NCBI GenBank assembly: GCA_944323245.1 | Contig: CALURT010000010.1 | Location: forward strand, 1 to 64,000 | Source: an uncultured Bacteroidales bacterium | GTDB lineage: Bacteria > Bacteroidota > Bacteroidia > Bacteroidales > UBA932 | Length of the DNA: 64,000 nt | Direction of reading: 5' to 3' | Shown here: positions 1 to 64,000 of the stretch, one piece after another | How the letters are laid out: each line of letters starts with the position of its first letter | Position numbering within the stretch: position 1 is the first letter of the stretch | Program-made: the position numbers and the translations under genes | Notes under the pieces: model-generated | Told to the model about the DNA's origin: nothing | Database searches by the model: none | What the model saw: only the letters and a program-made list of their open reading frames with translations

Positions 1-23
1 ATGGCGTAAAAAGGCTTAGCAAC

Positions 24-112
24 GATTATCAACGATACTTGAGCAACAAAAAAGGCGCCCCGTAAAGAGCGCCATATTAATCGATTATAATCAATTTAAC
101 TCATTGATAATC
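24..112. repeat. Repeated GATTATCAA-like motifs downstream of mnmE
   Basis: The 9-mer GATTATCAA lies at 24-32 and its exact inverse TTGATAATC at 104-112. A related palindrome, GATTATAATC, lies between them at 83-92. The motifs flank the mnmE terminator and sit next to the mnmE 3' end. Short AT-rich repeats like these can be recombinase or regulator sites, but in AT-rich spacer they may also be chance. What lies left of position 1 is not visible. Confidence 0.25.
48..73 (-). terminator. Intrinsic terminator of mnmE
   Basis: Read on the minus strand, a GGCGC/GCGCC stem (arms 69-73 and 54-58, 10-nt loop) is followed directly by six T (48-53). It lies about 45 bases past the mnmE stop codon and is oriented to end that transcript. 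Confidence 0.75.
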
Positions 113-118
113 AGATAG

Positions 119-1780
119 TTACTTGCCTATACAAAACCTCTCGAATATGGTTCCCAAGACTTCGTCGGTGGAGATTTCGCCGACGATGGAGCCGAGGTGG
201 TAAAGGGCCTCCCGGATGTCCTGGCTGACCAAATCGGTAGCCAAGCCTGAATGAAGGCCGTTCCGGACACGCTCCAAGGCCGAACGGGCATTGGTCAAAG
301 CCTCCACATGGCGCATATTGGTCACCAAAGTCCCGTCAGAGCCGGACCGGTATTCCGCACAGATGTCCGACAAAACGGATTTCAGCATGTCAATCCCCTC
401 CCCTTTTTTCGCTGAAATAAACACTGCCGGGAATATCTTCCCGCCGACCGAAGTCGCCACTGCATCGGAACAGCCACTATCGGATCCGGCACGACCCGCA
501 GCGTCAGAAGCAGAACCGAAAGTGCTTTCCGCACCGTAATCAGCACAAGCTGCAGCAGACGCGGCCCTCTCCGCAGGCTCGGACCCCTCCGCAGACTCAA
601 TCCCAGCACCTGACGCAAATCCCGGCGTAGACTCAACCGCAGCCGAACCAACCCCAGCATCCGCCGCATCCCCCGACACCACCCGGAATTCAGGATTCTC
701 CAATCCCGACAACCCGGCAACAAGGGAATCCATTGCAGCCGCATTAAGCAGGTCAGCCTTGTTGAACACCAATATCAGCTTCTGCTCCGCCACGTCGACC
801 CGTCGCAAAACTTCCACTGACTCGACAACCACCTCCCCGAAAGGACGGCTTGCGTCAACTACATAAAATATCACCTGAGCCTCATTCATCTTCTTGAAAG
901 TCCGCTCAATACCTATCTTTTCCACAGTCTCGGACGTCTCCCTCAGCCCCGCCGTATCGATGAAACGGAACTGCAGCCCGTCCACATTGAGGACCTCCTC
1001 TATCGTATCCCTCGTCGTCCCGTGCACATCCGAAACTATTGCCCGTTCTTCTCCGAGAAGAGCATTGAGCAAGGTACTTTTCCCTGTATTGGTCGCCCCT
1101 ACGATTGCCACCGGAATCCCGTTCTTGATGGCGTTGCCGAGCCTGAAAGACGACACCAACCTGCCGACATGGGCAATTACCGAATCCACAAGGGACGACA
1201 ACTCGGTCCTGTCGGCAAACTCCACTTCCTCCTCGCTGAAATCGAGTTCCAACTCCATCAATGACACGATATTGAGCAATTCTCCCCTCATCTTTTTCAA
1301 CTCAGAGGAAAATCCTCCTTTCAACTGGCTCAATGCCACCCTGTGAGCGGCTGCGCTCTCCGCACTTATCAGATCAGCGACCGCCTCTGCCTGGGCAAGA
1401 TCCATCTTCCCGTTGAGATACGCCCTGCGGGTAAATTCCCCCGGAGCCGCAACCCTCAACCCGGCCTCGACCAAAAGAAGCATGATATTGTCCACGATGA
1501 ATTTGGAAGCATGGCAGGAAATCTCTGCGGAATCCTCCCCCGTATATGAATGCGGTGCCCTGAATACCGTGACTACCACCTCATCGAGCAACGAGCCGTC
1601 CTCCATGTAAATCCTCCCGAAGCGTGCGGAATAACCCGGAGCAGACAGAATCTCCCGTCCCTGAGCACATTCCACAATTTCCGAAACCGCTGCCAACGCC
1701 TCAGGACCGCTCACCCTGACCACAGATATCGCACCCGTACCCGGAACAGTGGCAGGAGCGCATATAGTATCCTCATTCAT
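119..1780 (-). CDS. mnmE: tRNA modification GTPase MnmE with a low-complexity insertion
   Basis: MnmE is a folate- and GTP-dependent enzyme that acts with MnmG to modify the wobble uridine of some tRNAs. The N-terminal tetrahydrofolate-binding domain starts MNEDTICAPAT. The embedded G domain shows G1 GATNTGKST (about 228-236), DTAG (275-278), NKAD (340-343) and SAK (456-458). The protein ends with the family signature CIGK, whose Cys is needed for modification. The family is usually about 450-470 residues; this one is 553. The excess is an Ala/Ser/Gly/Glu-rich stretch at about residues 372-445, between NKAD and SAK, encoded near 446-667. I start at the second Met because family members begin there; the upstream ATG at 1789 adds three residues. 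The frame is intact through the insertion. Confidence 0.95.
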   Translation of the reverse strand: MNEDTICAPATVPGTGAISVVRVSGPEALAAVSEIVECAQGREILSAPGYSARFGRIYMEDGSLLDEVVVTVFRAPHSYTGEDSAEISCHASKFIVDNIMLLLVEAGLRVAAPGEFTRRAYLNGKMDLAQAEAVADLISAESAAAHRVALSQLKGGFSSELKKMRGELLNIVSLMELELDFSEEEVEFADRTELSSLVDSVIAHVGRLVSSFRLGNAIKNGIPVAIVGATNTGKSTLLNALLGEERAIVSDVHGTTRDTIEEVLNVDGLQFRFIDTAGLRETSETVEKIGIERTFKKMNEAQVIFYVVDASRPFGEVVVESVEVLRRVDVAEQKLILVFNKADLLNAAAMDSLVAGLSGLENPEFRVVSGDAADAGVGSAAVESTPGFASGAGIESAEGSEPAERAASAAACADYGAESTFGSASDAAGRAGSDSGCSDAVATSVGGKIFPAVFISAKKGEGIDMLKSVLSDICAEYRSGSDGTLVTNMRHVEALTNARSALERVRNGLHSGLATDLVSQDIREALYHLGSIVGEISTDEVLGTIFERFCIGK

Positions 1781-1864
1781 CAAATACATCGCACGTCCGA
1801 TTTTTCATAACCGCCGCTAAAATACAATTTTTCCTGCAAACGGCAACCCATAACCCCTCCCGTA

Positions 1865-1895
1865 TTTGAAGATTCCGATAATTCACGTAAATTTG
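1865..1895 (+). promoter_or_regulatory. Consensus Bacteroidota promoter for the deoxynucleoside kinase gene
   Basis: TTTG at 1865-1868 and TAAATTTG at 1888-1895 are separated by exactly 19 bases. This matches the Bacteroidota sigma-70 pattern TTTG-N19-TAnnTTTG. Transcription would start near 1902, about a dozen bases before the ATG at 1915. Confidence 0.7.
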
Positions 1896-1914
1896 TCATC
1901 ATAAAACTACATCG

Positions 1915-2532
1915 ATGCACATAGGAATAGCAGGAAATATCGGCAGCGGCAAGACCACTCTCACGAAAATGCTGTCGGAACACTACGGCTGGACTCCGAA
2001 ATACGAAGCCGTGACATACAACCCGTACCTTGAGGACTACTACGACGACATACACCGCTGGTCCTTCAATCTTGAAGTCTATTTCCTGACCCAACGTTTC
2101 AAGGACATTCTCGCAATAAACAACGCCGAAGGCACTATAATCCAGGACAGGACGATTTTCGAAGGCGTAAGGATATTCGTGGCCAACAATTATGAAATGG
2201 GCAATCTCTCCGAACGCGACTACAACACCTACATGGACCTGTTCAACCTGATGATTTCCCTCGTAAAGGCGCCGGACCTGCTGATTTACCTCAAATCCTC
2301 CGTACCCCACCTCGTTGCCCAGATTCAGAAAAGAGGCCGCGAATACGAAAAATCCATCAGTCTCGAATACCTTTCAGGGCTGAACGAGAAATACGAAAAA
2401 TGGATTGAAAACTACGACGGCCACATTCTCATAATAGATGCGGACAACCTCGACTTCGCCAACAGGCCCGAAGATTTCTCCGCCATCACCGACCAGATCG
2501 ACGCCCGACTCTACGGACTGTTCTCAAAATAA
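1915..2532 (+). CDS. Deoxynucleoside kinase (dNK/dGK/dAK family)
   Basis: This enzyme phosphorylates deoxynucleosides in cytoplasmic nucleotide salvage. The sequence has the P-loop GNIGSGKTT (residues 7-15), the conserved substrate-site DR of QDRTIFE (Asp78-Arg79), and a basic lid segment KRGRE near 139-143. At 205 residues it has the usual family length. Base preference (dA, dG, dC or T) cannot be read from the sequence with confidence. A consensus promoter stands just upstream. A 49-codon gene follows after 11 bases and probably shares the transcript. Confidence 0.88.
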   Translation: MHIGIAGNIGSGKTTLTKMLSEHYGWTPKYEAVTYNPYLEDYYDDIHRWSFNLEVYFLTQRFKDILAINNAEGTIIQDRTIFEGVRIFVANNYEMGNLSERDYNTYMDLFNLMISLVKAPDLLIYLKSSVPHLVAQIQKRGREYEKSISLEYLSGLNEKYEKWIENYDGHILIIDADNLDFANRPEDFSAITDQIDARLYGLFSK

Positions 2533-2543
2533 TCACGACTACC

Positions 2544-2693
2544 ATGGCAGACAATTATTTGGAAAAGAAAATGGAAGAATACCGGGCAAGGAAAAATGCC
2601 GAGGACAAGGCGAGAAAACTGGTATGGCGCAAACGCCTTGAGGCCTACCGGAAAAAATTGGAAGCAGAAAAACAGGAAAATGATGAAAAATAA
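2544..2693 (+). CDS. Small charged helical protein, 49 aa
   Basis: The reading frame runs from the ATG at 2544 to the TAA at 2691-2693, 11 bases after the kinase stop. The product begins MADNYLEKKMEEYRARK. It is almost entirely Lys, Arg, Glu and Ala with scattered aromatic residues, so it is predicted to be one long amphipathic helix with no signal peptide or membrane segment. A strong terminator lies 35 bases downstream, so it looks like the last gene of a two-gene transcript. I do not recognise a characterised family. It was called as a gene from position, start context and composition. Confidence 0.6.
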   Translation: MADNYLEKKMEEYRARKNAEDKARKLVWRKRLEAYRKKLEAEKQENDEK

Positions 2694-2728
2694 TCGGAAT
2701 TTATGATTTTTCACAATTGATTTTCATG

Positions 2729-2754
2729 CCGCTTACAATTTGTAAGCGGTTTTT
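2729..2754 (+). terminator. Intrinsic terminator after the kinase/small-protein genes
   Basis: A perfect 9-bp stem CCGCTTACA/TGTAAGCGG (2729-2737 and 2741-2749) with a 3-base loop is followed by five T (2750-2754). Confidence 0.85.
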
Positions 2755-2838
2755 CATATCAGGATATCCAACTTTGAAAAAGGACCGGATTGTAATTATA
2801 ATTTAACCGGACGACAACACGTCTGTGACATTGTGTCT

Positions 2839-2870
2839 CTTGCATTTTTGCAATTTTCTTCTTTAATTTG
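2839..2870 (+). promoter_or_regulatory. Candidate promoter for gdhA
   Basis: TTG at 2840-2842 lies 20 bases before TTAATTTG (2863-2870), one mismatch from TAnnTTTG. The gdhA ATG follows 34 bases later. The -33 box lacks one T, so this is a candidate only. Confidence 0.4.
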
Positions 2871-2898
2871 TGGAGAAAGGACTTAACTAATAAATTAA

Positions 2899-4260
<1,362 letters not shown>

Positions 4261-4276
4261 TTATCGGTCACCACCC

Positions 4277-4320
4277 TGTCATTCCGAGCGCAGGTCCGGA
4301 GGACCGAAGCCGAGGAATCT
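4277..4320 (+). repeat. Dispersed repeat copy 1 (TGTCATTCCGAGCG type)
   Basis: It begins TGTCATTCCGAGCGCAG and ends CCGAGGAATCT. The middle carries an extra palindromic piece, GGTCCGGAGGACC, that copies 2 and 4 lack. Confidence 0.75.
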
Positions 4321-4338
4321 GACAACAAGCGTCACTCT

Positions 4339-4366
4339 TGTCATTCCGAGCGCAGCCGAGGAATCT
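4339..4366 (+). repeat. Dispersed repeat copy 2
   Basis: This is the compact form: TGTCATTCCGAGCGCAG followed by CCGAGGAATCT. It matches the copy at 5555-5582 at all but one position. Confidence 0.75.
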
Positions 4367-4410
4367 GCGGTCAATAGAGGCAGATGGTTCGGCTCCGCCT
4401 CAAGAAACAG

Positions 4411-4474
4411 AAAGAGGAATGGAAAACCGCTCATGCTATCGAAAACGCATTCGCTGCCTTTTCCATTCCTCTTT
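4411..4474. repeat. Long inverted repeat, 16-bp perfect arms
   Basis: AAAGAGGAATGGAAAA at 4411-4426 is exactly complementary to 4459-4474, with a 32-base centre, and a T run continues to 4478. On the plus strand it could act as a terminator for gdhA. The stem lies about 150 bases past the stop codon, inside the repeat cluster, so it may instead be part of a mobile or palindromic repeat unit. Confidence 0.7.
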
Positions 4475-4501
4475 TTTTCGACTAAAGGTGAGCCTATGCA
4501 G

Positions 4502-4538
4502 CAGATCCCTCCATTCGTTTCACTCAGTCGGGATGACA
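4502..4538 (-). repeat. Dispersed repeat copy 3, inverted and diverged
   Basis: Read on the minus strand it begins TGTCATCCCGACTGAG and ends in GGATCTG. This is the same outline as copies 1 and 2 in the opposite orientation. Confidence 0.5.
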
Positions 4539-4596
4539 CTGCCCGCTCATTAGGAGTTACAGGAAAGCCTCGTGGTATTGGTGCACCCTCTTTGTA

Positions 4597-5190
4597 CTAA
4601 TAAAGCTGATACTGAATTGTTATCGAAGTCAGGGTGCCGGACGTATTGAGCGTGTAATCTTTTATGTAAATACGGACGAACATCAATTCATCGTTTTCAG
4701 TGGTGAAGTAAACCGAATAGCCGTGGTTGGGCTGGACTGTCGAGTGCTGGCAATAGATTGCGTCTTCATACTGATAACTACTACCAAAGCAGCCATCATT
4801 TGTTTTTTCTTTTGTCACAATGTCTTGCAGGCTGCTGACTTTGCCTGAATCATGAATGCCTGACTTCTCTCCGTTGTAGTCGTACCTGGAACTGAAATAG
4901 CCGTTTTCCCTGTCATCGGGTCTAAGACAGATCTCACCGTATGCAAGCCATAGACGGTACCTATTATTGTAATCCTCGTATATTGTAATTTCTCTTTCGC
5001 CATTGACATCTGCATAGTTTGATTTCGTTTTCAATGTCACCGTCTTTATGTCAGCCGTTGCGGTATAGTCGTTTTCCACTTCCGTGCCGTCACCATTTCC
5101 TCCACCGTTACTGCCCTCATTTTTGCTGCAAGAGAACAGACATATTGACATCATGATGATGAAAATTGAAAAAATGTTTTTTGGTTTCAT
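4597..5190 (-). CDS. Small lipoprotein of unknown function
   Basis: The product is 197 residues when started at MKPKNIF. It opens with a short basic start, a hydrophobic stretch and the lipobox LFSC (Cys21), a lipoprotein signal peptide. A Gly/Asn/Glu-rich linker follows the Cys (to about residue 37). The rest is a soluble, beta-rich sequence rich in Tyr, Thr and charged residues. A longer open frame upstream (to 5340) lacks a signal peptide at its own start, so I reject it. I recognise no family. It stands alone between repeat-rich spacers, on the opposite strand to gdhA, and could be an accessory gene. Confidence 0.65.
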   Translation of the reverse strand: MKPKNIFSIFIIMMSICLFSCSKNEGSNGGGNGDGTEVENDYTATADIKTVTLKTKSNYADVNGEREITIYEDYNNRYRLWLAYGEICLRPDDRENGYFSSRYDYNGEKSGIHDSGKVSSLQDIVTKEKTNDGCFGSSYQYEDAIYCQHSTVQPNHGYSVYFTTENDELMFVRIYIKDYTLNTSGTLTSITIQYQLY

Positions 5191-5594
5191 TGCTGTTACT
5201 GTTTTGTGTGTCGCCAGTTCCATACAACACGGTTTTGTTTTAAAGATATTAATCACCTTTGGGCTTGTAAGACAGGCATACACAAGAAGCGTGGAACCGT
5301 CCTTTACGCACCCTGAGGTTCTGGAATACCTGTACAGCAATAAAGTCAGTCCACGCCTTGTAACGTGAACGTGTCACTTCATTCCATTGCTGTACGTAGA
5401 AATTTTCCAGATTTCAGGGGCAACGAATAAAAGCTAACGCTCTCTTATGTAAATATCCATGTGTCTTTTTGTCTGTATTATGTCATAGGCTCGCAGTATT
5501 GAGTTGTACGTTTATACTTTGCAACTTATCGTCAGAGTGACAGGAAAGCCCTCCTGTCATTCCGAGCGCAGCCGGGGAATCTGCATAGCTACGC
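5191..5594. other. Long spacer, no gene seen apart from one repeat copy
   Basis: This 404-base gap separates the lipoprotein gene from glyA. It holds one dispersed repeat copy close to the glyA stop codon. I see no convincing open frame, structured RNA or terminator in the remainder. The promoter of the lipoprotein gene should lie here, but no clear TAnnTTTG box is evident. Confidence 0.5.
5555..5582 (+). repeat. Dispersed repeat copy 4
   Basis: It matches the copy at 4339-4366 except for GGGG in place of GAGG near its end. It sits just past the glyA stop codon. Confidence 0.75.
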
Positions 5595-6923
5595 TCAGTA
5601 TCTGTTAAGCGGCAGGCCGTTCATTTTCATGCGGACCTGTTTCCTGACAGACTCAAGTACGGCCTCATGCTCTTCCTTCCCTTCTTCGGACTTGCCCGTG
5701 ACATAGTCCAAATGCGTAGCGGCACTCGTAAGCACGGTATCGATGAGGCTGACGATGAACTCCATATCCTTTTCCAAAAGACCGCGGGAAGTCACCGCCG
5801 GAGTCCCGACCCTTATCCCCGAAGTCTGGAACGGAGATCTCGAATCGAAAGGCACCATGTTCTTGTTCAACGTAATATCGGCCTTTACAAGCTCCTTTTC
5901 CGCAATTTTTCCGGTAAGGTCAGCGAATTTCGTGCGGAGGTCTATCAGCATCAGATGATTGTCCGTGCCTCCTGAAACGACCTTGTATCCCTTCGCAGTA
6001 AAGGCCTCGGACATTGCCATGGCATTGGCAACCACCTGTTTCTGATACTCCTTGAATTCCGGCTGGAGAGCCTCGTAGAATGACACGGCCTTGGCTGCAA
6101 TGCAATGCTCGAGCGGACCGCCCTGCACGCCCGGGAAAACGCTCGAATTGAGGATCTGCGACATCTTCTTCACCGCGCCTTTCGGAGTCGTGAGTCCCCA
6201 TGGATTGTCGAAATCCTTACCCATCAGTATGATACCTCCCCTCGGACCGCGAAGCGTCTTATGAGTGGTCGAAGTCACTATATGGGCATATTTTACAGGA
6301 TTGCTGAGGAGCCCTGCGGCGATCAGGCCTGCAGTATGCGCCATGTCCACCATGAAAATAGCGCCCACCTTGTCGGCGATTTCACGCATCCTGCCCCAGT
6401 CCCATTCCCGCGAATAGGCAGAAGCACCGCCGATTATAAGTTTCGGCCTGTGCTCTAGGGCGAGTTCCTCCATCCTGTCGTAATCCACCATTCCCGTAAT
6501 CTCGTCCAAACCGTAGGAAACCGCATTGTACAATATTCCTGACATGTTCACAGGTGAGCCGTGGGTCAGATGTCCGCCATGGGCAAGGTCAAGCCCCATG
6601 AAAGTGTCGCCGGGTTTCAGGCAAGCCATCATCACAGCCATGTTCGCCTGGGCACCGGAATGAGGCTGCACATTGGCATATTCCGCCTCGAAAAGGGTGC
6701 AAAGCCTGTCTATGGCCAACTGTTCGATCTGGTCGATGACCTCGCAACCTCCGTAATATCTTGCGCCGGGATAACCTTCGGCATACTTGTTCGTACACAC
6801 CGATCCTAAAGCTGCCAGCACCTGATTGCTGACATAATTCTCAGACGCTATCAACTCTATGCCTGTCGTCTGCCTGTCCTCTTCCTTTTTGATCAGATTG
6901 AAAATCTGCAAGTCCTGTTTCAT
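5595..6923 (-). CDS. glyA: Serine hydroxymethyltransferase
   Basis: GlyA is a PLP enzyme that interconverts serine plus tetrahydrofolate with glycine plus 5,10-methylene-tetrahydrofolate in the cytoplasm. The PLP lysine lies in [13 protein letters not shown] (Lys222). The family signatures ELIASENY (23-30), YPGARYYGG (51-59) and the [10 protein letters not shown] motif (191-200) are present. At 442 residues it is slightly longer than the E. coli enzyme. It is metabolically linked to the glycine cleavage operon at 22.8-29.5 kb. Its start lies 22 bases from a TAAATTTG box, and it is divergent from the methyltransferase gene. Confidence 0.97.
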
Positions 6924-6945
6924 AATATCGAATTTATTATTCAGG

Positions 6946-6953
6946 CAAATTTA
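6946..6953 (-). promoter_or_regulatory. -7 box of the glyA promoter
   Basis: The minus strand reads TAAATTTG, an exact match to TAnnTTTG, 22 bases before the glyA ATG. No clear TTTG is found 19 bases upstream, so only the -7 element is supported. Confidence 0.5.
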
Positions 6954-6973
6954 CTCAAATTTTATTTTTTACC

Positions 6974-6981
6974 TACCTTTG
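6974..6981 (+). promoter_or_regulatory. -7 box of the methyltransferase promoter
   Basis: The plus strand reads TACCTTTG, an exact match to TAnnTTTG, 45 bases before the ATG at 7027. It lies only 20 bases from the divergent glyA box, so the two promoters probably overlap. Confidence 0.5.
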
Positions 6982-7026
6982 CAGGGATAACTTTTTTGTT
7001 TTTGTAAAAAGTCATTCAGGTTGAAA

Positions 7027-7557
7027 ATGTCCGACAGGAAATTACTGAACATAGAGCTCGGCAGAATGTCTGCCGAAGAATACAAAAAGGCCCCGAAATC
7101 GGGTCTCGCCGTGGTTCTGGACAATGTCCGGAGCGCACACAACGTAGGTTCGGCATTCCGCAGCTGCGACGCCTTCAAGGTGGACAGACTGTACCTCTGC
7201 GGTATCTGCGCCACTCCCCCGTCCGCCGAAATCCACAAATCGGCCATAGGAGCCGAATTCAGCGTTGACTGGGTTCATCATCAGGACACGATGGATGCCG
7301 TAAAAGAGCTCAAGTCACAGGGATACACCATAATCAGCGTGGAGCAGACAATCAATGCGGTCAGTCTTGACGCATTCTCGCCCTCTCCAGATAAAAAATA
7401 TGCTGTCATCTTCGGAAACGAGGTGTCCGGAGTGTCTCAGGAGGTAGTGGACGCTTCCGATTTCGCATTGGAAATACCGCAATACGGCACCAAGCATTCG
7501 CTGAACGTTTCCGTTTCCGTCGGGATAGTCCTGTGGGCGCTTCACAGGAAAATCTGA
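7027..7557 (+). CDS. TrmH/SpoU-family RNA 2'-O-methyltransferase
   Basis: Members of this family transfer a methyl group from SAM to a ribose 2'-OH in tRNA or rRNA, using a trefoil-knot fold. The three SPOUT motifs are visible: motif 1 NVRSAHNVGSAFRSC, motif 2 IFGNEVSGVS and motif 3 IPQYGTKHSLNVSVSVGI, all within 176 residues. There is no N-terminal L30e-like domain of the kind in RlmB, so the exact target nucleotide cannot be named. I start at the ATG at 7027. An in-frame TTG two codons upstream is less likely. Confidence 0.9.
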   Translation: MSDRKLLNIELGRMSAEEYKKAPKSGLAVVLDNVRSAHNVGSAFRSCDAFKVDRLYLCGICATPPSAEIHKSAIGAEFSVDWVHHQDTMDAVKELKSQGYTIISVEQTINAVSLDAFSPSPDKKYAVIFGNEVSGVSQEVVDASDFALEIPQYGTKHSLNVSVSVGIVLWALHRKI

Positions 7558-7577
7558 ACTGATTTTATTATTTTTAT

Positions 7578-7585
7578 TATATTTG
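7578..7585 (+). promoter_or_regulatory. -7 box upstream of the small exported protein gene
   Basis: TATATTTG is an exact TAnnTTTG match, 23 bases before the ATG at 7609. The nuo genes follow this gene, and I see no better promoter between it and nuoA, so it may also serve nuo. Confidence 0.5.
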
Positions 7586-7608
7586 CACCGGATTTTCAGG
7601 AAAAAAGT

Positions 7609-7974
7609 ATGTACAGGATTTGCAAGTTGATATTCATCACATTGTTGCTCATAGGTTTGGCAACGCATTTCCTGTCTTCTTCCCCATCATCCCGTTCAGA
7701 CAACCCGTCCCCGTTCCCGCCTTGCGGATGCATGGCTGACATTTCTTTCTACATGCCAGGCACCCAGGCCCAGGAAGCATACATGGAGGTAACCGCCTCC
7801 AACATCTCATTATTTACGGGGACGAGTCAGAAAACATTGAACCATAACCGTTTCCAAAACATCGCCCCTCTCAGGCAAAAGACTGAATCCACGGCGTTTC
7901 ATGCTCCGGATTCCGTAAAGCTGAGCCGGCTTGCCGACTACTACGTCTTCGCTTTGGAAAGAATCCTTGTCTGA
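7609..7974 (+). CDS. Small exported or membrane-anchored protein, unknown
   Basis: The product is 121 residues. A basic start MYRICK is followed by a hydrophobic stretch (about 6-23) that could be a signal anchor or signal peptide. Next come a Ser/Pro-rich segment and a soluble domain with no motif I recognise. Its start has an exact TAnnTTTG box upstream. It lies 115 bases before nuoA on the same strand, so it may be the first gene of the nuo transcript or simply a neighbour. Codon content looks genuine, but there is no family support and a chance frame cannot be fully excluded. Confidence 0.5.
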   Translation: MYRICKLIFITLLLIGLATHFLSSSPSSRSDNPSPFPPCGCMADISFYMPGTQAQEAYMEVTASNISLFTGTSQKTLNHNRFQNIAPLRQKTESTAFHAPDSVKLSRLADYYVFALERILV

Positions 7975-8089
7975 CGACCGGTTCAAGGGACAGGCGGCGG
8001 GTAATTTCCTGTTCCCCAAAATGCTCCGGATGCGCGGAGTATGCCTTTCAACGCCCGCATATTTCACATGAAAACAAAATAAAGTTGCC

Positions 8090-8443
8090 ATGAACAATTT
8101 CGTATTATTGGTAGTTGTAATACTTATAGCCCTCGCATTGGTGGCGGTGGCCCTCGGAATAGCGAAGGCGATTGCCCCGAGATCCTATAATGCACAGAAA
8201 GGGGAAGCATACGAATGCGGTATCCCGACACGTGGAAAATCATGGATGCAGTTCAAGGTAGGCTACTATCTTTTCGCCATCCTTTTCCTCATGTTCGATG
8301 TCGAGACCGTCTTTCTCTTCGCATGGGCCGTTGTAGTCCAGGACCTTGGAATCTACGGACTTGTAAGCGTGCTGTTCTTCCTGCTCATACTTGTCCTCGG
8401 ACTCGCATACGCATGGAAGAAAGGCGCACTCGAATGGAAATAG
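8090..8443 (+). CDS. nuoA: NADH-quinone oxidoreductase subunit A
   Basis: NuoA is a small membrane subunit of respiratory complex I. It has three predicted membrane helices (about 4-27, 58-82 and 88-110). It carries the conserved YECG of the loop after helix 1 and the FDVE motif that follows the GYYLFAILFLMF segment. At 117 residues it has the normal length. It opens a ten-gene nuo operon with spacings of 2 to 50 bases and one 4-base overlap. Confidence 0.95.
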   Translation: MNNFVLLVVVILIALALVAVALGIAKAIAPRSYNAQKGEAYECGIPTRGKSWMQFKVGYYLFAILFLMFDVETVFLFAWAVVVQDLGIYGLVSVLFFLLILVLGLAYAWKKGALEWK

Positions 8444-8463
8444 ACCGTTAAAAACAAAAGACA

Positions 8464-9102
8464 ATGGGAAGGAATGTCAAGATAAAGTCGATGAAATATG
8501 AGGATTTCAACGACAACGAATACATAGAAAAATTGGTTGAAGAGCTCCGCAAGAACGGTACAAACGTGATTGTCGGCTGTCTCGACGACGTCATAGAGTG
8601 GGGACGCAGCAACAGCCTGTGGCCTCTTACCTTCGCGACAAGCTGTTGCGGTATCGAATTCATGGCCGTGGGTGCGGCGCGCTATGATTTCGCCCGGTTC
8701 GGGTTTGAAGTAACGCGGGCCTCCCCTCGTCAGGCGGATTTCATCATGGTGGCAGGAACAATCACGTACAAGATGGCGCCGGTGCTCAAACGTCTCTACG
8801 ACCAGATGGCGGATCCGAAATATGTCGTGGCCACCGGAGGATGCGCCGTAAGCGGCGGACCTTTCAAGAAATCCTACCATGTGGTACAGGGCGTGGACAA
8901 GATACTTCCGGTAGACGTGTACATACCAGGATGCCCTCCAAGACCCGAAGCAATGCTGTACGGACTGATGCAGCTGCAGCGCAAGGTCAAGGCACAAAGA
9001 TTTTTCGGAGGAGTGAACAAGAGCATAAGCGAAAAGGAATACGAACGCCTGATGTCCGAAGACGCGGCTGACGCCGACGATGAAGGAGCAGGATTGGCAT
9101 AA
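8464..9102 (+). CDS. nuoB: NADH-quinone oxidoreductase subunit B
   Basis: NuoB carries the N2 [4Fe-4S] cluster that passes electrons to quinone. The ligands are visible: the tandem cysteines Cys61-Cys62 in ATSCCGIEF, Cys127 in [10 protein letters not shown] and Cys157 in [10 protein letters not shown]. The C-terminal tail after about residue 180 is acidic and somewhat longer than in short homologues. The gene follows nuoA by 20 bases. Confidence 0.96.
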
Positions 9103-9118
9103 CCCCAACGACAGGATT

Positions 9119-10744
9119 ATGGAAAACAGAAGCATAATAGACAGAATCATGGCCATGGAGCCGTCCGTACGGCTCTCGGAAGCAGGAGACGGACAACTCC
9201 TCGTACCGAACGACCGTTTCAGAGAACTCGCCATAAGACTCCGCAGGGAAGAAGGTTTCGATTTTCTTCGCAGCCTTACCGGAGTTGACAGGGGCGAAGA
9301 AGGTCTCGGCTGCGTATATCATTTGGAAAACACTTCGACAGGAGAGAACGTAATCCTTTCGGTGACAGTTCCGGACAGGGAAAATCCGGTCCTGCACTCG
9401 GTAGGAGACCTGTGGAAGACGGCGGAGCTGAACGAACGTGAAGCATACGATTTCTACGGAATCAGCTTTTTCGGGAATCCGGACCTCCGCAGGCTGTACC
9501 TGAGGGACGAATGGAAGGGATATCCGCTCCGCAAGGACTACGACATGTCTTCCAATCCACTCAACATGGACAACGAAGGCGACGAAGATACGTCGGAAGG
9601 ATACGAAAGGACCGAATCGGGTGACTATATAATAAAAAGGCATCCCCTTTTCGAAGAGCAGGAGTATGTCATCAATCTCGGCCCGCAGCACCCCGCCACG
9701 CACGGAGTCCTCAGGTTCAGGGTTTCGTTGGAAGGCGAAATAATAAAGAAGATAGACGTCCACTGCGGATACATCCACAGGGGAATAGAGAAAATGTGCG
9801 AATCGCTCACCTACCCACAGACTCTCGCCCTTACCGACAGGCTCGACTATCTGAGCGCAGCACAGAACCGTCATGCACTGTGCATGTGTATTGAAAAAGG
9901 TCTCGGAGTCGAGGTTTCCGAAAGGATACAGTACATCCGCACGATTATGGACGAACTCCAGAGAATCGACTCGCACCTTCTTTTCTTCTCCTGCCTCTGC
10001 ATGGACATGGGGGCCCTGACTGCATTCTTCTACGGATTCAGGGACAGGGAAAAGGTCCTCGACATTCTTGAGCAGACCACTGGAGGACGCCTGATACAGA
10101 CCTACAACACCATAGGCGGAGTACAGGCCGACATCCATCCCGACTTCGTCGCCAATGTCAAGAAATTCATAAAATACATGAGGCCGATGCTCAGAGAATA
10201 CCACGAAGTGTTCACAGGCAACATAATAGCCCGTGAAAGACTTGTCGGGACGGGAATACTGAGCAGAGAGGACGCCATTTCGTTCGGCGCCACAGGAGGC
10301 ACCGGAAGGGCTTCCGGCTGGGCTTGCGACGTGAGGAAAAGACATCCTTACGCAATGTACGGCAAGGTGGACTTCAAGGAAATCCTCTATGACGAAGGCG
10401 ACTGCATGGCACGCTACATGGTCAGGATGAAGGAGATAGAGGAAAGCATGAACATCATCGAGCAGCTCATCGACAATATCCCTGCAGGAGAATGGCAGAT
10501 GAAGATGAAGCCTGTCATCAAACTCCCTGAGGGAAGCTGGTATTCCGCAGTGGAAAGCAGCCGCGGCGAATTCGGAGTGTACATAGAAAGCCGCGGGGAC
10601 AAATATCCGTACAGGATGAAATTCCGTTCCACCGGTCTTCCTTTGGTAGCCTGCGTGGACACGATTTCACGCGGAGCCAAGATTGCCGACCTGATAGCCA
10701 TCGGCGGTACGTTGGATTATGTCGTACCGGACATTGACAGATAA
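9119..10744 (+). CDS. nuoCD: NADH-quinone oxidoreductase fused subunits C and D
   Basis: This single 541-residue chain joins the 30-kDa NuoC domain (about 1-160, with the EREAYDFYGI-type motif) to the 49-kDa NuoD domain (about 175-541, with QHPATHGVLRF and YIHRGIEK). NuoD forms the quinone pocket with NuoB. I start at MENRSIID, 16 bases after nuoB. An upstream in-frame ATG at 9080 would overlap nuoB by 23 bases and adds 13 residues that look unlike the family. The fusion is known in enterobacteria and in Bacteroidota. Confidence 0.95.
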   Translation: MENRSIIDRIMAMEPSVRLSEAGDGQLLVPNDRFRELAIRLRREEGFDFLRSLTGVDRGEEGLGCVYHLENTSTGENVILSVTVPDRENPVLHSVGDLWKTAELNEREAYDFYGISFFGNPDLRRLYLRDEWKGYPLRKDYDMSSNPLNMDNEGDEDTSEGYERTESGDYIIKRHPLFEEQEYVINLGPQHPATHGVLRFRVSLEGEIIKKIDVHCGYIHRGIEKMCESLTYPQTLALTDRLDYLSAAQNRHALCMCIEKGLGVEVSERIQYIRTIMDELQRIDSHLLFFSCLCMDMGALTAFFYGFRDREKVLDILEQTTGGRLIQTYNTIGGVQADIHPDFVANVKKFIKYMRPMLREYHEVFTGNIIARERLVGTGILSREDAISFGATGGTGRASGWACDVRKRHPYAMYGKVDFKEILYDEGDCMARYMVRMKEIEESMNIIEQLIDNIPAGEWQMKMKPVIKLPEGSWYSAVESSRGEFGVYIESRGDKYPYRMKFRSTGLPLVACVDTISRGAKIADLIAIGGTLDYVVPDIDR

Positions 10745-10775
10745 TTATTGACAAACCAGAAATATAACTGACGAT

Positions 10776-11852
10776 ATGTTTGATTTCAGTGTAGTAACAA
10801 ACTGGATACATGCCCAGCTGACGGCGGTCATGCCTGTCGGTCTTGCGGTTTTCCTTGAATGTGTCGTGATAGGCATCTGCCTTCTGCTGATGTATGTCGT
10901 GGTGGCCATAATCATGATATACATGGAACGCAAGGTCTGCGCCGCATTCCAGTGCCGTCTCGGACCGAACAGGGTAGGTCCGGCAGGTACCGTACAGGTG
11001 ATTTGCGACGTATTCAAGATGCTCACCAAAGAGATTATCATAATACGACATGCGGACAAATTCCTCTACAACCTTGCCCCGTACATAGTAATCATCGCTT
11101 CGGTACTGGCATTTTCATGCATTCCTATCAATAAGGGAATGGAAATCCTCGACTTCAACGTCGGAGTCCTTTTCCTCATTGCAGCGTCTTCCATCGGCGT
11201 GGTGGGAATCCTCCTTGCCGGATGGAGCTCGAACAACAAGTATTCCCTCATCGGAGCGATGCGAAGCGGAGCGCAGATGATCAGCTACGAATTGTCCATC
11301 GGACTTTCCATCCTTACCATCGTGGTACTTACCGATACAATGCAGTTTTCGGAAATCGTGGAACGTCAGGCCGACGGCTGGTTCATATTCAAGGGACATA
11401 TCCCTGCGCTGATAGCGTTCATCATATATCTCATCGCAGGCAATGCCGAAGTGAACAGGGGGCCTTTCGACCTGCCTGAAGCCGAATCCGAACTTACGGC
11501 CGGATACCATACCGAATATTCGGGAATGCATTTCGGACTTTTCTACGTGGCCGAATTCGTGAACCTTTTCATCATCTCGGCCATCGCTGCCACCATTTTC
11601 CTCGGAGGATGGATGCCGCTCCACATTCCCGGGTTGGACGGATTCAATACCGTCATGGACTACATTCCTGGCTTCGTGTGGTTTTTCGGAAAAGCCTTCT
11701 TCGTGGTGCTTCTCCTGATGTGGATCAAATGGACTTTCCCGAGACTCAGAATCGACCAGATTCTTACGCTCGAATGGAAATATCTCGTGCCGATAGGTCT
11801 CGTCAACCTGTTGCTGATGGTAGTAGTGGTCGTATTCAAATTGCATTTTTAG
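10776..11852 (+). CDS. nuoH: NADH-quinone oxidoreductase subunit H
   Basis: NuoH is the membrane subunit that links the quinone site to the proton channels. The 358-residue protein has about eight hydrophobic helices. Conserved loop motifs include [17 protein letters not shown] and the acidic [10 protein letters not shown] with the following [10 protein letters not shown]. These residues line the quinone-access channel in known structures. Confidence 0.96.
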
Positions 11853-11854
11853 TC

Positions 11855-12295
11855 ATGAGTAATTATATAAAAGGTCTGTTTCACGGTTTGGGGACTCTCC
11901 TGACCGGAATGAAGGTTACCGGGAAAGAATTCTTCACCAAGAAGGTGACCGAAAAATATCCGGAAAACAGGGCGACCCTGAAAATGTTCGACCGCTACTG
12001 CGGGGAACTCGTAATGCCGCATGATGAAAACGGCAACAACAAATGCATCGGCTGCGGACTTTGTTCCATGGCCTGCCCCAACGGAACGATACGTATCACA
12101 ACGGAAAACGTCACCGATCCGGAAACCGGACGTCCCAAAAGACGTCTTGTCAAATACGAATACGACCTCGGTTCATGCATGTTCTGTCATCTGTGCGTAA
12201 ATGCCTGTCCGCATGACGCCATAGAATTTTCGACAAACTTCGAACATGCCGTATTCACAAGGGAAAAACTCGTAAAAACTCTGAACAAGCAATGA
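11855..12295 (+). CDS. nuoI: NADH-quinone oxidoreductase subunit I
   Basis: NuoI is a ferredoxin-like subunit with two [4Fe-4S] clusters that lead electrons to NuoB. Both CxxCxxCxxxCP motifs are present: Cys64/67/70/74 and Cys108/111/114/118. The start is set at the ATG two bases after the nuoH stop. The open frame extends upstream inside nuoH, but that part is not family-like. The last four bases overlap the nuoJ start (ATGA). Confidence 0.95.
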   Translation: MSNYIKGLFHGLGTLLTGMKVTGKEFFTKKVTEKYPENRATLKMFDRYCGELVMPHDENGNNKCIGCGLCSMACPNGTIRITTENVTDPETGRPKRRLVKYEYDLGSCMFCHLCVNACPHDAIEFSTNFEHAVFTREKLVKTLNKQ

Positions 12296-12798
12296 TAACT
12301 CTCGATCTGATAGTATTTACGGTGCTCGCCCTGTTCATCACGGTGAGTGCGGTTCTCGCTGTGACCACGAAAAGAATCCTCAGGGCGGCGACATACCTTC
12401 TGTTCGTACTTTTCGGTACTGCCGGAATATATTTCCAGCTGAATTATTCGTTTCTCGGTGCGGTACAGCTTCTGATTTACGCCGGAGGCATCACCGTCCT
12501 CTACGTCTTCTCGATTCTGCTTACATCGAGCGAAGGCGACAAGGCCGAAAAACTGAAAGGATACAAACTCGTGATAGGGCTGATTGCCACGGTAGCCGCT
12601 CTCGGCATCTGCCTGTTCATAATGCTGAAGAATCCGTTTGTCCCGTCCAATTTCGAACACGGTGAATTGGACGTGCGCACAATCGGGCACGCCCTGATGG
12701 GCACAGGCAAGGACGGATATGTCCTGCCGTTCGAGGTGATAAGCATTCTGCTTCTCGCCTGCATAGTAGGAGGAATCATGATTGCAAGAAAACGTTAA
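12292..12798 (+). CDS. nuoJ: NADH-quinone oxidoreductase subunit J
   Basis: The product is a 168-residue membrane protein with five predicted helices, translationally coupled to nuoI by a 4-base overlap. The conserved third helix region LNYSFLGAVQLLIYAGGITVL is recognisable and is typical of NuoJ/ND6. It contributes to the proton path with NuoK. Confidence 0.94.
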   Translation: MITLDLIVFTVLALFITVSAVLAVTTKRILRAATYLLFVLFGTAGIYFQLNYSFLGAVQLLIYAGGITVLYVFSILLTSSEGDKAEKLKGYKLVIGLIATVAALGICLFIMLKNPFVPSNFEHGELDVRTIGHALMGTGKDGYVLPFEVISILLLACIVGGIMIARKR

Positions 12799-12810
12799 AA
12801 TCCGCTCGCT

Positions 12811-13119
12811 ATGATACAGATGGAATATTACCTTATAGTCTCGACCATACTGATGTTCGTGGGAATCTACGGTTTCATCACAAGGCGCAACCTGCTTGCC
12901 ATGCTGATTTCCGTGGAACTGATTCTCAACTCCGTAGACATCAATTTCGTGGTTTTCAACCGCTTCCTGTTCCCGGAACAGCTTGAGGGCTTCTTCTTCA
13001 CATTGTTCGCCATTGGAATAAGTGCGGCAGAGACGGCAGTGGCGATAGCCATTATCATAAACATTTACCGCAACATGAAGAACATACAGGTCAAGAACCT
13101 GAAGAACATGAAGTGGTAG
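12811..13119 (+). CDS. nuoK: NADH-quinone oxidoreductase subunit K
   Basis: This is a 102-residue, three-helix membrane subunit related to MrpC of antiporters. The two buried glutamates used in proton transfer are present: Glu36 in SVELILNSV and Glu74 in SAAETAVAIA. The start is the ATG at 12811; a second ATG three codons on is possible. Confidence 0.95.
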   Translation: MIQMEYYLIVSTILMFVGIYGFITRRNLLAMLISVELILNSVDINFVVFNRFLFPEQLEGFFFTLFAIGISAAETAVAIAIIINIYRNMKNIQVKNLKNMKW

Positions 13120-13140
13120 GAAACAAAACGTGACGAAATT

Positions 13141-15036
13141 ATGGACTTTACATACACAGTACTGATATTGCTGCTCCCGTTCCTGAGTTTCATCCTCATC
13201 GGTCTGCTCGGGACCAAACTGAAACCGGTCACGGCCGGTATCATAGGAACGGTCGTGACCGGAATAGCGGCCGCATTGAGCTACTATACCGCATTCGGGT
13301 ATTTCGGTGCCGGAAGGGACGCTTCAGGCGTTTATCCTACGATGATTCCATGGAACACGGTATGGCTGCCGTTCAGCGAAACGCTCCACATCGACCTCGG
13401 CGTCATGCTCGACCCTATATCCGTCATGATGCTCGTGGTCATTTCCACGGTTTCCCTTATGGTGCATATCTATTCTTTCGGATACATGAAGGGCGAAAGA
13501 GGATTCCAGAGGTATTACGCTTTCCTCTCCCTCTTCACGATGAGCATGATGGGATTGGTGGTAGCCACGAATATTTTCCAGATGTACCTTTTCTGGGAAC
13601 TCGTGGGTGTCAGCTCTTATCTGCTCATAGGCTTCTACTATACGAAGAAAGAGGCTGTGGCGGCATCGAAAAAGGCATTTATCGTGACCCGTTTCGCCGA
13701 CCTCGGATTTTTGGTCGGAATCCTGTTCTACGGATTCTATACCGGGACTTTCTCATTCACTCCGGATGCTCCCGCTCTCGGAGCGGCCAAGGCCATCCTG
13801 CCGATAGCTCTCGGACTGATGTTTGTCGGAGGCGCCGGCAAGAGTGCCATGTTCCCTCTGCATATATGGCTTCCTGACGCAATGGAAGGCCCTACGCCCG
13901 TTTCCGCCCTCATCCATGCGGCGACAATGGTCGTGGCAGGAGTCTATCTCGTGGCAAGGATGTTCCCTCTTTTCGTGGAATACGCACCTGACGTGCTTCA
14001 TCTGACAGCATACGTGGGAGCATTCACGGCCCTATATGCAGCGGTTGTGGCCTGCGTGCAAAGCGACATAAAAAGAGTGCTTGCATTCAGTACGATTTCG
14101 CAGATAGGCTTCATGATAGTGGCCCTCGGAGTCTGCACGTCGTCCGACCCTCATGCCGGAGGCTTGGGTTACATGGCTTCGATGTTCCACCTGTTCACCC
14201 ATGCCATGTTCAAGGCCCTGCTCTTCCTCTGCGCAGGCTGCATCATCCACGCCGTGCATTCCAACGAGGTGTCGGCCATGGGCGGTCTCCGCAAATACCT
14301 TCCGGTAACTCACGCCACGTTCCTCGTGGCCTGTCTTGCCATTGCCGGAATATGGCCTTTGAGCGGCTTCTTCTCCAAGGACGAAATCATTACCGCATGT
14401 TTCGAATTCAGCCCGTTCATCGGCGTGACGATGACATTCATCGCCGGACTTACCGCATTCTACATGTTCAGGCTTTATTACGGAATATTCTGGGGCAGGG
14501 AAAACAAGGCCCTTCATGCAGAGCATGTTCCTCATGAAGCACCGGCTACAATGACGGTTCCGTTGGTTTTCCTCGCCGTCGTGACCCTTTTTGCCGGATG
14601 GATTCCTTTCGGACACTTTGTCAGCAGCGACGGGCAGGCGTACACGATACACATAAATACCACTGTCGCAATTGTGAGCCTCTGTGTGGCTGCCGCCGGA
14701 ATAGCCTTGGCCACATGGATGTATATGCGTGAGGACAGGAAGGTGGCCGACGGACTTGCCACAAGATTCAGCGGACTGCACAAGGCGGCTTACCACAGGT
14801 TCTACATAGACGAAATATACCAGTTCATTACCCACAGAATCATTTTCGCCTGCATATCGTCCCCTATAGCGTGGTTCGACAGGCATGTCGTGGACGGATT
14901 CATGAACGGCATGGCATGGGTGACGGAAAAGACCTCGTGGGCTATACGTTACATGCAGAGCGGAAGCGTGCAGAGGTACTGTATATGGTTCCTAGGCGGT
15001 GTACTCGGTCTCGTGATACTGCTGTTGCTGATCTGA
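13141..15036 (+). CDS. nuoL: NADH-quinone oxidoreductase subunit L
   Basis: NuoL is the distal antiporter-like proton channel of complex I. At 631 residues it has the usual length. The channel residues lie in FWELVGVSSYLLIGF (Glu153) and GGAGKSAMFPLHIWLPDAM (Lys234). The C-terminal part includes the predicted amphipathic lateral helix and a final membrane anchor (about 605-631). Confidence 0.96.
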   Translation: MDFTYTVLILLLPFLSFILIGLLGTKLKPVTAGIIGTVVTGIAAALSYYTAFGYFGAGRDASGVYPTMIPWNTVWLPFSETLHIDLGVMLDPISVMMLVVISTVSLMVHIYSFGYMKGERGFQRYYAFLSLFTMSMMGLVVATNIFQMYLFWELVGVSSYLLIGFYYTKKEAVAASKKAFIVTRFADLGFLVGILFYGFYTGTFSFTPDAPALGAAKAILPIALGLMFVGGAGKSAMFPLHIWLPDAMEGPTPVSALIHAATMVVAGVYLVARMFPLFVEYAPDVLHLTAYVGAFTALYAAVVACVQSDIKRVLAFSTISQIGFMIVALGVCTSSDPHAGGLGYMASMFHLFTHAMFKALLFLCAGCIIHAVHSNEVSAMGGLRKYLPVTHATFLVACLAIAGIWPLSGFFSKDEIITACFEFSPFIGVTMTFIAGLTAFYMFRLYYGIFWGRENKALHAEHVPHEAPATMTVPLVFLAVVTLFAGWIPFGHFVSSDGQAYTIHINTTVAIVSLCVAAAGIALATWMYMREDRKVADGLATRFSGLHKAAYHRFYIDEIYQFITHRIIFACISSPIAWFDRHVVDGFMNGMAWVTEKTSWAIRYMQSGSVQRYCIWFLGGVLGLVILLLLI

Positions 15037-15086
15037 ACCGGGACGGATATATGATTTTAACCAACTGTTGAAAACAAAAAGGTATC

Positions 15087-16571
15087 ATGAATATATTATC
15101 ACTTTTTCCGGCCATACCCCTGCTGATGATGCTCGGGCTCTGGCTTTCACGGAACACCAAGCAGATACATGCCGTAATGGTGACGGGTTCGGCCCTGCTG
15201 CTTGCACTTTCCCTTTTCCTCGTATTCGAATATGCGGGACTCAGGAAGGCAGGAGTGACGGATCCGATGCTTTTCACCGACAGCGTGATGTGGTACAGGC
15301 CCCTCAACATCCATTATGCCGTAGGCGTGGACGGAATATCCGTGCTGATGCTGCTTCTGTCATCCATCATAGTGTTTACCGGAACGTTCGCTTCATGGCA
15401 GATGAAAACGGATGTGAAGGAATTTTTCATGTGGTTCTGCCTTCTGAGTCTGGGAGTATTCGGGTTCTTCATATCGTTGGATCTCTTCACGATGTTCATG
15501 TTCTACGAAGTGGCCCTTATCCCGATGTATCTGCTCATAGGCGTATGGGGCAGCGGCCGCAAGGAATATTCGGCGATGAAGCTCACGCTCATGCTCATGG
15601 GCGGTTCCGCCCTGCTGCTGATAGGCATTCTCGGAATCTATTTCGGAGCCGGAGCCACGACAATGAACATAATGGAGATAGCAGGACTCCACAATATCCC
15701 GCTTTCGCTTCAGAGAATCTGGTTCCCTGTAGTATTCATAGGTTTCGGTGTGCTCGGGGCCCTTTTCCCGTTCCACACATGGAGTCCTGACGGTCATGCT
15801 TCCGCTCCGACCGCCGTATCCATGCTCCATGCCGGAGTCCTCATGAAACTCGGAGGCTACGGATGTTTCCGTGTGGCGATGTTCCTCCTTCCCGATGCAG
15901 CGGCCGAACTCAGCTGGATATTCATCATCCTGACCGCAATATCGGTAGTTTACGGAGCCTTTTCGGCCTGCGTCCAGACAGACCTCAAATATATCAATGC
16001 CTATTCTTCGGTATCGCATTGCGGACTCGTCCTTTTCGCCATACTGATGATAAATTCCACCGCAGCTACCGGAGCAGTGCTTCAGATGCTGAGCCACGGA
16101 CTGATGACAGCCCTGTTCTTCGCACTGATAGGAATGATATACGGCCGCACCCATACCCGTGACATCAGGCAATTGAGCGGACTCATGAAGATAATGCCTT
16201 TCCTGTCTGTATGCTATGTAATTGCAGGACTTGCAAACCTCGGGCTTCCTGGTCTGAGCGGCTTCGTGGCCGAGATGACTATCTTCAACGGGGCCTTCAT
16301 GAACGACGGGATTTTCTACAGGGTGGTGACCATCATAGCCTGCACCTCGATAGTGATTACCGCAGTGTATATCCTGCGGGTAATCGGCAAGATCCTTTAC
16401 GGGACATGCACCAACCCCGAGCATCTCAAACTCACAGATGCGACTTGGGACGAAAAACTTGCCGTAGTCGTGCTGATATGTGCGATAGCCGTTCTCGGCC
16501 TTGCGCCTCTTTGGGCAAGCGAAATGATACACGGCAGCGTAACCTCGATTATTTCACACATTTTGAACTAA
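15087..16571 (+). CDS. nuoM: NADH-quinone oxidoreductase subunit M
   Basis: NuoM is the middle antiporter-like subunit, 494 residues, with about 14 helices. The conserved channel glutamate is Glu141 in FYEVALIPMYLLIG. The PFHTWSPDGHASAPTAVSM region corresponds to the broken helix 7-8. The gene follows nuoL after 50 bases, the largest gap in the operon. Confidence 0.96.
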   Translation: MNILSLFPAIPLLMMLGLWLSRNTKQIHAVMVTGSALLLALSLFLVFEYAGLRKAGVTDPMLFTDSVMWYRPLNIHYAVGVDGISVLMLLLSSIIVFTGTFASWQMKTDVKEFFMWFCLLSLGVFGFFISLDLFTMFMFYEVALIPMYLLIGVWGSGRKEYSAMKLTLMLMGGSALLLIGILGIYFGAGATTMNIMEIAGLHNIPLSLQRIWFPVVFIGFGVLGALFPFHTWSPDGHASAPTAVSMLHAGVLMKLGGYGCFRVAMFLLPDAAAELSWIFIILTAISVVYGAFSACVQTDLKYINAYSSVSHCGLVLFAILMINSTAATGAVLQMLSHGLMTALFFALIGMIYGRTHTRDIRQLSGLMKIMPFLSVCYVIAGLANLGLPGLSGFVAEMTIFNGAFMNDGIFYRVVTIIACTSIVITAVYILRVIGKILYGTCTNPEHLKLTDATWDEKLAVVVLICAIAVLGLAPLWASEMIHGSVTSIISHILN

Positions 16572-16577
16572 GAGACA

Positions 16578-18014
16578 ATGGACTATTCAGGAATATTCAC
16601 ATACATGCATTCGGAGATCGTGCTGATCGCCGTCATAGTCATAGCTTTTCTGTATGACCTTTTCGCCACGGGCGAAAGGGCGAGAAAGGCTTTCCACCCG
16701 CTGATGTGCGTACTTATGGCAGCTGTGGCCGTCGTATCGCTCTGGCCGTGGCCGTCGGAAGGCGGGGAAGTTTTCGGAGGGATGTTCACATACGAACCTG
16801 TACACGCCATTGTCAAGGGAATACTTGCCGCAGGGGCCTTTATCGTGCTTCTTCAGTCGGACGTATGGCTTTCTCGTGAAGATACGGCCCACAAGCGAGG
16901 CGAGTTCTATATCCTTACGCTTTCGACATTGCTCGGAATGTATTTCATGATAGGCGCAGGACATTTCCTGATGTTTTTCATCGGCCTTGAATTGGCCTCC
17001 GTGCCTATGGCCTGCCTTGTGGCATTCGACAAATACAGGCATAACTCCGCCGAAGCCGGAGCCAAGTTCATCCTGAGTGCCCTGTTCGCAAGCGGACTGA
17101 TGCTTTACGGAATCTCGTTTTTCTACGGGACTGCCGGGACATTGTACTTCAGTGACCTTCCGGACAGGATTACCGGTTCTCCGCTGCAGATCATGGCTAT
17201 GGTCTTCTTCTTTTCCGGGCTCGGATTCAAGATTTCCCTCGTTCCGTTCCACCTGTGGACGGCAGACACATATCAGGGCGCTCCTACCACGGTGACGTCC
17301 TATCTGTCTGTAGTATCAAAGGGAGCGGCGGCCTTCGTGCTGATGACAATCCTCGTGAAGGTCTTCCCTGCCATGGCAGAGGAATGGAGGGCAATGCTTT
17401 ATGTCGTTATCGTCCTGAGCATTACGGTGGCCAACCTTTTCGCCATAAGACAGCATAATCTGAAAAGGTTCTTCGCCTTTTCGTCCATTTCGCAGGCCGG
17501 TTACATCATGTTGGCCGTCATCAGCGGCACGGCGTTCGGAATGACATCGCTGATATTCTACGTGTTGATATACACCGCAGCCAACCTTGCCGCTTTCGGC
17601 GTGATTTCCACTGTCGAACAGCATAGCGGCGGGAAAGTTGACATGGCTGACTACAACGGCCTGTACCGGACAAATCCGAAATTGGCGATAATCATGACAT
17701 TGGCTCTGTTTTCTCTTGGCGGGATACCTCCGTTCGCTGGCTTCTTCTCGAAGTTCTTCATATTCGCCGCAGCTTTCAGCGAAGGCTTCAAGGTGCTTGT
17801 GTTCATAGCATTGCTCAATACGATAGTGTCGTTATACTATTACCTGCTCGTGGTCAAGGCCATGTTCATAACCCCGAACGAGAATCCCGTTCCGGCGTTC
17901 AGAAGCGACAGGTCGACTCGTATAAGCTTGGTGCTCTGCATCGCCGGAGTGATATTGCTCGGTCTCGTCAGCTCCGTCTACGACGGCATCAACGCCTTCA
18001 CTTTCGGAATGTAA
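16578..18014 (+). CDS. nuoN: NADH-quinone oxidoreductase subunit N
   Basis: NuoN is the third antiporter-like subunit, 478 residues. The channel residues are Glu138 in [11 protein letters not shown] and the lysine of [14 protein letters not shown]. It is the last nuo gene and is followed by a long hairpin before the convergent topB. No nuoE, nuoF or nuoG is present, so this complex would lack the NADH-oxidising module, as is known for Bacteroidota. The electron donor is not encoded here. Confidence 0.95.
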
Positions 18015-18034
18015 ATGACGACAATGGGATTTCT

Positions 18035-18073
18035 CCGAACACTTTAACGACTGCCAGTCGTTAAAGTGTTCGG
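18035..18073. terminator. 18-bp perfect hairpin between nuoN and topB
   Basis: CCGAACACTTTAACGACT at 18035-18052 pairs with 18056-18073 over a 3-base loop, with no mismatch. It lies between convergent genes and its right arm covers the last 13 bases of topB, including the stop codon. There is no T run on either side, so it is not a textbook intrinsic terminator. A role in ending both transcripts or protecting their 3' ends is inferred. Confidence 0.6.
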
Positions 18074-19890
18074 ACAGAATTGTCGGAAAGCACATCGATG
18101 ACAATCTGTCCGACCATTTTTTTCAATTCGTCCAAAAAGGTCCGGGCCTCGTATGTCCCTTTCTCTATCATCCGTAGCTTCTTCTCCCAAAGCCCTGTAA
18201 GTTCGGCACTTTTGAGAAGCTCCTCATGGATTGTCCCGACAAGCTCCTTTCCCGTTTCCGTCGGATAAAGGCTTTTCCTCTCCTTGCGGATATAGCGGCG
18301 CTTGAAAAGCGTTTCTATAATTGCCGCACGCGTGGAAGGACGTCCGATTCCGTTTTCCTTCAGGGCATCCCGAAGCTCCTCATTGTCCACGAACTTGCCG
18401 GCGGTTTCCATTGCCCTGAGCAGTGTGGCTTCGGTATAAGGTTTCGGAGGCGTCGTCCATGTCTCTTTCAGTTTCGGCTCATGAGGACCGGACTCCCCTA
18501 CCTTAAATTCCGGAAGGATACCGTTTCCTGAATCATCCTGCCCGTCTTCGGACCTGTCCGCACCGGAATTCTCCTGTCCGGCAAAGACAACCCTCCAGCC
18601 GGGCTTCACTATCTGCTTCCCGGAAGCCTTGAACTCCACGTCGGCAGCCTTTCCGGAAACCGTGGTCGTCGAATTTTCGCAATCCGGATAAAATGCGGCG
18701 ATAAACCTTCTCGCCACGAGATCATAGACCTTGCTCTCTTCCGGAGTCAGGGCAATTCCCGATGTTGCGCCAGAACCGTCAACCCTGACAGTGACTCCCG
18801 TCGGAATTATGGCATGATGGTCGGTAACCTTGGAATTGTCGAAGACTTTCTTGCTTTTCGGCAGTTTCCCTGATTTCAGCGGCGCCGTCAGTTCTGCGTA
18901 TGCTTCGAGTCCTTTCAGTATTCCCGGGACTTTCGGATAAATGTCATCACTCAGAAAAGTCGTATCCACACGGGGATAGGTCGTGGCCTTTTTCTCATAA
19001 AGCGACTGGATTAGCCGCAGGGTATCGTCGGCTGAAAAGGAAAACTTCCTGTTGCACTCCACCTGAAGGGATGTAAGGTCGAAAAGGCGCGGCGGAGCCT
19101 CCTTCCCTTTTTTAAGAGTAACCGCCGTCACGGAAAATTCGCTTCCACTGATCTTCGAAAGAACGGCTTCGCCCTCTTCCCTGACGGAAAACCTGCCTTT
19201 CACCGCAGAAAAAACCGTATCCCTGTAAACCGTCTTCAACTCCCAATACTGCTCGGGAACGAAATTGTCAATCTCATTCTGTCTCCTGACAATCAATGCC
19301 AATGTAGGAGTCTGTACCCTTCCTATGGACAATACCTGACGGTTTGCCCCGAACCTCAAGGTGTACAGCCGCGTAGCGTTCATGCCGAGAAGCCAGTCCC
19401 CGATGGCACGTGAAAGGCCTGCCTCATACAGCCTTTCGAACTGCGATTCGTCTTTCAGATTCCGGAAACCTTCCCTGATGGCATCTTCGGTAAGGGAGGA
19501 AATCCAAAGCCTTTTGACAGGACATTTCGCCCCGGCCTTGAGCATCACCCACCGCTGGATAAGTTCTCCCTCCTGCCCGGCATCGCCGCAGTTTATGATT
19601 TCATCGGCATTCTGCATCAAAGTCCTGATGACTTCGAACTGCGCACGATATGATTCATTGTCTATCAGTTTGATACCGAATCTTTTCGGAATCATGGGCA
19701 ATGACGACAGCGCCCATGGTTTCCACTCGGGCGTATAGTCCTGCGGCTCCTTCAGGGTACAGAGATGGCCGAATGTCCATGTGACCTGATAGCCGTTTCC
19801 CTCCATATAACCGTTTTTCTTGGCCGCAGCACCCAATACGGCCGCAATTTCCCTCGCCACGCTCGGCTTTTCAGCTATGCAAACTATCAT
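18061..19890 (-). CDS. topB: DNA topoisomerase III (type IA)
   Basis: TopB relaxes and decatenates DNA by single-strand passage. The N-terminal TOPRIM domain has the glutamate motif CIAEKPSVA (Glu7), and the catalytic tyrosine is Tyr305 in TTYPRVDTTFLSDD. The TOPRIM acidic motif reads DAGQEGE (103-109) instead of the common DPDREGE, so the second Asp is Gly; I recall the same form in Bacteroides homologues. The chain is 609 residues and has no C-terminal zinc ribbons. A TAAATTTG box lies 51 bases upstream. Confidence 0.93.
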   Translation of the reverse strand: MIVCIAEKPSVAREIAAVLGAAAKKNGYMEGNGYQVTWTFGHLCTLKEPQDYTPEWKPWALSSLPMIPKRFGIKLIDNESYRAQFEVIRTLMQNADEIINCGDAGQEGELIQRWVMLKAGAKCPVKRLWISSLTEDAIREGFRNLKDESQFERLYEAGLSRAIGDWLLGMNATRLYTLRFGANRQVLSIGRVQTPTLALIVRRQNEIDNFVPEQYWELKTVYRDTVFSAVKGRFSVREEGEAVLSKISGSEFSVTAVTLKKGKEAPPRLFDLTSLQVECNRKFSFSADDTLRLIQSLYEKKATTYPRVDTTFLSDDIYPKVPGILKGLEAYAELTAPLKSGKLPKSKKVFDNSKVTDHHAIIPTGVTVRVDGSGATSGIALTPEESKVYDLVARRFIAAFYPDCENSTTTVSGKAADVEFKASGKQIVKPGWRVVFAGQENSGADRSEDGQDDSGNGILPEFKVGESGPHEPKLKETWTTPPKPYTEATLLRAMETAGKFVDNEELRDALKENGIGRPSTRAAIIETLFKRRYIRKERKSLYPTETGKELVGTIHEELLKSAELTGLWEKKLRMIEKGTYEARTFLDELKKMVGQIVIDVLSDNSVRTL

Positions 19891-19940
19891 TGTTGTACGA
19901 TTCGATATTCCGCGAATTTACATTTTCCGCCAAGTTCAGA

Positions 19941-19948
19941 CAAATTTA
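19941..19948 (-). promoter_or_regulatory. -7 box of the topB promoter
   Basis: The minus strand reads TAAATTTG, 51 bases before the topB ATG. A TTG lies 14 bases upstream of the box, closer than the usual 19, so the -33 element is unclear. Confidence 0.4.
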
Positions 19949-20001
19949 TTTTCCGACATCGACAATATATGCTATATTTACGGATTGATATACAACAATA
20001 C

Positions 20002-21147
20002 ATGGATATGAAAATTTTCTCAAGACTTGCAATGGCGGCTGGAATGACGATAGCCGTCATGGCTGTGAACGGTTGCGGAAGCAACGGCAGATTCGGAGGT
20101 ACACTCACCGGAATAGAAAGCGATTCACTTATGGTCATGGCCTATCATGTCAACGACAGGACACCTGCATACGAAGATACTGTAGCCCTTGAAAACGACC
20201 GCTTCTCCATAACGTTCAAAGATACGTCACTGCTGATAATGTCCATCGCCCCGATGCCCAAGACCGGAGCTGCCACAGTACAGCCTGCTCCGGTGCTGAA
20301 CGAACTTCTTGTCCTCCTGCCGGGTGACAATATAAAGGTGTCGGGCAGTATCGACAAGCCGGTGTTCAGAAGCCCCATGCTGTACGATGACATTGCAGCA
20401 TTCGCAGAGCACGGGGAAATCCTGAAGATGATGGAAGCCCTGAACGAAAAGGCGAAGACGATAGAGCAGAACGATACGGAAAGCCTTGAAGCGCTGGCTG
20501 ACGAGTTTGAAGCCGCCATTGCATACAAGGACAGTGTTTTCGCAGCCTATGCAGCCGCCAATCCGGACAAGTTGTCTTCAGGATACCTTGTCCTCCATAT
20601 CAACGATGAACAGATCGGGCTTGACGCTCACAACGCTCTCGGCGAGAAAGTCCGCAACGGTGTCATGAAGGAAATCCTTGACAGGAACGCCGAGAACAAC
20701 GAAAGACAGATAAGGATCAAGGAAAACGAGGCTAAAATGCAGCCCGGCATGCCTGCTCCGGAATTCAGTCTGAAAGATTTGGAGGGAGAGACAAGAACCC
20801 TTGCCTCGTTCAGGGGCAAGTACGTCCTCCTCGACTTCTGGGGCAAATGGTGCTACTGGTGTATGAAAGGAATGCCGGACATGAAAGAATATTATGCCAA
20901 ATATCACAGGAAAATAGAATTCGTCGGCATAAATTGTCGTGACAGCGAGGAAACATGGCGTGAAACAGTAGAAACAGAAGGTCTCAAGTGGACCAATCTG
21001 TTCAACGGGGACGGGAAAGACGTAGTGGACAGCTATGCCATTAAAGGCTATCCTACAAAGGTCCTCATCGACCCGCAGGGCAATATAGTGGAAGTGTTCG
21101 TAGGTGAAAGCGAAGAACTTTACAAAAAACTCGACGAACTTTTCTAA
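20002..21147 (+). CDS. Thioredoxin-like lipoprotein (TlpA/ResA type)
   Basis: The 381-residue product has a lipoprotein signal ending in VNGC. Lipidation would anchor it facing the periplasm or the cell surface. A beta-rich N-terminal domain (about 25-150, like the DUF4369 domain of Bacteroidota) is followed by a helical linker. The C-terminal thioredoxin fold has the active site WCYWC (Cys284 and Cys287) and the cis-proline GYPT. It is inferred to reduce or exchange disulfides in exported proteins. The start may be this ATG or the one two codons later. The permease gene follows after nine bases. Confidence 0.85.
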   Translation: MDMKIFSRLAMAAGMTIAVMAVNGCGSNGRFGGTLTGIESDSLMVMAYHVNDRTPAYEDTVALENDRFSITFKDTSLLIMSIAPMPKTGAATVQPAPVLNELLVLLPGDNIKVSGSIDKPVFRSPMLYDDIAAFAEHGEILKMMEALNEKAKTIEQNDTESLEALADEFEAAIAYKDSVFAAYAAANPDKLSSGYLVLHINDEQIGLDAHNALGEKVRNGVMKEILDRNAENNERQIRIKENEAKMQPGMPAPEFSLKDLEGETRTLASFRGKYVLLDFWGKWCYWCMKGMPDMKEYYAKYHRKIEFVGINCRDSEETWRETVETEGLKWTNLFNGDGKDVVDSYAIKGYPTKVLIDPQGNIVEVFVGESEELYKKLDELF

Positions 21148-21156
21148 AAGACGGAC

Positions 21157-22194
21157 ATGGGCAGGATCAGCACAAAGGAAAATATCTGGAAATTTACGCT
21201 CGTTGCTCTGATATTAGGCATCGGATTGGTGCTTGCAAGACAGGCATGGCCGTATATCAGCGGTGTCCTCGGTGCGCTGACGCTGTACATTCTTCTGCGC
21301 AAACCGACATTTTCTCTCGCTGAAAAAACAGGACGGCCGACTTTGGCGGCGAGCGTCATTGTCGTTTGCGCCGTGCTTTTCGTGGCGATACCGCTTTCGC
21401 TTTTCGCATGGTTCATAATAGCGAGGCTGCAGGATGTCAACTGGAACAGCGACGCCATTATCGCACCTGCGAAGCAGATGATTGACATCCTGAAGGACAG
21501 ATATGAGATAGACATCATTTCCGAAAAGAACATTTCATTCATTGCCGGAAAAATTGCCGGAATCGGACAATCCATAATCAACGGCATCGGATACTTCTTC
21601 ATCAACATATTCGTAGCGTTGCTCATGCTGTTTTTCCTCCTCACCGGAGGCCGGAAAATGGAACAGTACATAGCTTCCGTCATTCCGATGAAGAACATAA
21701 ACAAGAAGGAAACCATTGACCGCATAAATCTCATGGTCAAGTCCAATGCCATCGGTATTCCGCTCATTGCCCTTTTGCAGGGTGCCATCGCATGGATAGG
21801 CTATTCGATATTCGGAGTTCCCAATGCATTTCTCGCTGCCATGGCGACAGGACTCTGTTCCATGATCCCGATAGTCGGGACAATGATCGTGTGGGTGCCG
21901 CTGAGCATTTATTTCATGGTCCTCGGACTGTGGGGCAAGGCAATAGGACTTCTTCTTTTCTGTGCTGTCTTCGTTTCGATGAGCGACAATCTGTTCAGGT
22001 TCATCCTGCAGAAAAAAATGGCAGATACGCATCCGCTCATCACTCTATTCGGAGTAGTGGCCGGGATTCCGCTGTTCGGATTCATGGGTATCATCTTCGG
22101 TCCTCTTTTGGTTTCGCTCTTCCTTCTGTTCATAGACATGTTCAGAAAAGAATATCTTACGGAAAATGAAGCAAGTACAGATGTCTCAGACTGA
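21157..22194 (+). CDS. AI-2E family transporter (permease)
   Basis: The 345-residue inner-membrane protein has about eight hydrophobic helices in the AI-2E/YdiK/PerM arrangement. Two or three helices come first, then a soluble loop (about 85-140), then the cluster of C-terminal helices with GLCSMIPIVGTMIVW and a PLVSLFLLF-type end. Substrates of the family vary and are mostly unproven; AI-2 export is only one reported role. The gene sits between the thioredoxin-like lipoprotein and the glycosylase gene, whose start it overlaps. Confidence 0.85.
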   Translation: MGRISTKENIWKFTLVALILGIGLVLARQAWPYISGVLGALTLYILLRKPTFSLAEKTGRPTLAASVIVVCAVLFVAIPLSLFAWFIIARLQDVNWNSDAIIAPAKQMIDILKDRYEIDIISEKNISFIAGKIAGIGQSIINGIGYFFINIFVALLMLFFLLTGGRKMEQYIASVIPMKNINKKETIDRINLMVKSNAIGIPLIALLQGAIAWIGYSIFGVPNAFLAAMATGLCSMIPIVGTMIVWVPLSIYFMVLGLWGKAIGLLLFCAVFVSMSDNLFRFILQKKMADTHPLITLFGVVAGIPLFGFMGIIFGPLLVSLFLLFIDMFRKEYLTENEASTDVSD

Positions 22195-22813
22195 AAGGCA
22201 TCCTCTTGAACCCTTTATCCCCGGGCATGCGAGGATTCTCATGCTCGGGAGTTTTCCGCCCAAAAAGGAGAGATGGTCCATGGAGTTCTTTTACCCGAAC
22301 TTCAACAATGACATGTGGAGAATCATCGGGACAGTGTTTTTCGATGACCGGGACCATTTCATAAGGGCCGGAGAAAAGAGGTTCGACAAGGAAAGAATCG
22401 TACATTTCTGTACCGAAAAAGGAATCGCACTCTATGACACCGCTACCGAAGTCATACGGCTGAAGGACAATGCTTCGGACAAATTCCTTGAAATAGTCAG
22501 TCCTACGGACATCCTGTCGATGCTTGCAGCAATGCCTGAGTGTACCGCCGTCGCAGCCACGGGACAGAAGGCCATGGATGCAGTTGCCGCAAACCTCGGC
22601 TGCCCTGTACCGAGGACAGGTGAATTTACGGAAGCGGCAATACCGGCATCGGCATCTTCCGGAACGGGCATGGAACGGAAAATCCATGTCTGGCGCATGC
22701 CGTCCTCGTCAAGGGCCTATCCCCTCTCATTGGAAGCCAAAGCCGCCTTCTACCGCCGCATGTTCGAAGCGGAACTAAGCCTCGGCAGCGGAATGGAGGA
22801 TTTCCGAAAGTGA
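22166..22813 (+). CDS. Uracil-DNA-glycosylase-family protein
   Basis: The 215-residue protein has the alpha/beta outline of the UDG/Mug superfamily. An N-terminal strand plus loop LMLGSFPPKKERWSMEFFYP corresponds to the water-activating/uracil-binding region. A C-terminal MPSSSRAYPLS stretch stands where the DNA-intercalating loop lies. Repair of uracil or mispaired bases is inferred from the fold, not proven. Its start overlaps the permease gene by 29 bases (14 if the ATG at 22181 is used). Its 3' end overlaps lpdA on the opposite strand by 39 bases. Confidence 0.75.
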   Translation: MKQVQMSQTERHPLEPFIPGHARILMLGSFPPKKERWSMEFFYPNFNNDMWRIIGTVFFDDRDHFIRAGEKRFDKERIVHFCTEKGIALYDTATEVIRLKDNASDKFLEIVSPTDILSMLAAMPECTAVAATGQKAMDAVAANLGCPVPRTGEFTEAAIPASASSGTGMERKIHVWRMPSSSRAYPLSLEAKAAFYRRMFEAELSLGSGMEDFRK

Positions 22814-24139
22814 CGGATGGATGTGCACGGCCGAACGCAGCGCACCGAGACCGGACCCGGATGACATCAGGACCGAAACTTCCTGGACAAGGGCATCCGC
22901 ATGCGCACCCAATACATGACAGCCGAGAATCCTTCCATCATCACCTTCCAATATCTTGCACAATCCCTCGGGCTCATTTTCACACAATGCCCTGCCGTTG
23001 GCTCTGTAAAAGGACTTGCGGCATCTGTACCCGATCCGCTTTTCCCTGCATTCCTCTTCAGTAAGCCCCACGGAAGCCGCCTCCGGCATCGTAAACACTG
23101 CAGAAGGCATTACCGACAAATCGATATTGCCCGTTTCAGAGTCAAAGGAAAGACCGTTTTCGGCAAAAATGGCCTGCAATGCCTTTTTCCCCTGAAATAC
23201 GGCAGCATGGGCAAGCATCTGACGTCCGTTCACATCGCCTATGGCAAAAACTGAAGGAATATTTGTCCGCATGGATTCGTCCGTGACTATCCCTTTTGAG
23301 GTAAATTCCACTCCCGCATTTTCCAATCCCAAGTCCTCGCAGACAGGCCTTCTTCCTACGGAAACAAGGACCTTGTCCGCTTCGACATACTCTTCAGCAC
23401 CTTTCCGGGACATGCAGACACGCAACGTACCGTCTTCCAAAGTATCAATTTTCGTGACCTGCGACTGCATGAAGAAAGCAATACCGTTGGAAGCCAGACT
23501 CTTTCGCAATCTTTTCGCTATATCCGAATCGAACCGCGGAAGCACCTCCCTGCAATATTCCACCACGCTCACTTCGCTCCCGAAGCTCCTGAAAACGGAA
23601 GCGAATTCAAGCCCGACTACTCCCGCCCCTATAACGCAAAGTCTTGCCGGGAGCGACTCCATGCCGAGCAGTTCCGTCGAATCCACGACACCTTCACTGT
23701 CGGCTCCGGGTATGGCAAGAGCAGCTGGAGATGAACCTGTGGCAATTATGATATAATCCGAATTGAACAGACTGCCGGAAACCTCCACGGTATGAGCATC
23801 TTTAAGGACAGCCCGGCCGGACACAAAAGTGACTCCCGCTGCGGAAAGCATCGTCCCAACCCCTGTCCTCAACTGCTCTACAATCGCATTTTTCCGTGCC
23901 ATGACAGCAGGAAAATCCACATGGAACCCTGAAACCGCAATTCCCAATCCGGCGCTGTCCCTCAATTCTCCGGCAAAACGCGCACTGCGGCACAAGGCTT
24001 TGGTCGGGATGCAACCCGCATTGAGACAGGTACCGCCGACATGCCCGCTCTCTACAAGGACTGTTTCAATCCCGGCTTTTGCCGCAGCTATCGCCGTTTC
24101 ATAACCGCCGGGGCCTGCTCCTATTATGGTTATCTTCAT
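22775..24139 (-). CDS. lpdA: Dihydrolipoamide dehydrogenase (glycine cleavage L protein)
   Basis: This FAD enzyme reoxidises the dihydrolipoyl arm of lipoylated carrier proteins, passing electrons to NAD+. FAD binding is shown by GAGPGG (7-12). The redox disulfide is Cys38-Cys43 in GGTCLNAGCIPTK. The second Rossmann motif is GAGVVGLEFAS, and the acid-base pair is His441/Glu446 in HIHPSLSE. It is the last gene of the gcv operon and overlaps gcvPB by four bases, so it probably serves the glycine cleavage system. Confidence 0.95.
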   Translation of the reverse strand: MKITIIGAGPGGYETAIAAAKAGIETVLVESGHVGGTCLNAGCIPTKALCRSARFAGELRDSAGLGIAVSGFHVDFPAVMARKNAIVEQLRTGVGTMLSAAGVTFVSGRAVLKDAHTVEVSGSLFNSDYIIIATGSSPAALAIPGADSEGVVDSTELLGMESLPARLCVIGAGVVGLEFASVFRSFGSEVSVVEYCREVLPRFDSDIAKRLRKSLASNGIAFFMQSQVTKIDTLEDGTLRVCMSRKGAEEYVEADKVLVSVGRRPVCEDLGLENAGVEFTSKGIVTDESMRTNIPSVFAIGDVNGRQMLAHAAVFQGKKALQAIFAENGLSFDSETGNIDLSVMPSAVFTMPEAASVGLTEEECREKRIGYRCRKSFYRANGRALCENEPEGLCKILEGDDGRILGCHVLGAHADALVQEVSVLMSSGSGLGALRSAVHIHPSLSEILHSAAEA

Positions 24140-25590
24140 GACTGCCTCCTGTATTTCAATATCGGGTGTACAGCGGCCTGCGTCTCGTCAGGACGGCTTA
24201 CAGGAGTATTGTGAGGGGCTGATTTCAGGATTTCGGGATTTTCCGCAGCCTCTCCGGCAATTTTCCGCATTGCCTCTATGAAAGCGTCCAAAGTCTCGAC
24301 CGACTCTGTCTCCGTTGGTTCTATCATTATGGACTGATGGAAAAGCAGAGGGAAATAAATCGTCGGCGCATGGAAACCGTAGTCGAGCAGACGTTTCGCC
24401 ACATCCAAGGTCGTCACCCCTTCCGGAGCATCGGCAAGTCCGTCGAAAACGAATTCATGCTTGCACACCGACCCGATCGGAAGTTTATAGCAATCCTTCA
24501 ACGATTCCTTTATGTAATTGGCTGCAAGTACTGCATACGGACCTGCATTCTTCACGTTCTGCCTGCCGAGCATAAGGATATAGGCGTATGCCTTTATCAG
24601 CACCCCGAAATTCCCGTGGAAACCTGAAATCCTCCCTGCCGTATGGCTGCCTTTCGCCCATGTGTAACCGCCGGAGACATCCGCTCCGACCGACGGATAA
24701 GGCAGATACTCCCTGAGGAATCCCGCCACACCCACAGGTCCTGCGCCGGGACCTCCTCCGCCATGAGGCGTGGAAAATGTCTTGTGCAGGTTGAGGTGCA
24801 TTATGTCGAAGCCCATATCCCCGGGACGTACCTTGCCGAGAAGGGCGTTCATGTTTGCCCCGTCGTAATACAGAAGGCCTCCCGCAGCGTGTACGAGATC
24901 CGCAATTTCGGAAATCTCCGACTCGAAAAGTCCGAGAGTGTTCGGATTGGTCATCATTATTCCCGCCACGGTATCGTCAAGGAGAGGTTTAAGATCGTTC
25001 ACATCCACCGTCCCGTTTGCCGTGGATTTCACCTGCACCACTTCAAGTCCGCATACCGCCGCACTGGCAGGATTGGTCCCGTGCGCACTGTCCGGAACTA
25101 TTATTTTAGTACGCTTCGTATCCCCTTTCGAAAAGTGGTACTGCCTCATGATCATAAGTCCAGTCAATTCCCCGTGAGCACCGGCAAAAGGATTGAGGGT
25201 AAAGGCCGACATGCCCGTAACCGCACAAAGGGCGTCCGACAGTATCCGGTACAGTTCCATCGCCCCTCTGACGGTTTCTGCGGGCTGCAGAGGGTGCAGG
25301 CCCGAAAAACCCGGATGCGACGCCATTTCCTCGTTGATTCTCGGATTGTATTTCATCGTACAGCTTCCAAGAGGATAAAAGCCAGTATCGACACCGAAAT
25401 TCATGTTTGACAGATTGACATAATGCCTGACCGTGTCCGGTTCGCTCACTTCGGGCAATTCAGGTGCATGGTTCCGTTTCAGATTCTCCGGAATCCCGTC
25501 AAGTCCGTCTTCCCATTTGCAGGCCGGCAAGGTATAGCCCCTGCGGCCGGTCTTCGACAATTCAAAAATGAGTTTATCGTAATATTTCAT
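24136..25590 (-). CDS. gcvPB: Glycine dehydrogenase (decarboxylating) subunit 2
   Basis: This is the PLP-carrying half of the P protein, which decarboxylates glycine and loads the aminomethyl group onto lipoyl-GcvH. The PLP lysine is Lys270 in LNLHKTFSTPHGGGGPG. At 484 residues it is the separate beta subunit and not part of a single chain of about 950 residues. It lies between gcvPA and lpdA in the operon. Confidence 0.95.
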   Translation of the reverse strand: MKYYDKLIFELSKTGRRGYTLPACKWEDGLDGIPENLKRNHAPELPEVSEPDTVRHYVNLSNMNFGVDTGFYPLGSCTMKYNPRINEEMASHPGFSGLHPLQPAETVRGAMELYRILSDALCAVTGMSAFTLNPFAGAHGELTGLMIMRQYHFSKGDTKRTKIIVPDSAHGTNPASAAVCGLEVVQVKSTANGTVDVNDLKPLLDDTVAGIMMTNPNTLGLFESEISEIADLVHAAGGLLYYDGANMNALLGKVRPGDMGFDIMHLNLHKTFSTPHGGGGPGAGPVGVAGFLREYLPYPSVGADVSGGYTWAKGSHTAGRISGFHGNFGVLIKAYAYILMLGRQNVKNAGPYAVLAANYIKESLKDCYKLPIGSVCKHEFVFDGLADAPEGVTTLDVAKRLLDYGFHAPTIYFPLLFHQSIMIEPTETESVETLDAFIEAMRKIAGEAAENPEILKSAPHNTPVSRPDETQAAVHPILKYRRQS

Positions 25591-25638
25591 AATATAACGT
25601 CTGTCCGACGAATTAATGTTGTTCTGTACTGGGGAATC

Positions 25639-26970
25639 CTATAATCCAATGGAAGCGATGACATCGGTCAAAGCATCAATTTCTTCCTTGGTCCTGTTTT
25701 CGGTGACGCAGAATGTGACGATACCGTCACCGAGCGGCAATGCTCCGAAAAATCCTGCTTTCAGCAATTCTTCCTGAAGCCTGTCGGCAGGTATCAGGCT
25801 GCGCAATGCGAATTCCTTCAGGAAAGGTTTTCCGTCGAAAGCCTCTTCGAACCTGCCGGTTTCCAACAATCTGCGGTGCAGGTAATGCGCCCCTCCGTAC
25901 GACAGCGAATTGACGTCCTTCATTCCTTCCGGCCCCATCAGGGACAAGTACACTGTGACATACAATGCCATGAGAGACTGGTTGGAGCAAATGTTGCTCG
26001 TAGCCTTCTCCCGTCTTATGTGCTGCTCCCGTGCCTGCAGCGTAAGCACATACGAGCGCCTGCCTGCCGTATCCGTCGTCTCCCCTACGATTCTTCCCGG
26101 CAACTTTCTCACAAACTCCTGACGGCAGGTCAGAAAGCCGAGATAAGGTCCGCCGAAGCTCAATGGTATTCCGAGGGACTGCGCTTCGCCACAGGCAATG
26201 TCCGCACCCCATTCGCCGGGACTTTTCAGGACGGCAAGCGCTGACGGATCCGAATATACTGTCAGCAGGGCCTTGGACGAATGCATTGCCTCGGCAAGTC
26301 CGCTCAAATCTTCAATTATGCCGAATCTGTTGATTCCCGGGACAATCACTCCGGCGACGTCTCCGGCAGCAAGTCTGCCGATAATCCCCTCCTTGTCGGA
26401 AACCCCGCCGACATGAGGAATGACAGTAAGTGCAAAGCCGTGATATTTTGCATACGTTTCCACCACCTCGATAACCTGCGGCAGCAATGTTTCCGACAGG
26501 AGCACCTTCGATTTCCGTTTCGTGCATGCAAGCATCATCATCGAGGCTTCGGCAGCCGATGTAGGGCCGTCGTACATGGAAGCATTGGAACAATCCATTC
26601 CCGTCAGCTCCGACATCATCGTCTGATACTCGAAGATATAGCGGAGAGTACCCTGCGACACTTCCGCCTGATACGGAGTATATGCCGTAAGATATTCTGA
26701 CCGTGAAAATATGTAAGGTACCACGGCCGGGGAATAATGGTCATACGCTCCTGCTCCGGCAAATACCTTCAGCCTGGTATTCATCGACGCAAGCCGTTCG
26801 AACTCTCTCCTGACTTCCGTTTCCGACATGGCGTCAGGCAGGTCGAACTCTCCTTTGAAAAGGAATTTTTCAGGGACATCGGCATATAGTCCGTCCATTG
26901 AAGAAAGCCCGGCCTTTCCGAGCATTTTCTTCACATCCTCATCTGTATGAGGGAAATATGCAAATGCCAT
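25639..26970 (-). CDS. gcvPA: Glycine dehydrogenase (decarboxylating) subunit 1
   Basis: This 443-residue alpha subunit pairs with GcvPB to form the P protein. It begins MAFAYFPHTDEDVKKML, the usual family start, and has the PLP-fold core but no PLP lysine motif. Recognisable stretches include YTPYQAEVSQGTLRYIFEYQTM. The start is placed one base after the gcvH stop. A longer open frame overlapping gcvH is rejected. Confidence 0.95.
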   Translation of the reverse strand: MAFAYFPHTDEDVKKMLGKAGLSSMDGLYADVPEKFLFKGEFDLPDAMSETEVRREFERLASMNTRLKVFAGAGAYDHYSPAVVPYIFSRSEYLTAYTPYQAEVSQGTLRYIFEYQTMMSELTGMDCSNASMYDGPTSAAEASMMMLACTKRKSKVLLSETLLPQVIEVVETYAKYHGFALTVIPHVGGVSDKEGIIGRLAAGDVAGVIVPGINRFGIIEDLSGLAEAMHSSKALLTVYSDPSALAVLKSPGEWGADIACGEAQSLGIPLSFGGPYLGFLTCRQEFVRKLPGRIVGETTDTAGRRSYVLTLQAREQHIRREKATSNICSNQSLMALYVTVYLSLMGPEGMKDVNSLSYGGAHYLHRRLLETGRFEEAFDGKPFLKEFALRSLIPADRLQEELLKAGFFGALPLGDGIVTFCVTENRTKEEIDALTDVIASIGL

Positions 26971-26971
26971 C

Positions 26972-27358
26972 TCAGGCCTCCTTGGCAAGAAAATCAGTGT
27001 ATGCGGCAGCATCCATCAGCGTTTCGAGTTCCGCAGGCTCGCTTATTTTCACCTTGATAATCCAGTTGGCGTATGCATCCTTGTTCAGAAGCCCCGGTTC
27101 GTCATCAAGGGCCTCATTGACCTCAGTGACAACTCCCGACACAGGAGAATAAAGGTCGCTCGCCGCCTTGACACTTTCCACAGCCCCGAATTCCTCGTTC
27201 TGCGAGACCTCGTCGTCAGGCTCCGGCATGTCCACATACACGATGTTGCCCATGGATTTCTGCGCGAAATCCGTAATTCCTACGGTAGCGATACCGTTTT
27301 CCATTTTTACCCATTCATGAGATTCGCTGTAAAGCAAACCGTCTGCTATCTTGCTCAT
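26972..27358 (-). CDS. gcvH: Glycine cleavage system H protein
   Basis: GcvH is the lipoylated shuttle that carries the aminomethyl group from the P to the T protein and electrons to the L protein. The lipoyl lysine is Lys64 in AVESVKAASDLY, within a 128-residue biotinyl/lipoyl fold. The gene lies two bases after gcvT and one base before gcvPA. Confidence 0.97.
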   Translation of the reverse strand: MSKIADGLLYSESHEWVKMENGIATVGITDFAQKSMGNIVYVDMPEPDDEVSQNEEFGAVESVKAASDLYSPVSGVVTEVNEALDDEPGLLNKDAYANWIIKVKISEPAELETLMDAAAYTDFLAKEA

Positions 27359-27360
27359 AA

Positions 27361-28467
27361 TTATTGGTTTTTATAGTGTTTTTCGTAAAAACGTTTTTTG
27401 CATGTTTTCCCGGGGAATGTCTTTTTGCGTATCCTGACCGCCACCTCCGTGCCGGGTGCGGCATACCCTGCATCGACCAATGCCATGCAGACGCTTTTCC
27501 CTGTGGATATGGAAATATATCCTGTAGTGACTTCGCCTATCTGCTTCCCGTCCGCTTCCACGGGATAGCCGCTGCGCGGGACAGCCTTTTCAAAAAGTTC
27601 GATCCCGACGACCTTGCGTTTCAGACCTTCGGCCTTCATCCGGAGTATGGCTTCTTTTCCGATAAAATCAGGTTTGTCTGTCTTGACGAAAATGCCGAGT
27701 CCGGCCTCCAAAGGCGAAATCGTCCCGCTCAATTCATGGCCGTAAAGCGGCAGTCCCACCTCGAAGCGCAAGGTATCCCGGCATCCGAGTCCACAAGGAG
27801 TAACTCCGGCATGCAGCAATGCAGCCCATATCCTGCGGATGACATCCTGCGAGGCATAGAATTCGAAACCGTCCTCTCCCGTATATCCGGTACGGCTCAC
27901 AAGCACCGGGAAGCCTTCCCATGAGGTTTCCTTGAAAGTATAGAATACAAGATCCGACAGATCCATGCCAAGTACATCCTTCGCCGTCTTTTCCGCTTCC
28001 GGCCCCTGCAATGCTATTTCTCCGTATTCATCGGATCTGTTCTCCAATTTCACGTCCATCTCTTCCGCCGCAGCGCAGGCCCAGTCATAATCCTTGTTTA
28101 TATTGGCGGCATTTACCACCATCAGGAAACGCTTGCCGTCAGCACCGTCTGCCAATCTGTAGACGAGCAAATCGTCCACTGTGCCTCCGTCGGGGTAAAG
28201 CATCATACCGTAAAGTATCTTGCCTTCGGGAATATCGCCCACATCGTTCGTGAAGACATGGTTCACGAATCTTCCGGCATCGGGTCCGTCCACGACAAAT
28301 TCCCCCATGTGCGATACGTCGAACATCCCGCAGGCGTTGCGCACAGCATTGTGTTCGGAAATTATGTCCGAATACTGTATGGGCATGATGAAGCCGCCGA
28401 ACGGGCTCATCTGCGCCCCGAGAGCCACATGGCTTTCATAAAGACATGTCTTTTTCAATTCTTCCAT
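27361..28467 (-). CDS. gcvT: Aminomethyltransferase (glycine cleavage T protein)
   Basis: GcvT moves the one-carbon unit from lipoyl-GcvH to tetrahydrofolate, releasing ammonia. The 368-residue sequence shows the folate-site features MFDVSHMGE and SRTGYTGEDGFE, and the C-terminal barrel with GYISISTGKSVCMA. It is the second gene of the operon, 35 bases after lplA. Confidence 0.95.
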   Translation of the reverse strand: MEELKKTCLYESHVALGAQMSPFGGFIMPIQYSDIISEHNAVRNACGMFDVSHMGEFVVDGPDAGRFVNHVFTNDVGDIPEGKILYGMMLYPDGGTVDDLLVYRLADGADGKRFLMVVNAANINKDYDWACAAAEEMDVKLENRSDEYGEIALQGPEAEKTAKDVLGMDLSDLVFYTFKETSWEGFPVLVSRTGYTGEDGFEFYASQDVIRRIWAALLHAGVTPCGLGCRDTLRFEVGLPLYGHELSGTISPLEAGLGIFVKTDKPDFIGKEAILRMKAEGLKRKVVGIELFEKAVPRSGYPVEADGKQIGEVTTGYISISTGKSVCMALVDAGYAAPGTEVAVRIRKKTFPGKTCKKRFYEKHYKNQ

Positions 28468-28502
28468 GATATTGTTTTCCTTTTCCTGTCTAAAATCAAT
28501 CC

Positions 28503-29477
28503 TTATTGAAACATCAATCCTGTCAATTCCTCTTTGCCGAGGCCTCTGATCAGTTTCCCGGGCAATTCTGCCGGTATGGCCGCCTCAATCTCCTTTCTGC
28601 GAAACGGTACACCGGACAGGACTGCTGTCAGTTCCGCCCCCGGATCTTCGCAGAGCGGGAAAAAATCCCCGCAGAAGACGACCCGTCTGAGTTTCCCTCC
28701 TTTCACATCGCACATGACTTCGATATTTCCCGCCTCCGTCCGGCCTTCCGATATTACCGTGTGCTCCGGTTCATGTCCCCACAGGAAATCCCTATCGAGA
28801 TATGTCTGCATTGTCTTTTCCACATTTTCTTCGAAGTCACCTTCGGGATATATGACTCCGTCGCAGAAAAATCTTTCGAGCCCGGCCTTGAAGTCGCCGA
28901 TACTCATGTCCGTACACTCCGAAATATTGGCAACCCTCTGCCTTACGGAGCTTATCCCCTTGGAGGAAATTTTTCCGTATGAAGGTGTCAGCGCCTTTTC
29001 CATCATGTCAAAATCAGTATCGAAGAGCATTGTCCCGTGGATTATGCCCCTGCGGCCTGCCTTGTAGAAAGCGTTTCCGGATACCTTGCGGCCGCCGGCG
29101 ATGATGTCGTTGCGGCCCGAAACCGAAGCGTCGATACCTGCGGAACGCAGATAGAGGGCCGCAGTCTGCAGATATTTCTCGAAAACATAGGGGACATCCT
29201 GACAGGAAACGATGCAGGATACCATTATGTTCCCTTTGTCGGAGTAAACGGTGCCGCCTCCGCTCTTGCGACGGAAGACATCTATCCCGTGAGACTTGCA
29301 GTATTCCAGATCGGCCTCGGCTTCAATCACCTGATTGCGGCCGGATATTACGGTCGGTCCTGTCTGCCACAAAAAAAGCACGTCGTCTTCCAAATGGCGG
29401 GCGACATACTCTTCGACGGCAAGATAATATACCAACGGCTTTTCAGTCACGTTGTCCGGCAACACCAACTTTTTCAT
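28503..29477 (-). CDS. lplA: Lipoate-protein ligase A
   Basis: LplA activates free lipoate with ATP and attaches it to carrier lysines such as Lys64 of GcvH. The catalytic-domain motifs RRKSGGGTVYSDKGN and the following SGRNDI and KVSGNAFY are clear. A C-terminal accessory domain completes 324 residues. It is the first gene of the glycine cleavage operon and has a promoter box just upstream, so lipoylation capacity is made together with its substrate. Confidence 0.93.
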   Translation of the reverse strand: MKKLVLPDNVTEKPLVYYLAVEEYVARHLEDDVLFLWQTGPTVISGRNQVIEAEADLEYCKSHGIDVFRRKSGGGTVYSDKGNIMVSCIVSCQDVPYVFEKYLQTAALYLRSAGIDASVSGRNDIIAGGRKVSGNAFYKAGRRGIIHGTMLFDTDFDMMEKALTPSYGKISSKGISSVRQRVANISECTDMSIGDFKAGLERFFCDGVIYPEGDFEENVEKTMQTYLDRDFLWGHEPEHTVISEGRTEAGNIEVMCDVKGGKLRRVVFCGDFFPLCEDPGAELTAVLSGVPFRRKEIEAAIPAELPGKLIRGLGKEELTGLMFQ

Positions 29478-29505
29478 ATAGCATGCAAGGTCTTTTCCAA
29501 ACTTT

Positions 29506-29513
29506 CAAATATA
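29506..29513 (-). promoter_or_regulatory. -7 box of the lplA-gcv operon promoter
   Basis: The minus strand reads TATATTTG, an exact TAnnTTTG match, 28 bases before the lplA ATG. The nearest TTG lies 22 bases upstream of the box. Confidence 0.5.
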
Positions 29514-29600
29514 GGAATTTTTCCTGTCACCTTGACAAGAAACAAGAAAAAGGAACAAATGCGTCAGATCTTTCGACGCCCTTGCATGGCATGGAAACAA

Positions 29601-29641
29601 ATCCCTTCGGCTCCGGACTTCGTCCTCCGCTCAGGATGACA
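29601..29641 (-). repeat. Dispersed repeat, second sequence variant
   Basis: On the minus strand it begins TGTCATCCTGAGCGGAGG and ends CGAAGGGAT. It resembles the repeats near 4.3 kb in outline (TGTCAT, GAGCG, CGAAG) but differs in the middle. Confidence 0.6.
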
Positions 29642-29729
29642 GCAGGAAAAATACGGTCAACATGTAGCGGCATGACAGAATTTATAAGAATTTTTCCTAT
29701 TTTTACGACAATAAAATTTACCGGGAACG

Positions 29730-30098
29730 ATGAAAAAATTCATAGTCATAACATCCTGCGTGCTCGTGCTCGTATTTGCAGCCGCTGTCTATTTCAAGTT
29801 CTATTTCGTATTCGGAGAAGGAGTCAAGGCAGGCGAGCTGAATTTCGTCGTCTACAAAGGTTACGTATTCAAGACATACGAAGGCAAGGCCATTCAGGCC
29901 GGATTCAACTCGAAAAGCAAAACGGCCACCATCCAGTCGTACGAATTCGAATTCTCGATTACCGACCCGATGATAGCCGATTCGCTCATGCGCTGCGGCG
30001 GCAAGACCGTGGAACTGCACTACAAGGAATACCTCGGAGCACTGCCGTGGAGAGGCAAGCAGAAATACATCGTGGACGAAATCCTCGCAGTACGATGA
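29730..30098 (+). CDS. Small membrane-anchored protein, conserved-looking, unknown
   Basis: The 122-residue product has one N-terminal membrane helix (about 4-25) after MKKF, then a soluble domain that would face the periplasm. The domain includes GVKAGELNFVVYKGYVFKTYEGK. I recall similar small proteins in Bacteroides that carry a misleading label of 6-phosphogluconate dehydrogenase; nothing here supports that enzyme. Upstream lies TATTTTTA at 29698, a weak promoter box. It stands alone, divergent from the gcv operon. Confidence 0.7.
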   Translation: MKKFIVITSCVLVLVFAAAVYFKFYFVFGEGVKAGELNFVVYKGYVFKTYEGKAIQAGFNSKSKTATIQSYEFEFSITDPMIADSLMRCGGKTVELHYKEYLGALPWRGKQKYIVDEILAVR

Positions 30099-30122
30099 CA
30101 GTCTCCCGCACAACGAAAGACT

Positions 30123-31217
30123 CTATCTGACCTTTATGTATTCCACAGGCTGGTCCTGGACTGCATCCACAGGAGCGGTCTGGAATTTGATTTTGTCGAA
30201 CCTGATGGTCTTGAGGTCTATGCACCTGATGGTGGAATTCCATGCCGTCCTGTAATAGAATCTGAGATTCTGCAGGTCGGAAGACGTTGTCCACTGCGTT
30301 GCGCTCGGCAGATTGTCCGTAACAGTCGCTCCGGCAGGATGCTCGATCCCGATAGGAATATCGAAATTGTTGAGTATCTGGAATGTCTCCTTTACCGTTT
30401 CGAAACCTGTCTCGTACTGCGGAGCGGTAGCCTTGTAGAACGCTGCCCTGACGAACCTCGAAGGAGGGGTCACGTCCCCCGGAATGCCGCGGAATCCCGT
30501 ACCTGCACCAAAAGAATTGAGAGTCACGCCTTCGGCAAGCTCATTGGCCTTGGCATTGCCCGGATACAGGTTCACGTAATTGTTCAGATTGGTCATCTGC
30601 CACTCGAAACCAGGAGAATTGGTCAGGACGCCGAGCTTGTTTTCATAAATCTTCGGCTCTCCTCCGACTATCTCTATCACAATCTGTTTTCCCGAAGCAT
30701 CGGCGACCCTCCAGTGGGCTGTATTGGTCTCCGGTGTCAATGCCACTACCTTGACCTTATTGATATTGGCAATCACTTCGTCCACGGTGGAGAAACTTCC
30801 GAGAATCCACGGAACCAACTGCACATCCACAAGGGTGGTAGCATTGTCATCCGCATCGTATGTTTCGTACTTGCCGTATCCGGGGAAGAAAAAGAGCCCG
30901 GCAGAAAGCCCGGCTTCATTGAGCCCCTCCGTCACGAACTGGTCCTGCATCACCGAAATACCCACATATCCGTATTCCGAAGTAAATACGATTCCGTTCA
31001 TGCCGGAAGGCGTGAGGGCGGTCTGGGTATAGTTTCTCGGCACGATAACATACCGGCTGTCAAGATAACTGCCGCCCCATTCGCATGTCCTCGCCAATAC
31101 GTGCGAACCGTCCTTGGAAACAAGGGTGATTCCGGTGCAGGCATCGGAAGACTGTGCGCTGATGAAAAAAGCAACTGCTGCAGCTGCAATCATCAATTTT
31201 TTAGCTGAATTTTTCAT
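30123..31217 (-). CDS. Exported choloylglycine hydrolase/penicillin V acylase family protein
   Basis: Members are N-terminal nucleophile hydrolases that cut linear amide bonds, for example in conjugated bile salts or penicillin V. The 364-residue precursor has a signal peptide ending SSDA. Cleavage there would expose Cys27 (CTGITL) as the catalytic N-terminal nucleophile. The conserved ARTCEWG follows, with Glu where many bile salt hydrolases have Asp. Its real substrate cannot be read from sequence. I start at MKNSAKK; a start seven codons upstream is possible. It is divergent from the DPP-IV-like gene. Confidence 0.85.
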   Translation of the reverse strand: MKNSAKKLMIAAAAVAFFISAQSSDACTGITLVSKDGSHVLARTCEWGGSYLDSRYVIVPRNYTQTALTPSGMNGIVFTSEYGYVGISVMQDQFVTEGLNEAGLSAGLFFFPGYGKYETYDADDNATTLVDVQLVPWILGSFSTVDEVIANINKVKVVALTPETNTAHWRVADASGKQIVIEIVGGEPKIYENKLGVLTNSPGFEWQMTNLNNYVNLYPGNAKANELAEGVTLNSFGAGTGFRGIPGDVTPPSRFVRAAFYKATAPQYETGFETVKETFQILNNFDIPIGIEHPAGATVTDNLPSATQWTTSSDLQNLRFYYRTAWNSTIRCIDLKTIRFDKIKFQTAPVDAVQDQPVEYIKVR

Positions 31218-31311
31218 TTCATGAAAATTTATGTCCACAATGTAGGCAAATAAAACCTAAAAGACAAAGATTTTAAGTAATTTCGCACTTCAAATGATTA
31301 CGGTTTTCAAA

Positions 31312-33447
31312 ATGAGAAAAATTTTCACCCTTATGCTTTGCGCAATGCTTTCCTTATCTCTTCAGGCAGAGGAAAATACAATAGGAAAATATCTCCCGAC
31401 GGAAGGCCGGGACCTCACCATGGCAGATGTCTTCGACAATGCCCTCAATCCTGAAAACAGGGAATTTGCATGGATTCCTGACGGCCGGACAGCCACTTGC
31501 TTTGAAAACGGTTCATTGGTGCAAATCCGTCCGGACGGAACAGAGGAAGCGGTCCTGACGGCTGAAGAACTCAGGAAAATTACAGGAAACACAGACGTTT
31601 CATTCGTCCGATGGTTGGACGCTGACAGAGCCGTATTCAAGGCCGGAAAAACCTTTTATATAATATGTATCGGAGACAAAACCGTCGCTGATTCCTTCGA
31701 AGAGCCGGAAAATGCCGCCAATTTCACCTTCAATCCATTGGGATTCCATGTGTTCACGGCAGACAACAACCTGTATTTCTGCGACAGCAAGGGCAACGTC
31801 TACCCTATCGCCGAATCAAGTGACAGGAACATAATCTACGGACAATATGTCAGCCGCAACGAATTCGGCATCACAGGCGGTATCTTCCTCTCGCCCGACG
31901 GGAAAAAGATCGCATTCTACAGAAAGGATGAAAGCGCAGTGGGTACTTTCCCGCTTTTGGACATCAATTCAAGAACGGGTTCACTGCTCGAAATCAAATA
32001 CCCGATGGCGGGAATGGCATCGGAAAACGTCCGGCTCGGCATATATGACTTTGCATCAGGGATTACGGTCTATGCCGAAGCCGATGATTTCGGACACGAC
32101 CAGTACCTGACCAATGTCTCATGGTCCCCGGACGGAAAACATGTATTCATACAGGTCCTTGACAGAAACCAGAAGAACATGCACCTGAACATGTACGACG
32201 CATCCACCGGCGGCTTTGTCAGGACGTTGCTGACAGAACATGACGACAGGTATGTCGAACCGTTGGACCCGATACATTTCGTGAAAGGGAGCGATGACAG
32301 GTTCATCTACAGGATAAACACCCGCGACGGATACAGGAACCTCTATCTTTGCGATTTGGACGGCAATGTGGAAAGGCTCACCCGTGTCGACGCCGACGTG
32401 GAATATGTCGGCAATGACGGTAAAAAGGTATTCTACACCTCGGCCGAGGTCTCCCCTGTCGAAAATCATTTCTTCAGTATCGGCCTGAAATCCGGAAAGA
32501 CCGTAAGGCTGACCGAAACGGAGGGCTGGCACAACATATCCCTCAGCCCCGACTGTTCGCGTTTCTTGGACAATTACAGCAGCATCAATGTGCCGAAAGT
32601 CATCGACATCGCCGATATTTCAGGAAAGGAAAGGGTGAATCTGCTGACTGCCGCCAATCCCGTAAAGGACTTCGCATTCTGCGAACTCTCGCTCGGTACA
32701 ATCAGGAGTGCCGACGGCAAATACGACAACTACTACCGTCTCATCAAACCGAAGGATTTCGATCCGTCGAAGAAATATCCCGTAATCCTGTACGTTTACG
32801 GAGGCCCTCACATGCAGTTGGTCAAAAACACCTGGTTGGCCGAGCTAAGACGCTGGGAAATGCTGATGGCACAGAAAGGGTACATAGTTTATGTCCAGGA
32901 CAACAGGGGAACGATAAACCGCGGCGCCGAGTACGAAAAAACTATTTACGGCCGCTGCGGACAGGCAGAGATGTCGGATCAGATGGAAGGCATCAAAATG
33001 CTGATGTCTCTGCCTTATGTAGACAAGGACAGGATCGGCGTACACGGCTGGAGCTACGGCGGCTTCATGACCATCTCGCTGATTACGAATTATCCGGATA
33101 TTTTCAAGGTAGCCGTGGCCGGAGGGCCTGTCATCGACTGGAAGTGGTACGAGGTGATGTACGGCGAAAGGTATATGGGCAATCCCGAAACGAACGCTGA
33201 AGGATATGCCCTCACAAGCCTGATACCGAAGGCCAAGGACCTGAAAGGCAAACTGCTGATATGCCAGGGAGCCGTGGACAACGTTGTGGTATGGCAGCAC
33301 AGCCTGAATTTCGTGAACGAATGTATCAGGAACAACGTACAGGTAGACTACTTCCCTTACCCGTGCGCACAGCACAATGTCGCCGGCAAGGACCGCATCC
33401 ACCTCATGGACAAGGTCACGATGTACTTCGAGGACTATCTGAAATAA
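31312..33447 (+). CDS. Prolyl oligopeptidase family S9 (DPP-IV-like) peptidase, exported
   Basis: The 711-residue product has a signal peptide (MRKIFTLMLCAMLSLSLQA), an N-terminal beta-propeller (about 50-480) and a C-terminal alpha/beta hydrolase. The catalytic triad is Ser581 in GWSYGG, Asp656 in GAVDNVV and His688 in CAQHNV. The family typically removes Xaa-Pro dipeptides, so a periplasmic role in peptide use is inferred. The start is the Met of MRKIF; one six codons earlier is possible. TAATTTCG at 31278 resembles a -7 box. Confidence 0.92.
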   Translation: MRKIFTLMLCAMLSLSLQAEENTIGKYLPTEGRDLTMADVFDNALNPENREFAWIPDGRTATCFENGSLVQIRPDGTEEAVLTAEELRKITGNTDVSFVRWLDADRAVFKAGKTFYIICIGDKTVADSFEEPENAANFTFNPLGFHVFTADNNLYFCDSKGNVYPIAESSDRNIIYGQYVSRNEFGITGGIFLSPDGKKIAFYRKDESAVGTFPLLDINSRTGSLLEIKYPMAGMASENVRLGIYDFASGITVYAEADDFGHDQYLTNVSWSPDGKHVFIQVLDRNQKNMHLNMYDASTGGFVRTLLTEHDDRYVEPLDPIHFVKGSDDRFIYRINTRDGYRNLYLCDLDGNVERLTRVDADVEYVGNDGKKVFYTSAEVSPVENHFFSIGLKSGKTVRLTETEGWHNISLSPDCSRFLDNYSSINVPKVIDIADISGKERVNLLTAANPVKDFAFCELSLGTIRSADGKYDNYYRLIKPKDFDPSKKYPVILYVYGGPHMQLVKNTWLAELRRWEMLMAQKGYIVYVQDNRGTINRGAEYEKTIYGRCGQAEMSDQMEGIKMLMSLPYVDKDRIGVHGWSYGGFMTISLITNYPDIFKVAVAGGPVIDWKWYEVMYGERYMGNPETNAEGYALTSLIPKAKDLKGKLLICQGAVDNVVVWQHSLNFVNECIRNNVQVDYFPYPCAQHNVAGKDRIHLMDKVTMYFEDYLK

Positions 33448-33462
33448 TCCCTCCCCGCAGCG

Positions 33463-33915
33463 TCAGTCATCAACGTCCGTGAGGGCGAAGGTGCGGCTGT
33501 CGAAGGTGAGTTCCATGCGGTTGGAGAGCTTCACTTCCCATTCCTTTCTGTCACGTTCGATTTTAACGACGTCGATCGCTGGAAAATTTGCAGAAAGATA
33601 GGCTGTAATCTGTGGAGGAATGAGGTCCTGAGGTACGGGACTGAGGCCGGACCCGACCTTTTTCCATTCTCCCCTGCGGTCGAATTCCACCCTTACACCA
33701 TCGGTATAGATAGTCTCGTAAGTCACCTTCATATCATCCAACGACTTCATTACCAACGCAATATTCCCTCCTGGATAATATTGCTCCAAGAACGACTGCG
33801 CAGCCGCAGGCAGCTTTTCCTGTGAGACAGGTTTTTCGTATTCGATATTCACCGCCACCACAACGGCGATAACAAGGACAGCGACGGCGGCTCCCGCCCA
33901 AAACCACTTTTTCAT
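33463..33915 (-). CDS. PepSY-like membrane-anchored protein
   Basis: The 150-residue product begins MKKWFW, has one membrane helix (about 6-23), and then a soluble domain. This resembles the PepSY-like (DUF2874) fold seen in Bacteroidota: repeated units with GVRVEFDRRGEWKKV and WEVKLSNRMELTFD. No function is known. The start is chosen at the Met before the membrane segment. The upstream extension to 34050 would cross into the next gene and is rejected. It is convergent with the peptidase gene (15-base gap). Confidence 0.75.
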   Translation of the reverse strand: MKKWFWAGAAVAVLVIAVVVAVNIEYEKPVSQEKLPAAAQSFLEQYYPGGNIALVMKSLDDMKVTYETIYTDGVRVEFDRRGEWKKVGSGLSPVPQDLIPPQITAYLSANFPAIDVVKIERDRKEWEVKLSNRMELTFDSRTFALTDVDD

Positions 33916-33978
33916 ATTGTCGGAATTAAAATTGTCAGTCCGTAAAAATAACATTTTATTCTTTCGATTCAAAATGCT

Positions 33979-34003
33979 ACCTTTACAATCGCATTGTAAA
34001 GGT
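33979..34003. promoter_or_regulatory. 25-nt palindrome, probable operator before the oxidoreductase gene
   Basis: ACCTTTACAAT (33979-33989), a 3-base centre and ATTGTAAAGGT (33993-34003) form a perfect 11-bp inverted repeat. It ends eight bases before the oxidoreductase ATG and contains TACCTTTA, one base from a -7 box, on both strands. The layout suits a dimeric repressor site. Confidence 0.5.
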
Positions 34004-34011
34004 ATATAACC

Positions 34012-34995
34012 ATGGACAAATTCAGAATAGGAATCATCGGAGCGGGTCATATCGCCGAGAAAATGGCAGTCACGCTTGCCGGAATGCCGGAAGTCGAAGC
34101 CTACGGGGTAGCTTCAAGAGACAGGGCGAAAGCGGAAGATTTCGCCGAAAGGTTCAGTTTTTCCAAAGCCTTCGGCTCCTACGCAGAGCTTGCAGACGAC
34201 TCAAATGTCGATCTGATATATGTCGCCACTCCGCATACCTTCCATTTTGAACATGTGATGATGTGCATGGACAAAGGGAAGCCTGTCCTTTGCGAAAAAG
34301 CTTTCATGGCCAATGCACGTGAAGCGGAAAAGGCCGTGGAACTGTCTGAAAGCAAGGGCGTATTCCTCGCCGAAGCCATGTGGACCCGCTATCTCCCGTT
34401 TTACAGGACCGTAGCGGAAAAGGCCGCCGACGGGACCATAGGCAGGCCGATGATGATCACGGCACACCTTGGATATCCCGTATCGCACAAGGAACGCATT
34501 GTCAGACCGGAGCTCGGAGGAGGGGCATTGCTTGACCTCGGAGTCTATCCGATAAATTTCGCCCTGCACATGTTCGGCAAGGACATACGCAGAATCACAT
34601 CGCATTGCACGGTATCCGACACGGGAGTGGACATGCAGGACAACATCTGTTTCGAATACGAAGACGGCAGGATGGCGGTACTGATGGCTACCGCCCTCTG
34701 TGCGAACGACAGGCAGGGAATCATTTCCGGAAGCAGGGGATATATTGTCACGGACAACATAAACAACACGCTCAGGGCCGACATTTACGACAAGGACCAC
34801 AATCTTGTGGAGACCCTGCATGCGCCGGAGCAGATTACCGGGTTCGAATATCAGGTCAGGGCATGCATCGACGCCATTTCGAAAGGTCTCGTTGAAACTC
34901 CGTTCATGCCTCATTCGGAATCCGTCGCCGTAATGAGAATCCTCGACGGCATAAGAGCCGAAGCCGGAGTACGTTTCCCGAACGACGGAAAATAA
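34012..34995 (+). CDS. Gfo/Idh/MocA family oxidoreductase
   Basis: This is an NAD(P)-dependent dehydrogenase of sugars, inositols or related compounds. The N-terminal Rossmann domain has GIIGAGHIA (7-15). The active-site stretch reads CEKAF (94-98), the form seen in the dihydrodiol-dehydrogenase-like branch; the commoner form is EKP. The C-terminal alpha/beta domain has GGGALLDLGVYPI. The product is 327 residues. The substrate is unknown and the neighbours give no pathway. Confidence 0.85.
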   Translation: MDKFRIGIIGAGHIAEKMAVTLAGMPEVEAYGVASRDRAKAEDFAERFSFSKAFGSYAELADDSNVDLIYVATPHTFHFEHVMMCMDKGKPVLCEKAFMANAREAEKAVELSESKGVFLAEAMWTRYLPFYRTVAEKAADGTIGRPMMITAHLGYPVSHKERIVRPELGGGALLDLGVYPINFALHMFGKDIRRITSHCTVSDTGVDMQDNICFEYEDGRMAVLMATALCANDRQGIISGSRGYIVTDNINNTLRADIYDKDHNLVETLHAPEQITGFEYQVRACIDAISKGLVETPFMPHSESVAVMRILDGIRAEAGVRFPNDGK

Positions 34996-35011
34996 AACGA
35001 CGGGAAATAAA
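34982..35011 (+). repeat. Tandem 15-base duplication at the oxidoreductase stop codon
   Basis: ACGACGGAAAATAAA (34982-34996) is followed directly by ACGACGGGAAATAAA (34997-35011), with one difference. The first copy contains the stop codon, so the repeat does not change the protein. Confidence 0.7.
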
Positions 35012-35188
35012 AAAAGAAGACAGGCCAAAGAACAATCCTGGGCCTGCCTGAAAAGAAAATATTAGAATTGAATGTGTGTGTCGTCTTGTAAAGACTTGAC
35101 AAATTTTGTTATTTTTCATTAATATTTCCGTCACAATATACGTGAAGAATATCAAAATTTACCTTTTTATGCATTTTCTACTATTGTT

Positions 35189-36100
35189 ATGGGGATAAAT
35201 TACCTTGATTTGAGGCTTCTGGGGTATGGTTCAGAGTATTCGGAGCAGGAAAAAGTGTCTCTTGAAACAGAAAATAGCAAATATTGCTATAATGACGCCA
35301 TCATCCTTTTGGTGTGCCTGAAAGGTACGGCGACATTCGATACCGGCGACACTGACTATACGGTATCGGAAAACATGTTTTTCAGCATCAGCTCCGGAGA
35401 AACCTTCTACCTGAGGTCAAGAAGCGATGATTTCGAGGCTGACGCCATCATATTCGACGACGCCATTCTGAAAAAGACGGCACAGGGCCTTATCAACATC
35501 TATTTCATGAATGTACTGCGGGAACATCCACTGCAGCGTATCCCTGAAAACAAGACAGGCCTTTGTCATGAAATCTGCTCCTACCTGCGTCGGATTCTTC
35601 AGGAAAACGACAATTTCTTCCAGAAACAGATCATCGGCAATTATCTTGAAATACTCTTCTACGAAGGATGTAACCTGATGCTCCATGACCCGAAAAACGG
35701 GGCTTTCCTGAAAAGAAAGCCGGGCAGCAAGAAAAACAGGATTGCCGACAGATTCCTGCTTGCCGTGGAAAAAGGCATCAGGAACAGCAGACAGGTCGAA
35801 TATTATGCGGAAGAATTAGGCATGTCCGCCAAATACCTCTACGCTGTCGTCAAGGAAGTCACAGGAAAGACACCGAGCGAATGGATAAACGAATACACTC
35901 TTACCGAAGCAAGGATAATGCTCAAGAATACCGACAGTTCGATTCAGAACATAAGCTACGACCTCGGCTTCGCCACTCCGTCACACTTCGGAAAATTCTT
36001 CAGGGAACAGACGGGAACGACTCCGAAAGAGTTCAGAAAGACAGCGAGGGGGGGGGGAAAAATCCAACGGTTTTCGCAAACGAATGACAACTACCTGTAA
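35189..36100 (+). CDS. AraC-family transcription regulator with a G10 tract
   Basis: The 303-residue protein has an N-terminal cupin-like sensor region (about 30-170, with VCLKGTATFDTGD). The C-terminal double helix-turn-helix spans about 195-290 (MSAKYLYAVVKEVTGKTP and ISYDLGFATPSHFGKFFREQTG). The gene has a run of ten G at 36048-36057, just after the conserved TPKEFRK end of the domain. One base lost or gained there would change only the short C-terminal tail. It overlaps pyrF at the 3' end by ten bases. The target genes are unknown. Confidence 0.88.
   Translation: MGINYLDLRLLGYGSEYSEQEKVSLETENSKYCYNDAIILLVCLKGTATFDTGDTDYTVSENMFFSISSGETFYLRSRSDDFEADAIIFDDAILKKTAQGLINIYFMNVLREHPLQRIPENKTGLCHEICSYLRRILQENDNFFQKQIIGNYLEILFYEGCNLMLHDPKNGAFLKRKPGSKKNRIADRFLLAVEKGIRNSRQVEYYAEELGMSAKYLYAVVKEVTGKTPSEWINEYTLTEARIMLKNTDSSIQNISYDLGFATPSHFGKFFREQTGTTPKEFRKTARGGGKIQRFSQTNDNYL
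36048..36057 (+). repeat. Homopolymer tract G10 inside the AraC-family gene
   Basis: Ten consecutive G lie within the coding sequence, the longest G run I noticed in the window. Runs of this kind are prone to slipped-strand length change. Confidence 0.9.
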
Positions 36101-36894
36101 ATAGCTGTCTCAGAGGCCTTGCGGCCCGCAGCTTCAGCAAAATTCTCCGATGCGTCGGCATAAAGGATGCCTCGGGAAGAATTGATAAGCAGACCGCCCT
36201 TATCGTTGGCGCCGTACTTTATGACCTCCTCTGCAGAACCGCCCTGGGCACCTACTCCCGGGACCAAAAGAAAATTGTCCGGACAGAAAGAACGGATTTC
36301 GGAAAGTTTGTCGGCCTTGGTCGCCCCCACTACGAACATCATGTTGTCCGGTGTCGAAACCGACATCATTTCCTCGATTACCGCACGGTACAGAGGTTTG
36401 CCGTCCTTGACGGCGCTCTGGAACTGCATTGCAGAAGCATTCGAGGTCAGGGCAAGGACTATCGCCCATTTCCCCTTGTACTCGAGGAACGGAAGCACGC
36501 TGTCGGCTCCCATATACGGGGCCACGGTCACTGCGTCGAAATCCATGGTCTCGAAATAGGCCTTGGCATACATTTTCGCAGTGTTGCCTATGTCTCCCCT
36601 CTTGGCGTCGGCTATGAGGAAAATATCCGGATAATTCGTCCTGATATAGTCCACGGTGGCCTCCAAGGCATTCATGCCTTCAAGCCCATAGCATTCATAG
36701 AATGCTAAATTGGGCTTGTACGCCACGGCGTACGAGGCCGTCGCATCCACGATCGCCCTGTTGAATTCAAATATCGACTTCGCCTTGCCGGAACTGCGCA
36801 CACATGCCGGAATCTTTTCAAAATCCACATCCAAGCCCACACAAAGCATGGATTTCTTCGCTTTTATCTGTGCAAACAAATTTTTCCTGTCCAT
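36091..36894 (-). CDS. pyrF: Orotidine 5'-phosphate decarboxylase
   Basis: PyrF makes UMP from OMP, the last step of de novo pyrimidine synthesis. The catalytic Asp/Lys network is in DAKRGDIGNT (Asp96, Lys98, Asp101). The start GLDVDFEKIP and the length of 267 residues fit the longer type-2 subgroup. It lies nine bases after the M20 peptidase gene, last in a group that begins with tig. Confidence 0.95.
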   Translation of the reverse strand: MDRKNLFAQIKAKKSMLCVGLDVDFEKIPACVRSSGKAKSIFEFNRAIVDATASYAVAYKPNLAFYECYGLEGMNALEATVDYIRTNYPDIFLIADAKRGDIGNTAKMYAKAYFETMDFDAVTVAPYMGADSVLPFLEYKGKWAIVLALTSNASAMQFQSAVKDGKPLYRAVIEEMMSVSTPDNMMFVVGATKADKLSEIRSFCPDNFLLVPGVGAQGGSAEEVIKYGANDKGGLLINSSRGILYADASENFAEAAGRKASETAIYR

Positions 36895-36903
36895 AAGATA
36901 TGA

Positions 36904-38271
36904 TCATTTGTTTCCTTTGTAATATTCGTAGAAGAGGGCGATGGATTCCATCCCGGCGAAAAACTGTTTCAGAAGATAGCTCTCGTTCGGGGAATGGATA
37001 GTGTCCCTTTCCAATCCGAAGCCCATCAGAAGCGGGTCAATCCCGAGGATTTTCTGCAAATCGGCAAGAATCGGAATGCTTCCGCCTCCCCTGCTCGGAA
37101 CGGGTTCGATACCGTAAACATCGGTCATGGCCCTTGAAGCGGCCTGATAGGCAGGGGAAGATATCGGGATCAGAAAGCCGTTGCCCCCGTGATGATGCCT
37201 TACATCCACCTTTACGCAGGACGGAGCTATCGCTTTGATATGCTTCTCGAAAAGTTCCGCTATTTTCTCATGATCCTGATTCGGGACAAGCCTCATCGAA
37301 ATCTTGGCATGAGCCGAGGACGGGATGACGGTCTTGGCGCCTTCCCCGGTGTAGCCGCCCCAGATACCGTTGACGTCGAGGCACGGTCTGATGCCGGTTC
37401 TCTCAAGCGTACTGTATCCGGCCTCCCCTTTCACTTCGTCTATATTGAGGAATTTCCTGTATTCCTCCTCGTCGAAAGGCGCCCGGGCAAGTTTCGCCCT
37501 GTCTTCTTCCGAAAGTTCCACCACATCGTCATAGAATCCCCTGACGGTGATTTTCCCGTCTTTGTCGATAAGGGATGATATCATGTCGCAGAGGATGTTT
37601 ATCGGGTTGGCAATGGCGCCGCCGTAATGCCCCGAATGCAGATCCTTGTCAGGTCCCGTCACCGTGATTTCAGAATAGGAAAGCCCGCGCATCCCGCAAT
37701 TTATGGAAGGAACGGTTTCCGACAGCATGGTGGTATCCGACACGAGTATTATGTCTGCAGCGAGCATGTCCCTGTGCATGGATGCCCACGAAGCAAGCGA
37801 CGGGCTGCCGATCTCCTCCTCGCCTTCGAATATGAACTTGACATTGTGCTTCAGCCGGTTTTCCCTTACGAGATATTCGAAAGCCTTGATGTGCATGAAC
37901 AGCTGTCCCTTGTCGTCGTTAGCCCCACGGGCATATATCGCCCCGTCCCTGATTTCTGGCTCGAAAGGGTCAGATTTCCACAATTCCACCGGATCGACCG
38001 GCTGGACGTCGTAATGTCCGTACACAAGCACCGTCGGCAATGCAGGATCCACAATCTTCTCCCCGAATACCACGGGATGGCCGTCTGTAGGATATATCCC
38101 TGCAGAATCCGCTCCGGCTTCCTTCAACAGTTCCGTCAGACGTTCCGCACAGCGCATCATGTCCGGTCTGCTGCTGTCCTGCGAACTTATAGACGGTATC
38201 CGCAGGAGTGAAAAGAGTTCTTCGAAGAACCTGTCCCTGTTTTTCTCGATATAGGCTTTCATGCTGTCCAT
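36904..38271 (-). CDS. M20 family dipeptidase/metallopeptidase
   Basis: The 455-residue cytoplasmic protein has the dizinc site of M20 enzymes: His86 in VYGHYDVQP, Asp119 in ARGANDDKG and the EGEEEIGS cluster (149-156) with the catalytic glutamate. A lid/dimerisation domain follows (about 200-380). It is most like the CNDP/PepV-type dipeptidases. The start could also be the Met three codons downstream. It lies 20 bases after clpX. Confidence 0.9.
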   Translation of the reverse strand: MDSMKAYIEKNRDRFFEELFSLLRIPSISSQDSSRPDMMRCAERLTELLKEAGADSAGIYPTDGHPVVFGEKIVDPALPTVLVYGHYDVQPVDPVELWKSDPFEPEIRDGAIYARGANDDKGQLFMHIKAFEYLVRENRLKHNVKFIFEGEEEIGSPSLASWASMHRDMLAADIILVSDTTMLSETVPSINCGMRGLSYSEITVTGPDKDLHSGHYGGAIANPINILCDMISSLIDKDGKITVRGFYDDVVELSEEDRAKLARAPFDEEEYRKFLNIDEVKGEAGYSTLERTGIRPCLDVNGIWGGYTGEGAKTVIPSSAHAKISMRLVPNQDHEKIAELFEKHIKAIAPSCVKVDVRHHHGGNGFLIPISSPAYQAASRAMTDVYGIEPVPSRGGGSIPILADLQKILGIDPLLMGFGLERDTIHSPNESYLLKQFFAGMESIALFYEYYKGNK

Positions 38272-38291
38272 GGCTTGAATGGTGTTTAATT

Positions 38292-39515
38292 CTAATTCTC
38301 AGCAGAGAGTTTTTCCTTGGCGTAAGCCAGCGTAAGGTGGAAAGTCTTTTTCCGGGAAGACGGAGCCTCATACATGGCGTCCGTCATGATTTTTTCGCAA
38401 ATCGAACGGAGCCCCCTCGCTCCGAGTTTGTTTTCTATCGAAGTATCGACTATCAGGTCCAATACCTCCGGATCGATGCGGAGCTTCATGCCGTCGAGTT
38501 CGAACATCTTCTCGTACTGGCGGATAATCGCGTTCTTGGGTTCCGTAAGGATCCTGAGCAACGCTGCCCTGTCCAAACTGTCCAAATACGTGATGACAGG
38601 CAGACGGCCGATGATTTCCGGAATCAGTCCGTAGGACCTCAGATCCTGTGCAGAAACGTATTTCAGCAGATTGTTTTTGTCCACGGACGGCCTGTTCGAC
38701 GAAGAATAGCCTATGACCTGGGTATTGAGTCTCTGCGCAATACGCCTTTCGATACCCTCGAATGCACCTCCGCATATAAAGAGGATATTCTGGGTATTTA
38801 CCTGAATGAACTCCTGTTCCGGGTGCTTGCGTCCTCCCTTCGGCGGCACGTTCACCACATTGCCTTCAAGGAGCTTCAGCATGGCCTGCTGTACACCCTC
38901 TCCCGATACGTCCCTCGTAATGGACGGATTGTCGCTCTTCCTCGCTATCTTGTCTATCTCATCTATGAAGACGATGCCCCTTTCCGCCAATTTCACATCG
39001 TAGTCCGCTTCCTGCAGGAGCCTTGTCAATATGCTTTCCACATCCTCCCCCACATATCCGGCTTCCGTAAGCACGGTGGCGTCCACTATCGTGAACGGAA
39101 CTTTCAGAAGTCTGGCGATAGTCTTGGCCAACAATGTCTTGCCTGTTCCGGTCGGTCCTACCATCAGGATATTGGACTTCTCGATTTCAAGTTCGCTCTC
39201 CTTCTCCTGTACGAGATTGTTGTTGACCCTCTTGTAATGGTTGTACACTGCCACCGACAGTAGTTTCTTGGCCCTGTCCTGACCTATGACGTACTGGTCG
39301 AGATAGGCATGGATTTCCTTTGGCTTCAACAGATCCTCTATCTTTGCCGGTTCGGGAGCCATCTGCTTTTCAAGATTCGCCACATAGTCATGACATAGTT
39401 TAACGCAATCGCTGCAGATGGATGCGTCCATACCCTGAAGCAGGAGCGAAACTTCATTTTCGCCCCTGCCGCAGAATACACAATGTCTTTCGTTCGTATT
39501 TTCGTGTCTGTCCAT
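38292..39515 (-). CDS. clpX: ATP-dependent Clp protease ATPase subunit ClpX
   Basis: ClpX unfolds substrates and feeds them to ClpP. The N-terminal zinc-binding domain has Cys12, Cys15, Cys34 and Cys37. The AAA+ core has Walker A GPTGTGKT (120-127), Walker B VFIDEIDK, and a pore-loop-type region GYVGED. At 407 residues it has normal length. It starts four bases after clpP, as in the usual clpP-clpX order. Confidence 0.97.
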
Positions 39516-39519
39516 GGAA

Positions 39520-40197
39520 TTACTTGTTCTTTCTCGTCAGGATTTCATCCACCATACCATACTCTACGGCCTCGGAAGCGCTCATCCAGTAATCCCGGTC
39601 ACCGTCAGCCACAATCCTTTCGTATGGCTGTCCCGTATGCCCGGAAATGATGGTATAGAGTTCCTTCTTGACTTTCAATATCTCCTTGGCTGCGATTTCT
39701 ATATCCGAGGCCTGGCCCTGAGCGCCTCCGAGCGGCTGATGTATCATTACCCTCGAATGCGGAAGGACCGAACGTTTCCCTTTGGCTCCGGCACAGAGGA
39801 GGACAGCCCCCATCGAAGCCGCCATGCCGGTACATATAGTGGCGACGTCAGGTTCGACGAGCTGCATCGTGTCATAGATTCCGAGACCGGCGGAAACGGA
39901 ACCTCCCGGAGTGTTCAGATAAATCGAGATATCGCTCTTGCTGTCCGTAGATGACAGGAACAGCAGCTGCGCCTGTATTATGTTAGCCACATCGTCGTCT
40001 ATAGGCACTCCGAGGAATATGATCCTGTCCATCATCAGACGGCTGAACACGTCCATCGCCGCTACGTTCAACTGTCTTTCCTCGATGATCGTAGGGTTGA
40101 TATATGCGCTCTGCACCGAGCTGTAACGGTGCAGAGTCATGGAACTCAGACCGCAGTGCAGCCGTGCGAACTTATCGAATTCGTTGTTTACGTTCAT
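39520..40197 (-). CDS. clpP: ATP-dependent Clp protease proteolytic subunit ClpP
   Basis: This is the serine protease chamber partner of ClpX. The catalytic Ser128 lies in GMAASMGA and His153 in [10 protein letters not shown], and the Asp lies in the C-terminal [11 protein letters not shown] region. At 225 residues it is slightly longer than the E. coli protein, with a longer N-terminus that may be processed. It lies three bases after tig. Confidence 0.97.
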
Positions 40198-40200
40198 ACT

Positions 40201-41517
40201 TTATTTCAGTTCGCGGAATTTCTCCACGGAAATTTTCTTCTTTTTAAGGGTGATGACATCCCTGACAGCTGCGACCGTCTTCTGGTCCTCGACCTGTTCG
40301 AGAATACGGCGGCCGTCCTTCTCCTGCGACAGCAGGGACTTGGCATAGGATTCCAGCTGCTCGTCAGGCACATTGTTTATGCCGTACATGGCGAACTGAT
40401 ATGCAGCGAAGCCCTTTGCGCTTGCGAGAAGATCGGCTTCCTCCACCTTGACGGAATATTTGTCCATCAGATAGTTCCTGATCATCTGCCAGCGGTAGTC
40501 CTCGAGGAACATATCGAATTCCTTTTCAATGTCCTCCATGGTGAACTTGCCTTCATTGACGGTATAGATCCACCTTTTGAGGAATCCTTCAGGGAGTGCT
40601 ATGGATGCTTTCTTGCGAAGATAGTCCTTCACGTCCTTGGAAAATCTGAATTCGGATTCCTGCTCATACTCGGCTTTCAGCCTTTCCTCTATCTTGGCAT
40701 CGAATTCCTCTGCGGACTTCACGTTGCCTTCGCCGAATACCTTGTCGAAAGTCTCCTGGGTCATCGGAGCGGAAACGAAAGTCTTCACATTCTTCACCGT
40801 CATCTTGAATACAGGGTCGAGGGAAGCGAGTTCTTCCTTCTTCACTTTCAGCATGGAAGCCCTGTCTGTCTCGTTGGTGAAGGCCTCATTGACGTTCACG
40901 TCAACCGTATCTCCTGCCTTCAGGCCCACAAATGAAGGGCGGACAGCATCAGACACGTTCCTGAGGGCGATATATGTTCCTTCCACCTTGGTTTCTCCCT
41001 GCTCGAAATCCACAATCATGAAGTCCTCTTCCTTGGCGGCCTCGCCTTCTTCAAGGGAACCGTACTGCCTGAGAAGATTGTTCTTCATTTCCTCCTTGGC
41101 GGCATCAGTAATATTAATGGTATAATAAGGCACCTCGTCTTTCTTGTCAAGCTCGAAGTCGATCTTCGGAGAAAGGGCAATGTCGAACTTGAACGTGAAG
41201 TCGTTGCCGTCCTTCCATTCCGTAGCCGGCTGGTTCTCGGCAGGAAGCGGTTCTCCGATGACTTTCAGGTCGTTGTCCTTGATGAATCCGTTCAGGGAAT
41301 CCGCAATGACATCGTTTACGGCATCCACGAGGGCGGACTGGCCGTACATTTTCTCGATGAGCCCCATCGGTACCATACCCTTCCTGAAACCCTTGATTTC
41401 CGCTTTTCTTCTGAAATCGTTCAGTCTGTGTTTCTTCTTCGCCGCATAATCCTCCCCGGCAATCTCAAGAGTCAGCTCGATGTTGAGTTCGTCGATTTTG
41501 TTCTGTGTAATTTTCAT
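40201..41517 (-). CDS. tig: Trigger factor (ribosome-associated chaperone)
   Basis: Trigger factor binds nascent chains at the ribosome exit. The N-terminal ribosome-binding domain carries the signature-like FRRKAEIKGFRKGMVP. A middle PPIase-like domain (about 150-240) and the long C-terminal helical domain follow, for 438 residues. The gene order tig-clpP-clpX is conserved in many bacteria. A consensus promoter lies about 50 bases upstream. Confidence 0.95.
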   Translation of the reverse strand: MKITQNKIDELNIELTLEIAGEDYAAKKKHRLNDFRRKAEIKGFRKGMVPMGLIEKMYGQSALVDAVNDVIADSLNGFIKDNDLKVIGEPLPAENQPATEWKDGNDFTFKFDIALSPKIDFELDKKDEVPYYTINITDAAKEEMKNNLLRQYGSLEEGEAAKEEDFMIVDFEQGETKVEGTYIALRNVSDAVRPSFVGLKAGDTVDVNVNEAFTNETDRASMLKVKKEELASLDPVFKMTVKNVKTFVSAPMTQETFDKVFGEGNVKSAEEFDAKIEERLKAEYEQESEFRFSKDVKDYLRKKASIALPEGFLKRWIYTVNEGKFTMEDIEKEFDMFLEDYRWQMIRNYLMDKYSVKVEEADLLASAKGFAAYQFAMYGINNVPDEQLESYAKSLLSQEKDGRRILEQVEDQKTVAAVRDVITLKKKKISVEKFRELK

Positions 41518-41569
41518 AATATGTAACGTTTTATATTTCCGTCTCTAAAAATCTGCATCTAAAAGTCTG

Positions 41570-41600
41570 CAAAAGTAATCATTATCGGATTAAAAACAAA
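41570..41600 (-). promoter_or_regulatory. Consensus Bacteroidota promoter of the tig-clpP-clpX group
   Basis: On the minus strand TTTG (41600-41597) and TACTTTTG (41577-41570) are separated by exactly 19 bases. The expected start of transcription is near 41563, about 46 bases before the tig ATG. Confidence 0.75.
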
Positions 41601-41603
41601 ATG

Positions 41604-43655
41604 TCACCTGTGCGCTCCCGACATGCGTTTCGGATAAGCCACCCGCGCATGATAAATCTGCTGCAGATACGATTTCAGCACGGTCTTCACTGTATTCAGC
41701 TCCTTCAGAGTAATGTCGGAATCCTCGAACTGCCCGTCGTTCATCTTGGATCTGACAATACGCTCCACAAGGTCGGAGATACTCTTGGCCGAGTAGTCCT
41801 TCAATGAACGCGAGGCCGCCTCAAGCGTATCGCACAGCATGATGATTATCTGCTCCTTGGTAACAGGCTTGCGTCCCTTGTAGAAGAAAACGTCGGCATC
41901 ATTCGGATCCCCTCCTTCATTGATATACTTGTTGTAAAAATAGGATGTACAGGTAGTCCCGTGATGTGTTTCTATGAATTCCTTCACTATTCCCGGCAGC
42001 TTGAATTTTTCCGCTATGGCCATGCCGTCCGGTACGTGCTTGATGATTTCGGCGGCGCTTTCCTTGGCGGACATACCCTCATGGTATTTTCCTCCCGTCG
42101 TTTCGTTTTCTATGAAACACTGTGGATTGGCCGTTTTCCCGATGTCATGGTAGAGTGCACCTGCACGCACGAGAAGCACATTCGCATCTATCGACCTGGC
42201 GGCCGCATCCGCTATGTTCATCACCTGAAGGGAATGCTGGAAAGTTCCCGGCGCCTTGTGGGCGAGTTCTCTGAGCAACCTGTTGTTCGTGTCGCTGAGC
42301 TCTATGAGCCTCGAATCAGAGACGAGCATGAATATCCTTTCAAACAGATAGATGAGAGGATAGCCGGCCACGGTAAGCATAGAACCTATGAACAGGTAAA
42401 GGATTGTCCTGTAATCGTTGAAATCCTTGATCCCGTCCACGAACCTGAAGCCGAAATACACGGCAACAAGGATGGCAAAGGCAATGAATGCCGTAATGAA
42501 CTGCTGCCAGCCCTTGTTGAACTGGTCGAAAACATATATCGAAACGATGCCTGCCGTAAGGTACATCATGAAAAGCTCCACTCCGTTATGGGAGAATACA
42601 AGAAGAGGCAGCAGGGATATGGTATATACCGGCAGCACCACCCGTTTCTTGAAAAACGCCCGCAAGTAAAGGGCGATAAGGGTGAACGGCGTTATGTACA
42701 GGAGATGCGAACCGACTTTCTCCATCGTTATCGCCAATACCGAGGCCAGCAGGAAAATGACGAGAAGATAAATGTATTCGTTGAAATTGCCGAATATCCT
42801 GTAGTTCGTATAGAAAATGGCAAAATACAGGATTACCACTATCGTAAGGGCAATGAGAATGTTTCCGAACCAAAGCAGGGCCCTCGGGCCGTTGTAGCCG
42901 AGACTGCTTTCATATTCCGCCTTGTAGGAATCCAGAAGCTGCTCTATCTCGGCCGTGATTATTTCCCCTGATGACACTATCAGTTGTCCGGCGTTTATCA
43001 CTCCTGAAGTAGGTGAAATGTAGTTGACAGCCTCGTCGTGCACGAGTTCCGTAGTCTGCCTGTCAAACAGGAGGTTCGGTTTCAGGAGGTCGTAAATGCC
43101 CGTCGCACGGCAAAGCGAATCGGCGTTTATTCCGTGCAGGGATTCCTCTAGCATGGAAAGCAGTGCATTGTCAGCCTCTCTCATATCATAGACATCCGAT
43201 GCAGGGATTTTCCTCGCCCGCCTGTCCTTCTGTACGAAAATCACGTTGCTGTCGAGAACAAGGCCTTCGGCAAGAATGTCACTTCCGGCATCCGCCACGA
43301 TTCCCTTGTCATAAAGTTCCGATACGGCCTTTATGATTTCGGGCTTGGCATCCTGACAGCGTCCGAGGTTCAGCCCCTCGATAAGTCTGACACGCTCGGC
43401 CGCCACCTCTTCCGAATACTGGAAATAAGGTATGACGCTCGAACCCACGCTCTCCCTTTCCTGCTGCAGCTGGGCCGGTGTCTTGATTATCGGGAAGTCG
43501 AACTGCGCGATAAGCGTTTCGTACATCCACGGCGAACCTTTCCTGTAGTCGTAATTGAACTTCCCGGTTCTCGGGAAAATCGCCGAAAGAATCACGAAAA
43601 GGACAATCAGGGGCAGATACACTCTGTACGTATGTTCTATTCTTACCTTTTTCAT
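41604..43655 (-). CDS. 7TM-HD family membrane phosphohydrolase (PgpH-like)
   Basis: The 683-residue protein has an N-terminal membrane helix, an extracytoplasmic 7TMR-HDED region (about 35-260), seven membrane helices (about 265-460) and a cytoplasmic HD domain. The metal site includes His503-Asp504 in ALYHDIGKTANP and HGT in the later METHHGTT-like stretch. Family members such as PgpH hydrolyse cyclic di-AMP, so control of that signal is a reasonable inference. It follows the acyltransferase-like gene by four bases. Confidence 0.88.
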   Translation of the reverse strand: MKKVRIEHTYRVYLPLIVLFVILSAIFPRTGKFNYDYRKGSPWMYETLIAQFDFPIIKTPAQLQQERESVGSSVIPYFQYSEEVAAERVRLIEGLNLGRCQDAKPEIIKAVSELYDKGIVADAGSDILAEGLVLDSNVIFVQKDRRARKIPASDVYDMREADNALLSMLEESLHGINADSLCRATGIYDLLKPNLLFDRQTTELVHDEAVNYISPTSGVINAGQLIVSSGEIITAEIEQLLDSYKAEYESSLGYNGPRALLWFGNILIALTIVVILYFAIFYTNYRIFGNFNEYIYLLVIFLLASVLAITMEKVGSHLLYITPFTLIALYLRAFFKKRVVLPVYTISLLPLLVFSHNGVELFMMYLTAGIVSIYVFDQFNKGWQQFITAFIAFAILVAVYFGFRFVDGIKDFNDYRTILYLFIGSMLTVAGYPLIYLFERIFMLVSDSRLIELSDTNNRLLRELAHKAPGTFQHSLQVMNIADAAARSIDANVLLVRAGALYHDIGKTANPQCFIENETTGGKYHEGMSAKESAAEIIKHVPDGMAIAEKFKLPGIVKEFIETHHGTTCTSYFYNKYINEGGDPNDADVFFYKGRKPVTKEQIIIMLCDTLEAASRSLKDYSAKSISDLVERIVRSKMNDGQFEDSDITLKELNTVKTVLKSYLQQIYHARVAYPKRMSGAHR

Positions 43656-43659
43656 AATA

Positions 43660-44919
43660 TTACGGTTCGTATTTCATGAATGAAAAGGAAAATCTGTCCG
43701 ATATGAATGCGTTTATGTCATGCGAATTGAGCAGACGGACGAAGCGCCGGCACAGAGTGTCCGCGTCTCCGTTTCCGCAGGTCACGGCAACAGTCAGTTC
43801 TCCGTGAAGCATTGCCGTGGTCACAGTAAACGGATACAGCGTGGCCGGCAGGACCGGATAGAATTCCGTAACGTATCTTGCCAGGCTTTCCGGCATGATT
43901 ATATTGCCCACATTGCACAACGAATAGGCCGCTGACGAGGCCCTGTCGGACATCATGGCGCTCACAGCCTCTATCTTAGCGGATGAGTCCGGTGCATCGC
44001 ATACCTTTTCGAGGGCGGAAATCTTCCTCTGCGCATTATACGCCAGGGCGTCCGTCTTGAGCTGGGCTTCAAGGAGTTTCTTCTGGGACATCACTACCGT
44101 ATCGACGGGATATTCGTCGATGTTCCTGTTGTATGCCAACGGCACTTCGGCGAAAAACGGCCGCAGCGACGGTGTCGGGAAATAATGTCTGAGATTCACC
44201 TTGATGGATGCCACCACGTATTCGCCAGGGGAGATTCTGTCGGAATACTCCTCGCTCAGGACATGGGAAAAGAACGGAGCGACGAATGATGTCGTCATGT
44301 TCATGTAACTCTTGGCCTGTCCCTTGACCTTCGGCAGCGGAATGCGTATCACCTGCGTGTCCCCCGGACACGGGCAACAGATCCCGTGGAATGAAAACGC
44401 CTTGGCGTCCATATACCATACGGGACGGGATGCCGGTATGTCATCCATCTTCGAAAAGGCGTCATCCGCTTCGTACGGATTGACCGGACTTCCCGCAGAA
44501 ATGATTCCTCCGTCATTTTCGACATCGAATCCGCTTTCCGACAGGTAACGGAAAATGACGGACCGGATGAATGTCATTGCTCCCCTTTCATCCGTCAGCG
44601 CCCTGTGGAAATTGAAGAATATGCTCTTGTGCAGACAGGATACCGAGAAAAGCCTGCCGTTGCCGGAAGCGGGACTGCAGATTTTGACAGGATCCGTATC
44701 TTCGGCAAAACCGTATTCCCGATCGCCTTTGACGACCTTGACCGCGAAATACGGAAATCTCGTCAGAAGTTCGCCCACCGTCCTTTCAAGGACGGGAACG
44801 TCGATTACGGCGGTCAATGTGACGACAAAGCCGAAAACGGCATCGGAAGATGCCGATTCGGCGTATAAATATGAGCCTCCGAGAATATCCGGAGTCAGAA
44901 AATCATGTTGAACGCTCAT
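43660..44919 (-). CDS. Condensation/acyltransferase-fold protein next to spt
   Basis: The 419-residue protein resembles the chloramphenicol-acetyltransferase-like fold of condensation domains and alcohol acyltransferases. It has an N-terminal half with VLERTVGELLTRFPYF and a C-terminal half with YSLCNVGNIIMPES and a closing strand. The position of the HHxxxDG motif reads HRALTDE (105-111): the second, catalytic His is Arg and the Gly is Glu. Activity is therefore uncertain. It lies 18 bases after the serine palmitoyltransferase gene and four before the 7TM-HD gene, so a role in lipid or envelope acylation is suggested by context only. There is no signal peptide. Confidence 0.65.
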   Translation of the reverse strand: MSVQHDFLTPDILGGSYLYAESASSDAVFGFVVTLTAVIDVPVLERTVGELLTRFPYFAVKVVKGDREYGFAEDTDPVKICSPASGNGRLFSVSCLHKSIFFNFHRALTDERGAMTFIRSVIFRYLSESGFDVENDGGIISAGSPVNPYEADDAFSKMDDIPASRPVWYMDAKAFSFHGICCPCPGDTQVIRIPLPKVKGQAKSYMNMTTSFVAPFFSHVLSEEYSDRISPGEYVVASIKVNLRHYFPTPSLRPFFAEVPLAYNRNIDEYPVDTVVMSQKKLLEAQLKTDALAYNAQRKISALEKVCDAPDSSAKIEAVSAMMSDRASSAAYSLCNVGNIIMPESLARYVTEFYPVLPATLYPFTVTTAMLHGELTVAVTCGNGDADTLCRRFVRLLNSHDINAFISDRFSFSFMKYEP

Positions 44920-44937
44920 TATTTCATAAAGAGCATA

Positions 44938-46197
44938 TTAATGGATGCCCATGTCGACAATTTCGTCTCCGTCATATTCACCTCTCTCCAACTTGGCCCT
45001 GATCTCTGCAAAGGTCTTGAGAGTGTATTCCACGTCTTCCATGGAGTGGGCGGCAGTAGGAATGACCCTGAAAATGATCATTCCCTTAGGAATTACAGGG
45101 TAAATGACTATCGAACAGAAGATTCCGTAATTTTCCCTGAGGTCTACAGCCATCTTCGTAGCCTGGGCAACGCCGCCCTTGATGGCAACCGGGGTAACGC
45201 ATGCTTCCGCAGGTCCGATATCGAAACCGAGGTCGCGGAATCCTCCCTGAAGTGCGCGGGTCACCGTAAAGAGTTTCTTGCGCAACTCGTCACCCTCTGC
45301 GCTGCGGATGATTTCCAGTCTCTTCAGACCGCCTTCCACGAATGCCATAGGAAGGGACTTGGCGTAAATCTGCGAACGGAGATTGTACCTGAGGTAGTCT
45401 ATGATGACCTTCGGACCGGCTACGAAACCTCCGATACTTGCCATGGACTTGGCGTATGCACCTATGTAAAGATCCACTTCGTCCATGACTCCGAAATGCT
45501 CGGAAGTACCGCGTCCGTGCTCTCCCATCACGCCGAAACCGTGTGCGTCGTCTATGAGAATCCTGAATTTGTATTTCTTCTTCAGTGCGGCAATCTGATC
45601 GAGGATACCGAGGGCTCCGGTCATACCGTAGACGCCTTCCGTAATGAGAAGGATACCTCCGCCGGTCTCTTCGCAAAGTTTGGTGGCCCTTTTCAGAGTA
45701 GCCTCGCAGCTTTCGATGTCATTGTGACGGTATGTCATCCTCTTTCCCATGTGAAGCCTTGCACCGTCGATAAGGCAGGCATGTGCTTCCGAGTCGTAGA
45801 CAATCACGTCATGACGGTCCATCAGTGCGTCGATAGTCGAAATTATACCCTGATAGCCGAAATTGAAGAGGAATGCGTCTTCCTTTTTTTCGAAATCGGC
45901 AAGTTCCCTTTCGAATTTTTCATGCAATGAAGTATGTCCGGACATCATACGGCTTCCCATCGGATAGGCGAGACCCCACTTTGCGGCAGCTTCCGCATCG
46001 GCCTTTCTCACCTCCGGATGATTTGCCAGTCCGAGATAATTGTTAAGACTCCAGCAAAGTACATCCTTGCCCCTGAACTTCATGTGAGGTCCGATTTCTC
46101 CCTCCAACTTCGGATACATGTAATATCCGAAGGCTTTCTGCCTGTACTGGCCGAGAGGGCCGCCCGAGTCTTTTGCAATTCTGTCAAAAATATCCAT
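44938..46197 (-). CDS. spt: Serine palmitoyltransferase (alpha-oxoamine synthase)
   Basis: Spt condenses serine with a fatty acyl-CoA (or acyl-ACP) to 3-keto-sphinganine, the first step of sphingolipid synthesis. The PLP lysine is Lys250 in GAYAKSMASIGG. The ring-stacking His138 lies in SEAHA and the DDAH of ILIDDAHGFG at 216-219. At 419 residues it is longer than typical KBL (glycine C-acetyltransferase), and the SLNNYLGLANHPEV and EFGVMDEVD-type stretches look like Bacteroides Spt. KBL or BioF remains a formal alternative. It lies 34 bases after gyrB. Confidence 0.85.
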   Translation of the reverse strand: MDIFDRIAKDSGGPLGQYRQKAFGYYMYPKLEGEIGPHMKFRGKDVLCWSLNNYLGLANHPEVRKADAEAAAKWGLAYPMGSRMMSGHTSLHEKFERELADFEKKEDAFLFNFGYQGIISTIDALMDRHDVIVYDSEAHACLIDGARLHMGKRMTYRHNDIESCEATLKRATKLCEETGGGILLITEGVYGMTGALGILDQIAALKKKYKFRILIDDAHGFGVMGEHGRGTSEHFGVMDEVDLYIGAYAKSMASIGGFVAGPKVIIDYLRYNLRSQIYAKSLPMAFVEGGLKRLEIIRSAEGDELRKKLFTVTRALQGGFRDLGFDIGPAEACVTPVAIKGGVAQATKMAVDLRENYGIFCSIVIYPVIPKGMIIFRVIPTAAHSMEDVEYTLKTFAEIRAKLERGEYDGDEIVDMGIH

Positions 46198-46231
46198 AAC
46201 CTGTTATTTTAGATTTTAATACATTATAAAA

Positions 46232-48244
<2,013 letters not shown>

Positions 48245-48253
48245 ATCATTTTA

Positions 48254-49987
48254 TCACAAATTCAAGCGAATTCCCGCCGTAAAATAAATTCCGCTCTCCG
48301 CATAAAGGGGTGTCCGCTGGATGGTCATGTTCAGAAGATTCCCACCCTTGCACCACAGCGAGAACTTCCGGGTCAGTGCAAATTCCGCATACAGGCCGAG
48401 ATCCGCATACCATGGTATGACATAGCCGGCCGCGGTTCCCGTCCTGCGGGACGACGAGTACTCGCAGCCGACGCCTGCCCGGATCCTTCCGTTCCAGTTG
48501 TACATTATCTCCGCATATCCCGTAAAAGGAGCGGGAGCAAAGTAATCATAGCGGGAAGCCACATCCGTGGCGTTGTATGTAAAATATCCTCCGGCCTCGA
48601 CATCCTGTGAAGTCCATGCCCAGTCGAGTCCGGCAAAAAAGCTTCTGTAAGGGGCATAGTCCATTCCTGAGCGGTAAAGAGGACCGTTTCCGGCACCATC
48701 CACAGTATAAATCATATATAACGGAGAATTGGCATAATCCCTGAATCCTGTCCTGACATCATATCTGAAACGGGAAGCGATGTTCCCGCTGAATCCGAGC
48801 ACGGCCGAAACCCGTTCCTCGGTATTGTCCAGCAGGGCATAGCCGGCAGGATTATAGAACGGTGTCAGGTGATGGTCGGACGCAAGGAGGGACGAATAGG
48901 AATTGATGTCCGGACCGCCGCCTATTTCAAGATATACGTCCAAATATTTTCTGATGATGTCGAATGAAAACCTGATGTCAGGATAAATGACCTGGCCCTT
49001 GTGGGTGTTCATCTTCTCCGGGAATGCAGGGTCGTTGTCCCGTATTAGGACGGCTATTTCAACCCCGGCGTCCACATGCCATCTGCCGTTGTTGAAAACG
49101 TATCCCGGCGTACATGTGGCATTCGCTGCGAACGAGCCGAAAATTCCAGAATAGGAGGCCATGTCGAAACCGAGATCCACATAAACGGAATGTCCCGAAC
49201 GAAACATCTTCCCGAAAGATGCGCCGAGATCGAAATCATGCTCCCCTAAGAATCTGCCGGCAGGATTGTCCGACAAGAACTTGTCCTCCGCATAGCGGTA
49301 GACCGCATCCGCCCTGTAGACGAACTTGCCTTCCGAATTGTCCTTGGAAGACACTCCGAACCTTATATCGACTGCATCGTATCCGCGTGAGACAAGGGTA
49401 TCCTTTACGGCCACCCCATAATAACCTGCATCGAAATACAGTCCGCCGTTTTCCCAGTCATAATTGCCTGATATTCCGGCTTTGGAAAGCATGTCGTAGC
49501 CTGAATATCTCCGGTTGCTCCTGCCCGGGGAAAGCGTTTTGTCCGGATTTTCCCGCATCTCAAGGGACATATAGTTCCCGATATACGACCTGTGGAACCC
49601 GTATACCGACATGCGGAATTTCCTGCCATCGACAGGAGTCCAGACCAAGTCGAGTTCGGGATGAAGCGAAAAGCCTGCACCTGCCTTCAGATAGAGTCTG
49701 CGGCTCCCGGAAGCATCCGGAGCAAGGTCGACATTGAGTACTGACGGACTGAATTCGTAGGAACTTCTGAAAGGATTTTCAAATACCGAATAGTCGAATT
49801 CGAGATTGAACTTGTCCACGCTGTCCGGCAATGCCATTTCCATCACCGGCTTGTGGACTTCCATCAGTTGTCCCTGATACTGTCTTGAAACTTCCACCGT
49901 AGGATTGAGGTCCTGTGCGGAAATACCTGCTCCGCAGCAAATCAATGCCAATCCTGTTGCTATTATCCTGTTTTTCATCGTATTCAT
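48254..49987 (-). CDS. Outer-membrane beta-barrel protein (TonB-receptor-barrel-like)
   Basis: The 577-residue precursor has a signal peptide ending ISA before QDLNP. The rest alternates aromatic and polar residues in about 20 or more predicted strands with short turns, and ends in a C-terminal strand GIYFTAGIRLNL, as in outer-membrane barrels. It resembles the barrel of TonB-dependent receptors but lacks a plug domain and TonB box. It lies three bases after the large TPR gene, so the two probably work together. The start may be the Met three codons downstream. The cargo is unknown. Confidence 0.75.
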   Translation of the reverse strand: MNTMKNRIIATGLALICCGAGISAQDLNPTVEVSRQYQGQLMEVHKPVMEMALPDSVDKFNLEFDYSVFENPFRSSYEFSPSVLNVDLAPDASGSRRLYLKAGAGFSLHPELDLVWTPVDGRKFRMSVYGFHRSYIGNYMSLEMRENPDKTLSPGRSNRRYSGYDMLSKAGISGNYDWENGGLYFDAGYYGVAVKDTLVSRGYDAVDIRFGVSSKDNSEGKFVYRADAVYRYAEDKFLSDNPAGRFLGEHDFDLGASFGKMFRSGHSVYVDLGFDMASYSGIFGSFAANATCTPGYVFNNGRWHVDAGVEIAVLIRDNDPAFPEKMNTHKGQVIYPDIRFSFDIIRKYLDVYLEIGGGPDINSYSSLLASDHHLTPFYNPAGYALLDNTEERVSAVLGFSGNIASRFRYDVRTGFRDYANSPLYMIYTVDGAGNGPLYRSGMDYAPYRSFFAGLDWAWTSQDVEAGGYFTYNATDVASRYDYFAPAPFTGYAEIMYNWNGRIRAGVGCEYSSSRRTGTAAGYVIPWYADLGLYAEFALTRKFSLWCKGGNLLNMTIQRTPLYAESGIYFTAGIRLNL

Positions 49988-49990
49988 GGT

Positions 49991-52900
49991 TTATAGTCCT
50001 GTACCGGCGGTTCCTGCCGCTCCTGAAGCCTTCAATTCGGCGAGCTTCCCGAGACGCATGGCCGCTCCTTCCGTCACATCGTCACTTCCTCCCGTCTGAG
50101 GGGAATACCCTTGGGCCACGCTTTCAAAGGTGGCTTCAGCCTGCTCCAAGTCTCCCTTTTCCACGAAAGTGTCACCGAGAATAAGGAAGGCCTTTGCAAG
50201 CCAGTATGCGTATTCTGTACCCGAATCCGAGAATGTATATACCTTGTTTTCAACTGCTTCGAAATCGCCCCTGTCGTAGGCGTCCTGAATCACGAGGTAT
50301 GCGGCTTCGGCGCCTTCCTCAGTCTCGGGATGTGCTGCGAGTCCGGACAGAAGGCCGTAGGCTTCCTCCCTCCGCGATGTTGCAAGGTATGACTTCGCCA
50401 TCACATAGTCGGCCTCTCTCCCGAGATCGTCATCGCATCTCTCATCGGATTTCAAGAGGGCGGCATACCTGACGGCCGCCTCGTAATCCTTCGCCCTGTA
50501 AGCGGACCGCATCATCCCTACCGATGCCGTAAACCTGTTGTTTTCCAAAGCGGCCGTCTCATACAGGGAAGAATAGGCATCAAGGGCGTCTGTGTATTTC
50601 TGAAGAGAATACGACAATACAGCGTAATTGAGAGTCGCCGCCTCCACGTACGAACCGGTTCCCGACTCCATTACTTTCAGATAATGGTCGCATGCTGTCT
50701 CCAATTGTCCGAGATTCCTGTACGACTCTGCCATGTAGAATTCCGCCGCAGGCAGCATTTTCCCTTCCGGATATCTGCTTATGTAGGATTCTATCGAAGT
50801 TATGGCCTTCGGATAGTTCTCCGACAGATAATTCTGCTCGGCGGCATTGAATATCATCATCTCCTTTTCATCCTCGCTCTTCAGGGATGATTTTCCTATA
50901 CTTTCAATGTATGCAAGATATTCTTCAGGAGTGTTTTCCGCCTTGTATATCGATTCTATGGCAAGAAGGGCAGATTCGGCATATTCGCCTGCAGGCATGT
51001 CCTCCACCACTTTCCTGTAGCATTGGAGGGCTTTGGCGTTGTCGCTCCTGTTCCTGTAGATCATTCCGAGTTCTATATATGACCTCGCCATGAAAGTGCT
51101 GTCCTTGGCGCCGGCGGCAAGAATGTCGAAACATCCGACTGCAGACTCATCATCCCCTGCCTTGACGTATGAACGCCCGAGTTCGAACATGGTCTCGTCA
51201 TACAGGGCTGCATCGGGAGAGGTTTCCTTCACTGCAGACAAGACCCGGATTTTCTTCGCATTGTCCCCTGCGAGACCGTATGAAATACCCGCCTGATAGC
51301 AGGCATACAGGTCATCCGGATCGGGATAGCCGTTCATGACGGATTCGTATGCTCCGACAGCATCCGCATATTTTTCAAGCATGAACATGCAGTCCCCGTA
51401 TCTCAGGAAAGCCTCCTTGCGGTACCTCGGGGTCTTGGACGACAGATACTCGGAAAACCATTTCGCCGCCGTGGCATAATCCTCTTCCTTGAAATTGCAG
51501 TATGCGATGTTATACAGGATAAGTGACGACTCCTCCATACCGTAAAGGGCGGCCGTATTGTACAGTTCCGTAAATACGGATTCCGATTCGGCGAACATGT
51601 TGCTGCGGTAATATGCTTCCGCAAGCCAGTAGCGTGCCATCTGATTGAAAACCGTCCTCCTGTCGGAATAATAGGCGGCAGCCTTCAGGTACGGGACAGC
51701 GCCGCGGTAAGAACCGTTGCCGATAAGTTCGTGCGCACGAAGATAGTTGGCCTTCATGTAGTTGTCCCTCATGTCATCATCGAGTTCATCTATATTGTCA
51801 TAGGCCTCCACCGCCCCTTCGTAATCCCTGTTGTAAAGGGCTGCCAATGCTATGTAGCTGTATATCCTGTCGCCCTTGCTCCTGTCAGAATAAATCCGCA
51901 GATATTCATGGAACACGGACGAATCGTTGTTCAGGTCGAAAGCAAGTTTCGCATAGTTGAAGTATGCGTCTTCCTTGATTTTCGGATCAAAATCCGACAT
52001 AGACGCATCCTTGAATGCTGCCATCGCAGCGACCTTGTTCCTTGTCTTTATATAACTGTATCCCATGTTGTAGTTGGCGATCTGTCCGAGGGAATCACTT
52101 CTGTCCCTCATCATGGAATAATTGTCTATCGCCCCCTGATAATCCCTCACGGCGAAAAGGACCGAGCCTGCATAGAAGAAATCGGAATACGATTTCGGAG
52201 AGAGCGACCTGTTGCTTTCGTCGAGATATTTCTTGGCGGCTGCGGCGTCTCCGAGCACGAGATTGGCCTCTGAAATCAGGCGCGCCGTACGCGCCTTCTT
52301 GTCGTCGGATACCTTTTCAAGTATGGCCGGTCCGTCGAGCTTCACCCTTTCGTATTCCTCGAGCATGAATCTCGATTCCAGAATGTAAAAGTCAGCTATT
52401 CCGTAGAATCTGTGGTCTTCCGAAGCCTTTTCAAGCCATTCCACCGCCTCTTTGAAGTTCCTCTGTTCGTAGCAGATATAGCCTATCGCATACCTTGCCG
52501 GAGCGGTATAGTCCGAATAGGTGCGGAGTTCGAGATCCTTGAAGCGCTGCAGCGCCCTGTCAAGATTCCTCAACTCGAAATCGCAATAAGCCCTCTTGAA
52601 CAGGAATTCGGGAACCTGTTTCCTGAATACATGATGTCTCGACAATGTCTCGAACAGAGCCGAGGCCCCTTCGAAATCCTTTTCGTCGAAAAGGGCAAGG
52701 GCGTATGCAAGGTTTATCTGAGGTATGAAACCCGAAACCGGATACGATTCCTTGAATCGGCTTACCATGTTTTCATAGCCCGGCAGGCGCAGATGAATGG
52801 CGCACAGCACCCTGTACGCTTCAGCGTCATCGATTCCGTAATCGTCCGACAACGTTGAAAAACGGTCCATTGCCTCACCGTACATTTCTCCCTCATAAAG

Positions 52901-53032
52901 AGCCTTGGCCTCCTCGAAATCCTTGCGCAGCGGCCCGTCCGCCACGGAGCCGCGCGCAGAAGACGGCGTCGGCATCAGTACAACAGCTGCTGCACACAAC
53001 AGAAGCGCAATCGCATACTCCAGCTTCCTCAT
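49991..53032 (-). CDS. Large periplasmic TPR-repeat protein
   Basis: The 1013-residue product begins with a signal peptide (MRKLEYAIALLLCAAAVVLM, then PTPSSARG). It consists almost wholly of tetratricopeptide-type helix pairs from about residue 40 to the end; repeated outlines such as ARYAIGYICYEQ, LYNIAYCNFKEEDYATAAKWFSEYL and ARYWLAEAYYRSNMFAES are visible. TPR arrays bind protein partners. It is coded just upstream of an outer-membrane barrel with a 3-base gap, which suggests a periplasmic partner of that barrel. No enzymatic motif is seen. Confidence 0.85.
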   Translation of the reverse strand: MRKLEYAIALLLCAAAVVLMPTPSSARGSVADGPLRKDFEEAKALYEGEMYGEAMDRFSTLSDDYGIDDAEAYRVLCAIHLRLPGYENMVSRFKESYPVSGFIPQINLAYALALFDEKDFEGASALFETLSRHHVFRKQVPEFLFKRAYCDFELRNLDRALQRFKDLELRTYSDYTAPARYAIGYICYEQRNFKEAVEWLEKASEDHRFYGIADFYILESRFMLEEYERVKLDGPAILEKVSDDKKARTARLISEANLVLGDAAAAKKYLDESNRSLSPKSYSDFFYAGSVLFAVRDYQGAIDNYSMMRDRSDSLGQIANYNMGYSYIKTRNKVAAMAAFKDASMSDFDPKIKEDAYFNYAKLAFDLNNDSSVFHEYLRIYSDRSKGDRIYSYIALAALYNRDYEGAVEAYDNIDELDDDMRDNYMKANYLRAHELIGNGSYRGAVPYLKAAAYYSDRRTVFNQMARYWLAEAYYRSNMFAESESVFTELYNTAALYGMEESSLILYNIAYCNFKEEDYATAAKWFSEYLSSKTPRYRKEAFLRYGDCMFMLEKYADAVGAYESVMNGYPDPDDLYACYQAGISYGLAGDNAKKIRVLSAVKETSPDAALYDETMFELGRSYVKAGDDESAVGCFDILAAGAKDSTFMARSYIELGMIYRNRSDNAKALQCYRKVVEDMPAGEYAESALLAIESIYKAENTPEEYLAYIESIGKSSLKSEDEKEMMIFNAAEQNYLSENYPKAITSIESYISRYPEGKMLPAAEFYMAESYRNLGQLETACDHYLKVMESGTGSYVEAATLNYAVLSYSLQKYTDALDAYSSLYETAALENNRFTASVGMMRSAYRAKDYEAAVRYAALLKSDERCDDDLGREADYVMAKSYLATSRREEAYGLLSGLAAHPETEEGAEAAYLVIQDAYDRGDFEAVENKVYTFSDSGTEYAYWLAKAFLILGDTFVEKGDLEQAEATFESVAQGYSPQTGGSDDVTEGAAMRLGKLAELKASGAAGTAGTGL

Positions 53033-53048
53033 AATAATATTAACGTCA

Positions 53049-53092
53049 GTTCGACGAATTTATGTTGCTCAGGATTAAGGAATTCGTCGAAC
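53049..53092. repeat. 12-bp inverted repeat upstream of the TPR gene
   Basis: GTTCGACGAATT (53049-53060) is exactly complementary to 53081-53092, with a 20-base centre. The left arm overlaps a minus-strand TAAATTCG (53062-53055), a possible -7 box 23 bases before the TPR gene ATG, so the repeat could be an operator. Confidence 0.5.
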
Positions 53093-53138
53093 CGTCGTTA
53101 AGGATTCCTCCGAAATCCACATTTTTTCTTAATCCCCA

Positions 53139-53223
53139 GTCGCTATAGCGACAGCCCCTTTTCAAGGGGCGCCACCCTCCGCCACCTCCCTCGCCGGGAG
53201 GTCCGTCGCAGAACTCGTTCTGC
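53139..53223. repeat. Cluster of four perfect hairpins
   Basis: Four self-complementary units lie in 85 bases: GTCGCTATAGCGAC (53139-53152); GCCCCTT/AAGGGGC (53154-53170); ACCTCCC/GGGAGGT (53184-53202); and GCAGAAC/GTTCTGC (53208-53223). It sits between the divergent TPR and ftsE genes. The order looks like a structured repeat element. No coding frame is seen. Confidence 0.7.
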
Positions 53224-53267
53224 TCCTTAATAATTTATACAAAATTACAAAATTAGACTTTTTTTGC

Positions 53268-53275
53268 TATTTTTG
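53268..53275 (+). promoter_or_regulatory. -7 box immediately before ftsE
   Basis: TATTTTTG is an exact TAnnTTTG match and ends only five bases before the ftsE ATG at 53281. If used, the transcript would begin at or next to the start codon. Confidence 0.5.
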
Positions 53276-53280
53276 TATCC

Positions 53281-53964
53281 ATGGAAGAAAAGAAAGCGTT
53301 GATAAGTTTCTGCAAGGCAGATATTGCCGGAGGGGACAATGTCGTGATTTACGACCTCGACATGGAAGTCTACCCCGGCGATTTCGTATATATTGTCGGC
53401 AAGGTAGGCTCCGGCAAGACCTCAATCATACGGACGATAATAGCCGAAAACAGGTTGGCGGGAGGAAAGGGAGAAGTCTGCGGATACGACCTTACGGCTA
53501 TCAGAGACAGGGACATCCCCTTCCTTAGACGTAAAATGGGAGTGGTGTTCCAGGATTTCCAGCTCCTGATGGACCGAAGCGTGGAGGACAATCTTTCATT
53601 CGTGCTGCAGGCCACCGGATGGAAAAACGACAAGGCTATCTCCGGACGTATCGGCCAGGTGCTGGATGCCGTAGGACTCACGAACAAGGCACACAAGATG
53701 CCCCACCAGCTTTCCGGCGGAGAGCAGCAGCGTGTGGCAATAGCCCGCGCCCTGCTGAACGAGCCGGAAGTCATCATTGCTGACGAACCTACCGGCAATC
53801 TCGACAGCGAGACGGCCGACGGCATCATGATGCTGCTGACGAAAATAAACAGGGAAAGAGGCACTGCGGTAGTCATGGTCACGCACAACAGGGCCTTGTT
53901 CGAAAAATACAAAGGCCGCGTTTTCGAATGCGGCAAGGAAACCTGTCGGGAAAGCCATGAATAA
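53281..53964 (+). CDS. ftsE: Cell-division ATP-binding protein FtsE
   Basis: FtsE is the ABC ATPase that with FtsX activates septal peptidoglycan hydrolysis. Walker A is GKVGSGKT (40-47), the signature is LSGGEQQ (144-150) and Walker B with D-loop is [11 protein letters not shown] (165-175). At 227 residues it has normal length. No ftsX lies nearby. The start at 53281 keeps the N-terminal strand that precedes Walker A. A LolD-type lipoprotein exporter ATPase is an alternative. It overlaps nth by eight bases. Confidence 0.85.
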
Positions 53965-54607
53965 TCCTCAAAGGAAAGAACTGTACGGAAACGTCCTCGG
54001 ATGGTTCCGCGAAAACATGCCCGCAGCGGAAAGCGAACTGCATTTCGACAATCCCTTCCAACTGCTCGTGGCAGTCATTTTGTCGGCCCAGTGCACCGAC
54101 AAGCGGGTAAACATGCACACACCTGAAATCTTCAGGAAATACCCCACCCCGGAAATCCTTGCCAACGCATCTTTTGCAGACGTGTTCAACGACATAAAAT
54201 CCATCACTTTTCCGAACAACAAGGCCGGATACCTCATAGACATGGCCCGGAAATTGACAAGCGACTACGGCGGCAAGGTGCCTGAAGAACCGGACGAACT
54301 CGTGAAACTCCCCGGAGTAGGCAGGAAAACGGCGAATGTGGTAGCTTCTATCTTTTTCGACAAACCGGTCATAGCCGTTGACACCCATGTGTTCAGAGTG
54401 GCCCGCAGGATCGGACTGTCCGACGGCGGTACTGTGGAAAAGGTGGAAAAAGACCTTACTGAAGCCATTCCCGAAGAACTGCGAGGCAGGGCCCACCACT
54501 GGCTGATACTTCACGGCAGATACGTATGCAAGGCCCGGAAACCCGAATGCGATGCGTGCGGGATACGCCCTTGGTGCAGATATTACGCAAACAGAGACGA
54601 ATTATGA
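53957..54607 (+). CDS. nth: Endonuclease III
   Basis: This DNA glycosylase/AP lyase removes oxidised pyrimidines. The helix-hairpin-helix LPGVGRKTA carries the catalytic Lys124, the catalytic Asp142 is in AVDTHVFR, and the C-terminal [4Fe-4S] ligands are Cys191-x6-Cys198-x2-Cys201-x5-Cys207. The product is 216 residues. It is translationally coupled to ftsE (8-base overlap) and to the antiporter gene (ATGA overlap). Confidence 0.96.
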
Positions 54608-56082
54608 TCATAACTTCCGAAAACATACTCCTGTTGGTCTCGGTACTGATCTTCACGAGTATCCTCATAAGCAGGGCCGGATTCCGCTTCGGTCTGCCTG
54701 CATTGCTCCTTTTCCTTATGGCCGGAATGCTTTTCGGCGTCGACGGCCTCGGGCTTCAGTTCAACGACATGAAATTGGCCCAGTTCATAGGTACGGTAGC
54801 CCTCAGCATCATTCTGTTTACCGGCGGTTTTGAAACCAAAATCAAGGAAATAAAGCCTGTGCTTGCTCCAGGACTCATGCTGTCCACTCTCGGAGTGGTA
54901 TTGACGACTGTCATCACGGGACTCTTCATATTCCTGCTGTCGAAATGGGAACAATGCCCGATAGAACTGCCGTTCTTCGTATGCCTGCTCCTCGCCGCCA
55001 CAATGTCGTCCACAGACTCGGCATCCGTATTCAACATATTGAGGAACAGTAAGATGAAACTGAAGAACAATCTTCAGCCAATGCTTGAGTTGGAAAGCGG
55101 AAGCAACGACCCCATGGCCTACATCCTCACTATAGTCCTTATACAGATAGCCACCACCCTTTCGGGCGGAAATGCGGCGGACATAAGCAGCTGGCAGATT
55201 GTAAAGGACGCAGCCGTCACCCTTGTCCTCCAGTTCGGAGTGGGTGGCATTATCGGAGTGGCAATGGGCTATTTCTCGGTATGGTGCATGAACAGGGTAA
55301 GGCTCACGAACACTCCCCTATACGCAATCATGCTGCTCAGCATCGGTTTTTTCACGTTTTCGGTTACCGGGAACCTGCAGGGCAACGGCTACCTTGCCGT
55401 ATATATTGCCGGCATCATCATAGGCAACCACAGGATACCGAACAAAAAGGACATACTCTCGTTCCTCGACGGCATGACATGGCTGATGCAGATCATCATG
55501 TTCCTCGCCCTCGGCCTGCTCGTCAATCCGCATGAAATGCTGCAGATGGCTCCTGTTGCCCTGCTGATAGGAATTTTCATGATTCTCGTGGCGAGGCCGC
55601 TCAGCGTCCACATTTCCCTGCTGCCGTTCAGAAAGATACCGTTCGCCGACAAGACATTCGTATCATGGGTGGGACTCCGCGGTGCAGTGCCCATCATTTT
55701 CGCCACCTACCCTGTAGTAGCGGGTGTTGACGGGGCCAACGTAATCTTCAACATTGTCTTCTTCATCACACTGCTCTCCCTTGTGATACAGGGAAGTTCG
55801 ATAACATTCGTGGCGAAACTCCTGAAACTGAACGACGATACTCCGGAAGAGAAGAGCGAATTCGGGGTCGAAATACCGGAAGAAGCAGGAAAACTCGTGG
55901 AAATCACCCTGACCGAGGACTCTCTCCTCCATGGGAACACGTTGAAGGAACTGAAACTGCCTGAAGGGATACTCGTGATGATGATCAAGCGCGACAACCG
56001 TTTCATAGTCCCGAACGGCTCTCTCGAACTTCGTGCAGGAGACAGGCTGCTCATAATTTCCGACAGGACAGATGATGACTGA
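54604..56082 (+). CDS. Cation/proton antiporter of the CPA1 family (NhaP2/CvrA-like)
   Basis: The 492-residue inner-membrane protein has about 12 helices (to about 395) with the conserved GSNDPMAYILT region of CPA1 exchangers and WVGLRGAVPIIFATYPV. A cytoplasmic TrkA-C domain follows (about 410-490) and ends GDRLLIISDRTDDD. K+/H+ exchange is known for NhaP2 relatives, but the ion cannot be read here. The start is the ATG that overlaps the nth stop; a longer open frame inside nth is rejected. Confidence 0.9.
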   Translation: MIITSENILLLVSVLIFTSILISRAGFRFGLPALLLFLMAGMLFGVDGLGLQFNDMKLAQFIGTVALSIILFTGGFETKIKEIKPVLAPGLMLSTLGVVLTTVITGLFIFLLSKWEQCPIELPFFVCLLLAATMSSTDSASVFNILRNSKMKLKNNLQPMLELESGSNDPMAYILTIVLIQIATTLSGGNAADISSWQIVKDAAVTLVLQFGVGGIIGVAMGYFSVWCMNRVRLTNTPLYAIMLLSIGFFTFSVTGNLQGNGYLAVYIAGIIIGNHRIPNKKDILSFLDGMTWLMQIIMFLALGLLVNPHEMLQMAPVALLIGIFMILVARPLSVHISLLPFRKIPFADKTFVSWVGLRGAVPIIFATYPVVAGVDGANVIFNIVFFITLLSLVIQGSSITFVAKLLKLNDDTPEEKSEFGVEIPEEAGKLVEITLTEDSLLHGNTLKELKLPEGILVMMIKRDNRFIVPNGSLELRAGDRLLIISDRTDDD

Positions 56083-57736
56083 AATCCACCCGGCCGAGGG
56101 GTTCGAAGAAAAAATCAGGTACGACTTCCGCAATCCGTTCCGATACACTCCGTCCGAGTCTGTCATCGCCGCAGCACGCAAGGTAATCTCACACATAGAC
56201 TCCGATCCAGCCCTGAAAACGGCTTTCGGACAAGGCAAGATGCTTGGCGTACTGACGGTCGAAGACGATGAAGGACGGAAAGGATTCCTTGCAGCGTATT
56301 CCGGAAGGGCCGACGGAGTGTCATGCAACGGATATTTCGTCCCTCCGGTTTACGACACTGAAAATCCGGACGGATATTTCAAGGCAAGGGAAGCTGAAAT
56401 CTCGGCGATAAACGAAAGGATACGTGACATCGAAAACTCCGCAGAATACGTTTCCGCCTCGGAAAACCTCCATGAGACGATCATGAGATACCGAAAGGAA
56501 GCCGAGGATTTCGCCGTGATGTGTTCCACGAAAAAAGCCGAAAGGAAACTGCGCAGGGAGGCCGGAATTTCTCCCCGGGAAAAAGAAGCCATGGACAGGG
56601 AAAGCATGTTCCTGAAGGCGGAGATGAAAAGAAGAAAAGCGGCTGCAGCCGCAAGGGAAGCTGAAGCCACGGCTATTCTGACTCCCTTCCTCGAAGAAAT
56701 CCGTTCGCTGAAAAATCTGCGACAGTCCATGTCGGAAAAGCTGCAGGACTGGCTTTTTTCACAATATACCGTCTCTAATGCGCTCGGAGAACGGCGTACC
56801 ATAAAGGACATTTTCAAGGCCAAGGGACTGGTCCCTCCGGGAGGCACAGGAGAATGTGCCGCTCCGAAACTCCTCCAATTCGCATACTTGCACGGACTGA
56901 AACCGCTGTCAATGGGGGAATTCTGGTACGGCCGGTCCCCTGCTGAAGAAATACGTACCTCCGGCAGGTTCTATCCGTCATGCAGCCGCAAATGCGGACC
57001 GCTGCTTGAATTCATGATGCAGGGACTGGAAATTTCAGACACCGGCGGAGTCTATGGGAAAATCAGGCTGATATTCAAGGGGCAGGAACTCTGCGCTGTT
57101 TACAAGCCTGCCGGAATCCCGAGTGTCCCGGGAAAGGACGGAAGAAAGTCCCTTACCGAATATCTTTCCGACGGAGAATGCGAAGGCTGCGCCAAAGGCA
57201 GTTACTATCCTGTCCACAGATTGGATATGGATACGAAAGGCATAATGCTTTTCGCCACGACACCCGGAATGCAGAAAGCCATGCAGGAGATGTTCGCCTC
57301 CCGATCCGTAAAAAAGACATACATTGCCGTACTCGGCGGCCGTACATCAGCCGTCAGTCACAAAAAGGGAGAGAAAGGACTCATTTCAATTCCCCTTGCA
57401 CCCGACCATGATGACAGGCCGAGGCAGAAAGCGGACTTCGACAAGGGCAAGTCGGCTGAAACCCTGTATGAAATCATGGACACGGACGAAAACGGCGGAA
57501 TGCTCGTGAAATTCTCTCCTCTCACTGGGAGGACACATCAGTTACGGGTTCACTCCGCACACCCGAAAGGCCTCGGGACGCCGATATCGGGAGACCTGCT
57601 GTATGGAGGGGAAGAAAATCCAGATGGTCTGCAGCTGACAGCTACCGGGCTTGAATTCACCCACCCGTTTACGGGCGAGCACATGCATTTCACCATAGAG
57701 GCGGTCAGCACCGGAGAAAGCCTGTCAGACCAATGA
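56072..57736 (+). CDS. RluA-family pseudouridine synthase with long N-terminal extension
   Basis: This enzyme isomerises uridine to pseudouridine in rRNA or tRNA. The C-terminal catalytic domain (about 345-545) has HRLDMDTKG, with Asp385 as nucleophile, and GRTHQLRVHSAHP. The N-terminal part of about 340 residues is unusual for RluA. It includes a charged, probably coiled-coil segment (about 110-220) and a Cys/His-bearing region near 285-320. Similar long forms are known in Bacteroidota. It overlaps the antiporter gene by 11 bases and, on the opposite strand, the ACT gene by 12. Confidence 0.88.
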   Translation: MMTEIHPAEGFEEKIRYDFRNPFRYTPSESVIAAARKVISHIDSDPALKTAFGQGKMLGVLTVEDDEGRKGFLAAYSGRADGVSCNGYFVPPVYDTENPDGYFKAREAEISAINERIRDIENSAEYVSASENLHETIMRYRKEAEDFAVMCSTKKAERKLRREAGISPREKEAMDRESMFLKAEMKRRKAAAAAREAEATAILTPFLEEIRSLKNLRQSMSEKLQDWLFSQYTVSNALGERRTIKDIFKAKGLVPPGGTGECAAPKLLQFAYLHGLKPLSMGEFWYGRSPAEEIRTSGRFYPSCSRKCGPLLEFMMQGLEISDTGGVYGKIRLIFKGQELCAVYKPAGIPSVPGKDGRKSLTEYLSDGECEGCAKGSYYPVHRLDMDTKGIMLFATTPGMQKAMQEMFASRSVKKTYIAVLGGRTSAVSHKKGEKGLISIPLAPDHDDRPRQKADFDKGKSAETLYEIMDTDENGGMLVKFSPLTGRTHQLRVHSAHPKGLGTPISGDLLYGGEENPDGLQLTATGLEFTHPFTGEHMHFTIEAVSTGESLSDQ

Positions 57737-58153
57737 AAGCAGGGCTTCGTCGTTCAAAGCCTTCATCCCGGCCCTGCCGATTACTTCAGCCGTCTTCTCC
57801 GGATTGTCCGTCCTGAACACAAGAATACCCTTGTCGGCAAGCATGAATGAATAAAGATATGAAATGCCGATTCCCGCGGCGCTGATAATGCTGACCGCAT
57901 CAGCAGCCCTTCCGGGATAATTGTCAAGCGTAATTGCGAAAACATCCGATTCGTCAGCTGAGATTCCGGCATCCTTCAATGCCTTTAACGCTCTCGCAGG
58001 CTCGGAACAGATTATACGGTAAATCCCGTATTCCACCGTATCTGAAATGGTGGAAGCTATGAGTTGGATACCAGCCTCCTTGAAAAGATCGAGGACTTTC
58101 AGCAATGTGCCTGACTTGTTCTCGACAAAAACCGATATTTGATGTACAGTCAT
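57725..58153 (-). CDS. Tandem ACT-domain protein
   Basis: The 142-residue protein consists of two ACT-type units (about 1-68 and 70-140). The first has VFVENKSGTLLKVLDLFKEAGI and the second ITLDNYPGRAADAVSIISAAGI. ACT domains bind amino acids or other small ligands. Small ACT proteins of this type are commonly coded next to paaK, as here (eight bases after it). A regulatory or folding role for PaaK is inferred. Confidence 0.85.
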   Translation of the reverse strand: MTVHQISVFVENKSGTLLKVLDLFKEAGIQLIASTISDTVEYGIYRIICSEPARALKALKDAGISADESDVFAITLDNYPGRAADAVSIISAAGIGISYLYSFMLADKGILVFRTDNPEKTAEVIGRAGMKALNDEALLSLV

Positions 58154-58161
58154 AAAATTTT

Positions 58162-59460
58162 CTATATCAATGTCTTGCGAAGATCCCTGACACGGACTGC
58201 CTTGCCTTCGCCCTGAGCGATCGAGCCCTTCGGCACGAGGCGTACCTGAGGAGTAATGAGAATCTCGTCCCTCAGCTGTCTCGTAATTTCCTTGGTGAGG
58301 GACTGCAACCTTGCATAATCATCCGTAAATTCCTTCAGTTCCACCTCCACAGTCATGGTATCGTTGGCATCGAGATTGGTGAGCGTAATCAGATATTCGT
58401 TGCCGAGTTCAGGGAACTGCATCAGTACGGTCTCAATCTGTATCGGGAAGATATTCACGCCTTTCAGAATCATCATATCGTCGCTGCGGCCTTTCATCCT
58501 GTCAAGCCGCCTGTGATGCCTTCCGCAAGGACATTCTCCCGGCAGGATTCTCGTAAGATCCCTCGTCCGGTAACGCAGGAGCGGCATGGCCTCCCTATTG
58601 AGCGTAGTAAGGACAAGCTCTCCGATTTCCCCGTCCGGAACAGGTTCGAGAGTAACCGGATCCACAATCTCGACTATGTAGTAATCCTCCCAGATATGCA
58701 TCCCGTTCTGCTCCTGACATTCGAATGCGACACCCGGACCGCACATTTCAGACATTCCGAACGAATTGTACGCCTTCACCCCGAGCATCTTCTCTATTCT
58801 GCGCCTCTGCTCCTCGGAATGCGGTTCGGCACCTATTATCAACGTAGTAAGTTTCGTATCTTTGCGCGGGTCTATTCCCATTTCTTCCATTACTTCATAA
58901 AGTCTTCCGGCGTAACTCGGTATCGCATGCAGTGCAGTGGTACCGAAGTCGGTAATGAACTTTATCTGTCTTTTGGTATTGCCCGCTGCTGCAGGTACCG
59001 TCAGCATTCCGAGTCGCTCGGCGCCGTATTGAAATCCCAAACCTCCGGTAAACATCCCGTACCCGGAAGAATTCTGGAATACATCTCCCGACCTGAGCCC
59101 GACCATATAGAGACAGCGGGCAACGGCTTCCGCCCATTGCTCCAAATCCTTTTTCGTATGCAGAATGACCGTAGGAGTCCCTGTCGTCCCGCTTGAAGAA
59201 TGCAGTCTGACCACTTTCTCCATCGGCACGGTACAGATTCCGAAAGGATAATTGTCTCTGAGGTCCTGTTTGGTTGTAAACGGTATTTTCGTGACATCGT
59301 CCAACGTACGGATATCATCTACCGTAATGCCTGCGTCATGAAAGCGCTTCCTGTAAAACTCCGAATTCATGCATGCTTTCAGAGTATCATGCAGCCTTTC
59401 CATCTGCAGGTTTTCTATCTCGCTCCTTTGAAGAGTCTCGAATCGGGGATGCAAATACAT
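58162..59460 (-). CDS. paaK: Phenylacetate-CoA ligase family enzyme
   Basis: PaaK adenylates aryl acids such as phenylacetate and forms the CoA thioester. The P-loop is SSSGTTGTPT (88-97). Later motifs include NSFGMSEMCGPG and the C-terminal GRSDDMMILKGVNIFP. The product is 432 residues. No other phenylacetate degradation gene is present, and iorAB (indolepyruvate oxidoreductase), a frequent partner, is absent. It may recycle aryl acids to aromatic amino acids. Confidence 0.9.
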   Translation of the reverse strand: MYLHPRFETLQRSEIENLQMERLHDTLKACMNSEFYRKRFHDAGITVDDIRTLDDVTKIPFTTKQDLRDNYPFGICTVPMEKVVRLHSSSGTTGTPTVILHTKKDLEQWAEAVARCLYMVGLRSGDVFQNSSGYGMFTGGLGFQYGAERLGMLTVPAAAGNTKRQIKFITDFGTTALHAIPSYAGRLYEVMEEMGIDPRKDTKLTTLIIGAEPHSEEQRRRIEKMLGVKAYNSFGMSEMCGPGVAFECQEQNGMHIWEDYYIVEIVDPVTLEPVPDGEIGELVLTTLNREAMPLLRYRTRDLTRILPGECPCGRHHRRLDRMKGRSDDMMILKGVNIFPIQIETVLMQFPELGNEYLITLTNLDANDTMTVEVELKEFTDDYARLQSLTKEITRQLRDEILITPQVRLVPKGSIAQGEGKAVRVRDLRKTLI

Positions 59461-59469
59461 GGGATTTCG

Positions 59470-59760
59470 CTAATTCGCTCTTTTTTCCTTGGTCCTTACC
59501 AATTTTTCTTTCAAGGCATCGACGCAGTCCACTACTGCATCTTCGAACGTGCGGGCGTTTCTTTCGATAACCAGGTCATTGCCAGGAATCCTTACAATCA
59601 GTTTCACGTTCTTGTTTTCATGTTCCGGCAGCAGCGACATGGCAACCTCAACGGCGATAATCCCATCGTAGAATTTGGAAAGTTTCGATACTTTCTTCTC
59701 TACAAAATCCAGCAATTTCTGGTCTGCGTTGAACTTGATGGATTGTACTCTAATCTCCAT
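59470..59760 (-). CDS. hpf: Ribosome hibernation-promoting factor (HPF/YfiA, short form)
   Basis: This 96-residue protein has the single beta-alpha-beta fold of the HPF/RaiA family, with the start MEIRVQSIKFNAD and the lysine-rich end ALKEKLVRTKEKRAN. It lacks the C-terminal dimerisation domain of long HPF. It binds the 30S subunit in slow growth. The start overlaps xerC by 11 bases. Confidence 0.9.
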   Translation of the reverse strand: MEIRVQSIKFNADQKLLDFVEKKVSKLSKFYDGIIAVEVAMSLLPEHENKNVKLIVRIPGNDLVIERNARTFEDAVVDCVDALKEKLVRTKEKRAN

Positions 59761-60850
59761 TTTTACCTCCGATTTTAGCCCGTGGATGGGCAGTTTGATA
59801 TATTTTTTTCAGTTTGGCGACGGTATTGTGCGTATAGACCTGGGTCGCTGCAAGCGATGAATGCCCGAGGAACTCCTTTATCGAGTTGATATCGGCTCCC
59901 GAGTCGAGCAGTTCCGTGGCCACTGTATGCCTCAGGACGTGAGGGGACTTTCTGCCGGTAATGTCCGTCTCCTCTCCCAATCCTTCCTTGACAAGCCTGT
60001 CGACCAGTGCAGGATACAGAGGTCCGCCTTTCAAGGTGACATACAATGGGGACGACCCGTTCAATCCGCCTTCCACCATCGTTTCAACCGTGTGTAAATA
60101 TAATGAAATTTCTTCATACAACGATGGAATTATCGGAATTTCTCGCGTTTTATCTCCCTTTCCTCTGACTTTCAGCATCCTGCGTATACCATCGAAATTT
60201 TCACGCCTCAGCGAGCACAATTCCGCCCTTCTGATACCGGTGGAATACAGCGTGGCTATCACGATTCGTTCGAGGCGTTTCCTGTAGAGCCATTCATGAA
60301 AACGTACAGGATCATCTTCGAGTCCTTTCATGTGCAGGAACACTTCATCCGCACTTTCCCTGTATCCTCTGTCACGGGAAGCGACATAGTAATCAATGAA
60401 TTCCGAAGGAGACAGATCCTCGGGATAACGGACGAAGATCTCTGTACGCCTGAAATACGTGCGCATATCGCTTTCCCGGTAAAATTCCGGCAGTCTCTTG
60501 CCCGTTTTCGGTTTCTTTACAAGCCTGACAGGATTCGAGGCCAGAATGCCGTTCCTCACAAGGTATCTGCAGAATCCGCTTATGGCCGATACATGAAGAT
60601 TGACCGTCCGGGGAGATATGCCGTTGTTTATCAGCATGGCTTCATAACGTCTGATTTTCTCGGGAAGAAGGGAGCGGACGAGAACCGTATCGGGATCTTC
60701 AGGAGACCGGACATCACTGTCGGCCACGGGCATGACGAAAGAGAGGAAGCGGTCCAGGCAATCCCCGTAAATTTCGCATGTCCTCGACGAAAATCTTCTG
60801 ACAGAGGATATGTATCCGACATATCCGTCTATGAGGCTGCTCCCTGACAT
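59750..60850 (-). CDS. Tyrosine recombinase of the XerC/XerD type with an insertion
   Basis: Xer recombinases resolve chromosome dimers at dif. The catalytic residues are present: Arg207 in YSTGIRRAEL, Lys231 in RGKGDK, His304 and Arg307 in SPHVLRHT, His330 in FLGHSSL and Tyr339 in VYTHN. Xer proteins are about 300 residues; this one is 366. The extra is a charged segment at about 133-192, before the first catalytic Arg. The start is one base after cca. Position in a housekeeping operon argues against a phage or island integrase. Confidence 0.88.
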   Translation of the reverse strand: MSGSSLIDGYVGYISSVRRFSSRTCEIYGDCLDRFLSFVMPVADSDVRSPEDPDTVLVRSLLPEKIRRYEAMLINNGISPRTVNLHVSAISGFCRYLVRNGILASNPVRLVKKPKTGKRLPEFYRESDMRTYFRRTEIFVRYPEDLSPSEFIDYYVASRDRGYRESADEVFLHMKGLEDDPVRFHEWLYRKRLERIVIATLYSTGIRRAELCSLRRENFDGIRRMLKVRGKGDKTREIPIIPSLYEEISLYLHTVETMVEGGLNGSSPLYVTLKGGPLYPALVDRLVKEGLGEETDITGRKSPHVLRHTVATELLDSGADINSIKEFLGHSSLAATQVYTHNTVAKLKKIYQTAHPRAKIGGKNGD

Positions 60851-60851
60851 G

Positions 60852-62366
60852 TCATCGGTCCTTTCTGACGGGTACAAGTCCCATTTCTGAAGCGCGCTGC
60901 CGCATGAGTCTGTCGGCTTCCCCGAAATCATTGTCAATGATTCCGTCGAGTATGGCGTTTTTCACGGTTTCCTTTAGTTCCCCTATTTCCCGGCAAGGCG
61001 GTATCCCGTACAGTTCCATGATATATTCTCCGGTAATCGGGTTTTTGAAGTTCCTGATTGCATCCTTGGCCTCTACCTCGACGAGTTTCTGCCGTACTAT
61101 ATCGAAATTATGTCTGAGTTTCTCCACCTTGCGCGGATTCTTGGAGGTAATGTCGGCATTGCACAGCAGCATGAGGTCGTCTATGTCGTCCCCTGCATCG
61201 AACAGCAGACGCCTTACGGCGGAATCCGTCACTTCCTCGGTCACGAGAGCTATGGGGCGGAGATGCAGCAGCACAAGTTTTTCCACATATTTCATTTTCT
61301 CGTTCAGAGGCATCTTCAGGGACTTGAAAATCTTGGGAACCATCCTTGCCCCCACTACCTCGTGCCCGTGGAATGTCCAGCCCGACTTGGCGTCATATCT
61401 TTTCGTTGCCGGTTTTCCTATGTCATGCAGCAGGGCGGCCCATCTGAGCCAAACGCATGGTTCAGTCCTCGGTTTCGAAACCGGGACTCCGTTTTCGTAC
61501 TCGTAATCATTCAGCCTGCACCCGGCAATGTCCTTGATTTCAGCGGCAGCCACATTGTCCAATACCTCAAGCGTATGCGAAAAATTTTCCTTGTGGCCGC
61601 GGCCGTCCACGCTTTCCGTCCCCTTCAACCGGCACAGCTGAGGCAGGATATATTCCAACAGGCCCGTCTGCTCCAACAAGCTGAAACCTATCGACGGACG
61701 GGGACATACGAGGATTTTGTTCAATTCATCTGCTATCCTTTCCTTGGACAGGATTTCGAGCCGGCCTCTGTTCCTGCGCATCGATTCGAGAGATTCGGGT
61801 ACAATCGTGAATTTCCTGTCGCCGTCGCTCAGTTTCGTGGCGAACCTTACGGCTCTTATCATTCTCAACGGATCGTCGCTATAGGTCACGTCCGGGTCCA
61901 ACGGGGTGCGGATAATGCCGGCAGCAAGGTCACGGATTCCTCCGAACGGATCCACGAGGGCGCCGTAATCCTCCTCCTGCAGGCTGAAAGCCATGGCATT
62001 TATCGTAAAGTCCCTTCTTTTCTGGTCGTCTTCAAGGGTGCCGTTTTCGATTATCGGCTTGCGGGAATCATACCGGTATGACTCTTTCCGCGCTCCGACG
62101 AATTCCACTTCCACTCCCTTGTATTTCAACATCGCAGTCCCGAAATTCCGGAAAACAGACACGTTGGCGTGCAGCTTTTCGCCGATGGCCTCGGCAAGTT
62201 CTATCCCGCTACCTTCCACCACTATGTCTATATCCTTGCTCGGACGCCCGAGAAAACAGTCCCTCACATAGCCTCCAATGACAAACGCCCTTACTCCGAG
62301 AGAGCGCGCTGTCCCGGAAACAATGTGGAATATTTTCCCGTCCAAAAAACCTTGAGTAACAGTCAT
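60852..62366 (-). CDS. cca: CCA tRNA nucleotidyltransferase with HD domain
   Basis: This enzyme adds or repairs the 3' CCA of tRNA. The class II head has GGYVRD (31-36) and the catalytic DID (45-47). The RNA-binding region follows, and the C-terminal HD domain has LLHDIGKPATKRY (about 318-330). At 504 residues it is the long form with the HD domain. A poly(A) polymerase is the alternative within the family. It follows the HsdR_N-like gene by 19 bases. Confidence 0.93.
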   Translation of the reverse strand: MTVTQGFLDGKIFHIVSGTARSLGVRAFVIGGYVRDCFLGRPSKDIDIVVEGSGIELAEAIGEKLHANVSVFRNFGTAMLKYKGVEVEFVGARKESYRYDSRKPIIENGTLEDDQKRRDFTINAMAFSLQEEDYGALVDPFGGIRDLAAGIIRTPLDPDVTYSDDPLRMIRAVRFATKLSDGDRKFTIVPESLESMRRNRGRLEILSKERIADELNKILVCPRPSIGFSLLEQTGLLEYILPQLCRLKGTESVDGRGHKENFSHTLEVLDNVAAAEIKDIAGCRLNDYEYENGVPVSKPRTEPCVWLRWAALLHDIGKPATKRYDAKSGWTFHGHEVVGARMVPKIFKSLKMPLNEKMKYVEKLVLLHLRPIALVTEEVTDSAVRRLLFDAGDDIDDLMLLCNADITSKNPRKVEKLRHNFDIVRQKLVEVEAKDAIRNFKNPITGEYIMELYGIPPCREIGELKETVKNAILDGIIDNDFGEADRLMRQRASEMGLVPVRKDR

Positions 62367-62385
62367 CGGTTGTTCTCCGTTATAA

Positions 62386-62799
62386 TTATCCTTCGTCCGT
62401 CATGTCCCCGTACAGAGGCATGTCCGGAATGAAACCGTATCCGGAACCGTCACCGTTCCTTTTCGCGATGAAGGTCTTCCGGCCGTTCGTAATGATTATA
62501 TACTTGACATTCAATACCATGTTATACCGGATGACCTGATCGAGCACATTCCCGTCAATATCGGTATCGGGACGTTTGCATTCCACCACGGCCACCGGCT
62601 TCGCATCCCTGCCGTATATCAGGATGTCAGCCCTGAATTTCTTGTCGCCGAGGCTGAAACCTGTTTCGCTCATCATCATGTGCATGGGAACTTTCATGAG
62701 GGTATTGAGACGGTTTATAAACCATTGCCTCACCTCCTCTTCCGGAGTGAGGGCCACCTGTTTTTTTCTCAGCGGGTCCCATATTACAGGTCTGTCCAT
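62386..62799 (-). CDS. Stand-alone HsdR N-terminal-like nuclease-fold protein
   Basis: The 137-residue protein matches the N-terminal PD-(D/E)xK part of type I restriction R subunits. Asp58 in FRADIL, Glu73-x-Lys75 in VVECKRP and a following Gln88 correspond to the metal site. There is no helicase domain and no M or S subunit nearby, so it is not a restriction system in itself. Such single-domain proteins are common in Bacteroidota with unknown role. I start at MDRPVIWD; the long frame upstream crosses the divergent gene. TATATTCG ends five bases before the ATG. Confidence 0.8.
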   Translation of the reverse strand: MDRPVIWDPLRKKQVALTPEEEVRQWFINRLNTLMKVPMHMMMSETGFSLGDKKFRADILIYGRDAKPVAVVECKRPDTDIDGNVLDQVIRYNMVLNVKYIIITNGRKTFIAKRNGDGSGYGFIPDMPLYGDMTDEG

Positions 62800-62804
62800 G
62801 GACG

Positions 62805-62812
62805 CGAATATA
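62805..62812 (-). promoter_or_regulatory. Candidate -7 box before the HsdR_N-like gene
   Basis: The minus strand reads TATATTCG, one mismatch from TAnnTTTG, ending five bases before the ATG. If used, the transcript would be nearly leaderless. Confidence 0.3.
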
Positions 62813-62825
62813 CGGATTATTTTCC

Positions 62826-62833
62826 TATCTTTG
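62826..62833 (+). promoter_or_regulatory. -7 box of the second RluA-type gene
   Basis: TATCTTTG is an exact TAnnTTTG match. The first in-frame ATG lies at 62842, eight bases on, and a second at 62884. Confidence 0.5.
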
Positions 62834-62841
62834 GCACAATT

Positions 62842-63513
62842 ATGCATGGTGCGAAATCGAAAATTGCCGACAGGCGGCTGAGAATGGTTTACGAAGACGA
62901 ATGGCTCGCAGTCGTTTACAAACGGAACGGGCTTCCTTCCATCTCCACGGGGAAAGGTCCCGGTGAAGTGACGGCCCATTCCCTGCTTGCGGATTACATG
63001 AAATCCTCCGGGCAGGGCCGGATATTCATTGTCCACAGATTGGACCGGGATACTTCCGGACTCATGGTATTCGCCAAGGACGAGCGGACGAAAAGGGCGA
63101 TGCAGGACAACTGGGACGCCTGCGTTCTGGAAAGAAAATACGCAGGCGTCGCAGAAGGATATTTCGACAGGGAGGAAGGTTCTGTCATATCGTGGCTTAC
63201 GGAAAATTCCAAATCCATGAAAGTGCATGCCTGCCCGTATGACAACGGCGGCAAAAAGGCGGTCACACGTTTCCGGGTCTTGGATAGCAGGAACGGTCTG
63301 TCGCTTGTAGAACTGGAATTGGAAACAGGGAGGAAGAACCAGATAAGGGTCCAGCTGGCCTCCATGGGACATCCGCTGGCAGGAGACAGGAAATACGGGG
63401 CGAAAAGCAATCCTTTCGGCAGGCTCGCCCTCCATGCCCTGACCTTGGTTTTCATACATCCCGTCACCGGGAAAAAGATGAAATTCACTTCGGAAATCCC
63501 TTTCCGGCTGTAA
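62842..63513 (+). CDS. RluA-family pseudouridine synthase, short form
   Basis: The 223-residue protein is a bare catalytic domain. It has VHRLDRDTSGLMVFAK, with Asp68 as nucleophile, and later ETGRKNQIRVQLASMGHPLAGD. The target base is unknown. The start is either the ATG at 62842 or the one at 62884 (MVYEDEWLAVVYK), which better fits short family members and gives a normal leader after the -7 box at 62826. It is the second RluA-type gene in about 6 kb. Confidence 0.88.
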   Translation: MHGAKSKIADRRLRMVYEDEWLAVVYKRNGLPSISTGKGPGEVTAHSLLADYMKSSGQGRIFIVHRLDRDTSGLMVFAKDERTKRAMQDNWDACVLERKYAGVAEGYFDREEGSVISWLTENSKSMKVHACPYDNGGKKAVTRFRVLDSRNGLSLVELELETGRKNQIRVQLASMGHPLAGDRKYGAKSNPFGRLALHALTLVFIHPVTGKKMKFTSEIPFRL

Positions 63514-63543
63514 GTCTCCCCGCCGGAAGCATTAAATACCACA

Positions 63544-64000
63544 TTATCTTATCAACGCATTACGGTACTCGGACGGAGTCTTGCCTGTGCGGTGCTTGAA
63601 TGTCGCCGAGAAATATGAAACGGATTCGAAATTCAGGATATAGGCTATTTCCTTGATTGACAACTCCGAAGTGGAAAGCATCGTCTTGGCCCTCTCCATC
63701 TTCATCTCCTGAATGTACACAGCCGGAGACAGCCCGGTGTATTCCTTGAAAAGTTTTCTGAACCACGAATAGCTCATGTTGACCTCGGAGGCAATCTCTT
63801 CGAGCGAAATCTCGGAAGTAAGCCTTTCCCTCATTATAAGTCTTGCCTTATTGATGCGGGAATACGCCTCCTTTTCCTGGAAAATGCTGTTCTTGTCGCT
63901 GTACATCATTATTCCGAGCAGAAGATTCGCTATACCTGCAAGATATTGCTGATAAGAGGCTTTCTCTTTTCTCGCCACATCAAGGGCTTTTTCATACAGC
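63544..64000 (-). CDS. AraC-family regulator, 5' part beyond the window
   Basis: The visible 151 codons include the complete C-terminal AraC-type double helix-turn-helix: SLEEIASEVNMSYSWFRKLFKEYTG and ELSIKEIAYILNFESVSYFSATFKHRTGKTPSEYR. The frame stays open to the window edge, so the N-terminal sensor domain is not seen. It is convergent with the short RluA-type gene (30-base gap). Confidence 0.85.
   Translation of the reverse strand, partial: LYEKALDVARKEKASYQQYLAGIANLLLGIMMYSDKNSIFQEKEAYSRINKARLIMRERLTSEISLEEIASEVNMSYSWFRKLFKEYTGLSPAVYIQEMKMERAKTMLSTSELSIKEIAYILNFESVSYFSATFKHRTGKTPSEYRNALIR

Follow-up and report, generated by a model that had tools for sequence, protein, structure and literature searches.

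The short divergent region between a gene for a TPR-repeat protein and an ftsE-like gene in a 64,000-nt stretch of DNA from an uncultured Bacteroidales bacterium (the window) carries a dense row of hairpins. It raises the question of what such an array is and whether it serves the cell-division gene beside it. A sequence-only reading had reported four stems of about 7 bp within 85 bases, and had considered a structured RNA, an attenuator-like array and a compact mobile repeat among the explanations. All four stems are present at 53139-53223, and each is a perfect stem of 7 bp. The genes and stems are:

49991-53032, minus strand: gene for a TPR-repeat protein of 1013 aa, its start codon 7 nt from the left end of the repeat described below
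53139-53152: hairpin M3 (stem 1 of the sequence-only reading), GTCGCTA/TAGCGAC, core GTCGC-GCGAC; GC/AU compensatory pairs in 9 of 46 copies
53154-53170: hairpin M4 (stem 2), GCCCCTT/AAGGGGC
53184-53202: hairpin M5 (stem 3), ACCTCCC/GGGAGGT; CG/UA compensatory pairs in 12 of 46 copies
53208-53223: hairpin M6 (stem 4), GCAGAAC/GTTCTGC; one pair found as GC, AU, CG and UA
53281-53964, plus strand: gene for an ftsE-like ABC ATPase; FtsE is the best match in NCBIfam, its 224.7 bits falling short of the equivalog cut-off (264.85)

The claim that this density is far above chance holds: the window contains 53 perfect inverted repeats (arm of at least 7, loop of at most 8), only 53139-53223 has four of them in 85 bp, and 60 first-order Markov shuffles gave a maximum of two. 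The fold of the 85-nt array as DNA has a z score of -5.3. The absence of a coding frame is likewise borne out, with no ORF of at least 60 aa between the start of the TPR gene (53032) and ftsE (53281). The 12-bp inverted repeat noticed just upstream proved to be the core of a hairpin with 21-bp arms (53040-53101), and the four stems form the middle part of an element that comprises six hairpins in the window:

53040-53229 (right limit approximate), plus strand: copy of the repeat, a putative miniature inverted-repeat transposable element (MITE), right end absent; defined by alignment of copies, covariance-model match at E 8e-34
53040-53060, plus strand: left terminal inverted repeat TTAACGTCAGTTCGACGAATT; the IS982-family element at L126 has an identical left end
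53040-53101: left-end hairpin M1, arms 53040-53060 and 53081-53101, 21 bp, 90% complementary; nine column pairs with compensatory change among 28 copies
53102-53118: hairpin M2, GGATTCC/TCC/GAAATCC; one mismatch in the window copy, perfect in other copies
25594-25638, plus strand: solo left end of the element in degenerate form, separated by 3 nt from the start codon of an opposite-strand ORF of 484 aa

The element measures 190 bp in the window and about 236 bp when full, with the module order M1 (left-end hairpin), M2 to M6 (small hairpins) and M7 (right-end palindrome). Every copy that retains its left end begins at the equivalent of 53040 in the alignment. Full copies elsewhere end in ..GGTAGTTCGATGATTnTCAATAAATTGAATTTCATCGAACTCACGTTAA, and the window copy stops at about 53229 without this end. 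As RNA, the 190-nt element folds far better than dinucleotide shuffles on both strands (z -5.6 for the plus and -4.5 for the minus strand).

A DNA search of the host genome (2.3 Mb in 41 contigs) found the repeat in about 34 dispersed places, and the covariance model found 27 copies of its body. The left-end pattern with at most three mismatches matches 30 times in this genome, and the reversed control pattern does not match at all. Four copies, namely a minus-strand copy at L015 and those at L035, L036 and L037, share the left end and differ in the middle. In some copies, an insert of 50 bp (..TCGAATGTCCACCGGACATTC..) replaces one arm of M4 or M5. A 50-bp insert, CTGCTCGCTTTCGAATGTCCACCGGACATTCTCATAAACCGCTCCCGAC, takes the place of 6-9 bp of one hairpin arm and occurs at two different stems; its carriers are L022, L023, L027, L028 and L031-L034 in the host genome, as well as L128 and L164. 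Other loci of the genome (L119, L117, L118, L115) also have solo left ends near start codons, similar to the degenerate one in the window. A further sequence at 40200-40223, with six mismatches to the left end, precedes the start codon of an ORF of 225 aa by 2 nt and is possibly an old relic of a left end or a chance resemblance. The flanks of L038 and L011 show another dispersed repeat, GGCCCAAAAGGAGGAATTTCAAGGCTTGCG(C/A)AGATGAGAAAACCGCAGTGTACTG.., beside two copies. A scan for tRNA and tmRNA genes found nothing, and the phage and plasmid collections contain no match to the element.

The ends of the repeat point to its source. A complete IS982-family insertion sequence in a genome of the same genus (L126) has the left end TTAACGTCAGTTCGACGAATT at its positions 532-552, identical over 21 bp to 53040-53060, and its right end, ..TTTTCATCGAATTCACGTTAA, is nearly identical to the right end ..TTTCATCGAACTCACGTTAA of the element. 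Further IS982 copies of the genus bear ends of the TTAACGTGAGTTCGA(T/C)GAA type, and loci with matching ends comprise L122-L126 and L271-L275. The transposase at L124 matches NCBIfam NF033520 (IS982, E 1.3e-72) and Pfam PF13612. An IS982 transposase is thus encoded within elements that bear the same ends, while the MITE body and the IS982 copies have nothing evident in common beyond these ends.

In the host genome, two contig ends (C8:101562-101652 and C7:1-90) share the right end of the element and encode the C-terminus ..KKPMIAVERCPTVDSNQLTLF*; relatives with the C-terminus KKPMIAVERCPTVDSNQLTLF carry the insertion sequences L122-L126. Both contigs break 91 bp inside the apparent autonomous IS982 element. 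As judged from these ends, the autonomous element is probably present in several unassembled copies; that it is represented in the assembly by only the two contig-end stubs counts against an IS982-type origin of the repeat. A second point against it is that, across 121 genomes of the genus, strong MITE matches and intact IS982 genes overlap little. Only G290 clearly has both, probably in part because such insertion sequences break short-read assemblies.

The repeat is short (within 50-600 bp), lacks a transposase gene, has terminal inverted repeats that match an autonomous insertion sequence, and exists in dispersed copies. On the basis of its length, absent coding capacity, copy number and ends, it is with high confidence an IS982-type MITE, which an IS982-type transposase acting in trans would have copied and which has landed in the predicted leader of the TPR gene. 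This kind of element is known; the MITE family itself is new, and its body, a chain of hairpins, is unusual. Among 11 flank pairs, a weak 3-bp target-site duplication signal (p about 0.01, uncorrected) is seen, and no length stands out after correction for 21 tests, which speaks against the MITE.

Short intergenic palindromes are also typical of REP/BIME elements spread by a RAYT (Y1) transposase, and a GTAG stands directly before the right-end palindrome in full copies. This origin is very improbable here: the Y1_Tnp gene (PF01797) is absent from the host genome, whereas it is found in 5 of 14 control genomes, and the element ends match IS982 instead. A RAYT/REP origin was therefore rejected.

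The distribution of the MITE was followed by a covariance model built on M2-M6 and by a pattern scan of a genome collection covering 84,980 species. At E <=0.001, the model matches 40 of the 121 genomes of the genus; in about ten of them, matches fall below 1e-20, with up to 29 copies. The pattern scan finds the same element, ends included, in Candidatus Cryptobacteroides and other uncultured Bacteroidales metagenome-assembled genomes (MAGs). Variants exist as well: G290 and G287 combine the same body with other M1/M2 hairpins and IS982-type ends, and in G256 the body occurs in tandem without such ends. A BLAST search of 40 relatives without a hit had suggested a species-specific element; this idea was dropped when the model and the scan found many species, as BLAST had missed or not sampled the homologues. 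The search for the same order of stems, which the sequence-only reading had recommended, thus yields about 34 places in the host genome and homologues in many Candidatus Cryptobacteroides and other Bacteroidales species. Its compact mobile repeat is the option that prevails, given the many copies, the IS982-type ends and the empty sites in relatives described below. The absence of any second copy and of any conservation was to refute that reading; instead, the element exists in tens of copies and is conserved across species.

A part of the hairpin chain extends beyond the phylum. The block CCCCAGTCGCn(2-6)GCGACAGCCCC, without IS982 ends, is also dispersed as a repeat in genomes of Clostridia and Negativicutes and in some termite-gut MAGs, where it often follows directly after a stop codon and is itself followed by T. 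An even draw over the phylum of the host has the block in 2 of 395 genomes (one being the host genome) and the reversed control pattern in 0. The presence of several copies of this block per genome is not explained by chance; its occurrence in Clostridia may reflect either horizontal spread or parallel origin. The hairpin module CCCCAGTCGC..GCGACAGCCCCCTT..AAGGGGGCC is likewise dispersed in gut Clostridia (L131, L139, L149, L162, L163, L169, L183 and others) as a terminator-like mobile repeat, often situated directly after a stop codon and with a T-run. At L149, two CCCCAGTCGC-type units lie close together as inverted partners.

The clostridial M3-M4 module, in which at least three T follow within 10 nt of the hairpin in 28 of 52 places, and a review that notes terminator-like MITEs (PMC10969869) would allow the array in the window to terminate transcription or to act as an insulator between the two divergent genes. 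This is improbable, as a T-run follows the M4 hairpin in 0 of 22 Bacteroidales copies and a terminator scan gives one weak site, near chance expectation.

The relation of the IS982-type MITE to ftsE becomes apparent from relatives that lack it. Among the genus ftsE loci, 28 of 28 same-genus relatives with a divergent TPR and ftsE-like pair (L242-L269) have no MITE insert. Most of these short empty-site intergenic regions retain two sequences, one of the ACAAATTTA type that faces the TPR gene and one of the TATATTTGT type that faces ftsE. The -7 box of Bacteroidetes has the consensus TAnnTTTG, which the ACAAATTTA type shows when read in the direction of the TPR gene. A promoter scan found no sigma-70 promoters, and the candidate boxes in the window are:

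53240-53255, minus strand: two candidate -7 boxes TAATTTTG (CAAAATTA on the plus strand) facing the TPR gene; they match ACAAATTTA in most empty-site relatives
53267-53277, plus strand: candidate ftsE -7 box TATTTTTG within CTATTTTTGTA; conserved as TATATTTGT-like sequence in relatives and uninterrupted by the MITE

By the Bacteroidetes consensus, these sequences may act as the TPR and ftsE promoters. Both candidates are kept to the right of the element, and the insertion therefore separates the TPR start codon from the candidate TPR promoter and falls in the predicted TPR leader. The four hairpins are no device of ftsE: relatives keep the ftsE promoter-proximal sequence without them, and the element lies upstream, in the divergent leader, so that the proposed attenuator of ftsE is not upheld.

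In the best explanation, the MITE would have entered the short promoter region from which the TPR gene and ftsE diverge. It would have come to stand 7 nt ahead of the TPR start codon, on the downstream side of the candidate TPR promoter, leaving the putative ftsE promoter untouched. The window copy would have lost its right end after insertion, and an IS982-type transposase would have copied the element around the genome in trans. Given the insertion in the predicted leader, the TPR mRNA probably has a 5' leader rich in hairpins, formed by the minus strand of the element; transcription of this leader may in turn affect TPR expression.

The position of other copies is in line with such leaders. 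In codirectional gaps of the host genome, 17 of 19 copies have their left end on the side of the start codon, which places the minus strand in the mRNA. One orientation predominates among the copies, and many lie 2-12 nt ahead of a start codon: the left end is at most 12 nt from an ATG in 14 of 25 copies of the host genome and from a start codon in 9 of 18 copies of other named genomes and species, while the right end is this close in 1 of 25 and 0 of 18, respectively. Among apparently recent copies in G313 and G324, the left end is near a start codon in only 1 of 12, and the bias is therefore not universal. If real, it may reflect which copies are retained rather than a target of insertion.

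The stems themselves are maintained. In 28 copies, the structure beats slid controls in paired cells, both-side changes and covariation score, and, with the exception of the number of extra pair types, every measure is higher than in any of 500 shuffles. A set of 46 copies, drawn from more species, has 97.2% paired cells (37-57% in slid controls), and 71 of its cells are changed on both sides versus 17 in shuffles. The covariance analysis proposed earlier thus reveals clear compensatory changes across copies and species, nearly all of them from Watson-Crick to Watson-Crick. Partial pairs can be read as G-U in 17 types on the minus strand versus 5 on the plus strand (p 0.017, with counts that are not independent events), and this bias hints at a constraint on a minus-strand RNA. 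At the DNA level, palindrome correction by template switching could also produce the paired changes.

These data give some weight to a structured RNA leader or attenuator selected as such, whose minus-strand fold controls downstream translation or stability and which transposition has only spread, as a domesticated mobile leader. The covarying stems, the orientation, the proximity of left ends to start codons and the G-U bias all favour it. It is nevertheless unlikely as the full account, as the neighbouring genes of the copies are unrelated, recent copies in G313 and G324 rarely lie near start codons, the pair-type counts are non-independent, and template switching at palindromes could yield the Watson-Crick changes. 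Of the earlier structured-RNA option, the covarying stems and the leftover mismatches favouring minus-strand wobble stand, whereas Rfam has no match above the gathering score to a known RNA family or riboswitch. A broader idea, in which the element is a mobile hairpin-chain RNA cassette with IS982 ends, fixed in orientation before start codons, selected for its minus-strand fold and exchanging modules between gut Bacteroidales and Clostridia, is slightly less probable still.

The IS982-type MITE accounts for abundant hairpin arrays in a group of gut Bacteroidales that is common and for the most part uncultured. It illustrates that hairpin arrays beside cell-division genes need not regulate those genes. 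With the leader bias and the covarying stems, it becomes possible to test whether many genes receive structured 5' leaders from a MITE at the same time, and the reappearance of one hairpin module in gut Clostridia, which are unrelated, can now be pursued. Within the literature covered, a search with the sequence words of the element returned no paper on it, and topic searches gave only MITE precedents.

BOX elements are modular intergenic repeats composed of stem-loop modules with variable inner modules. In Streptococcus pneumoniae (PMC3049150) they offer a parallel, but their sequence and host are unrelated and they have no tie to IS982. Closer in host are BrickBuilt and other MITEs of Porphyromonas gingivalis, likewise a member of the Bacteroidales, with a repetitive non-coding core and IS-like ends; the BrickBuilt core differs in being a 23-nt tandem minisatellite, and its ends match ISPg1/ISPg9-type elements (PMC4596501). 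The same-genus IS982 insertion sequences (L122-L126, L271-L275) have the same terminal inverted repeats and, unlike the MITE, encode a transposase. Nearest in kind is MITECca01, a MITE of about 240 bp derived from ISCca4 (IS982 family) in Cardinium, a member of the Bacteroidota (PMC9769881). Both elements are about 240 bp long, non-coding and present in many copies, with ends matching an IS982-family insertion sequence of the host lineage; MITECca01 belongs to a different host, and the part of its description considered here mentions no chain of independent hairpins (PMC9769881). In contrast to MITECca01, the present element is common to many species and resides mostly in gene leaders.
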